Position numbers and translations under genes: made by a program. Below are positions 1 through 40,813 of a DNA stretch of 40,813 bases, one piece after another. How positions within the stretch are numbered: position 1 is the first letter of the stretch; the number at the start of each line of letters is the position of its first letter. Source of the stretch: Treponema denticola (lineage in GTDB: Bacteria; Spirochaetota; Spirochaetia; Treponematales; Breznakiellaceae); assembly GCA_020719845.1 (NCBI GenBank), contig DYPP01000015.1:1-40813 (forward strand), given 5' to 3'. The notes beneath the pieces were generated by a model, which worked only from the letters and a program-made list of their open reading frames with translations, had not been told where the DNA came from and made no database searches.

Positions 1-40
1 TACGCAAGTACCGTGAGTTCGAATCTCACCTTCTCCGCCA
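1..40 (+). tRNA. tRNA-Ser, 3' end only (truncated by window edge)
   Basis: The first 40 bases read as the 3' part of a class II tRNA. There is the end of a long variable arm (TAC-GCAA-GTA hairpin), a T arm with stem GTGAG/CTCAC and loop TTCGAAT, the 3' strand of the acceptor stem (CTTCTCC), discriminator G and an encoded CCA. A long variable arm together with discriminator G indicates serine rather than leucine or tyrosine, which normally have A at this position. The anticodon lies outside the window, so the isoacceptor cannot be stated. Confidence 0.88.
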
Positions 41-50
41 TATGTGAAAA

Positions 51-90
51 AGGCCTGTAATATCGGTATATTGCAGGCCTTTTTGTTTGT
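51..90 (+). terminator. Rho-independent terminator of the tRNA-Ser gene
   Basis: A 13-bp stem (AGGCCTGTAATAT pairing with ATATTGCAGGCCT, one G-U pair) closes a 4-base loop CGGT and is followed directly by a T-rich tract. It starts 11 bases after the tRNA CCA, where a terminator for that transcript is expected. Confidence 0.85.
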
Positions 91-158
91 TTTGTTCCAG
101 TTGCTTTCCAGCGTTGTCTCAGTGTGTTGCGAGGGTGTATATTTCTCCTATATATAAT

Positions 159-187
159 CCCCTTTGAAATGGCTAATTTCAAAGGGG
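159..187. terminator. Perfect 12-bp hairpin, possible terminator
   Basis: CCCCTTTGAAAT and ATTTCAAAGGGG form a perfect 12-bp stem with a 5-base loop. On the plus strand it is followed by a T-rich but interrupted tail. On the minus strand it is followed by an AT-rich sequence without a clean T run. It lies about 285 bp beyond the stop of the minus-strand operon and could serve as its distal terminator, or act in both directions. No better terminator is visible between it and the operon's last stop codon. Confidence 0.5.
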
Positions 188-472
188 ATTTCTGTTTTTA
201 AAGGGGAAGAATGCTATGCTTGTTTTGAAGGGAGTGTGATTCCCCTTGATGTTTGTTGGTGAAGAAGGCTTGGGTTCAAATGTGGAAAGGCTGAACTTAC
301 AGAAAGTGGTTTCCCTTATTGAACCTAAAAACGGCAGTTATCCCCGCTGGACCGGCTTAAGCTTATTACCCGGTATGCGTTTCGTCGCCTCTTGGGAAAA
401 GATGTTGCCGAAATACAACTTCATCCCGCCAAGTTAAAGGTGTAACTGCTGTTTTTTGGATAATACGTTTGT
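188..472. other. Intergenic stretch without a confident gene
   Basis: This stretch lies between the hairpin at 159..187 and the last gene of the minus-strand operon. It repeats the motif AAAGGGGA of the preceding hairpin and contains a distant 8-bp inverted pair (AAGGGGAA at 201..208, TTCCCCTT at 240..247). A 63-codon plus-strand frame at 246..437 starts with TTG followed by ATG. It has no well-placed ribosome binding site and resembles no family I know. I treat it as probably non-coding, or a remnant. Confidence 0.4.
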
Positions 473-1198
473 CTAAAATTCCACTCGGCATTTCAAGCCA
501 GCCGGGAGGGTGGTTTTGGGGTTGGAGAGTTGCAGGCGCACGCCGAAGGTGCCGCTGGCGGCGTCGATCACCTGGTCGATGATCACCACCTTGGCGGGGT
601 AGGTGCCGCCGATGGGTTGATCGAGGATGACGTTAGCGGAGGAACCGATGCGGATAGCGCCGAGATGTGCTGCCGGTACGATCACCTCGACGTTGAGAGG
701 ATCGATGCTGGCTACGGTGAGAAAGGGTTCCTCACCCACATAGTCGCCCGGCGCGCCGCTGCGCTTTACCACCACGCCGTTGATAGTGCTGGTGATGGTG
801 CGCAGCTGCAAGCGCTCCTCGGCCTCGATTAACTCCAGGTGTGCCTGCTGAATCTCGGTTTCCAATTCGTCCTTGTCGTGCAGGGAGAGCAGTTGTTTTT
901 TATAGAGCTCCTCGTTGCGCAGCGCCTTTCGCTGGCCAAAATCCATGCGCGCCTTGGCCCGGTTGACCACCGCCTTCTCCACCCCTGATTTCAGACGGGC
1001 CAGCACCTGACCCTTTTTGACCACGTCGCCGCGTTCCACTGCCACCTGCTCCAAAATCCCTGGAGTTTGGCTGCTGAAATTGACGATTTCGCTGGGGGCG
1101 AGTAAACCCTCCATGGGCGGCAGCCCGGCGGCCATCGCCGGCAAAGCCCTTATAGCCCAGCAGAGCAGTGTCATGGCCATCAATCCTGTGTTCTTCAT
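473..1198 (-). CDS. Secreted HlyD-type periplasmic adaptor (short form)
   Basis: Periplasmic adaptor of the HlyD/RND membrane-fusion family, expected to bridge an inner-membrane exporter and an outer-membrane channel. The start at 1198 (MKNTG, 241 residues) is preferred because AAGGAGAAC lies about 4 bases upstream. An in-frame ATG at 1216 overlaps the SecA-like stop by four bases and would add six residues. Residues 1-23 form a signal peptide ending AMA|AG, so the protein is periplasmic and not membrane-anchored through a long N-terminal helix. Residues about 35-72 are the first biotinyl-lipoyl half (PGILEQVAVERGDVVKKGQVLARL). Residues 74-132 are a charged helical hairpin, 135-165 the second lipoyl half, and 168-241 a beta-barrel and membrane-proximal region ending PAGLKCRVEF. 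It is short for the family. It is the last gene of the operon and the third HlyD-like component in it. Confidence 0.9.
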   Translation of the reverse strand: MKNTGLMAMTLLCWAIRALPAMAAGLPPMEGLLAPSEIVNFSSQTPGILEQVAVERGDVVKKGQVLARLKSGVEKAVVNRAKARMDFGQRKALRNEELYKKQLLSLHDKDELETEIQQAHLELIEAEERLQLRTITSTINGVVVKRSGAPGDYVGEEPFLTVASIDPLNVEVIVPAAHLGAIRIGSSANVILDQPIGGTYPAKVVIIDQVIDAASGTFGVRLQLSNPKTTLPAGLKCRVEF

Positions 1199-1212
1199 AG
1201 TTGTTCTCCTTG

Positions 1213-3195
1213 TCATTCCATGCGGCCGGAAAAAGACAGCAAACTACCTTGGCGCTGATCTTGGCCAAAGAGTTCCCGTCGAATTCGCGCATGGTGTTTT
1301 TCCATTTGGTGCTGGGCCAGATCTAAGGTCAGCCGGGCAAAGCGCTGCTCAGCGCCCAGGGGGGTCAGCAGGCTCTGCATGCCAGCCAGTCCGCTCTTCA
1401 TCAGCGGGTCTTCAAGGGAGACGATCTCCTCATAACTGCCGGGATCGCCCTGGCGCCCGCAGCGACCGGCTAACTGCCGGTCAATGCGCGCTGCCTCGTG
1501 CCGTTCGGTGGAGATGACATGCAAGCCGCCCAACTCGCGCACACCCGGCCCCAGTTTGATATCTGTGCCGCGTCCGGCCATGTTGGTGGCAATGGTGATG
1601 CGTCCCGCCTCACCAGCCCGGGCGACGATGGCCGCTTCTTCCTGGTCTTGCTTGGCGTTGAGCACCTGATGCGAAAGTCCGGCTGCACTCATCAGATTGC
1701 TGAGATGCTCGGAGGCCGCCACCGAGCGGGTACCGACCAACACTGGCCGGCCGCTGCTGTGTACCTCGCTCACCCGCTCGACCACGGCTTGCCATTTGGC
1801 TGTAAGGCTGGGCAGGATGCGGCCGCGCAGGTGGTGGCGAATCACCGGCCGATGGGTGGGAATGCGCAGCGTAGGCAGGCCGTAGACCGACCACAGTTCC
1901 GAGCGTACCTCGCGGGCGGTGCCGGTCATGCCGCAAAGCCGCAGATAGCGACGGAAAAAACGCTGGTAGCTGATCTTGGCCAGGGGATCGCGCTGTTTGG
2001 TCAGCGGGCAGTTCTCTTTCACCTCGATCAACTGGTGCAGCCCCTGTTCCCAGGCTCGGCCCGGCATGACGCGGCCGGTGAATTCATCGACAATCTCGAT
2101 GGCCTCCTCACGCACAAGATAGTGTTCATCGCGGTGGAAGAGGTGTAGGGCGCTGAGCGCCTGGCTCACCATTCCTTCGCGCCAGGCCAGGCCGGTCCAT
2201 AGCGGGCCATAGGCCTGGGCCAGTTCGCCGGTGTGCTGCCGACCCGTCTCGGTGAGCAGTACCTGGCGTCTGGTGTGTTCGATGAGATAGTCGCTGCCCT
2301 CGACCAGGTGCTCGGCAATGGTCAGAGCCTGCTGTAAAAAGATCCGTTCGTCCTTGCCGCCCTTGGCTCCGGAGATGATCAGGGGTGTGCGTGCCTCGTC
2401 GATAAGAATGGAATCGGCTTCGTCAACCAAGGCACAGTGCAGGCCACGCAGCAAGAGGCTCTCGGCCCGGTCGTATAGACGATACAAACCCTCGGCTTGT
2501 AAGCGCAGGGGGTCGAGCAGCTCGCCCAGGGTGAGGCGGTCGCGAAGATAGTCAAAGACGATCTCCTTGTTGGTCACATAAGTGAGATGGCAGGCGTAGG
2601 CACGGCGGCGTTCCTCCGGGGGCATGCCTTGGACCACACAGCCGACACTGAGGCCCAGTGCCCGGTAGAGTGGCCCCATCTCCTCGGCATCGCGGCGGGT
2701 GAGGTAATCGTTGACGCTGATGACATGAACGGGAATACCTGCCAGGGCCAGGGTGGCGGCGGCCAGGGTGGCGGTGAGGGTCTTGCCTTCCCCGGTCTGC
2801 ATCTCGGCCACGGTCCCGTCCAGCAGGGTGCGGCCGCCCATCAACTGGCAGGGGTAGTGCGGGGTGCCGAGGATATGCCCGGCGTTTTCACGGATGAGGG
2901 CAAAGCTGCGGGCCACCAGGGGCTGGCTCAGGCCCTGGCGGTGCAGGTGCAGGGCAAGCTCATTGGCCTCTTTGTACAGGGCGTCTTCGCCCAGACCGCT
3001 GAATTGTGGCGCCACCTGCTCGACCTCGCCGACGATGGCAGCGATATGCCACTGCCTGCTCTGCTGCCAACCAAGGCGGCCGGACCAGTCATGGGCCAGT
3101 TGTTCCAGGGGGGTGGCGATGCGGTCGGGCCGTTCGGCGCGCACATCGGCACGTGCCGGGGGCTGGAAATTGCGGGAGGGTAGGAGCCGGGGCAT
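1213..3195 (-). CDS. SecA-like translocase ATPase, C-terminally truncated
   Basis: A 660-residue homologue of the SecA preprotein translocase motor. Visible hallmarks are Walker A MQTGEGKTLTA (about 132-142), NDYLTRRDAEEMGPLY (162-177), Walker B with VDEADSILIDEARTPLIISG (258-276), GMTGTA (422-427), VGTRSVAASE (487-496), ATNMAGRGTDIKLG (536-549) and GRCGRQGDPGS (577-587). Both nucleotide-binding domains and the preprotein cross-linking domain between them are therefore present. The protein ends about 60 residues after SLEDPLMK. It keeps only the start of the long scaffold helix and lacks the helical wing, the two-helix finger, the C-terminal linker and the zinc-binding tail; typical SecA is around 850-900 residues. 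The start follows the M50 gene stop by three bases, with GAGG in that gene's end as a possible ribosome binding site. It is presumably an accessory paralogue dedicated to the giant protein (inference); the housekeeping secA is expected elsewhere. Confidence 0.93.
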   Translation of the reverse strand: MPRLLPSRNFQPPARADVRAERPDRIATPLEQLAHDWSGRLGWQQSRQWHIAAIVGEVEQVAPQFSGLGEDALYKEANELALHLHRQGLSQPLVARSFALIRENAGHILGTPHYPCQLMGGRTLLDGTVAEMQTGEGKTLTATLAAATLALAGIPVHVISVNDYLTRRDAEEMGPLYRALGLSVGCVVQGMPPEERRRAYACHLTYVTNKEIVFDYLRDRLTLGELLDPLRLQAEGLYRLYDRAESLLLRGLHCALVDEADSILIDEARTPLIISGAKGGKDERIFLQQALTIAEHLVEGSDYLIEHTRRQVLLTETGRQHTGELAQAYGPLWTGLAWREGMVSQALSALHLFHRDEHYLVREEAIEIVDEFTGRVMPGRAWEQGLHQLIEVKENCPLTKQRDPLAKISYQRFFRRYLRLCGMTGTAREVRSELWSVYGLPTLRIPTHRPVIRHHLRGRILPSLTAKWQAVVERVSEVHSSGRPVLVGTRSVAASEHLSNLMSAAGLSHQVLNAKQDQEEAAIVARAGEAGRITIATNMAGRGTDIKLGPGVRELGGLHVISTERHEAARIDRQLAGRCGRQGDPGSYEEIVSLEDPLMKSGLAGMQSLLTPLGAEQRFARLTLDLAQHQMEKHHARIRRELFGQDQRQGSLLSFSGRME

Positions 3196-3198
3196 GCG

Positions 3199-5340
3199 TC
3201 AGGCCTCGAAACGGCTCATCAACAGCCGGCGCAGGCTGCGCCACCAGCGGAAGGCGAGCGGTTCGGGACTATGGGCAAAGCGCACATAGACGCGCTCCTC
3301 CACCTTATCCGCCAAAGGCTGCTCCAGGCTGAGATCGAGTTGGAACAGGCGTTCAAAGACCTGGGGCTTGTCCTGATGTTCAGGATTCAGGGCAAAGAGG
3401 CCGCCGCCTTCGGTGCTCAGCGCCGGGCTGGGTAGTTCGTGGGTGGCGGCGGGGATCTGGCGTACAATGGTGGCCGACAATTCGCGGTCGATGTTTTCTG
3501 CCAGGCGCACGCTCACCGTTTGGGAATCGTTGCGCACCAGATCAATGTCCTGCTGCGGTACCAGCACACGGATCTGCATCCGTCCTGGATCGAGCACATA
3601 GCCCAAGAGCGTGCCGCGACGGACAAATCGGCCGACAAGATCTTCCTGGGCATGGAGGTAGAGGTTGCCGCCACTACGGGTGCGCACCACCAGATCGCGT
3701 TCCCGCTCATGGGCTCGGCTCAGCTCGGCCTCGACTCGGGCGATGGCGTCGCGGAACATCTCGGATTCCGCCAGATCATTGACGCGGCTCAACTGATAGC
3801 GTGCCTGCAATTCGCTCAGTTCCGCACTCAATATGCGCACATGGGCGGTCAGTTCGCTATCCTCGCAGCGTAGCACCACGGTTTCAGGGGTGATCATCGA
3901 TCCGTTGGCCAGCGGCGCCTCGGCCACAAAACCATCCACCGTGGCCACGATGCGCGACTCGTCGGTGGGCCAGACCACACCCTGGGCCACGGTGGAGAGG
4001 GGCAGGGGTAAGAGGAACAGGGCCGCAAGCATGGCCAATACCGGCAGCAGCACCACTGCCATCAAGCGGGGCCGCAGCCGTTGGAGGGCTGGTTCGCACA
4101 GCAAAAAGCGGCCAACGCGCACCAGGGGGGTGATCACCATATTGGCCCCGGTCCAGCAGGCCAACAATACGCCGATGACAAAGAACTTGCCAGCGATGAA
4201 GAGGATGATATTCACCGACAACCACAACCGGTAGATCTGGGAGGTCACGGCATAGATACCCAGCCAGCGTGCCTCGCCGGGCGATGCTGCCGGGGATTCG
4301 ATGCGATCCATGCCGAGCAGGAAGCGTTTGAGCAGAGAGCCGATGTGTTGGGTGGAACGCAGACCCAGGTTGGGGATTTCCAGCCAGTCCGCCAGCACAT
4401 AGTAGGCATCGAAGCGGAGCAGGGGATTGCCGTTGAACAGCAGGGTGGAGACCCCGGAAATGAGCATGCAGTTGTAGGCCGCCGCCCGCACTGCTCCGGG
4501 CTCGACGTTGATCCACACCAACGTGGCCATGGCGGCCAGCAGCAGTTCCACCAGGATACCCGCCGCACCGACCAACATCCGCTGCCGCTTATCGGCAAAG
4601 GCCAGCGAGGCGGAACCATCGACGTAGGGGATCGGCATAAAGACTATGAGCATGACCCCCATCTCATGGACCTCGCCACCCCAGCGCTTGATCATGAAGG
4701 CGTGGCCAAACTCGTGTACCACCTTGACCAGCGGATAGATCAGGCCCAGCAGGGCAAGATTCTGCACTCCAAAGATGCGGTCGCTGAGGTTGTCGCTCAG
4801 CTCGTTCCAGTGGAGGACGGCCAGGATCAGGGCCGCACCCACCACTGCCAGCCAAAGAGCGCCGCCCCACCAGCTCAGCAGCGGCCGCACCAGAGGCATC
4901 ATGCGGGTGAGCAGGGTCTCGGGATCAAAGAGGGGAAAGGGCACCGAAAGTGGGGAGCGCAGACTTTTAAGCAAGCGGCTGGTGCGGGCGCGGAATCGCT
5001 GTTTCAGGTACTCAAAATCGGGCAAGACTCCGGCATGGAGCAGATCGACGCGGTGCAGTTGCGAAAGCAGAGCTATCACCTCGTCCTGGGTGGGCATGTG
5101 TTCTCCCAAGCGCTCACAGGCGGTCTCCCAGATATGCTGCAGGCTGCGCTTGCCGTTCATCAGCCCGATCACCTGATAGGCCTCCCAGGAAAAGCGGTGG
5201 TGCCGCCCGGTGAAATGGTCCTGGAGGATGAACCAGTCCTGCCCGCGATAGCGGTGGTGATGGATGCGTACATGGCTGCGCAAACGTGGGTGCAGGGCTG
5301 CAACCCGGTACCATGATTGACTGAATAGTGCATCGGCCAT
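3199..5340 (-). CDS. PqqD-like / M50 zinc metalloprotease / HlyD fusion membrane protein
   Basis: A 713-residue multidomain inner-membrane protein. Residues about 30-107 resemble a PqqD-type winged-helix peptide-binding domain (FILQDHFTGRHHRFSWEAY, then EVIALLSQLHRVDLLHAG). Hydrophobic segments lie near 156-177, 193-208, 225-238, 254-278, 370-398 and 428-447. The site-2-protease-type zinc motif HEFGH is at 209-213 inside a membrane segment. NPLLRFDAYY at 305-314 supplies the likely third ligand, Asp311. After the last membrane helix, residues 451-590 form a HlyD-like arm: a lipoyl half (VATVDGFVAEAPLANGSMI), a helical hairpin (about 496-550), a second half (GNLYLHAQEDLVGRFVRRGTLLGYV), then a beta-barrel region. 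The layout matches the 'peptide zinc metalloprotease' proteins found beside exporters. It may be an adaptor, a processing protease, or both. It ends three bases before the SecA-like gene. Confidence 0.9.
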   Translation of the reverse strand: MADALFSQSWYRVAALHPRLRSHVRIHHHRYRGQDWFILQDHFTGRHHRFSWEAYQVIGLMNGKRSLQHIWETACERLGEHMPTQDEVIALLSQLHRVDLLHAGVLPDFEYLKQRFRARTSRLLKSLRSPLSVPFPLFDPETLLTRMMPLVRPLLSWWGGALWLAVVGAALILAVLHWNELSDNLSDRIFGVQNLALLGLIYPLVKVVHEFGHAFMIKRWGGEVHEMGVMLIVFMPIPYVDGSASLAFADKRQRMLVGAAGILVELLLAAMATLVWINVEPGAVRAAAYNCMLISGVSTLLFNGNPLLRFDAYYVLADWLEIPNLGLRSTQHIGSLLKRFLLGMDRIESPAASPGEARWLGIYAVTSQIYRLWLSVNIILFIAGKFFVIGVLLACWTGANMVITPLVRVGRFLLCEPALQRLRPRLMAVVLLPVLAMLAALFLLPLPLSTVAQGVVWPTDESRIVATVDGFVAEAPLANGSMITPETVVLRCEDSELTAHVRILSAELSELQARYQLSRVNDLAESEMFRDAIARVEAELSRAHERERDLVVRTRSGGNLYLHAQEDLVGRFVRRGTLLGYVLDPGRMQIRVLVPQQDIDLVRNDSQTVSVRLAENIDRELSATIVRQIPAATHELPSPALSTEGGGLFALNPEHQDKPQVFERLFQLDLSLEQPLADKVEERVYVRFAHSPEPLAFRWWRSLRRLLMSRFEA

Positions 5341-5377
5341 GGCAAGACCTATCGTCCGTGGTGCGGCAAACAGGGCA

Positions 5378-7219
5378 TCATGGCAACCATTTCCAGCACC
5401 AGAGACGAACCCACTCGATCAACTCACGAGTCCAGATGGCCACCAGGCGGCGGCGATCAATGGCAATCTTGCCCACCCCCTCCATGCCGGGCCGCAGGTT
5501 TTCGGCCACCGTGGCCAGCTGCGCCTCGACGCGAAAGAGATTGCGCCCATCCTTGGCCGTGGTAATCGGTGTGATCTTGGAGATGGCGAAGGCATAGGGG
5601 GTGCCGGGCTGCGCGGCCAGCACCAGCGAACCCTGTTGTCCGAGGCGCACATCATTGATGCGCCGTTCATCCACCTCAAGGATCACCCGGTAGCTGTCCA
5701 GTGGTGTCAGTTCAAAGAGCACCTCGCCCTTACTGACCGTGCTGCCCAGGCGCTGACTGAGATCGCCGCTGACCAGCAGGCCGGAAAAGGGGGCCAGCAG
5801 GCGGGTGCGTTGCAGTTTGGCCTCGACTAATTCCAACGTGGCGCCGGCTTGATCGAGCTGGGCCTCAATGATGTTGGCCTGGGCACGATCATACTTGGCC
5901 ACCGCATTCTGGTGCTGTCGCTGCAACTGGCTCTTCTCGCTGAAACGGGCCAGCCGTTCCAGGCGCAGGTCGCGGTCATCCAGGGTGCAGAGCAGGGCAT
6001 CCTTGGTCACCAGATCGCCGGCCCTGGATGCTGCCTGATCGATATAGCCGTCAAAGGGAGCGACCACGGCTCGCCGCACCGAGCCCTCCAGGGTGGTTTC
6101 CGCAGACAGCCGGTACTCGCCGGTGGCCAAGGCGGTAAACAACAGCGCTGCGATGCCCAGCAGCACGGCCAGTTTGCGGCCAACATATCCGGGACCGGTC
6201 AGCCGCTGGAGTTGGAGGAAAGACGCCTCCTGGAACACCCGCCATAGTGGGCGGGCATTGCGCTGTTTGTTCTCCAGGGCCGGGCTTATCAGTGCTGCCA
6301 CCGAACGAATCAGGGCCAGATCGCGGGGTGAGAAGGCATGATCGGCTGGCCGTTCGCAGGTGAGTACTGCAAAATAGCGGTGGTTATGGAAGAGGGGAAA
6401 ACTGGCGATGATGGCCTGGTTCTGCAAACGCGCGAGGTGTTCGTGGTTGTGGTCGATGAGGACGTCGGTGTTTTCGCCAGCGGGGTAGAGCACCTCCCGT
6501 CGCTGCAGCAGGGCCTCGTCCATGGCCTGGATGATAGCGCTGCTCAGGTTCATCTTCTCGCCGATCTCGACGCTGTGAGAGATGGCACAGAGCTCGATGG
6601 CCTGCCCACGCACCAGGCCCAGGCTGATCCGGTCGCAATCGCTGGCCGCCGCCAGTTCGGTGACAAAGGACATGGATGCGGCCTGGAAATCCTCCTCGCC
6701 CAGGGTGATGGCGAGCAGGTCAACCGCCGTGCGCAGGCGACGCAGGGTTGCACTGTCTTCACCTGCTTGCTGCCGACGATACAACACCTCCAGCCAGGCG
6801 ATGCCCCACTGCAACTGGGCCATGGCTGCGCGTAAATCGTCCTCGCCACCGGCCGTGATCTCCATGGCCACCACTGCCGGCAACTGATCATTGAGCAGCA
6901 GCGGATAGGCAATGGCAAAGCGTTGACCTTCGCCGTCCAGATGCAGCACCAGCCCGCACCGCTCCTCGATCACCCGTTCCAGCACCTGGGCCAGTCGCTC
7001 CGGTGTGGCGCCCTGTTCCGGCCAGGTCGCCTTGGGGGTGTAGGGGCCCTCCAACCCGCGACTGAGCACCACCCCCTGCTGTGCCGCCGGGATATTGCGG
7101 CTGAGCAGCAGTAGCCAGCCTTGGAAAAAGGTCTCCTCGGTCTCGGCGCCGAGGAAGAGTTTCCAAGGATCAGTGACGGTTGCAGGCGATGGTTCAAAAA
7201 CAAGATCAGCGTGTGACAT
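5378..7219 (-). CDS. GAF-domain HlyD-family membrane-fusion protein
   Basis: A 613-residue protein from the ATG at 7219 (MSHADLVFEP). An in-frame GTG at 7246 would add nine residues; neither start has a strong ribosome binding site. The N-terminal cytoplasmic half (to about 320) includes a GAF-like sensor fold around 166-316, followed by one transmembrane helix at about 346-366 (KLAVLLGIAALLFTALATG). The periplasmic part is HlyD-like. It has a first lipoyl half (VVAPFDGYIDQAASRAGDLVTKDALLCTL, about 385-413), a helical hairpin (416-485), a second half (RLLAPFSGLLVSGDLSQRLGSTVSKGEVLFEL), and a beta-barrel with DSYRVILEVDE and LRPGMEGVGKI. It is therefore an inner-membrane-anchored adaptor that could sense a cytoplasmic ligand or partner. 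It is followed after 37 bp by the M50 fusion gene, and I infer that the two act together in export. Confidence 0.9.
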   Translation of the reverse strand: MSHADLVFEPSPATVTDPWKLFLGAETEETFFQGWLLLLSRNIPAAQQGVVLSRGLEGPYTPKATWPEQGATPERLAQVLERVIEERCGLVLHLDGEGQRFAIAYPLLLNDQLPAVVAMEITAGGEDDLRAAMAQLQWGIAWLEVLYRRQQAGEDSATLRRLRTAVDLLAITLGEEDFQAASMSFVTELAAASDCDRISLGLVRGQAIELCAISHSVEIGEKMNLSSAIIQAMDEALLQRREVLYPAGENTDVLIDHNHEHLARLQNQAIIASFPLFHNHRYFAVLTCERPADHAFSPRDLALIRSVAALISPALENKQRNARPLWRVFQEASFLQLQRLTGPGYVGRKLAVLLGIAALLFTALATGEYRLSAETTLEGSVRRAVVAPFDGYIDQAASRAGDLVTKDALLCTLDDRDLRLERLARFSEKSQLQRQHQNAVAKYDRAQANIIEAQLDQAGATLELVEAKLQRTRLLAPFSGLLVSGDLSQRLGSTVSKGEVLFELTPLDSYRVILEVDERRINDVRLGQQGSLVLAAQPGTPYAFAISKITPITTAKDGRNLFRVEAQLATVAENLRPGMEGVGKIAIDRRRLVAIWTRELIEWVRLWCWKWLP

Positions 7220-7287
7220 GCGGTATTTGCTCGTTAAATGGGCCACAGTCCGGGCTTGCCGTCGGAAAGCGCAGGGGCGGACGCAGC

Positions 7288-7323
7288 ACGGCGGCCTCAG
7301 GCATCATGGCCTGACGCCGCCGT
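7288..7323. other. Intercistronic hairpin between the DUF3467 and GAF-HlyD genes
   Basis: ACGGCGGCCTCAGGC pairs with GCCTGACGCCGCCGT (15 bp, one C-C mismatch) around a 6-base loop. It is not followed by a T run on either strand; on the minus strand a T run precedes it. It is therefore not a standard terminator. It could stabilise or process the mRNA, protecting the export transcript from the giant upstream message, or modulate read-through. Confidence 0.45.
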
Positions 7324-7384
7324 CCGTGGTGCAATGAAAAAAAGAGGATTTTGATGCAATCACGAAAGGTCGGGCCGCTTGAGT

Positions 7385-7702
7385 TCAACCTTCGATGACC
7401 AGTTGGCCAAAGTGCTGCTCATACTCCTGGATGGTGCGGTTGAGCAGTAACGACAACCGTTTGGCGGTATAGGGGCTGAGGATGATGCGGTCGGAGAGAT
7501 CCACCGTCAACTCCTTTTGCCCGGCATGCCAGTTCTGGTTGGTGCCAAAGAGCATGGTCACCTCTTCGCGGCCGCTGGAGACGTTGCAGACATTGGAATA
7601 GGTGGTGCGCATCTTGGAACCGTCCCAGCGGATCAGGGTCTGCTGGGGTTCGGCGGTTTCTGGCGCTGCGCTCTCCGGTGTTTGTGCATCGTTGTCGGTC
7701 AT
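7385..7702 (-). CDS. DUF3467 family small protein
   Basis: A 105-residue protein. After an acidic, proline- and alanine-rich N-terminus (1-25), residues about 30-103 fit the DUF3467 pattern: TTYSNVCNVSSGREEVTMLFG, then the conserved block LSDRIILSPYTAKRLSLLL and EYEQHFG near the end. The function of the family is not established. There is no signal peptide or membrane segment, so it is cytoplasmic. The start at 7702 has AGGAG eight bases upstream. It begins 37 bp after the giant gene's stop codon and precedes the exporter genes, suggesting a chaperone-like or regulatory role for the giant substrate (inference from position only). Confidence 0.85.
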   Translation of the reverse strand: MTDNDAQTPESAAPETAEPQQTLIRWDGSKMRTTYSNVCNVSSGREEVTMLFGTNQNWHAGQKELTVDLSDRIILSPYTAKRLSLLLNRTIQEYEQHFGQLVIEG

Positions 7703-7739
7703 GGATTTTCTCCTGTATGGATTGAAAGGTAGATTGTTT

Positions 7740-10700
7740 TTAAAGGGCTACGTGACGCAGCGGTTTGACCGGCTCCTGCTTATCGACCACCGTGTATCCG
7801 GCCAGGGTGCGGTTTTGCGCCTCGGCCTTGAGATGGCGGACGTTACCCTGCTGCAGGTGACCTTGTTGCCAGCGCCAGAAGGTGGGCTGTTTGCCGGGAT
7901 CGGCAAGAACGACCTGCCGTTTTTTGGCCAAACCTGCGGTGCGTTTTCCTGACAATGCCCAGCCGGCACAACCGGCCACCACGGTATCATACTGCTCGGG
8001 GAGATCAAAGCGCATCTCTACCTCGCTGGCCGGCTGCGCGGGCGGCGGTGATGCGGGCAGGCGCAGCTCAAGCGCCGGCATCTCGGCCGGAGCGGCAGGC
8101 TGGAGGGCAGGGGGGGGCTGGGTGGGCGCGGTAGCAGGCGGCCTTGGTGCGGGTACTGCGCGGAGCTGCGCCGGTCTTGGCGTGCCAGGGCGATGATGCC
8201 GCTGGAGCTGGCTGCCGGCATGGCTGTACCGCTGCCGGGTCTCCGGCTGGGCCTGTTGATCGGCCACCTGTGCCAATCTTTGGTGATTGGCCGGGGCCTC
8301 GGCCCACTGTGGAACGCTTTGCTCGTGGAGCACCGGAACGCGATAGGACACGGTATACAACTCGCGCAAGGTGGAGGCCAACAGATCAAGTGGTGGCTGC
8401 CCAAGGACCACCAGGGTTTGGATTTTGCCGTCGCTGAAGGTCAGTCTGCCGTACTCGCCGATCATCACATCCTCGGAAAAACTGCCGTAGAAGAGATCGT
8501 GGCCGTAGCCGCCGAACATGAAATCATTGCCGGCATCGCCGATCAGTACATCGTCACCACCGGTAAAGAGGCCGGTGGTGACCACCTGCCACAGCTGGCC
8601 GTTGATATAGCGTGTTTGGCCGTTATCGCCGATGAGGGCATCGTTGCCGCTGCCGCCAATGAGGGTATCCGCGCCGCCACCGCCCACCAGCAGATCATTG
8701 CCCCTGCCGCCGATGAGCACATCGTTACCCTGATTGGCCGAAGAGATGGAATACACCGTCGATAAGCCGACCCGTCGGTCCATACCAGCGGTGAACGTCG
8801 CCACGCCGTCGTCGCCAAAAAGGATGGCGTCGCTGTTCCAGCGTGAGGCATTCAGCGTATCGGAGCCCCCTTCGCCCATGAGGATGAGCAGGCCGTCTTC
8901 GCCCGGTGAGGAGTCGATGGCTGTGATTACATCATCACCCGCGCCAGCGTGGATGGTATAGACGGTATCTGGGAGAACTTCGGAGACGGTAATCTCATCG
9001 CCACCACTGCCATTGATGATGCGGATGCCGCCGTTGGGGCTGTTGCCGAAGCTGTTATCAAAAGAGATCACCCCTGAGCCACCGGCATCACCGGTCAGGC
9101 CGGTGATGTCATGATCCGTGATCACCACGCCGGTGCGGCCCGTGGTGTTGCCTAAGTCGCTGAGGATGAGGGTGTTGGCGCCGTCGCCACCGATAAAGAC
9201 CAGATCGCCGCGAATACCATTGAGGGTGCCTTGGTTGGTGGGCGCATCGGAGGAGACGTTGAAGGTGTCATCACCGACGCCACCGGTCCAAGTGGTGGTT
9301 GTGCCGGCTGCAGTGGATTGGATGTTGATGGTGTTGTTGCCGCTACCCATGGACAGAGCCAGGTTTTCGATCTGCTCGTAGTGGATGGTGCCGGTCATGC
9401 CGAAGCCGGTGATGGTCGATTCATTAATGGTGCCACCACCATGGCCGGTGTTGCCGGAATCGTCAAGGAAGAGCGCATCGCCGGTAACGCCATGGCTAAG
9501 CGGCGCGTTGGGATCGCCGCCGATAATTCGGAGATCGGCTGTAACCCCGGCAAGGGTGCCGCCGGTGTTGCCCAAGACCGAGGCATTGCTGCCAACGGAG
9601 ATGACGTCGTCGCCTGCACCGGTGTCGATGGTGGTGTCAGCGCTGAGATCGGAGATAGAGACCGTGTCGTCACCATCGCCGGTATTGAGCGTGGTTGCTG
9701 CCGCTATGCCGGCAAGAGCGACGGTATCCTCACCTGCGCCGGTGTCGATGGTGGTGTTAGCGCTGAGATCGGTGATAGAGACCGTGTCGTTATCATCGCC
9801 GGTATTGACGGTGGTTTCGGCCGTTATGCCGACAAGAGTGACGCTATCCTCACCCGCGCCGGTGTCGATGGTGGCGTCAGCGCTGAGATCGGTGATAGAG
9901 ACTGTGTCCTCACCATCGCCGGTATTGATGTTCGCCTCAGTGGTCAAGGCGGTCATGACAACCTCATCGTCATCAGAGCCGCCAACAAGGGTGAGGGACG
10001 AGGCGCTGATCGTTCCGCGCAACTCAAATATGCTGCCCACGCCGACATCGGCATCGTTGTAATCCCCACTGATGCTCACCGTACCATCGGCAATCAAGGC
10101 ACTGTCGCTTTCCAGAATAACATTGTCACCGCTTTGCAGCGTAATGGATCCGCCCACGCTCTTGACGGTCACCCCATCGATCACGGTGATATCGTCGCCC
10201 GTCGTCGCATGGTCTGTGGAACTGATAATGATGTCAGCGTTATGGATCACATCGCCCGCAATGACATTGGCCACGATGCTCACCGGGCTGCTGGCGGTGA
10301 TGTGGATATCGCCACCGGTGGAGGTGGTGCCGTCGGAGCTGTCGCCGGCATTGCCGACGCTCAGTGCGCCCAGATTGTGTACCCACAGGCTGCCCGCCAT
10401 ATCGCCTTCCAGGTTTTGTACCTGGGTGAGCAGCACGTTGCCCTGTGCGCCTACACCAGCCTCGGAGCGGAAGATCGCGGCTCCGGCGATGACGGCCGCG
10501 CCGCCGCTGGTGTTGGCGTTGACGATGTCGCCCTGGGCCGCAATGTAGGCCTTGCGGCTCGGTGTGGTCACCAGTACCTGCGCCAGGCGCAGATCGCCAA
10601 TCACCTCGATGATGTAGGCGTTCTGCGAGGAGGTGACGTTTACCACGCCGTCATGGGCAAATGACGAGTTGAGGTCGAGATCGTTGCCCGCAGCGCCGAT

Positions 10701-13700
10701 GCTGCCCAGCTTGGCGTGCAGGGTGATGTTGTCGGCGATAACATCCGGGTTGGGATCATCATTGGCATCGAGGATCGAGACCGCTGCCGACAAGGATGCC
10801 GTGCCGCCGGCCTGAATCCGCCCGACGTTCATGTCGCCGCTGAGCTCATTGACGTAAATATCGCCGGCCGCGGTCATGGAGATCATGCCCAGTCCTGGCA
10901 GATCTTCATCCGCCAGGGGGAGTTCGGTATTGAGGGTATTGCTCACTGTGCCAATGGAGCCGCCGGCGGTCAGGGTGGCGGACTGGGCCTGGATATTCCA
11001 ATCATCGCCACCGTTGCTGTTGACGATGTTACCATCGGCCGTGATGGTTACGGAACCTTCCTTGGAATAGATGCCATCGATGGACAGATCGTGGTTGATG
11101 GCCACAAGGTTGATGCTGCCGGTGGCCCTGGCCGTGAGGTTGCCGGTGAGCAGATCGACGGTGATGGCCTGACCAGAGGTGCCGATGGTGGAGTCCGCTG
11201 CCTCAAGGATGATGCCGCCGTTTGCCCCGCCACCGATGACGGTGGTGCCGCCGTCGACATCAAAGATACCGCCCGCGCCCTTGATGCGGATGGCATCGCC
11301 GCCGGTGATGCTGTCGATGTTGATATCCTGCTCGCTGCCCAGGTAGACGTGGGAGTTGGCTACAATGGTGATGCTGTCGGCCGTCACGTCGATATCGTCA
11401 TGGAGCAGGATCTGCAGGCTCGTTGGCGTGCTGTCATCAGAGAAGAGATCAACGATGTTGCCTCCGGCATCGCGGGCGATCATATCGTCGCGTTCGGCTG
11501 CCGCTAGGATGACCCGCTCATCGGCGGTGAGCGTATCCGCATCCAGGGGCAGGCTGAAGGTCGCCTGACCGCTGATGGTGCCGAGTCCGCCGTTTGGTGT
11601 GGAAATGTACACGTTGGCGCCGGAGATGTTGGCCTCCTCGATCTTGGTCTCGGTGTCGGTTTTGATACGCAATAACGAGGGGTTGAAGGTGGTGGCGAGT
11701 TCTGCTTCGGTCCAGGCATGGCCGGCCATGAGGGTGGTGTACTCGTCGCTGCCGTCGACCACCTGGTAGGAATAACCGGCGATACGCTCATCGCCCAGGG
11801 TACCGTACTCAATATGCAGATCACGATACTCCGCAGTGCGTTTGGCCTCCAGGTCGGCAATTTTCGCCGCGCTCCAGTTGATGGATTGGTAGTAGGCCAG
11901 TTCCTGCTCGCTGAGTTGCACCTCGAAGTTTGCATCGTAGACTGACGGATCGGCCTGCTGCTCGCGGTAGTTCCAGTAACTGTTGTATTCCCTGGTCTTC
12001 AGTCCCTCGTAAGCCTCGATGTTCTGCTGGGCGGCCGCGTCGGCGCCGGTGGCCACGGTCAGCTGCATGTCGCGCCACAGTGCTTCCAACTCGGCGATGG
12101 CCCGTTCGTCACGGGTGTCGTTGCTGTTGGCATCGATGAGATCGCCGTTGCTGACCTGGAGGTGGATATCGCCACGCACCGATTTCACAGTGTCTACACC
12201 TAAATCTCCGCTGATTTCCGCCAGCCGAATATCGTCCATGGCTTTCGCCGTCAGGCTGCCCGACGCTGAGAGAGCGCTGTCGATGCGCATGAACTGGGAG
12301 CTTGAGCCGATGCTGCCCGCTGTTGAGGACAGCCTGATCGAATCGCCGCTGATCAGCGATGAGGGACCTGATGCGGTGATGGAGCCGTAGGCCGCAAGCG
12401 TTACGTCGCCGGTGGCGGCGCTGATTGTGCCGATATTGAGGCTGCCGGTGAGATTTTCAATGAAGATATCGCCGCTGCCGCTGGTTGCATCGATTTCTCC
12501 CCCAGTCTGATTAATGTTCAACGACAAATCCGAGGAGCCGATACCCGTGGCTGCCTCAAGTTCAATGTTCGCTCCATTCACCAGGCCGGTGTCGGTGCCG
12601 GTGATTGTCTTGTCGCTGGAGATGGTGGTGGTGCCGGCGGTGTTGGTGAGAGCACCGTTGACGATGACGTCCGTCTTGGAATCAATGGTGATGCTGCCCG
12701 TATCGTAACCGATAAACTCGATGTTGATGGGCCAGTCGGCTTTAATGCTATTGTTGTTGTAGTTTACCGCTCCCTGGGCGTACACCAGGACATTGTGGTG
12801 TTCGGTGGTGGAGAAAATCCACCACCCAGTCGTGGTCGTGTAACTGTAACCGTACAGATAATCCTGGTCAGCAAGCGTGACGGCGATCGGTGTCAGCACA
12901 GGTGTCTCCGAGCCATTGGTGACCCATTCCACAAAGGTGCCGGTTCCTGTCGGCACAGGGGCGCCGACATTGGTGGACCAGGTTTTATCGGGCTGTTGCC
13001 CCGGATCAGGAGAGAGCCAGTCGATACCCCAGAAACTTGAGGTGATGTACTCTTTGTAGATTTTGCGCAACTGTTTTTGTCCGGTTACATACACATAGCG
13101 CTGCCCTGCTGCGGGGTTGAACGCGTCTTCCCAGGTTCTGCCGGTGCTTGATGCCGTCGAAACTGTTCCTCCCTGCGTTGTTGTCTTGGTGATGCTGTTG
13201 CCGACCCGTGTATAGGTCGTCACGGTTGGCTCAACGCCCGGGACGGGGTCGCCGGCGTTATGGAGAGCGGTCGTTGACCAATAATACGTCTCAGCGGTAT
13301 CCACAATTTTGATGACACCCTCAATGCCGTCGCCGCCGGTATCGATGTCGTTGACAATGATCTTGTAACTGGTGTTGTTGGTGATGTTGACGCGGCCGTA
13401 TCCGTCCATGACCTTCAGCACGGCATCGTCATTGGTGCTCATGATCTGACCGGTCAACATCATAAACCCACCCTCGACCACCACGGCATCGACGACGATC
13501 GTATCCGACTCCCGGACATAGCGGACTTCGATACTCTCTCCTTTGCCATCGTCGCCGACCAGGATTAAGTATGGACCGGCATTGGCATCTGCTTTGAACG
13601 CCTCAATCTGAGCTTCAAGGGAGGCGTCCAGGGTCACATTTCGATCATCTCGTCCGCTTTGGACGATACCGTTGAGGTTGAGATAGCGCGCGGTGAGGAA

Positions 13701-16700
13701 AATGTTGTTGCCAGCTATTGTTGGTGTCGTCTGTGGCCCGTAAGGCTCACCGGCGGTGTTGTAGAAACCTTCACTGGTCAGTACGAAATCTCGACCGGCG
13801 GTGATATCGATGGCTTTGGCGGCAATGGCGGTTGCGCCAACAGCGCCCTTGATGAGTACGCTCCCTTCGTCGTTATGGATGGTCACGCTGCCCAGGCGGT
13901 TGGTGATGCTGCCCACCACCTCGATATCCGGGGCAGCGATGTTCAGAAACTCTTCCTGTTCCGGAAATGTCGGATCAAAACTATTGGTGATGGAGATGGC
14001 AGGCTCGACATCCACCCCATCCGTACCGATGGCGGCGAAATGGGCCGTTTGACTGCTCTGGCCAAGTTGAGCGTAGAGTAAATCATACACGCTTTCGATG
14101 TCTGCGTTGCTTGTCACCGGGAGCTCGTTGAAATACACCATGCCCCCCTGGTCGGTGGGAATGGTGACGTCATTGACCCGCAGGTAATAGGGGCTGGCGT
14201 TCTCAATGACCACAGAGGTGTCATTGTTGCTGTACAGATTCCCGGTTCCCGTCAGTGTTCCCGCAGTCACCTCGACGTTGCCCGAGCTGACTGTAATGTC
14301 TGGGAGGACAATGTAGGTGACCTGTAACGACTTCTTCGGCGACAGTGGGACGTTTTCATTAAGTAACCCCGGATCGTTGTCGTCGATCAGGCCCAATTCC
14401 TTAGCCTGCAGTTTGAGTTGGGTGATTTGGGCGTTGTAGCCGGCAATGGCTGCGGTATTGCCGTAGTGCTCGGCCTTGAGCTGTTGCAAACGATCGATTT
14501 CCTTGGCGATATTGACCCCCAAATCCTCGACGCTCAATGCCACCATGACGCCATTGGTAATGCCGGAGCCAGTGATGACAGCCCCAGTTACGCCAGTTGC
14601 CGACACCAGGCTGTTTTTCATGGATAGCTCGACGGTTTTGCCGTCAGCACTGATGGTCGCGATTTGATACTCGCCGTTGTTGGCTCCCGCATTGGTGATG
14701 GTGATGGTCTGGCCTTCCAGAAACCCGTCGATAAGCCAACTGCCCGTTGATCGGGTGATAGTATCGCGCCCGCCATAGACGTTGCTGAAAGTCAACGCTG
14801 GCGTACCTCCCATGCTGTTGGTGTGGATGGTGATGGGCCTGGGGTTGTAGCTGGTGATGGAGGTCGCACTTCCTGCCGCCAGGGTCTCGCTGGTCAGGGT
14901 GTGTGTCTTGGAGAGAAAGAGGGTATCGCCAGCCACTTCGTCAATGAGATAGGAGCCATTGTTGGCGCCGGAGTTGGTCACGGTGATGACCATGCCCGCC
15001 TCAAATCCGTCCGCAGCCCATCCGGTGCTGTCCAGCCGGGTGACGCTGTCTCGTGGGTCGGTGTGCGTCAGACTCAGATTGACGGTGGTTCCGGTATCCA
15101 GCAGCGTCGAAGCCATGACGCTCACACCGAACACCTTGGTTTCATCCACCAGGGCATCCTCCACCAACGTCAGCACCGAGCCGCTCACACCGGCCACGGT
15201 GTAGATGCCGGTGTTCAACGCCGAGCCGGAAACCGCAATGGTCTCACCCACGGTAATGCCCGTCCATGCCTGTCCGTCGTTGCGGGTGATGCTCTGCGCG
15301 TCGGCGTCAAAAGACATAGTCAGGGCATCGAGTTGGACCGATGTGTAGTTGTCATAGGATGTGATCGCCGTACGGCTGATATTCGCGCCGTCAGCGAGCA
15401 GCGTTTCATTGAGCGTTATGACGTCGTCAACAACTGTCTTGATCGTATAGGTCCCGGCATTGGCTGTGCCGGTGATGACCAGGGTCTGGCCGGCGGCAAA
15501 TCCATGGTTCGTAAAAGATTCCCCATCGGAAGCAGTGATAGTGCCGGCAGCCTTGTCAAAGGACAAGGTCACCGAGAATGATGCCGCGTTCAAGGAATAT
15601 GCGGCATCGTAGGAGAATATAATGTCAGGGGCCTCGCCGGATGTACTGGTAAAACTATCGAATAGGGGGAACGAGAGGGTCAACTCAGTGGCGCTCACCT
15701 CTGTGATCGTGTAGGTACCGTCATTGCTGCTGTCAGCCGATCCGGATATGCGCAGCGTCTGGCCCGCAGTAAATCCTTCGGCAATGAAACTGCCGCTACC
15801 GGCGGGCCGACTGATCAAACCGGTAGGTGCGAAGAAAAATCCACTGTTGCTGAGGGAGAGCTGCGGATAGAATGGACCCTGCACTGTCGCTGTGGGTGCC
15901 GCCACGGCCTGGACGGTGACCCCGGTTACATTGCTGGTGTTTGCGGCGATCCTGGACGATGAACTGTTCAAATACATGACTTCGCCGTCACCGGAAAATC
16001 CGGAGATTTTGTAGAAGTTGTCGTTGTTCCCGCTGCCTGCAATGGCCACCCACTGCCCAACCACAAAGCCGTCTTCGACAAAACTGCCGGCACTGCGGGT
16101 GATGGAGTTGCCCGAAATATTAAAGGCCAGTATGGGCGTGCCGGTCATGATGAAATGGGAAATGGTCACGTTGGACACCACAACGGTACGGACCTCGGGT
16201 TCATTGTCGCCACCCAGCGGCGTCTTGGCATTCAGCGAAATGGTCGTGGCGGTGACACTTTTAATCAGATAGGCACCGTCCAGACTGCCGGCTCCTGAGA
16301 TTTGAATGTAGGTGCCAGCGGAGAAGCCGTCGGTCAACCAGCTGCCGCCATCGGCACGCGTGATACTGTCTTCGCCCGAAGTACTGGTGAAGACCAGCCC
16401 AGGCGACCCATTCATAACAGGATCATTGTCCGCACCAATCGAACCGTCCACGATCAAAAACTGCTTATTGTTCAGTCCCGCTTCCACGGTGCCGTCAATG
16501 TTGACGTTACTGGTCAGGTTATCCTGCTGGCTGCTGCCCGTTTCCTTGATCGAGGTATCGACCCCGAAGAAAGCGGCGATGTCTTCGACCAGTTCCATGT
16601 AGGCATCCTGGTAGGACCAGTTGCCCGTTGCCGAATGGGTTCCACCGGTGGCCTTGAGAATGACGTCCTGGTTGCTGCCGATCCAGGCGTCCTCGGCCAC

Positions 16701-19700
16701 GTCGATCAGACTGGTGTGGTTGATGATGGCGTCGGCCGTCGGGTTGGAGGGGATGGGGAAGGCGGTCTTGTTCCACAGGTCGGTGCGTGCCGAAACTGTC
16801 ATGTTGCCTTTGTCGCTGCCATCGGCGGTTTTGCCGGAGGCCATGGTGATGTCCCCGGCAGCCTCCACGGCTGCACCATCCTTAACCTCGATCAGGTTAG
16901 TCGGTGTGGAGCTGGCCACGGATACCCCCTGGGCATACCCGGCAGCCCCGTAGGTCTTGGCATCGGCCTGGGCCGACAGGGCCACGTCGGTCCAGTTGGA
17001 GACGTTGATGGCGTCCTCGCTCTGCAGGGTGGCATCGCCGATGCTGACGGTGGCCGTGTTGACGTTGTTGTAAATATACGATTCCGTCTTGGCCGTGGCC
17101 ACTGCACCGCCGGCATCGATCTTGGCGCGGTCTCGGGCGGTGACGTCGTTGTGGACGGCAATATCGATGTCGCCGCCGGTATTGTCGCCACGTTTGCTCA
17201 CGGTGAGGGTGGCGCCATCTTCGATATCAACCGTGGTTTCATTGGAGATATCCGTCCGGCTGATGCCTGCCGGGAAGGTTCCTAAACCGCCGGCTGCCGA
17301 GATGAGGTTGTAGCCGGAGAGCCAATCCTTGAGAATAGTGGTTTCGGCATTCAAGTCGAGCTGGTGTGTGGTGATGTCGGCATCCTCGCCGATGCTGGTC
17401 TTCACGTTAGTGGTGATGGTGTTCTGGATCTTAGCGCCGGCAGCGTCGATGACCCCGCCCGAGGAGCTGTTCGCCGAGCTGTTGAACAGGGCGTCATGGT
17501 TGGCGGAGATGCTCAGGCTGTCGACATCGATACCAGCGCCGCTGCCCTTGCCTCCCACGGAGGCCAGGGTTGTATTGTTGCTGGTGGCATAGGCCTCGGA
17601 GGCTGAGACCGAGACCACGCCGCCGGTGCCGGACACCGCCCGTGCCACGTCATTGACGGTGCCATCGGCGGTGATGGCGAAATCACCGCCGGTGGCGCTG
17701 ACGCCGTCGGCCAGATAGGCCTGGGCATCGGTATCGCTGGTGGCCACGGCCTTGTTGCCGCCCACTGCTACGATGCCGTACGCTTGGCAGTTGGCAAGGC
17801 TGTTTTGGGCGCTATCCAGATCAGCCTCAATGTTGGCGTTGCCGGAGATGGCCAAGATGCTGTTTTCGTCGGCATAGGCGCTGACCCGGCCTGCGCCCGT
17901 GGCCGTGCTTTCGGTGGCGTTGGCACCGACCAGCAGACCGCCGCTGGAACCGGATGCCGTGGCCGCCGACGAAGCAACAAGGCCGGGCAGAAGCTGATGG
18001 GCCGAGATGTGCAGATCCGTCGCCGTGATGGAGGCGTTCTGGCCCACAAAAGCGGCAACAACCGGTGCCGAGGTGGCGCTGGCCGAGGAACCGCCCACCG
18101 CCGCCCCACCGGCGCTGACGCCCTTGGTTTCGGCTATGGCCTTGGGTGTGGCTGCCCCGCTGAGGGTGACCGCGCCACCGGCGGTAACGTGGGCGTTGGC
18201 GCCGATATCGGCCGTCACCTGGGGGTTGACCGTGGCCGTGGAAGAGTTTATCCCGCCGGCGATCAGTCCGCCCGTGGCCGCTGTGGACAGGGCATCTGCG
18301 GTGCCGTGGGCTGCCGCCGCCACGGTGAGATCATGGTGCGCGGAAACCGTGGCTGAGTCGATCTGGCTGATGAGGCTGCCGCCACTCGTCGCCGAGGAGA
18401 TCATGGCGCCGACGCCCACGCCGGCGATGGTAACGCCGCTGGTGTCGGCATCGGCCTTGTTGTTGGCCTTGGAGGCCAGCAACAGGTCGCCGCTGGTGGT
18501 GGTGACGGTTGCGGCTGCCTCAATGCGCGTATCCAGAGTGGCCGCGGCAATGGCCGTGGCCATGGCTCCGTTGGCGGCCACCAGACCGCCGCCGGAGGCA
18601 TTGGCAATGGCCTCGGCCCCTTGATCAACCAGGGAGCCGTCGGCATTGACGTTATGGCGTGATTCCAGCGCAATGGAACCAGCGGTGATATCGGCGTCAC
18701 CGCCAATGGTGGCGTTCAGGGTTGGTGATAGCACCGCATCGGCCAGGATAACACCGATACCGGCAATCCCCACGGTGATGCCCTCGCCCTTGGCCTTGGC
18801 CTTGCCCGAGGACGAGGTGGTGACGGAGAGCAGGCCGCTCACGGCAATCAGCGCGCCATCATCAATAAAGGCATTGATTTCGGGGGTGACAATGGCATCG
18901 ACATCCGCGCCGTTGCCTGCCAGCGCACCACCGCCCGAGGCGTTGCCGTAGGCGTCACCATCGGTGTTGGCCGAGGCTTCCACCGCCATGCCGGCGGCGG
19001 TTATATCGGCGTCTCCATCGACAAAGCCTTTGACTTCCGAAGTTATTGCGACACTGGAGAGGGAAGCGCCAATGGCCAATCCGCCCACGCTGACACCAAT
19101 GGCGTCGGTCTCCGCCGCGAGCACGGCATTGGCGTCCACACTCACCTGGCCCGTTGCGCGGACTGTAGCGCGGCCAATGTGTGCATCCACCCCGTGGGTC
19201 ACGTTCGCCGAGGCCGAGTTGGCGTTGCCCGCATACACGCCACCACTCAAACCGATGGCCCGGGAGCTGATATCGACGATGCTCTCCGCATTGATGGCAA
19301 GAGTGCCCACCACGCCGCTGACCCCGACATCGACAAAGTCACCAACAAAGGCGGAAGTCGATCCGCCAACGGTGCTGCTGACAACAGAGGCCCCGGCAGC
19401 GACGCCGCCCACGGTTGCGCCGAGGCTTGTACCCGCCACGTTGTAGTGGGAGGAGGCACTGATGCCGAGGTTGTCCGCCTTGGTAATGGCGGTTTTTGCT
19501 GTTGCCGAGGTGCCGGCGACAGAAGCTTGCACGGTGTCGGTCACCGTGCTGTCGACCACTGCCCCGCCCACGGCGGCAATGCCGCCGGCCAGACTGAAGG
19601 CCAAGGCATCGATGCGGGCCGTATCTTCGGCCGCAACCGTCACGTTGTCATCGGCGGCAATGGTCGAGGCTCCGGAGATCTCGGCCTGGATGGTGGAGTT

Positions 19701-22700
19701 GATGGTGTTGTGGACGGCCGCAGCATTGGCCGCGAAGCCGGCGGAAACACCGAATCCGGCGGATAGGCTTGATATGACGGCGTCGGAGGTGGCGTTCACC
19801 GCAACCGCATCGCCAGTTGATGTCACCTCGGAGTCGACGATTTCTGCGGTAACGGAGTCCTCAATGCTGTTGTCGGCCACGGAGGCCCCCAGGGCAACGC
19901 CGCCGCCGACGGTGATACTGCCGGCAAAGGAGACGATGTTGGCGTTGGCGTTGACGGAATTGCCGTTCAGGACTGAGGTGAGGGCACCCACCATGGCGGC
20001 CGGAGCGGCGATGGCCGAACCGAAGTCGGGCAGGATGGCGGGGGCTGAGGCGCTTGCTGTCAGCGAAACTTCACCCGTAGCCTCAACGGTCGCATCCTCT
20101 ATCCTGGCGTTGACGGTGTTGCCCAGGTCATTAAAGGTCAAAGAGGCATTGGCCGCCCCAAGCCCGGCACCGGCCACGCCGATGGCGTAGGCGCGGGTGA
20201 TGTCCGAAGACGCGGCGGTCAGACTAACGTCGCCGTCAGAACTCACCTCGGAACCGCTGATTGTTGCACTGATTTCATTGGCGATGAGATTCTTGGAGAC
20301 GGCCGCACCCGCCGCGCCGAAACCGGCGGCAGACAGGCCCATGGCCACGGAATCGATGGTCGAGGCATCGCTGGCTACCAGGGAGAGCGAGCCAGCGTCG
20401 ATAACCGAGGCCGCCGAGGCGTCATCGACAATGGCGGCGCTGATGGTGTTGCTGATATCGTTGATGGTCAGCGACAACTGGGCCGCTGCCAGGCCGGCGC
20501 CGGCCACCCCACCGACAAAACTTTGGATGTCGGCCTCCGAGGCGGCCAAGAGGCTGGTGGCGCCGGTGCTGATCAGGTGCGAACTCGATGCCTTGGCGGT
20601 GATGATGTTGGTAATCTCATTATAGCCCACCGTGCCGTTGATTGCCGCCGCGCCGGAGCCGGCCAGACCGAGGCCGATGGCGCTGATGGTCGAGGCGTCG
20701 GTGGCGGAGAGCATCGCCGCGTCCCCGGCCGTTACCGTCGAGCCGTCGCTGATGGAGGCATCCACGGTATTGCTGATGTCATTGCCAAAACCGGTGATGT
20801 TCACCGCCACATCACCACTGACGCCGACACCGGCGGAAAGGGCGATGATACCTGCATCGGAAAGCGCTGTGGCCGCAACGTCGCCGTTTTGGCTGGTCAC
20901 CGTGGAATCGATAATCTGTGCCTGCACGGTATTGGCAACAGCGTTGCCCATGAGCGCGGCATTGATGGCCCAGGAGGCCGAGCCCGCCACACTGATGTTC
21001 AGCGCCAGGATGTTGGTGTGGGCGAAGTCGTCCAGCGGCGAATCGGCCAGGGCGCTGTCCAGTTTTGCCTGGTTATCGCTGGAGAGAAGCAAAGCGGGAG
21101 CGGTGGAAGGCGCCGCGCTGGTGGCGGAAAGGGCGATATCGCCGTCGGCCGTGACAGTGGAAGCGGAGATGGTGGAGGTAACGGTGTCATTGACATCGTT
21201 GCCCAGGGCGGTGAGCTGCATGGCGAAGCCGCCTGCTCCGGATACGCCAAGGTTGAGGGCGCGGATGATGGACTCGGAGCGCGAGGAGGCGTCCAGGGAA
21301 CCCGCATCCACCGTCGCATCGAACAGGCCGCTGGCGGTGGTGTTAGCGATGACGTTGGCCGCTGCCGCCGCCCCGCCGGCTCCGCCGCCCGCAGCCGATA
21401 CGCCGAAGGAAATACTGTCGATACTGGCCGAGTTGAAGGCATTTTGGGTCACCGCTCCGAGGCTGGTCACCTCGGAAGTGACGATGAGGGCCTCGGTGGT
21501 GTCGGTGACCACGTTGGCTGCCAGGGTCAGGTTTGCGGCGGCAAATCCGCCGGCAGCTACTCCGCCGGTGAAGGAGAGAATGCCGGCGCTTGTCCGGGCG
21601 GTCTGGGTGAGATTGTCATCCGTGGTTACCTCGGAACCGGTGATGTTGGCCCGCACGGTGTCGTTGACCACGTTGGCCGCCATCAGGGCGTTATACCCGT
21701 CCGATCCCGAGGCAGCCACGCCAATGCCGGCGGCGGCGATAGCGGCGCTGTCCGTGGCGGCAAGGGAGACATCGCTTCCCGCATCAAGGGTGGCGTCTTC
21801 GACCAAGGCTTCGACAGTGTTGGTGATGACATTGCCAAAGCCCGTGGCATTGACGGCAGTAGCGCCCGAACCCGCCACGCCGACAGTCAGGGAGGCGATG
21901 CCCGAGTCGGACAGGGTTGCCAGGGAGATATCACCTGTTGTGGTGGTGACGGAAGCGTCGGTAATTTTGGTGGTGGTGTGGTTGTCAATGACGTTGCCGG
22001 TGAGCACGCCGTTGACCGCCACGCCGCCCGATCCGGCCACGCTGATGTTAACGGCCATGATATTGGCGCTCAGATCAAAGGGGGAGTCGTCCAGGCCGTC
22101 GCTCAGGGCCGTGCTGGTCTGGCTGTCCTGCACATAGCTCCCCAACGAACTCATGATGGGGTTGACGCTGGGCGCAATCTCGCGCGCGGCCAGGCGCACG
22201 TCATCCGCTGCGGTCACATCGGCATCGATAATGGTGGCCGAGGTGGTGTTGGTCACGGAGTTGCCCATGGCGGTCAACTGCACTGCGAACCCACCCGATC
22301 CGGCCACGCCGATGCCGAGGCTACGGATGATGGCGCCGGATTCCGCGCTCAGATCGAGGCTGCCGTCGGTGGTCAAATCCGTATCGCTGACCAGGGTTTC
22401 GGTGGTATTGTTGATCACCGCAGCGGCCAGACCCACGCCCACGGCGCCGCCACCGGTTCCGGCAACGCCGATGGCCACGGTGTTGATCTCCGAGGCGTCG
22501 GTTGCTAAAAGTGTGACGTCGCCGGTGGTGTCAATGTCGCTACGGGCGGTGTCCGTGCCCTGGATGGAGGCGCGGGTGGTGTTGGTGATGGTGTTGGCCG
22601 ACAGGGAGAGGATACCGGCAGCGGCACCGGAGGCGGCCACGCCGACGCTGAGGCCGAGGATGTCCGCGTCATTGGCCGCCGTCAGCTCCAGAGTGTTGCT

Positions 22701-25700
22701 GGTGATCGCCGAGGAGACGACGTCGCTGGTAACAGTGTTGGCGATGACGTTGGCGCCGATGAGCGCACCCGCCGCCACGGCGCCGGTGCCGGCCACACTC
22801 ACGCCGGCAGCGCGGATGAGCGAGGAATCCTCGGCGTTCAGACTTAACGCTGTGGCTGTCACCTTGGCATCATCGGTGATGGAGGCGGTGGTGGTATTGG
22901 TGATGACATTGCCAAAACCGGTGGCATTGACCGCTACTGCCCCTGAACCTGCCACGCCCACGGTGAGGGCGATGATGCCGGAGTCGGTCTGGCTGTCCAG
23001 GCTGACGCCGGCCGTCGAGGTCACTGTGGAATCGTTGATGGCTGTGGTTACATGGTTGGTGATGACATTGCCGGTGAAGGCCCCGTTCACCGCCACCCCA
23101 CCGCTGCCGGCCACACTGACGTTGACCGCCAGAATGTTGGCGGTGGGGTCGAGTGGCGACTTGGTCAGGGCATCGCCCAGGGAATTTTTAGTACTCGTGT
23201 CGGAGACGTAGCCGCCCACCGCATCCATGAATGGTATCACCGATGGCGCAATGTCGCTGGTGCTCAGGCTCACCGCCGCAGCCGTTATCTCGGCATCGTC
23301 GATGGTGGCCGAGGTGGTGTTGGCGACCGCGTTGCCCATGGCGGTCAACTGCACCGCAAAACCGCCCGAACCGGAGACACCGATGGCCAGGGCGCGGATG
23401 ATGGCCTTGGAGTCGGCAGCAAGGGAGAGGGTGGAATCCGTGGTCAGTACCGTGTCGCTGATAAAGGCCTGCGCGGTATTGGCGATAACATTGGCAGCCA
23501 GGGCCACGCCCACGGCGCCGCCGCCGGTTGCGGAGACACCCACGGCAAGGGTGTTGATCTCCGAGGAGTCGTCGGCATCCAGGGTGATTGCTCCCCCGGC
23601 ATCAATGGTGCTAATAGCGGTGTCCGTGCCCTGGATGGAGGCGCGGGTGGTATCGGTGATGACGTTGGCGGAAAGCGACAACAGCACCGAAGCCGCTCCC
23701 GATCCGGCCACGCCGACGGACAGGCCAAGGATGGAGGCCGTATTGTGTGCCTCCACATCCAGTGTCGTCCCACTGGTCACCGTCGAGGAGATGATGTCAC
23801 TGGCCGTGGTATTCACCACCACGTTGGCGCCGATGAGTGCGCCCACGGAGACCGCGCCGGAACCGGCCACACTCACCGCCGCCGAGCGGATGAGGCCTGT
23901 GTTTGCGGCGTAGAGGGCCACGGCGCCCACGGAGGAGGTGACATCGGCGCCATCGGTGATGGAGGCGGTGGTGGTGTTGGCGATGACATTGCCAAAGCCG
24001 GTGGCGTTAACGGCCACAGTACCGGAGCCGGCCACACCCACCGTCAGCGAGATGATGCCGGATTTGGTCTGGCTGTTGACCAGGATGTCGCCCAGGGTGG
24101 AGGTGACCACGGAATTGCTGATGGTACCGATCACCGTGTCGGTGATGAGATTGCCGGTCAACGCCGCATTGACGGCCACGGTACCCGAGGCGGCGACACT
24201 GATGTTGAGGGCGAGGATGTTGGCATCCAGATCAATGGGACTGCCCGCTAAAGCATTGTTGAATGATGCTGTATATTCAGCGGGAATCAGCCAACCCGGA
24301 ATCAGGCTGGGGTCGTCGTCCAGGGCGGTGATGGCGATATCGTCGGCAATGTTCACCGTGGAATTGTTGATCTGGGCCTTGGTGGTATTGACCATCACAT
24401 TGCCCATGGCGCTGACGGAAACCGCGACACTGCCGGATCCGGCTACGCCCACGGCCAGGGCATGGATGGCGTCGGAGGTTGTTGCCGCAATATCCAGGGT
24501 CGAACCACCAGTCACCGTGGAGTCGCTGATCTGGGCCGTCACATGGTTGATGATGTCATTGTTGGCCAAGGCCACGCCGACAGCGGTGCTGCCGGAGGCG
24601 GAGACGCCAAAGGCCAAGGCATCGATGGTTGAACTGTCGGTGGCGGCCACACTGATGGCGCCATCGGCGTTGACGGCGCTGCTGTTGGCAATACTCGTGG
24701 TGGTGGTATTGACAATGATATTGGCCGACAGCGAGGTCATCACCGCCGTTGATCCTGAGGCAGCGACCCCGCCGGTGAAGCTGAGGATGTCGCTGTCGTT
24801 GATGGCGTTCAGGCTGAGGTCGCCAAAACTTTTGATCGTCGAGGCGGAAATCAGCGATTCTACCGTGTTGGTGATGACATTGGCGCCAATCAACACCGAT
24901 ACCGCGGTACTGCCCGAGGCACCGATGCTCAATGCCAGGGAACGGATCTGCGATTGGTCTTCGGCGATCAGACTCAGGTCGCCACCTGCCTTGACCGTGG
25001 AGCCGTTGCTGATTTCGGCGGTGGCATGATTGATGATGACATTGCCAAAGCCGCTGGCCTGAACGGCGGTGTCACCGGCCCCAGCCACGCCGACGCTGAG
25101 GGCAGTAATCCCGGAATCGGTGCTGCTTGCCACCAGTACATCGGCATTGGCATTGGTGACGGTACCGGCGGCATTGACACCGGCCCGCACCAGAGAATCA
25201 TCGATGGAGGCGGTGACGGTGTTGATAACGGAATTGCCGGTCAGCAGGCCGCTGATCGCCGTTTTACCGGAGCCGGCCACGCTGATGTTGAGGGCCAGGA
25301 TGTTGGCATCGAGGTCGATAGGCGAACCGTCCAGGGCATCACTGATTCCGTCTTCCTGCTCATCGGTCAGCAGATCGAACAGGTCGGGGACCGCAAGCGG
25401 GGCTTTATCGGCGGCAGCGACGCTGATATCATCCCCGGCAGTAACGGTTGAGCCGACAATTTCCGCTGTCACCGTATCGACCACCACATTGCCCATGGCG
25501 GCAATGGACACCGCCACGTCGCTACTGCCGGTAACCCCCATGGCCAGGCTGCGGATGATCGGCGAAGAGCTGACTTCGACTTCCACCGTGCCATCGGCAT
25601 CGACGGTGGCCTCGTTGATCTGCGCGGTCACCTTGTTGGTGACCACATTGACGGCTGCAGCGACGCCACCCGCTTTTCCTCCTGAAGCGGCACCGCCAAA

Positions 25701-28700
25701 GGCAATGGTGTTGAGTTCGGCTTTGGCATCAGCGCTGATACGCACATCGCCGCTTGCATCCACATCGGCGCCGTCGGCAATTTTTGCGGTCAGGGTGTTG
25801 ACCTGGGTGGAAACGGCAATGGCGACACCGGCGGCAGTCTCCTGGGCCGCAGCCCCGCCGAGCACAACATTGAGCAGGCTATCGTCGCTGGTGGCCTTTA
25901 CCTCCAGATCACCGCTATCGATCACGGCATTTTCACCGATCGAGGCTGTTACCGTGCCGGTATGAACAACGATGCCGGCAGCAAGGCCCACCCCTGTTTT
26001 GCTCGATCCGGCCACCGATCCGGCCAGTTGATAGGTGTCCGAGGCGCTGGCGGCGTTGAGGCTCAGCTTGCCGCCGGCATCCACCGTGGTTTTCGACGCG
26101 GCCGTGGAATCCTCGATGGCCGCTTGGGTGGTGTTGACGATGGTGGACACCGCCAGGGAGCCGCTGGCGCCGAAGCCATCGGTGGAGGTGGCCAGGGCAA
26201 AGGAACCGGCTACAAAGGCGATGGTATCGCTTGAGGTCGCCGTCATGCTGACATCGCCACCCGCATCGATCAATGCCCCACTTTCGATGGTGGCATAGGC
26301 GCTGTCCACCACCACATTGACACCGACACCAACGCCGAAGGAGTACTTGCCGCCGCCGGCGATACCAAATGCGCCGCCGGTGATGGTGGTGGTATTGTTG
26401 GCATCGATGGCGACGGTCTGCCCGGAACCACTGACGAGGTTCTGGTTGATCAGCGCCCCTTCGGCCACCGTGCCCAGGGTGATCAGGGTCAGGCTGTTGA
26501 GGGCGAGAGAACCGCCCACGGAGACCTCGGTGGATTTCTCCCCGTTTTCGTTGCTCGCCCCAGTGGAAATGCCGCCACCGGCGGCAAGGGCCATGGGCAT
26601 GACCCCTGCGGTAAGCACATCCTCAAAGAGGCTCAAATCGATATCAGTGCCAAAAACATTGAGTTTTTTGCTGGGAGCAGCCACGGCCTCGGCCTGCACC
26701 AGCAGGGCGCCGGAGGCATCGACCTCGGCGTTGTCCTCAATGGTGGCGGTGGTATCGGCAACGATGACATTGATGCCCGCCGCCACCCCGACGCCGGCCT
26801 TGCCGCCGATGCCCAGCCCCCCGGCCAGGCTTTGCACGCCCACGTCGGTATTGGCCAGGACGGCCACGCCGCCGATGCTTCCTGATGAATAGATGTCCGC
26901 ACCGGCGTCGATGGCGGCGGTGGTGGTGAACACGCCGACATTGAGCGCCACGGAACCGGAAAATCCGTAATCCTTGCCGCCGGAACCGGCAATGCCCCAG
27001 GCAACCAGATCATTCGATTTGGTGTCGGGAGTCCCTGCGCTGACGGTGACACCATCCGCTGTGACCGTGGCGGCATCGCCGATGGTGGCGGTGGTGGTGG
27101 CAATGACTGAATTGACGGACACGGCCGCTGCCACACTGGTATCGATTTTCTTGGAGATGGCTATGCCCAGTGCCTCGACGCAGCCATCGGCTTCGTTTTC
27201 CGCCTTGACCGTAACCGCACCGGCCGCATCGACGTTCACGCCGCCGGCAATCTGGGCCGTGGTGGTGGCCACACTGACACCGAGGCCCACCGCCGCGGCC
27301 ACGCCCACCGAATTAGTTCCGGTTTTCTGGCCGGTGCCGGTGGTCTGGGTCTGGGAGGTGGTGCTGGCCTTGTTGACTTGGGTGGAGGCCGAGGGCAGGG
27401 TGAGGGGACCGGCGGCCTTGCTGACGTTGCTGTTGCCGTTGACGGCGCTGCTGGAGGCGGAATCGGCGCTCTTGTTGTTGGCGTTACTGGCGCCCTTGGC
27501 CCCGGCCTTGACGATTACCTCGTTACTGCTGGTGGAGGCAGCGGTAATGGCAACGTTGCCCTCCGTGGCAGTGCTGGTGTCGAGGTCGCGATGCAGGCCT
27601 GCACTCACCGTGTCCACGCCGATACCGGCGGCGATGGTCACGCCCACGCTCACCTTGTCCCCGGCAGCCTCGGCATCGCCGCTGGTGCAGTAGTTGGCCT
27701 TGTGGTCGGCGGTGATGGCGACATTGCCGGTGCCGGAGGTTGAAATTTCTGTGCCGGTCCCCACACGCGCGGTGGTGGTATTGACGCCGACATTGAGCGC
27801 TACCGCCGGGCTGACGGCGATGTTCCCGGCGGAGCCGGCAACTACCTTAGCCCCTAGGGTATGGTTGGCCACCGCCTTGACCGTGAGATCTCCGGTGTCG
27901 GTGAGCAGGGCGCCATCTTCGATTTCGGATAGGCTGGTGTTTACCGCCACATTGGCGGCAAAGGAGGCACCCACACCAACGCTGGAACTGGAACTGTTGG
28001 TGCTGGTCGTGCCCGTGGTGCCGCCAGTGGAGCCGGTGCTTCCCGAACCGGAACTGCCACTGCTCACCGTCGCCTTGGAGCTGGCGGAGACACTGCTCTT
28101 GGTGGTGTTGGCGGTCTCGATAGTCACATCGTCACCACCGGCATCCACCTCCGAATCTTCCGAGATGGCGGCATGGCTGGTCATAACCGTCACATTGACG
28201 GCGGCTGAGCCGGCAATGCCGACCTTTTTGGCTCCGGCACCGGAGATGGAGGTGACGCTGGTGGTGCTGACGCCGCTGGAATCGGTATCGCCGGTGGCCA
28301 TGATGGCCCTGGCGCTCACACCTTTGGCGGATACATCTCCTTCGATCAACGCTTGGTTGGTCAGCACGGTGGTATTGATCGCCACCGCCGCACCCACACC
28401 GATGTCGCTGTTGGCGGCGCTACCGTCGGCCGAGGCGGTGCCGTCGGCATCGGCTTGGGTGGTGAGGGCAACGCTGCCGTTTGTGGCCGTCACGGTGACG
28501 CCATCGGCAATAAGGGCAGTGGCGGTGGCCACGCCGACATTGGCGGCCAGGGCTGCGCCGACGCTCACCGAGCCGTCGTTGGTGGTGGTTTTACCCTGCT
28601 GGGTCTTGGTCTGATTAACCTTGGTGGTGGCCTTGGGGGAATTTTTGGCGGCGTTGTCGGTTTCGGCGGTAATCTTACCGTCGGCGGTGGTGGAACTCCC

Positions 28701-31700
28701 CGAACCACTGGACGCGCCGGTGGCGCTGCCGCCCGAGGCGCCGGCCTTGGCCGTGGCGGACGTGTTGGCCAGCACGGTGGCCGCCAAGCTCACATCACCG
28801 GAATCCAGGGTCACGTTGCGGTTGATGCTGGCCTCGGCGGTATCGATGGCCACGGTGGCGGCCATGCTCACGCCCACCGCCGCCTTGCTGCCGGCGGCAT
28901 CGGCAGTGGTGGCGGTGATGGTATCGCCGCTGTGATCGGCGCTCAGGCTCAGGTCACCATCCATGGAGATGTCACTGCCGCTGCCGATGGTGGCCAGGGT
29001 TTCATTGACGGCGATACTGGTGGCAATGGTCGGGCTGACGCTGACATCGCCGCCCGAGCCTGCCGACGCCGTGGTCTTGACACTGTGCTTGCCCGTGGCA
29101 CTGAGACTGACCGCCCCGGCACTGGTGAGAACGGCCCCGCCTTCCACTTCAGCACGGGCGGTGTTGACCGCCACGTTGACACCGAGTGAACCGCCGACAC
29201 CGACGCTGGTGCTGGTGGTGCTGGTTGAGGTCGCCGTGGCCTTGGCGGTGGAGAGCACTGTGGCCGCAGTCGTGTTGGTGGCGGTGATGCTCAGGTCGCC
29301 ATGTTTTGCGTCATGGCCAAGGTTGACGCTGGCGGACCCGTCGAAATAGGCCTCGCTGGTGGTCACCGAGACATTGGCGGCAAAGGCGCCAGCCACACCG
29401 ACATCGCCGCCGCTGGCACCGGAAATGGCGGTGGCGCCGAACGTGCTGGCGTCGTCGCTATCGCGATCGTCCATAATCGCTTCCAGGCTCAGCCCCTTGG
29501 TGCGGGTGTCGGTATTCCCCGAAGCCGGTGTCTCGATGATGGTGCCATCCACCTTGGCCTGATTGGTGACCACAGCGACATTGATGCCCACGGCCACGCC
29601 GATACCAATGGATTTGCTGGCACTGGCCCCGGTGGCCCCCTTGACTTTGACCGAGAGGGACTCGCCCTTGGCGATGTTTTCCGTGGTCAAACTGTCGCTA
29701 TCGGCCAGGGTGATGGTCTTGCCGTCACTGGAGATGGCGGCGATGGTGTAGGCGCCGTTGTTGCTGGTGCTGCCGGCAACGACGATGACATCGCCCACGG
29801 CAAAGCCGTCCGCCAGCCAGTTGCCGGTGGCCGAGCGGGTCATCTGGTCGGCGCTGCCGGTGTTGTTGACGAAGTTGATGAACTGCCCATCCACCAGGAT
29901 CAGGCTACCGCCATCGCCCCGGTTGACCATGGTCATAGTGACGCCGGTGGTGTTGCTTAGCGTGAGGTTGGCCAGGGTCTCGTCGGTGGCCAGGGTCAGG
30001 GTCTTGCCGTCGCTGGAAATCCCCTTGATAACATAGCTGTCGTTATTGGCGGTGAGGCCGTCGGCACTGGTAGCGCCGGTGATTTTGATGGTGGCGCCGA
30101 CGGTGAAGCCGTCATCGATCCAGCTGCCGCTTGAACGGGCGATGGTGTCTCCGGTGAAACTGGTGCTGTCGGCACTGCCGTTATCGGTGAAGGTCAAGGT
30201 TGGATAACCGCTCATAGTTCCCGGTTTGATGGCCAGCACCTTGAGCGCCGACCCGGAACCGGTGTGACTGACCAGGCTGTCACTGCTGGCAAGGGTGAGT
30301 ACCCGGCCATCGAGGGAGATCGACTTGATGGTGAAGGTCTTCTGGTCAAGGGAGGTGTTGCCGGTACCGAGCACGGAGATATGATCGCCGGCCTTGAATC
30401 CGGCGGTGGTCCAACTGCCGCTGGTCAGGGTGATGGTGTCGCTGTGGCCTGCGCCGTTATCGCTGAAGACGATATCCGGGCCGCCGCTGGTGGTGGCGGC
30501 CGTGGTGTCGGTGGTGCTGGTGACCTTGGTCACCTTGAGCGAGGCGCCGGAGGCGGTTTCGGCTGTCAGACTGTTGGCCGCCGCCAGGGTCAGGGTGAGG
30601 CCGTCGGTAGAGATGGCGGTAATCGAATAGGTGCCGTTGTTGCTGGCGGAGCCGGAAACGGTGATGGAGTTGCCCACGGCAAAGCCATCGGTGGCCCAAC
30701 TGCCCGTGGAACGGGTGATGGTGTCGTTGGGCGTAGCGGTATTGGCGGCGTTGTCGGCAAAGGTAAGGCTGAGGCCGCCGGTGACCAACGGCTGGGTGGC
30801 GGCGGTGCTGGAACCACTCACGTTCTTGCCCACGGCGCTGGCATCGGCCTTGGCCGTGGCATCGGTGTCATTGGCCGCGGAAAGGGTGATCTTGCCGTCT
30901 TCCACTTGCAGGGTGGTAGTATTGGTAATCTCCGCCACCGAGGTTGAAACGGCGATATTGGCCGCTGCGGCGGCGCCGATGTTGACGCTGGTGCCGCTGC
31001 TGGTGGTGGCGGATGGGGTGGTGGTGCTTGGCAGGGTTTTGCCGGTTTTTGCGGTTTTGGTATCGACAAAGGTTTTCTGCTTGCCCACCTGTTCGTCGGC
31101 GGTGGTGGAGGAACCGGTTGAGCCCGAGGTGCTAGTGCTGGATGGACTGGTATCGGCCGTGGCCGCACCCTTGGAACTGGCGGTGGCGGTGGTCGAGGAG
31201 TCGGACAGGGCATGGGCGTGGATGAGGGTGTCGCCGCTTTTCGAGGTGAGATCACGATCCAGCGAGGCCACCGCCGTGTCGACCTCCACGCCCAGGGCCA
31301 GACCGATACCAAAGCCAACCTTGTCGCCGGCGGCATCGGCGTTGGCGCTGGTGGTGGCCGAACCGCTATGATCCGCCTGCAGGGTCAGACCGCCGGCGAT
31401 GATCAACGCATCGCCCTCGGGTAGAATAGCCTCGGTGGTGTTAACGCTGACATCAAGCGCCACCGCCCCGGCCACGCCGACACTGCCGCCGGCGCCGGCC
31501 TCCGAGGTCACGGTCGAGCTGTGTGCTCCGGTGGCCTTGAGGCTGAGCGCGCCGGCATTCTCCAGGCTCGCGGCACCGTCGATAGCGGCTCGTGCGGTAT
31601 TGACGCCGACATTGACGGCAAAGGCAGCGCCGACACCCACCGAAGAAGAGGTCGAGCTGCCGGTGGTGGCCTTTTGCAGGGTTGATTCCAATCCGGTGGC

Positions 31701-34700
31701 AAGCACCGTGACATTGCTTTTATTTTCCGCATTCAGGGAGACATCGCCCTCGCTCCCCACCGCTCCGGCATCGAGACTGCCAGTGGCGGTGATCTCCGCC
31801 ACAGAGCTCAATATCCCCACATTGGCGGCAAAACCACCGGCCACGCCAACATCGCCGGCGCTGGCGCCTGAGGCGGCCTGGGCCTTGAGGCTATGCTGGC
31901 TGTCGGCGCTGTCGCGAGCATCCATCACTGCTTCGATGGTTGCCCCCTGGCTGTGAACGGTGCCGGAGAGCAGTGCCTGGTTGACGACGGTGGCGGAGTT
32001 GACGGCCACGGCCACCCCGATGCCGATACCGGCAGTTTGGGTCGTGGTGGTGGTCGAGGTGACCTTGCGGGTAATGGCGGTGGTGGCTGCGGCGGTCAAG
32101 CCGCTGACATCATCTGTGCTGCCCAGGGTCAGGGTGGTGGCGGTTATGTCGGTGATGGTGAAGGTTTTGGTGGCGGCGCTGGTGGTCACGGTGAGGGTAT
32201 CGCCATTGGCAAAGCCATCGGTGATCCAGCTGCCCGAAGAACGGGTGATGCTGTCAGTGCCGTTGGTGGTGTGGGTGTAGCCGAGCGCACTGGTGGCGCC
32301 GCTATAGGTGATGCTGGTCGGCCGTGCACTGGTGGTGATGGTGGCGGCGGTGACGTTGCTCTCAGCGCTGAGGAAATAGCCATCGGCCAGGGTGAGGACC
32401 CGGCCATTGGCGGAGATGGCGGCGATAACGTAGGTGTTGTTGTTTTTCGCCGTGCCGGCGACGGTGATGGACGAACCCACACTGAAGCCGTCGGTCAGCC
32501 AGTTGCCGCTGGAACGGGTGATGGTGTCGCCGGTGGTGCCGGTATCGGTAAAGGTGAGGGTGGTGGCGCCATTGAGCTGCCCAAGCGTTTGCGGTTTGAC
32601 GATCAGGCTGGCGCCACTGGCGGTTTCGCTGCCGAGGCTGCCGTTGGCAACGGTGAGCACCCGGCCATCCAGCGACACGGCGGTAATGGTGAAGGTACCG
32701 TTGTTGGCAGCAGTACTGGCGCCACTGATGACGATGGCCGAGCCCACTTTGTAGCCATCGGTGGTCCAATTGCCGCTGGAGCGGGTGATGGTGTCGTCTG
32801 CCCCGCCATTGATGGAGAAGACCAGGGTCAGACCACCGGCCAGGCTCGGTGCCGTTGTTCCGGCAGCCACCTGTTTTTTCACCAGCAGCCCCTCGCCGGA
32901 GGCGCTGCCGTTGGTGGTGATGGTCGAGGTGGCGGTGGTCAGGGTTATCATGAGACCGTCGGTGGAGATACTCTGGATGACATAGGTGCCGTTGAACCCG
33001 GTGGCGCCGCTGACCACGATGGTGTCACCCCCGGCAAAGCCGTCGGTGGTCCAGTTGCCGCTGGAACGGGAGATGGTGTCGCCGGCGGCCACATTGGCAA
33101 AGCTCAGGGTAATGCCGCCGGTAACCGTCACCGGGGCGGCGGTGGTCGTTGTGGTGGTGGTCGAGGTGCCCTTGCCCACGGCACTGCCGTCGGCGGTGGC
33201 GCCGGCGTCGGTATCGTTGGCCGCAGAGAGGATTAGCGCACCGCTGGTATTCAGGGTGACGCCCTCGGGGATTTTGGCCGTTGCGGTGGAGACCGCCACG
33301 TTGACGCCCAAAGCAGCGCCGACGCTGACCCCGCCTTCCGTGGTTTGCGTGGACCCGGAATCAACGTTTGGGATGTTTTTTCCCGCCAGGGCATTCTGAT
33401 TGCCGGCAAAGGTGGTCTGTTTGTCGATCTGTGATTGGGCGTCGCTGCCGCTGCCCGCGCCGGTGGTGTCCGTACTGTCGGCGCCGTTAACGCCGGCCGT
33501 GGCCGAGGCGCTGGAATCGCTTAGGGTATGGGCATGGAGGGTTGCGCCACCGCCGGTGGAGGTGAGGTCGCGATAGAGTACCGCCTCTGAACTGTCGAGT
33601 TCAAGATTCAATGCCAATCCCACGGCAAAACCCACCGAGGAACTGTCGGTATCGGCCTTGGCCGTGGTGATGGCCGAACCGCTATGATCGGCTTGCAGGG
33701 TCAAATCGCCGGCAATATTCAGGTCCGCGCCGTCGGGCAAGGTAGTTGAGGTGGTGTTGACGCCAGCGTTGAGGGCGATGGCGCCGCTGCCGGAGGTAGC
33801 GCCACTGGCCCCGGCTTCGGTGGTGGTGGTGGCGTTGTGCGCTCCGGTGGCGGTGAGGCTCAGGTCATCGGCATGGAGTACGGCGGCGGCACCGTCGATC
33901 TTTGCCGTGGTTGTATGCACCCCGACGTTGAGAGCAAAGGAGGCGCCGGCGCCAATACTGCTGGATTTGGTACCGGTGCTGCCTGTCCCACCCGTACCAC
34001 CGGTTCCGCCACTGGTGGTTGCTTCGCTGGCCGTGGCAAGGATGGTCGAGGCCGTTTTGTCTTCTGCCGCTAGGATGACATCGCCGGAAGAGGTGGCATC
34101 ACCGGCATCAATGCTGCCCGTGCTCGTCACCAGGGCTTGGCTGGTGGTGACGCCGATGTTGGCGGCCAGGGAGCCGGCCACACCAACGGTCGAAGCACCG
34201 GCGCCGGAGACGGCCTTGGCGCCCAGCGAATGTTGATTATCCGTACTGTCGCGCCCGTCCATCACGGCAGAGAGGGTGACACCGTCGGCTATCACCGTTC
34301 CGGCAATGGTCGCGGCGTTATAGACCGTGGCCACGTTGACTGCCGCTGCCACTCCGACGCCGATGCCCGGTTTGGCGGCGGCTTGCGTTGCCGTGGCACG
34401 GGTGATCGACTTGATGGTGTTGACATCGAGCTTGCTCAGATCGGCCTGGGCGTTGAGGGTGAGGGAGAGCTGGGTCGCCTCGGTGACGGTGTAGGTGGTG
34501 ACCGTGCCGCTGGTCAAGGTGATGGCGATGGTGTCGCCCACGGCAAAACCGTCATCGATCCAGGAACCGGTATCGCGGGTGATCCAGTCGGCATCGGTAG
34601 CGGAAGGGTACAGGACCAAATCACTGGCTGGGGTGCCGCTAAAACTGGCCGTGGCTGCATGGGCGGTGAGGGTGACGCTGCCGCCGCTGGCCAGGGTTTC

Positions 34701-37700
34701 GTTGGTAAGGAAAAAGCCGTTGGCCAGGGTGATGATGGTGCCGTCGGTGGAGATGCCACGGATGACATAGGTGTTGTTGTTGGCAGTGGAGCCGGTCACG
34801 GTGATGGCATCGCCCACGGCAAAACCGTCCTCAATCCAACTGCCGACGGAACGGGTGATGGTGTCACCGGTTTCCCCTTTGTTGGTGAAGGTGAGCGCAG
34901 TGGGGCCGTTGATTTGCCCCAGGGTGCGTCGGGTCACGGTGGCGCCGACGGCGGCTGTTTCCGTGGTCAGGGTTTCGCCGCTTTTCAGGGTCAGGGTGGC
35001 CCCGTCGGTGGAGAGGGCGCCGATGGTATAGCTGCCGTTGTTGTTGGTGGTACCGCTGACCACGATGGTGTCGCCCACGGCATAGCCTTTGGCTGCCCAA
35101 CTGGCCCCGGTCAGGGTGATGGTGTCGCTGCCGGCGGTATTGTGTTGGAAGCTCAGGCCCACCCCGGTGCAGGTCAGCGATGTCGCCACGCCGCCCTTAG
35201 TCAGGGTGACGGTGCCGGTGGTGAGGGTTTCGGTTTTCAGGGTGGCGGCAGCGGTGAAGATCAGAGTCTTACCATCGCTGGAAACACTGGCCACGGTGGC
35301 GGTGACATTGTTGCCGGTGGTGCCGGTGATAGTTAGCACATCGCCGGCCGCATAGTTCCATGTGCCGGTGGTGCGGGTCAGGCTGTCGCGGGTTTTGGTG
35401 GCGTTGTCGGTGGCGGTCAGGGAGCCGCTGAGTGAGATGGCTGTGGTGGTGGAGCCCGAGGTTTTAGTCAGGCTCAACGTGGCGGCGTTGGCAATGGTTT
35501 TGCTGCTCAGCGTGGCGGCTTCGGTCAGGGTCAGAGTCTTGCCGTCGGCGGAGATGGCGGCAATGGTGTAGCTGCCGTTGATGGTGCTGCTGCCGCTGTC
35601 ACCGGTAATGGTGAGGGTATCGCCTGCACTGAATCCATCCGTTGTCCAACTGCCGGTGGAGCGGGTGAGGGTGTCGCGGGTATCGGCCTTGGCATTGTCA
35701 GTGAAGGTAAGGGCCAGGCCACTGGTCACCGTGGAATCCACGGTGGCGGTGGTCGGTGGAGCCACCGTGGTGTTGCCGGTGCCAACCGCGCTGGCATCGG
35801 CAGTGGCCGAGGAGTCAGTATCATTGGCGGCTTTCACCGTGAGGCTACCATCGTTCAAACTCAGGTTCGTGCCCTCGGTGATTTCGGCAATCGACTGGGA
35901 AACCGTGGCATTGACGCCAATGGCGCCGGCCACATTGACATTGCCGCTGCTGGTTTTTGCGGTCGGTGTTTCGGGCAGGGTAGTGCCGTTGGTTTCCTTG
36001 CGACCGGTGGCCACGTTCATCTGCTCGCTGATCTGGCTGTCGGCGGTCTTGGTCTCACCGGTTGTGGTTGTACTGTCCGCCGTTTCCCCAGCCGAACTGG
36101 CGGTGGCCGAGGTGGTGGAATCGACCAGCGACGAGGCCTGGATGACAGCGTCCCCGCTGCCCGTGGAGCTGACATCACGATCCAGGCGGGCCAGCGCATT
36201 TTCCACATCCACGGCCAAGGCCAGGCCGAGCCCGAAACCAGCACTCTTGCCGGCGGCGTCGGCCTTGGCCGTGGTGGTTTTTTTGCTGCTATGGGTGGCC
36301 TGCATGACCAGGCCTCCGGCCAGCGCCAGGGAAGCGCCATCGGGCAGCAGCGCCTCGGTGTTGTTGACCGCAACCGTCAGAGCCACAGCCGGACTGATGG
36401 CGGCATCGCCTCCGGCGCCGGCTTCGGCAGCGGTGGTTTGCTCGTGCGCGCCTTCGGCTGTCAGACTGAGATCGCCCAGGTCACTCAGCGTGGCGCTACC
36501 GTCTATTTCGGCGCGACTGCCATTGACGCCAATATTGAGTGCCAGAGATCCGCCCACGCCGAACCCGGCCGTTCCGGACTGACAGCCGGTGGCCACGGCG
36601 GTGTTGGCGCTGCGATTGACAGCGGCGAGCGATAGATCGGCTCCATTCAGGTCAAGCACGCCGCCCGTTTTCACCGAGGCATGGGTGGTATTGGTGGCCA
36701 CATTGAGGGCAAAGGCGCCGGCACCGCCAAAGGAGCCGGAACTGGCCCCGGAAAGGGCGGTGGCGCTGGAGCTGTGCGTGGCGCTATCCGCCATGCCGGC
36801 GCTCACCGCAACGCTGTCCGTGCCGATAAAGGTGAGGCTTCCGTCCAGATATGCGGTGTTGGTGGTCACCACCACGTTGCCGGCCGCGGCAATGCCGCCG
36901 CCAATGGTTGCCGAGGGTGTGTTGGTGGAACTGGCATCGACCTTGGTGGTGACTGAACTGGCGGATGTGGTAGCGACGACCACGTCGCCACTGGCGTTAA
37001 TGGTGCTGGCAGACCCCGTCACATGGGCATCGGTGTTTTGCGTCAGTACGGAAATGCCGACCGCTCCGGCTATGGAGAGCGGATTGCTGGTGGTTCCTGT
37101 ACCGCCAGTTCCGCCGGTGGTTCCGGTGGTGTTGCCGGTACTCATGGCGCTGCTGCCCAACAGGGAACTGAGCAAACCGCCATTGCCATCAGCTCCGCCA
37201 GGCGTGGAGACGGCGGTGGTGACCAGGGTATTGCTTGAGTCGGCTAGGACGGTGAGATTATCGGAGGAGGTAATCTGAAAACCTCCCTCCAACGCTGCTT
37301 GCGTATCCGTGACCACGATACTGACTGCCACCACCCCGCCAGCCTGGGTCATGCCGCCCACTGTGCCATCGGCCACCGTGGTGATAGTGGTGCTGTTGTC
37401 GGCCAGAATATCGATATCACCGCTCGCGGAGAGGGTGGAGGTGCCGGTGACCGTGGCACTGGCCCAGCTGATCACCACCGAAACGCTGCCCGCGGCATCA
37501 ATGAGTGGCGTGCCGAGGGATTCGGCGCTATTGGTGGCGGCTACCGTCGAACTGGCGGAGAGAACAATGTCGCCATTGAAAGCAGTGATGGAGCTGTTGC
37601 TGACCGCCACAGTGGCGCTGGAGTTTTCCACCAGTACCTTGAGCGGGAAGGGGATGGCCAGAGTCTGTTCGTCGATGGTGGAATCGGCAGTTATGCTGAC

Positions 37701-39026
37701 GCTGCTGCCGGAAAGGATAGCGCTGGTAATGGCAATGCTGCTTTGGGCAGGAACGTAGTCAAAGGGCAGCCCAACATCATTGACATAATCGGCGACAATC
37801 GCTCCGACCCCGTCGTCGCCGAAGACCGAGGTGACGGCATCTTCCAAAACACCTGCCAGTAAACCGGTACCGTCGGTTGCCGCTGTCAGGGTAATGGCGC
37901 CGGTATAACTGTCGTGGGCTGTTGCCGAAATGGTTGCACCGGTGTTGACGGCGATATTTTCCGCCGAGAAATCGATCTGGCCTGCATTGATGATCACTCC
38001 GGCATTGACCGTGATCGCGTCATCACCGCCACCGCCGTAAATATGCAACAGTGAGGCAAAGGAGCTGTCGAATCCCTGAAGGACTATAGAATCATCGCCA
38101 CCGCCAAGGTCAATGGTCAGATCACTGGAGAGGCTGAAGGAGGTCCAGTCGGTGCCCAGGTTCCAACTGTAGTTCATCCAGCCATCGCCCACTGTGGCGT
38201 CATCCTTGAGCCACAGTGTGTCGGCAGTATCGGTACCGGTGAGATCAAAAAGCACTTGCTGATAGCCCGGAGCCAATAAAGCGGTGGTGTCCACGGAGCC
38301 GCTGCTGCTTTCCAGTGTCCAGTTGCCGTTCTTGGTCGAAGCGCCGGTGTCATCAGTGCTGGCAGCCACGTCCGCGCCGGTCATGTTTGCCAGTGACTGC
38401 ATCAAGGCGATGCCTCCTTTACCAGCGCCGACGTCGCAGCCGTAAAGAAGGATGTCACCGTCATTGGTCAGGGCGTCGCCCCAGGCAGCGATGTCAACAG
38501 CGTGTTGATCGAGACCATTACCGTCAATGGTAGTGGCCCCCAGGCTGAGATGGCCGCTGGAGCCGTGGCTGAGTAGGTGGATGGCCGAAAGCTCACTGCG
38601 GCCATTGAGCAGTTCGCTTATCTGGGCCACACCATCGGACTGACTATCCAGGATATGGATTTCGTAGCTGACTCCGGTTTGCTGGGTTTGCAGTCCGGCA
38701 ATCAGTGATTGCCGATCCGCCAGGGAACCATCGACAATGATCAGCTCAACCCTGGCGGCATCAGTTGCCTCAGCAGCTGTGAACATCGCTATGGGGGTGA
38801 TGGCTTCGGTGGCCTGTTGCTCGTTATTAGGGCTGCTGTTGACCTCGGCATGCTGGGCAGGTTGCGTCGCCTCGGCTTGGGCGGACGCCTGGGATGCATC
38901 AATGTCCAAGTCGGCGGAGAGGAGGATGCGTGGTTCCAGCATCTCAAAGCGCATCTTGCGGCGCACGGGGATCGCTGACTTCTCTTGCTTGCTTGCCTTG
39001 ATGGTCTTCATCAGTCGTCGCAACAT
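7740..39026 (-). CDS. Giant LEPR-XLL / DUF4347 beta-strand-repeat RTX protein (10,428 aa)
   Basis: One uninterrupted frame. AAGGAGAAT lies just upstream of the ATG at 39026. Order of parts: basic N-terminus with LEPRILLSADL (30-40); a Ser/Gln/Ala-rich linker; a DUF4347-like domain (about 92-262) with SHGS (His154) and YGC (Cys197); a short Gly/Asp-rich RTX-like stretch (about 305-340); and then beta-strand repeats rich in Ser, Thr, Gly, Ala, Val and Asp. These include four clusters of a module with consensus TRSxGSWxxDGFxVGD. A filamentous-haemagglutinin-like region (about 8276-9686) contains helical and aromatic-rich insertions. It is followed by 40-residue tandem repeats (about 9690-9809), RTX nonapeptides (about 10098-10199), a Pro/Ala/Gln-rich linker and a C-terminal domain ending VKPLRHVAL. 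I counted only about seven cysteines. It is probably a cell-surface or released giant adhesin-like protein exported by the neighbouring genes. There is no classical signal peptide; the LEPR-XLL leader is the likely targeting element. Confidence 0.95.
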   Translation of the reverse strand: MLRRLMKTIKASKQEKSAIPVRRKMRFEMLEPRILLSADLDIDASQASAQAEATQPAQHAEVNSSPNNEQQATEAITPIAMFTAAEATDAARVELIIVDGSLADRQSLIAGLQTQQTGVSYEIHILDSQSDGVAQISELLNGRSELSAIHLLSHGSSGHLSLGATTIDGNGLDQHAVDIAAWGDALTNDGDILLYGCDVGAGKGGIALMQSLANMTGADVAASTDDTGASTKNGNWTLESSSGSVDTTALLAPGYQQVLFDLTGTDTADTLWLKDDATVGDGWMNYSWNLGTDWTSFSLSSDLTIDLGGGDDSIVLQGFDSSFASLLHIYGGGGDDAITVNAGVIINAGQIDFSAENIAVNTGATISATAHDSYTGAITLTAATDGTGLLAGVLEDAVTSVFGDDGVGAIVADYVNDVGLPFDYVPAQSSIAITSAILSGSSVSITADSTIDEQTLAIPFPLKVLVENSSATVAVSNSSITAFNGDIVLSASSTVAATNSAESLGTPLIDAAGSVSVVISWASATVTGTSTLSASGDIDILADNSTTITTVADGTVGGMTQAGGVVAVSIVVTDTQAALEGGFQITSSDNLTVLADSSNTLVTTAVSTPGGADGNGGLLSSLLGSSAMSTGNTTGTTGGTGGTGTTSNPLSIAGAVGISVLTQNTDAHVTGSASTINASGDVVVATTSASSVTTKVDASSTNTPSATIGGGIAAAGNVVVTTNTAYLDGSLTFIGTDSVAVSAGMADSATHSSSATALSGASSGSFGGAGAFALNVATNTTHASVKTGGVLDLNGADLSLAAVNRSANTAVATGCQSGTAGFGVGGSLALNIGVNGSRAEIDGSATLSDLGDLSLTAEGAHEQTTAAEAGAGGDAAISPAVALTVAVNNTEALLPDGASLALAGGLVMQATHSSKKTTTAKADAAGKSAGFGLGLALAVDVENALARLDRDVSSTGSGDAVIQASSLVDSTTSATASSAGETADSTTTTGETKTADSQISEQMNVATGRKETNGTTLPETPTAKTSSGNVNVAGAIGVNATVSQSIAEITEGTNLSLNDGSLTVKAANDTDSSATADASAVGTGNTTVAPPTTATVDSTVTSGLALTFTDNAKADTRDTLTRSTGSWTTDGFSAGDTLTITGDSGSSTINGSYTIAAISADGKTLTLTEAATLSSKTIANAATLSLTKTSGSTTTAISLSGSLTATDNATKTRDSLTRTTGTWNYAAGDVLTITGTTGNNVTATVASVSSDGKTLIFTAAATLKTETLTTGTVTLTKGGVATSLTCTGVGLSFQHNTAGSDTITLTGASWAAKGYAVGDTIVVSGTTNNNGSYTIGALSTDGATLTLKSGETLTTETAAVGATVTRRTLGQINGPTALTFTNKGETGDTITRSVGSWIEDGFAVGDAITVTGSTANNNTYVIRGISTDGTIITLANGFFLTNETLASGGSVTLTAHAATASFSGTPASDLVLYPSATDADWITRDTGSWIDDGFAVGDTIAITLTSGTVTTYTVTEATQLSLTLNAQADLSKLDVNTIKSITRATATQAAAKPGIGVGVAAAVNVATVYNAATIAGTVIADGVTLSAVMDGRDSTDNQHSLGAKAVSGAGASTVGVAGSLAANIGVTTSQALVTSTGSIDAGDATSSGDVILAAEDKTASTILATASEATTSGGTGGTGGTGSTGTKSSSIGAGASFALNVGVHTTTAKIDGAAAVLHADDLSLTATGAHNATTTTEAGASGATSGSGAIALNAGVNTTSTTLPDGADLNIAGDLTLQADHSGSAITTAKADTDSSSVGFAVGLALNLELDSSEAVLYRDLTSTGGGATLHAHTLSDSSASATAGVNGADSTDTTGAGSGSDAQSQIDKQTTFAGNQNALAGKNIPNVDSGSTQTTEGGVSVGAALGVNVAVSTATAKIPEGVTLNTSGALILSAANDTDAGATADGSAVGKGTSTTTTTTTAAPVTVTGGITLSFANVAAGDTISRSSGNWTTDGFAGGDTIVVSGATGFNGTYVIQSISTDGLMITLTTATSTITTNGSASGEGLLVKKQVAAGTTAPSLAGGLTLVFSINGGADDTITRSSGNWTTDGYKVGSAIVISGASTAANNGTFTITAVSLDGRVLTVANGSLGSETASGASLIVKPQTLGQLNGATTLTFTDTGTTGDTITRSSGNWLTDGFSVGSSITVAGTAKNNNTYVIAAISANGRVLTLADGYFLSAESNVTAATITTSARPTSITYSGATSALGYTHTTNGTDSITRSSGSWITDGFANGDTLTVTTSAATKTFTITDITATTLTLGSTDDVSGLTAAATTAITRKVTSTTTTTQTAGIGIGVAVAVNSATVVNQALLSGTVHSQGATIEAVMDARDSADSQHSLKAQAASGASAGDVGVAGGFAANVGILSSVAEITATGSLDAGAVGSEGDVSLNAENKSNVTVLATGLESTLQKATTGSSTSSSVGVGAAFAVNVGVNTARAAIDGAASLENAGALSLKATGAHSSTVTSEAGAGGSVGVAGAVALDVSVNTTEAILPEGDALIIAGGLTLQADHSGSATTSANADAAGDKVGFGIGLALGVEVDTAVASLDRDLTSKSGDTLIHAHALSDSSTTATASSKGAATADTSPSSTSTSGSTGSSTTADEQVGKQKTFVDTKTAKTGKTLPSTTTPSATTSSGTSVNIGAAAAANIAVSTSVAEITNTTTLQVEDGKITLSAANDTDATAKADASAVGKNVSGSSTAATQPLVTGGLSLTFADNAANTATPNDTITRSTGSWATDGFAVGNSITVSGSASNNGTYSITAISTDGLTLTLAAANSLTAETASGASLKVTKVTSTTDTTAATTSGGPDIVFSDNGAGHSDTITLTSGSWTTAGFKAGDHISVLGTGNTSLDQKTFTIKSISLDGRVLTLASSDSLVSHTGSGSALKVLAIKPGTMSGYPTLTFTDNGSADSTSFTGDTIARSSGSWIDDGFTVGATIKITGATSADGLTANNDSYVIKGISSDGKTLTLATDETLANLTLSNTTGVTMTMVNRGDGGSLILVDGQFINFVNNTGSADQMTRSATGNWLADGFAVGDVIVVAGSTSNNGAYTIAAISSDGKTITLADSDSLTTENIAKGESLSVKVKGATGASASKSIGIGVAVGINVAVVTNQAKVDGTIIETPASGNTDTRTKGLSLEAIMDDRDSDDASTFGATAISGASGGDVGVAGAFAANVSVTTSEAYFDGSASVNLGHDAKHGDLSITATNTTAATVLSTAKATATSTSTTSTSVGVGGSLGVNVAVNTARAEVEGGAVLTSAGAVSLSATGKHSVKTTASAGSGGDVSVSPTIATSIAVNETLATIGSGSDISMDGDLSLSADHSGDTITATTADAAGSKAAVGVSMAATVAIDTAEASINRNVTLDSGDVSLAATVLANTSATAKAGASGGSATGASSGSGSSTTADGKITAETDNAAKNSPKATTKVNQTKTQQGKTTTNDGSVSVGAALAANVGVATATALIADGVTVTATNGSVALTTQADADGTASADGSAANSDIGVGAAVAINTTVLTNQALIEGDVSAKGVSARAIMATGDTDSSGVSTTSVTSISGAGAKKVGIAGSAAVNVTVMTSHAAISEDSEVDAGGDDVTIETANTTKSSVSASSKATVSSGSSGSGSTGSTGGTTGTTSTNSSSSSVGVGASFAANVAVNTSLSEIEDGALLTDTGDLTVKAVANHTLGAKVVAGSAGNIAVSPAVALNVGVNTTTARVGTGTEISTSGTGNVAITADHKANYCTSGDAEAAGDKVSVGVTIAAGIGVDTVSAGLHRDLDTSTATEGNVAITAASTSSNEVIVKAGAKGASNANNKSADSASSSAVNGNSNVSKAAGPLTLPSASTQVNKASTTSQTQTTGTGQKTGTNSVGVAAAVGLGVSVATTTAQIAGGVNVDAAGAVTVKAENEADGCVEALGIAISKKIDTSVAAAVSVNSVIATTTATIGDAATVTADGVTVSAGTPDTKSNDLVAWGIAGSGGKDYGFSGSVALNVGVFTTTAAIDAGADIYSSGSIGGVAVLANTDVGVQSLAGGLGIGGKAGVGVAAGINVIVADTTATIEDNAEVDASGALLVQAEAVAAPSKKLNVFGTDIDLSLFEDVLTAGVMPMALAAGGGISTGASNENGEKSTEVSVGGSLALNSLTLITLGTVAEGALINQNLVSGSGQTVAIDANNTTTITGGAFGIAGGGKYSFGVGVGVNVVVDSAYATIESGALIDAGGDVSMTATSSDTIAFVAGSFALATSTDGFGASGSLAVSTIVNTTQAAIEDSTAASKTTVDAGGKLSLNAASASDTYQLAGSVAGSSKTGVGLAAGIVVHTGTVTASIGENAVIDSGDLEVKATSDDSLLNVVLGGAAAQETAAGVAIAVSTQVNTLTAKIADGADVDASGDVRISADAKAELNTIAFGGAASGGKAGGVAAAVNVVTNKVTAQINEATVDADGTVEVEVSSSPIIRSLAMGVTGSSDVAVSIAAMGNVVVDTVTAEIVGSTVTAGDDISVAAADKAPLAVPDLFDLLTDEQEDGISDALDGSPIDLDANILALNISVAGSGKTAISGLLTGNSVINTVTASIDDSLVRAGVNAAGTVTNANADVLVASSTDSGITALSVGVAGAGDTAVQASGFGNVIINHATAEISNGSTVKAGGDLSLIAEDQSQIRSLALSIGASGSTAVSVLIGANVITNTVESLISASTIKSFGDLSLNAINDSDILSFTGGVAASGSTAVMTSLSANIIVNTTTTSIANSSAVNADGAISVAATDSSTIDALAFGVSASGSTAVGVALANNDIINHVTAQISDSTVTGGSTLDIAATTSDAIHALAVGVAGSGSVAVSVSAMGNVMVNTTKAQINNSTVNIADDIAITALDDDPSLIPGWLIPAEYTASFNNALAGSPIDLDANILALNISVAASGTVAVNAALTGNLITDTVIGTISNSVVTSTLGDILVNSQTKSGIISLTVGVAGSGTVAVNATGFGNVIANTTTASITDGADVTSSVGAVALYAANTGLIRSAAVSVAGSGAVSVGALIGANVVVNTTASDIISSTVTSGTTLDVEAHNTASILGLSVGVAGSGAASVLLSLSANVITDTTRASIQGTDTAISTIDAGGAITLDADDSSEINTLAVGVSATGGGAVGVALAANVIANTAQAFISDTVLTTDSTLSLAADSKAIIRALAIGVSGSGGFAVQLTAMGNAVANTTSATIDDAEITAAAVSLSTSDIAPSVIPFMDAVGGYVSDTSTKNSLGDALTKSPLDPTANILAVNVSVAGSGGVAVNGAFTGNVITNHVTTAINDSTVTSTAGVSLDSQTDSGIIALTVGVAGSGAVAVNATGFGNVITNTTTASITDDAKVTATALSLNAEDSSLIRAAGVSVAGTGAVAAGALIGANVIANTVTSDVVSSAITSNTLELTAANDADILGLSVGVAASGAAAGILSLSANTITNTTRASIQGTDTARSDIDTTGDVTLLATDASEINTVAIGVAGTGGGAVGVGLAAAVINNTTETLVSDTDLTTDGSLDLSAESGAIIRSLGIGVAGSGGFAVQLTAMGNSVTNTTSATIIDADVTAADDVRLAAREIAPSVNPIMSSLGSYVQDSQTSTALSDGLDDSPFDLSANIMAVNISVAGSGGVAVNGVLTGNVIDNHTTTKITDASVTTTTGDISLATLSDSGIASLTVGVAGSGATAVNATGFGNVITNTVEALVEDATLDAGSDVSLAATDSAAIAAAGIGVAASGSDGYNALMAANVVNDTVRANITGSEVTTDDNLTQTARTSAGILSFTGGVAAGGFAAANLTLAANVVTDTTEALIVTSEVTSLGAVTQNAFNSASIDSISFGVSAAGGGAGGAAAAANVIANTTASGLFDATVDAGSLDASSRSESIIRALNLGVSGAGGFAMQLTALGNDVNDTVTSTISASTVTADGDIALSATSAAPSTAPALLLSSDNQAKLDSALADSPLDDFAHTNILALNISVAGSASWAINAALMGNAVANTVQAQIIDSTVTSQNGDVAATALSDAGIIALSAGVGVSGDVAVNITGFGNDISNTVDASISDGSTVTAGDAAMLSATDASTISAIGLGLAGSGAAAINGTVGYNEITNIITAKASSSHLISTGATSLLAASEADIQSFVGGVAGAGLAAAQLSLTINDISNTISAAIVDDASAASVIDAGSLSLVASDASTIDSVAMGLSAAGFGAAGAAVSKNLIANEISATISGSEVSSDGDVSLTAASSDITRAYAIGVAGAGLGAANASLTFNDLGNTVNARIEDATVEATGEVSLTASASAPAILPDFGSAIAAPAAMVGALTSVLNGNSVNANANIVSFAGSITVGGGVALGASVADNSIEDSVTAEIVDSEVTSTGDAVAVNATSDAVISSLSAGFGVSAGFAANAAAVHNTINSTIQAEISGASTIAADDNVTVAAEDTARIDALAFSLAGGIAAVGGAVVDSTVTDTVQASVAGTSATAKTAITKADNLGISASSHYNVAGTSLGATVGGVAAGASVVSSTVGGSTSAFVGDFVDVGVSGVVGTLAINAESIVDISSRAIGLSGGVYAGNANSASANVTHGVDAHIGRATVRATGQVSVDANAVLAAETDAIGVSVGGLAIGASLSSVAITSEVKGFVDGDADITAAGMAVEASANTDGDAYGNASGGGALAGNGADVDAIVTPEINAFIDDGALIAVSGLLSVTTSSSGKAKAKGEGITVGIAGIGVILADAVLSPTLNATIGGDADITAGSIALESRHNVNADGSLVDQGAEAIANASGGGLVAANGAMATAIAAATLDTRIEAAATVTTTSGDLLLASKANNKADADTSGVTIAGVGVGAMISSATSGGSLISQIDSATVSAHHDLTVAAAAHGTADALSTAATGGLIAGGINSSTATVNPQVTADIGANAHVTAGGAVTLSGAATPKAIAETKGVSAGGAAVGGSSASATSAPVVAAFVGQNASITATDLHISAHQLLPGLVASSAATASGSSGGLLVGANATESTATGAGRVSAYADENSILAISGNANIEADLDSAQNSLANCQAYGIVAVGGNKAVATSDTDAQAYLADGVSATGGDFAITADGTVNDVARAVSGTGGVVSVSASEAYATSNNTTLASVGGKGSGAGIDVDSLSISANHDALFNSSANSSSGGVIDAAGAKIQNTITTNVKTSIGEDADITTHQLDLNAETTILKDWLSGYNLISAAGGLGTFPAGISRTDISNETTVDIEDGATLTVSKRGDNTGGDIDIAVHNDVTARDRAKIDAGGAVATAKTESYIYNNVNTATVSIGDATLQSEDAINVSNWTDVALSAQADAKTYGAAGYAQGVSVASSTPTNLIEVKDGAAVEAAGDITMASGKTADGSDKGNMTVSARTDLWNKTAFPIPSNPTADAIINHTSLIDVAEDAWIGSNQDVILKATGGTHSATGNWSYQDAYMELVEDIAAFFGVDTSIKETGSSQQDNLTSNVNIDGTVEAGLNNKQFLIVDGSIGADNDPVMNGSPGLVFTSTSGEDSITRADGGSWLTDGFSAGTYIQISGAGSLDGAYLIKSVTATTISLNAKTPLGGDNEPEVRTVVVSNVTISHFIMTGTPILAFNISGNSITRSAGSFVEDGFVVGQWVAIAGSGNNDNFYKISGFSGDGEVMYLNSSSSRIAANTSNVTGVTVQAVAAPTATVQGPFYPQLSLSNSGFFFAPTGLISRPAGSGSFIAEGFTAGQTLRISGSADSSNDGTYTITEVSATELTLSFPLFDSFTSTSGEAPDIIFSYDAAYSLNAASFSVTLSFDKAAGTITASDGESFTNHGFAAGQTLVITGTANAGTYTIKTVVDDVITLNETLLADGANISRTAITSYDNYTSVQLDALTMSFDADAQSITRNDGQAWTGITVGETIAVSGSALNTGIYTVAGVSGSVLTLVEDALVDETKVFGVSVMASTLLDTGTTVNLSLTHTDPRDSVTRLDSTGWAADGFEAGMVITVTNSGANNGSYLIDEVAGDTLFLSKTHTLTSETLAAGSATSITSYNPRPITIHTNSMGGTPALTFSNVYGGRDTITRSTGSWLIDGFLEGQTITITNAGANNGEYQIATISADGKTVELSMKNSLVSATGVTGAVITGSGITNGVMVALSVEDLGVNIAKEIDRLQQLKAEHYGNTAAIAGYNAQITQLKLQAKELGLIDDNDPGLLNENVPLSPKKSLQVTYIVLPDITVSSGNVEVTAGTLTGTGNLYSNNDTSVVIENASPYYLRVNDVTIPTDQGGMVYFNELPVTSNADIESVYDLLYAQLGQSSQTAHFAAIGTDGVDVEPAISITNSFDPTFPEQEEFLNIAAPDIEVVGSITNRLGSVTIHNDEGSVLIKGAVGATAIAAKAIDITAGRDFVLTSEGFYNTAGEPYGPQTTPTIAGNNIFLTARYLNLNGIVQSGRDDRNVTLDASLEAQIEAFKADANAGPYLILVGDDGKGESIEVRYVRESDTIVVDAVVVEGGFMMLTGQIMSTNDDAVLKVMDGYGRVNITNNTSYKIIVNDIDTGGDGIEGVIKIVDTAETYYWSTTALHNAGDPVPGVEPTVTTYTRVGNSITKTTTQGGTVSTASSTGRTWEDAFNPAAGQRYVYVTGQKQLRKIYKEYITSSFWGIDWLSPDPGQQPDKTWSTNVGAPVPTGTGTFVEWVTNGSETPVLTPIAVTLADQDYLYGYSYTTTTGWWIFSTTEHHNVLVYAQGAVNYNNNSIKADWPINIEFIGYDTGSITIDSKTDVIVNGALTNTAGTTTISSDKTITGTDTGLVNGANIELEAATGIGSSDLSLNINQTGGEIDATSGSGDIFIENLTGSLNIGTISAATGDVTLAAYGSITASGPSSLISGDSIRLSSTAGSIGSSSQFMRIDSALSASGSLTAKAMDDIRLAEISGDLGVDTVKSVRGDIHLQVSNGDLIDANSNDTRDERAIAELEALWRDMQLTVATGADAAAQQNIEAYEGLKTREYNSYWNYREQQADPSVYDANFEVQLSEQELAYYQSINWSAAKIADLEAKRTAEYRDLHIEYGTLGDERIAGYSYQVVDGSDEYTTLMAGHAWTEAELATTFNPSLLRIKTDTETKIEEANISGANVYISTPNGGLGTISGQATFSLPLDADTLTADERVILAAAERDDMIARDAGGNIVDLFSDDSTPTSLQILLHDDIDVTADSITIVANSHVYLGSEQDINIDSITGGDAIRIKGAGGIFDVDGGTTVIGGGANGGIILEAADSTIGTSGQAITVDLLTGNLTARATGSINLVAINHDLSIDGIYSKEGSVTITADGNIVNSNGGDDWNIQAQSATLTAGGSIGTVSNTLNTELPLADEDLPGLGMISMTAAGDIYVNELSGDMNVGRIQAGGTASLSAAVSILDANDDPNPDVIADNITLHAKLGSIGAAGNDLDLNSSFAHDGVVNVTSSQNAYIIEVIGDLRLAQVLVTTPSRKAYIAAQGDIVNANTSGGAAVIAGAAIFRSEAGVGAQGNVLLTQVQNLEGDMAGSLWVHNLGALSVGNAGDSSDGTTSTGGDIHITASSPVSIVANVIAGDVIHNADIIISSTDHATTGDDITVIDGVTVKSVGGSITLQSGDNVILESDSALIADGTVSISGDYNDADVGVGSIFELRGTISASSLTLVGGSDDDEVVMTALTTEANINTGDGEDTVSITDLSADATIDTGAGEDSVTLVGITAETTVNTGDDNDTVSITDLSANTTIDTGAGEDTVALAGIAAATTLNTGDGDDTVSISDLSADTTIDTGAGDDVISVGSNASVLGNTGGTLAGVTADLRIIGGDPNAPLSHGVTGDALFLDDSGNTGHGGGTINESTITGFGMTGTIHYEQIENLALSMGSGNNTINIQSTAAGTTTTWTGGVGDDTFNVSSDAPTNQGTLNGIRGDLVFIGGDGANTLILSDLGNTTGRTGVVITDHDITGLTGDAGGSGVISFDNSFGNSPNGGIRIINGSGGDEITVSEVLPDTVYTIHAGAGDDVITAIDSSPGEDGLLILMGEGGSDTLNASRWNSDAILFGDDGVATFTAGMDRRVGLSTVYSISSANQGNDVLIGGRGNDLLVGGGGADTLIGGSGNDALIGDNGQTRYINGQLWQVVTTGLFTGGDDVLIGDAGNDFMFGGYGHDLFYGSFSEDVMIGEYGRLTFSDGKIQTLVVLGQPPLDLLASTLRELYTVSYRVPVLHEQSVPQWAEAPANHQRLAQVADQQAQPETRQRYSHAGSQLQRHHRPGTPRPAQLRAVPAPRPPATAPTQPPPALQPAAPAEMPALELRLPASPPPAQPASEVEMRFDLPEQYDTVVAGCAGWALSGKRTAGLAKKRQVVLADPGKQPTFWRWQQGHLQQGNVRHLKAEAQNRTLAGYTVVDKQEPVKPLRHVAL
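8430..8740 (-). repeat. C-terminal RTX calcium-binding nonapeptide repeats
   Basis: Encodes GNDVLIGGRGNDLLVGG, GADTLIGGSGNDALIG, then GGDDVLIGDAGNDFMFGG and GHDLFYG, the GGxGxDxLx pattern of RTX calcium-binding beta rolls. It lies about 230-330 residues before the stop. RTX repeats near the C-terminus are typical of proteins secreted in one step across both membranes and folding on meeting extracellular calcium. Confidence 0.88.
9601..9960 (-). repeat. Three tandem 120-bp repeats inside the giant gene
   Basis: Three units begin near 9601, 9721 and 9841 with exact 120-bp spacing and few differences. Each contains GCCGGTGTCGATGGTGG followed by AGCGCTGAGATCGG. They encode a 40-residue unit of the kind DTVSITDLSADTTIDTGAGED, repetitive Gly/Asp loops alternating with beta strands. 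The near identity suggests recent duplication or ongoing homogenisation. Confidence 0.88.
11790..12130 (-). other. Helical, charged insertion within the beta-strand region
   Basis: Encodes about 115 residues rich in Glu, Lys, Arg, Tyr and Trp, including ELEALWRDMQLTVATG, NSYWNYREQQADPS and KIADLEAKRTAEYRDL. It differs sharply from the Ser/Thr/Gly/Ala beta-strand sequence on both sides and looks alpha-helical or coiled-coil. I do not recognise the family. Confidence 0.6.
14560..16430 (-). repeat. GSW-module cluster 4 (seven divergent modules)
   Basis: Seven modules of the TRSxGSWxxDGF type in the C-terminal third of the giant protein, for example SITRSAGSFVEDGFVVGQ, SVTRLDSTGWAADGFEAG and TITRSTGSWLIDGFLEGQ. 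Each is followed by NNGxYxI and a TLxLxxxL strand. They are more divergent than the modules in clusters 1-3. Confidence 0.8.
19400..25340 (-). repeat. Six tandem super-repeats of about 1.08 kb
   Basis: The block encoding SPxDxxANILALNISVAGSG followed by AVNxxxTGNVIxN recurs with anchors near 25287, 24206, 23121, 22046, 20997 and 19921. Spacing is 1,049-1,085 bp, or about 350-362 residues. Within each unit are about five shorter sub-repeats of 70-odd residues of the type VGVAGSGAVAVNATGFGNVITNT. The sixth copy is the most divergent. The pattern indicates growth by unequal recombination of a composite unit. Confidence 0.85.
29620..30800 (-). repeat. GSW-module cluster 3 (four modules)
   Basis: Four modules of roughly 75-100 residues, for example TITRSTGSWATDGFAVGN, TITLTSGSWTTAGFKAGD, TIARSSGSWIDDGFTVG and QMTRSATGNWLADGFAVGD. 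Each continues with SNNGxYxIxAISxDGxTLTLA. Confidence 0.85.
32030..33130 (-). repeat. GSW-module cluster 2 (four modules)
   Basis: Four modules with very similar cores (TISRSSGNWTTDGFAGGD, TITRSSGNWTTDGYKVGS, TITRSSGNWLTDGFSVGS, SITRSSGSWITDGFANGD). At the DNA level they share long near-identical stretches. Confidence 0.87.
34400..35740 (-). repeat. GSW-module cluster 1 (five modules)
   Basis: Five modules (TLTRSTGSWTTDGFSAGD, SLTRTTGTWNYAAGD, TITLTGASWAAKGYAVGD, TITRSVGSWIEDGFAVGD, WITRDTGSWIDDGFAVGD). The first in protein order is flanked by a linker rich in Thr and Ser that follows the first composite super-repeat. Confidence 0.86.
38241..38753 (-). other. DUF4347-like domain with His/Cys dyad in the giant protein
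   Basis: Encodes residues about 92-262. It contains ELIIVDGSLADRQSL, AIHLLSHGSSGHLSLG, DILLYGCDVGAGKGG and ADVAASTDDTGASTKNGNW in the order expected for DUF4347. His154 (codon 38565-38567) in SHGS and Cys197 (codon 38436-38438) in YGC occupy the positions of a clan CD (caspase/gingipain-like) catalytic dyad. Enzymatic activity is an inference. Confidence 0.78.
38892..38960 (-). other. LEPR-XLL motif at the giant protein's N-terminus
   Basis: Residues about 23-45 read RKMRFEMLEPRILLSADL, the LEPR-XLL signature found at the N-terminus of very large repeat proteins. It follows a short basic leader (MLRRLMKTIKASK) and precedes an acidic/polar linker. By position it is a candidate recognition element for the dedicated exporter. 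Confidence 0.88.
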
Positions 39027-39096
39027 GCCATTCTCCTTCGATCAGTCTTGCGCGCTGGGCCAAGGGGGTTCAGGGGCGATCACATCCACTCAACGA

Positions 39097-40464
39097 TTAT
39101 TGGAACAACTGGGCCATCTGTTGGATGTCATGGCCGCTTAAGGTGTCGGTGGCTTTCTTGAGCTTAAGGTGGTTGATCAGGTACTCGTATCGGGCCTTGG
39201 CATATTCCTGTTTGGTCAGGTAGAGATCGCGTTCGGCATCGAGCACTGCCAAACTGGTGTAGAGACCGGAAAGGAACCCCTCCTGCTTGGCCTCCAGGGC
39301 CGATTGGCTGGAGGCCACCGACTGCTTGAGTGCCTCGACCCGGTTGAGCGCACTCTTGACACCCAGAAAGGCGCTACGGGTTTGCCGCTCCACCGCCATG
39401 GTCTGGCGGATCATCTCCTGATGGGCGCCGCTGCGCTGGTGTTCGGCCTCGGCTACCTTGGAGTTGACCATGCCGCCCTGATAAATAGGTACCGATAGTC
39501 TGAGCATGGCTTTGGTATTGTCAATCTTACTGCCACCGCCATAGAGGGAGCCGTCGGTGTCTTCGCTATTGTAGCTGCCGACCAAGTCGACGGTGGGAAG
39601 GTGGGCGGCACGCTGCCGGTCGATTTCCTTGCCGGCGATATCCACGCTGTGTTTAGCGAGCATGATGGCAGGGTTCTGCTTGACAGCGGCCGTGATCCAG
39701 GCCTCAGCGTCGACGGGATCGGGATTGTTCAGGATAATGTCGGCGCGCAGGGAATCAAGGCCGTCCACCGGTTCGGCCGTCATCTCGCGCAGGGCTTGCA
39801 TGGCATCGTCCAGCAGGCTTTCCGCCTCGATGACGCGGGCGTTAACCAGGGCCTTGCGGGCCTTGGCGTCGTGCATGTCGGTGATGGGGATCAATCCCTT
39901 CTTGAACTGGGTGTCGGCCAACTCGAAGTGTTGGTCGATGGCACCCTGCTCGGCCTTGGCAAAGTGCAACTGATCCTGGGCGGCCAGGGCCTTCATATAC
40001 TGTTCCGCCACCCGCAGGACGAGATCCTGCACCGCGATCTGATACTCGGCCTCGGCACGAAGAATCTCCACCTTAGTGGCTTTGTAGGCGACGATGGAAT
40101 CCCAGTGAAACACCGGCTGCGTCAGGTTGAGGCCGTAATCGCTGCCATCAAAATCGGTGCTGCCGGAGGAAAACACATCGTTGTCAGTACTGCGGATATC
40201 CTGAAAGGTGCGGCTCAGTTCGGCGGTGCCGGTCAGCGAGGGTAGCAGGCGGGCCAACGCCTGAGAGCGATGCTCTTCGATGCTCTGTTTTTTGGACAGC
40301 GCCGCCTGCAGGGCTGGATCATTCTTCTGCGCCAATTGCAAAACATCGATCAATCCAGTGGCGGATACCGTTTGCGATCCAAACACCATACTGCCCATCA
40401 GTGCTAATCCCACCAGTAACCGTTGTTGCCACGTTATATTTTGCCGCCATCGCCCATTATCCAT
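39097..40464 (-). CDS. TolC-family outer-membrane efflux protein
   Basis: A 455-residue trimeric outer-membrane channel subunit forming the outer-membrane exit duct of type I-like secretion. Residues 1-35 are a signal peptide (LLVGLALMGSMVFGSQTVSA|T). The duplicated TolC architecture is visible. The first half has LIDVLQLAQKNDPALQAA, LNLTQPVFHWDSIVAYKA and VQDLVLRVAEQYMKALAAQDQL. The second half has AWITAAVKQNPAIMLAKHSVDIA, LRLSVPIYQGGMVNSKVAEAEHQ and LDAERDLYLTKQEYAKARYEYLINHLKLK. The length is normal for the family. The start at 40464 has GGGAGG about six bases upstream. It is the first gene of the cluster, and the giant gene begins 70 bp after its stop. No terminator is visible between them, so co-transcription is likely. 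Confidence 0.94.
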   Translation of the reverse strand: MDNGRWRQNITWQQRLLVGLALMGSMVFGSQTVSATGLIDVLQLAQKNDPALQAALSKKQSIEEHRSQALARLLPSLTGTAELSRTFQDIRSTDNDVFSSGSTDFDGSDYGLNLTQPVFHWDSIVAYKATKVEILRAEAEYQIAVQDLVLRVAEQYMKALAAQDQLHFAKAEQGAIDQHFELADTQFKKGLIPITDMHDAKARKALVNARVIEAESLLDDAMQALREMTAEPVDGLDSLRADIILNNPDPVDAEAWITAAVKQNPAIMLAKHSVDIAGKEIDRQRAAHLPTVDLVGSYNSEDTDGSLYGGGSKIDNTKAMLRLSVPIYQGGMVNSKVAEAEHQRSGAHQEMIRQTMAVERQTRSAFLGVKSALNRVEALKQSVASSQSALEAKQEGFLSGLYTSLAVLDAERDLYLTKQEYAKARYEYLINHLKLKKATDTLSGHDIQQMAQLFQ

Positions 40465-40602
40465 TACCTACCTCCCGCAATATCGATCTTTGTTAGGCCC
40501 GCACATGCAACAGATTGTTTTGATGAATCTTGTGAAGCATAACACAAAATAACATAAATTATGAGAAATGCGTTAAAAAACATGTCCCAGCGAAGAATTA
40601 AT
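40465..40602 (-). promoter_or_regulatory. AT-rich leader upstream of the operon
   Basis: This stretch lies between the first gene and the inserted miniature element. The portion from about 40515 to 40600 is clearly more AT-rich than the genes, as expected of a promoter region. I see no convincing -35/-10 pair, so the transcription start is not assigned. Confidence 0.4.
40530..40547. promoter_or_regulatory. CRP/FNR-family-like palindrome
   Basis: Read on the minus strand this is TTGTGTTATGCTTCACAA. Arms TTGTG and CACAA are perfect inverted copies, and it matches the CRP consensus TGTGA-N6-TCACA with one mismatch. It sits 66 bp upstream of the first start codon. It may bind a CRP/FNR-family regulator controlling the whole secretion operon; the assignment rests on sequence resemblance only. 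Confidence 0.4.
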
Positions 40603-40610
40603 AAGCATTA

Positions 40611-40753
40611 GTAACTGCTCAGGTGGATAGTCTGTAGGTCGCTTTGCCTTTGCAAAGCTGGATAGTCTGTCAGGTAACAACAGGCGGAACTATGGCCCGA
40701 AGGCTTTTACCTAACAGACTAAACACCTACAGACTACTTACCTGAGCAGTTAC
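40611..40753. mobile_element. 143-bp IS66-like MITE with 8-bp target duplication
   Basis: Terminal inverted repeats of 29 bp (40611..40639 and 40725..40753) match at 26 positions and begin GTAACTGCTCAGGT. The same 8 bases, AAGCATTA, flank both ends (40603..40610 and 40754..40761), a target-site duplication. GTAA ends and 8-bp duplications are features of the IS66 family. Inside, TAGTCTGTCAGGTAA (40663..40677) pairs with 40707..40721 with one mismatch, so the element is a nested hairpin. There is no coding capacity, so it would need a transposase supplied in trans. Confidence 0.85.
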
Positions 40754-40813
40754 AAGCATTATACCTAAATCCTGCAATCCTCATTTTGCGACCCAAAATA
40801 GAGCTTGGCAACA

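Follow-up and report, generated by a model that had tools for sequence, protein, structure and literature searches.

What is the short inverted-repeat element that lies just before a giant operon near the end of this contig, which enzyme could have moved it there, and does it matter to the genes behind it? The window analyzed here is the whole stretch of 40,813 nucleotides, assigned to genome G000, and a first-pass annotation had called the element an IS66-type MITE. We find it very probable that this is an IS66-type MITE with S23-like inner repeats, inserted before the operon and likely neutral for it.

Anatomy and setting of the element

The features of the locus are as follows.

40611..40753, no strand: element of 143 bp, read as a non-autonomous IS66 (ISBst12-type) element from its anatomy, family copies and alignments
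40603..40610, plus strand: left copy of the putative target-site duplication, AAGCATTA, a direct repeat; other family members also have perfect 8-bp duplications
40754..40761, plus strand: right copy of the same duplication, AAGCATTA, a direct repeat
40611..40624, plus strand: left 14-bp transposase-type end, GTAACTGCTCAGGT; IS66-adjacent ends match GTAACTRCTCAGGT at 13-14 of 14 positions
40740..40753, minus strand: right 14-bp transposase-type end, GTAACTGCTCAGGT, with the same 13-14/14 match of IS66-adjacent ends to GTAACTRCTCAGGT
40611..40639, plus strand: left arm of the 29-nt terminal inverted repeat, including TAGTCTGTAGGT, from the repeat search
40725..40753, minus strand: right arm of the 29-nt terminal inverted repeat, from the repeat search; similar in L163 and L161
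40656..40677, plus strand: left arm of the inner hairpin, second TAGTCTGT unit, from the repeat search and folding
40707..40728, minus strand: right arm of the inner hairpin, from the repeat search and folding
39097..40464, minus strand: outer-membrane efflux protein (PF02321), the closest ORF to the element; it precedes the giant ORF, which has the same orientation

The anatomy first described for this locus, with 29-bp inverted ends, an 8-bp duplication, a nested hairpin and insertion about 150 bp before the first start codon, is borne out by measurement. The 29-nt arms, both beginning with GTAACTGCTCAGGT, are complementary at 26 of 29 positions (90%), AAGCATTA flanks the element as a perfect 8-bp direct repeat, and the hairpin nested inside has 22-nt arms with 82% complementarity. 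The nearest downstream start codon, that of the efflux-protein ORF on the minus strand, is 146 bases away. The end pattern of the element (20 letters, up to three mismatches) was seen twice against 0.01 expected from shuffled windows, and its minus-strand RNA has a predicted fold of -85.6 kcal/mol versus -40.55 +/- 3.85 for shuffled sequences, none of the 200 shuffles being as stable. The longest ATG reading frame is 17 aa, and the element is non-coding. Being short and non-coding, with inverted ends and a target duplication, it has the features expected of a MITE. The contig ends 52 bases past the right duplication, and sequence farther upstream lies outside it.

Copies of the element and the assigned genome

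The search for other copies that the first-pass annotation proposed was productive outside the assigned genome. An exact-pattern scan of species genomes hit two MAG contigs, from Deltaproteobacteria bacterium RIFOXYD12_FULL_57_12 (G196) and Proteobacteria bacterium (G195). With up to three mismatches, the 29-base end is present 29 times in G196 and 8 times in G195 (reversed control, 0); with up to one mismatch, the 14-base end gives 70 matches in G196 (reversed control, 5) and 17 in G195 (reversed control, 4). Within the phylum of G196, the 29-base end is present in 22 of 395 genomes and its reversed control in none; five of the carriers have 13-35 matches each. The window element aligns end to end with the copy L025 at 68% over 146 columns, and its positions 96-143 match L163 and L161 at 87.5-89.6% identity over 48 nt. 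A BLAST of the element against plasmids and two pattern scans of viral contigs returned no match. An Rfam CRISPR-repeat match just outside the element was sub-threshold (E 2.7) and was taken as noise. One 20-kb stretch of G195 (L124; G195:C151:58000-77500) holds many GTAAC-type ends together with an S23 cassette; locus L005, which overlaps it, includes several small ORFs that may be nucleotidyltransferase-like and HEPN-like.

The multiplicity expected of a MITE is thus found in other genomes and not in G000, whose 252 contigs contain no further copy of the element and no PF03050 (IS66) transposase, both tests being weakened by the misfit of the contig with G000 composition. Among 195 genomes of the family of G000, the only element match is in G000 itself. 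When tetranucleotide profiles were compared, 20 G000 pieces of 7.2 kb (from those other contigs that were long enough, out of 20 contigs sampled) correlated with the pooled rest at 0.848-0.958. Six pieces of the window, some overlapping, correlated at 0.477-0.675 with G000, the highest value (0.675) coming from the part outside the giant gene, at 0.639-0.801 with G196 and at 0.567-0.784 with G195. In this profile the window contig is nearer the deltaproteobacterial MAG G196 than its own bin. The window contig (G000:C24, 1-40813) is probably misbinned, or else represents a large foreign region. As its composition is unlike that of the G000 bin, the absence of copies and of IS66 from that genome says little; a mobile element with many copies can seem unique when its contig is at odds with the bin.

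To examine the flanks, inward-facing ends matching at 12 or more of 14 positions were paired within loci, leaving out L125-L144 (pieces of G000), which gave 48 pairs, 45 of them shorter than 800 bp; 15 of the 48 measure 143-145 bp, the size of the window element. A perfect 8-bp flanking repeat is present in 11 of the 45 pairs, window included, and a match of at least 7/8 in 14, and at widths of 6, 7, 9 and 10 bp perfect repeats number 0, 1, 0 and 0. The target duplication in this family is 8 bp long specifically. The remaining 31 pairs, with fewer than 7/8 flank bases matching, are perhaps old or rearranged copies.

Candidate parent transposases

Members of the IS66 family in general start with GTAA and duplicate 8 bp. 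An IS66 transposase domain (PF03050) is present in 11 of 23 carrier genomes and absent from the other 12, and G196, the carrier richest in matches, yielded no IS66 transposase. At three of 18 IS66 loci (some overlapping), namely L177, L182 and L187 in genomes G320, G385 and G581, an inward end matching at 13-14 of 14 positions follows the transposase frame at a distance of no more than about 150 bp downstream, and the other 15 have no matching end of the counted kind. One of these, L177, is a 2399-bp unit between GCAACTACTCAGGT and GTAACTACTCAGGT with matching ends on both sides and no target duplication, and its transposase contains PF03050, zf-IS66 and DUF6444. A DruA-family ORF (PF14236; L177 131-1018) adjoins this transposase inside the same inverted ends, as if it were a member of the unit. 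At L187 and L182, transposase remnants are followed by GTAACTGCTCAGGT and GTAACTACCCAGGT, respectively. The window end agrees with the L187 end at 14/14 positions and with the right end of L177 at 13/14.

Relatives of the L177 transposase (E <= 1e-30) occur in 13 of 395 genomes, including its own, G320. Five of 17 relative loci (L196, L203, L207, L209 and L210, the last three being copies within one genome) have GTAA-type ends with an 8/8 duplication; the other 12 lack this combination. The L177 transposase also matches 205 plasmid records, and five of seven plasmid elements examined (L213-L217) have GTAA-type ends with 8/8 duplications, as found by a detection script that favored such ends; these include ISGka4 (GTAACTATTCAGCC) and a Planococcus element (GTAACTACTTAGGT twice). 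Single-ORF (ISBst12-type) IS66 transposases are flanked in such elements by GTAACTRYTCAG-like ends and duplications of 8 bp. Several candidates were set aside: at L052 (G195) a stop interrupts the frame and the ends mismatch, and L176 (G235) is an IS66 element with a different end, GTAACTTCTCACGAA. Nor did we count the end at L186, where the IS66 fragment is weak and about 1.5 kb distant, the end at L201, which is inside a coding match, or the flanked pair at L206, whose ends are unrelated.

For ISDge4, of the ISBst12 group, one report gives ends GTGACTACTCAGCA / GTAACTGCTCAGCA, an 8-nt repeat and active transposition (PMC12898284). Since the IS66 loci and ISDge4 have such ends with 8-bp repeats, the ends and duplication length of the window element are of the ISBst12-group type. 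The first-pass annotation had staked its reading on other copies or IS66 relatives with matching termini existing somewhere; copies do exist elsewhere, and some of the IS66 relatives found outside G000 have matching termini and 8-bp duplications. Its label is supported, with the likeness to IS66 confined to the outermost ~12-14 bp and the 8-bp duplication; the next ~20 bp are S23-cassette-like instead. A transposase of this group would bind the outer GTAACTRCTCAGGT and join that end to a staggered target cut, by which 8 bp would become duplicated.

Inner repeats and S23 cassettes

The inner part of the element resembles the borders of L012, a cassette in G195 with an S23 protein gene (PF05635). 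The right end of the window element matches this cassette at 31 of 35 positions, versus 18 of 35 for the L177 IS66 end; past 14 bp (the TAGTCTGTAG part) the counts are 18/21 and 5/21. The family looks hybrid, with IS66-type ends outside and inverted TAGTCTGT repeats like the S23-cassette borders inside, and some of its short members are S23 cassettes that have lost most of the gene.

Among the 45 short pairs, L012 aside, remnants of S23 were found in seven, namely L005, L010, L035, L048, L081, L101 and L172. Interior DNA of the L012 cassette recurs in L172 (85% over 53 nt, including the gene start), which comes from the genome that also holds the L177 parent (G320), and in L005 and L010 (86% over 28 nt), as well as in L046, which has two truncated forms at 94-97% identity. 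S23 protein similarity is present in L035, L048, L081 and L101, and at L048 the flanks form a perfect 8-bp duplication. No S23 remnant or ORF is present in the window copy. Of the 15 copies measuring 143-145 bp, 14 gave no remnant, and neither did L006 or L028. An S23 deletion at L028, suggested by a gapped alignment, was not borne out by BLAST. Matches at L067, L122, L154 and L159 involve the final portion of the S23 protein and were not counted; in L012 the repeat array itself encodes part of the last stretch of this protein. For the window copy, a link to S23 would rest on the shared ends only.

Across G195 and G196 there are 15 PF05635 matches, four of which have an inward end (13-14/14) no more than 200 bp upstream and a 10-13/14 end downstream, against a background of three end matches at 12/14 or better in 31,167 positions; L046 is a fifth, degenerate locus with ends. 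Eight of the ten remaining matches have different short-repeat borders, as judged by eye; among these ten, L047 covers another part of the L043 gene and L050 is without borders. S23 genes at L037-L045 (G195/G196) are edged by short-repeat arrays whose unit varies by locus, L042 being a GTAAC-end cassette, and a scan of the whole L038 locus found no GTAAC-type end. On plasmids, inverted short-repeat arrays border S23 at at least six of nine loci (nine of 21 matching records), and none of the nine has a GTAAC end. A general link between S23 and IS66 is therefore disfavored, and on present data the link is limited to particular lineages. Two cyanobacterial plasmid loci place an S23 gene among CRISPR-type genes: at L218 between cas6 and cas4, with same-orientation short-repeat arrays on both sides, and at L222 between cas10 and a cmr3-type gene, with inverted arrays.

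These data bear on the alternative that the element is an S23/intervening-sequence-type repeat with its own mobility, its likeness to IS66 ends being borrowed or accidental. The closer match of the ends to the S23 cassette than to L177 past 14 bp, the short-repeat arrays that also edge S23 genes without GTAAC ends (in G195/G196 and on plasmids) and the lack of IS66 in the top carrier G196 would all be expected under this alternative. Nevertheless, the 8-bp duplications abut the GTAAC ends exactly, and IS66 transposases are themselves flanked by ends of a similar kind whose duplications have this length, so we consider it unlikely. S23 genes have been proposed to stem from a transposon, and to our knowledge no mover of them has been described.

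Under the IS66-MITE reading, it is possible, though at somewhat less than even chances, that in some deltaproteobacterial lineages S23 genes (23S rRNA intervening-sequence, four-helix-bundle) became cargo of ISBst12-type IS66 transposases by gaining the 14-bp outer end, and that the abundant 143-190-bp miniatures, that of the window included, are gene-deleted remains. We give this proposal lesser weight because, of the 15 family members in the 143-145-bp size class, a single one retains an S23 remnant. Among the literature matches listed, as represented by titles and abstract starts, none joins S23 genes with IS66, and the combination of IS66-type ends with S23-cassette-like repeats does not appear among them. 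The results link a repeat family of wide distribution to a specific group of transposases and offer a testable route for the spread of S23/intervening-sequence genes.

Position before the operon

On the minus strand, the efflux-protein ORF is followed by an ORF of 10,428 aa and then by four ORFs of 247-713 aa with secretion-type domains. The 10,428-aa product is encoded by a single ORF at 7740-39026 (minus strand), and among the further minus-strand ORFs are one for a 660-aa SecA-like ATPase, one with M50 and HlyD matches and one with GAF and HlyD matches.

The first-pass annotation had suggested that the insertion may separate the operon from its upstream controls or supply promoter or hairpin functions, and a stronger form of this idea would have selection maintain the element as a regulatory part, serving the operon as a leader hairpin, a promoter donor or an insulator. 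Its place 146 bases before the nearest start codon and a fold far stabler than shuffles speak for such a role. The suggestion gained no support from the element itself, in which no promoter-like site and at which no terminator-like site was found; the single promoter-like match lies beyond the element, at 40811-40783, and is no more than chance would give (1 versus a shuffle mean of 0.8). In an alignment of 19 copies, changes on both sides are seen at only two of the 18 stem pairs predicted, with a covariation term of -0.12, too scant to support an RNA function of the stem. Copies are also present in many other contexts, and we judge a selected regulatory role to be quite improbable. The simplest view of this intergenic element is an insertion that is probably neutral for the operon.

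That the element is an immobile chance inverted repeat, as its single copy in the assigned genome could suggest, is scarcely credible given the shuffle expectation of 0.01 for its end pattern and the many copies in other genomes with 8-bp duplications.

Comparison with known systems

The S23 (23S rRNA intervening-sequence) genes of PF05635 resemble the window element in their short-repeat borders, most closely in the L012 cassette described above, and some short members of the family are S23-cassette remnants; they differ in that the window copy has no gene remnant and S23 loci mostly have no GTAAC end. In one report, the Coxiella element has heptameric repeats upstream, and old ideas of a transposon origin are mentioned (PMC4990558).

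Among bacterial MITEs, MITEPsy1 is likewise short and non-coding, with inverted ends, a target duplication and dispersed copies. According to one report, the ISPsy2 transposase is its probable mover (PMC3189936), and its 4-nt duplication and other parent set it apart from the window element, with its 8 bp and IS66-type ends. No IS66-derived MITE appears among the literature matches listed, in so far as their titles and abstract starts indicate.

A further comparison is with the ISBst12 group, represented by ISDge4 and ISGka4. Its putative parents carry a single-ORF transposase, whereas the window element is 143 bp without a transposase and, unlike the L177 parent, continues past ~14 bp into TAGTCTGT repeats. 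With this group, the window element shares a GTAACTRYTCAG-like terminus and the 8-bp duplication.
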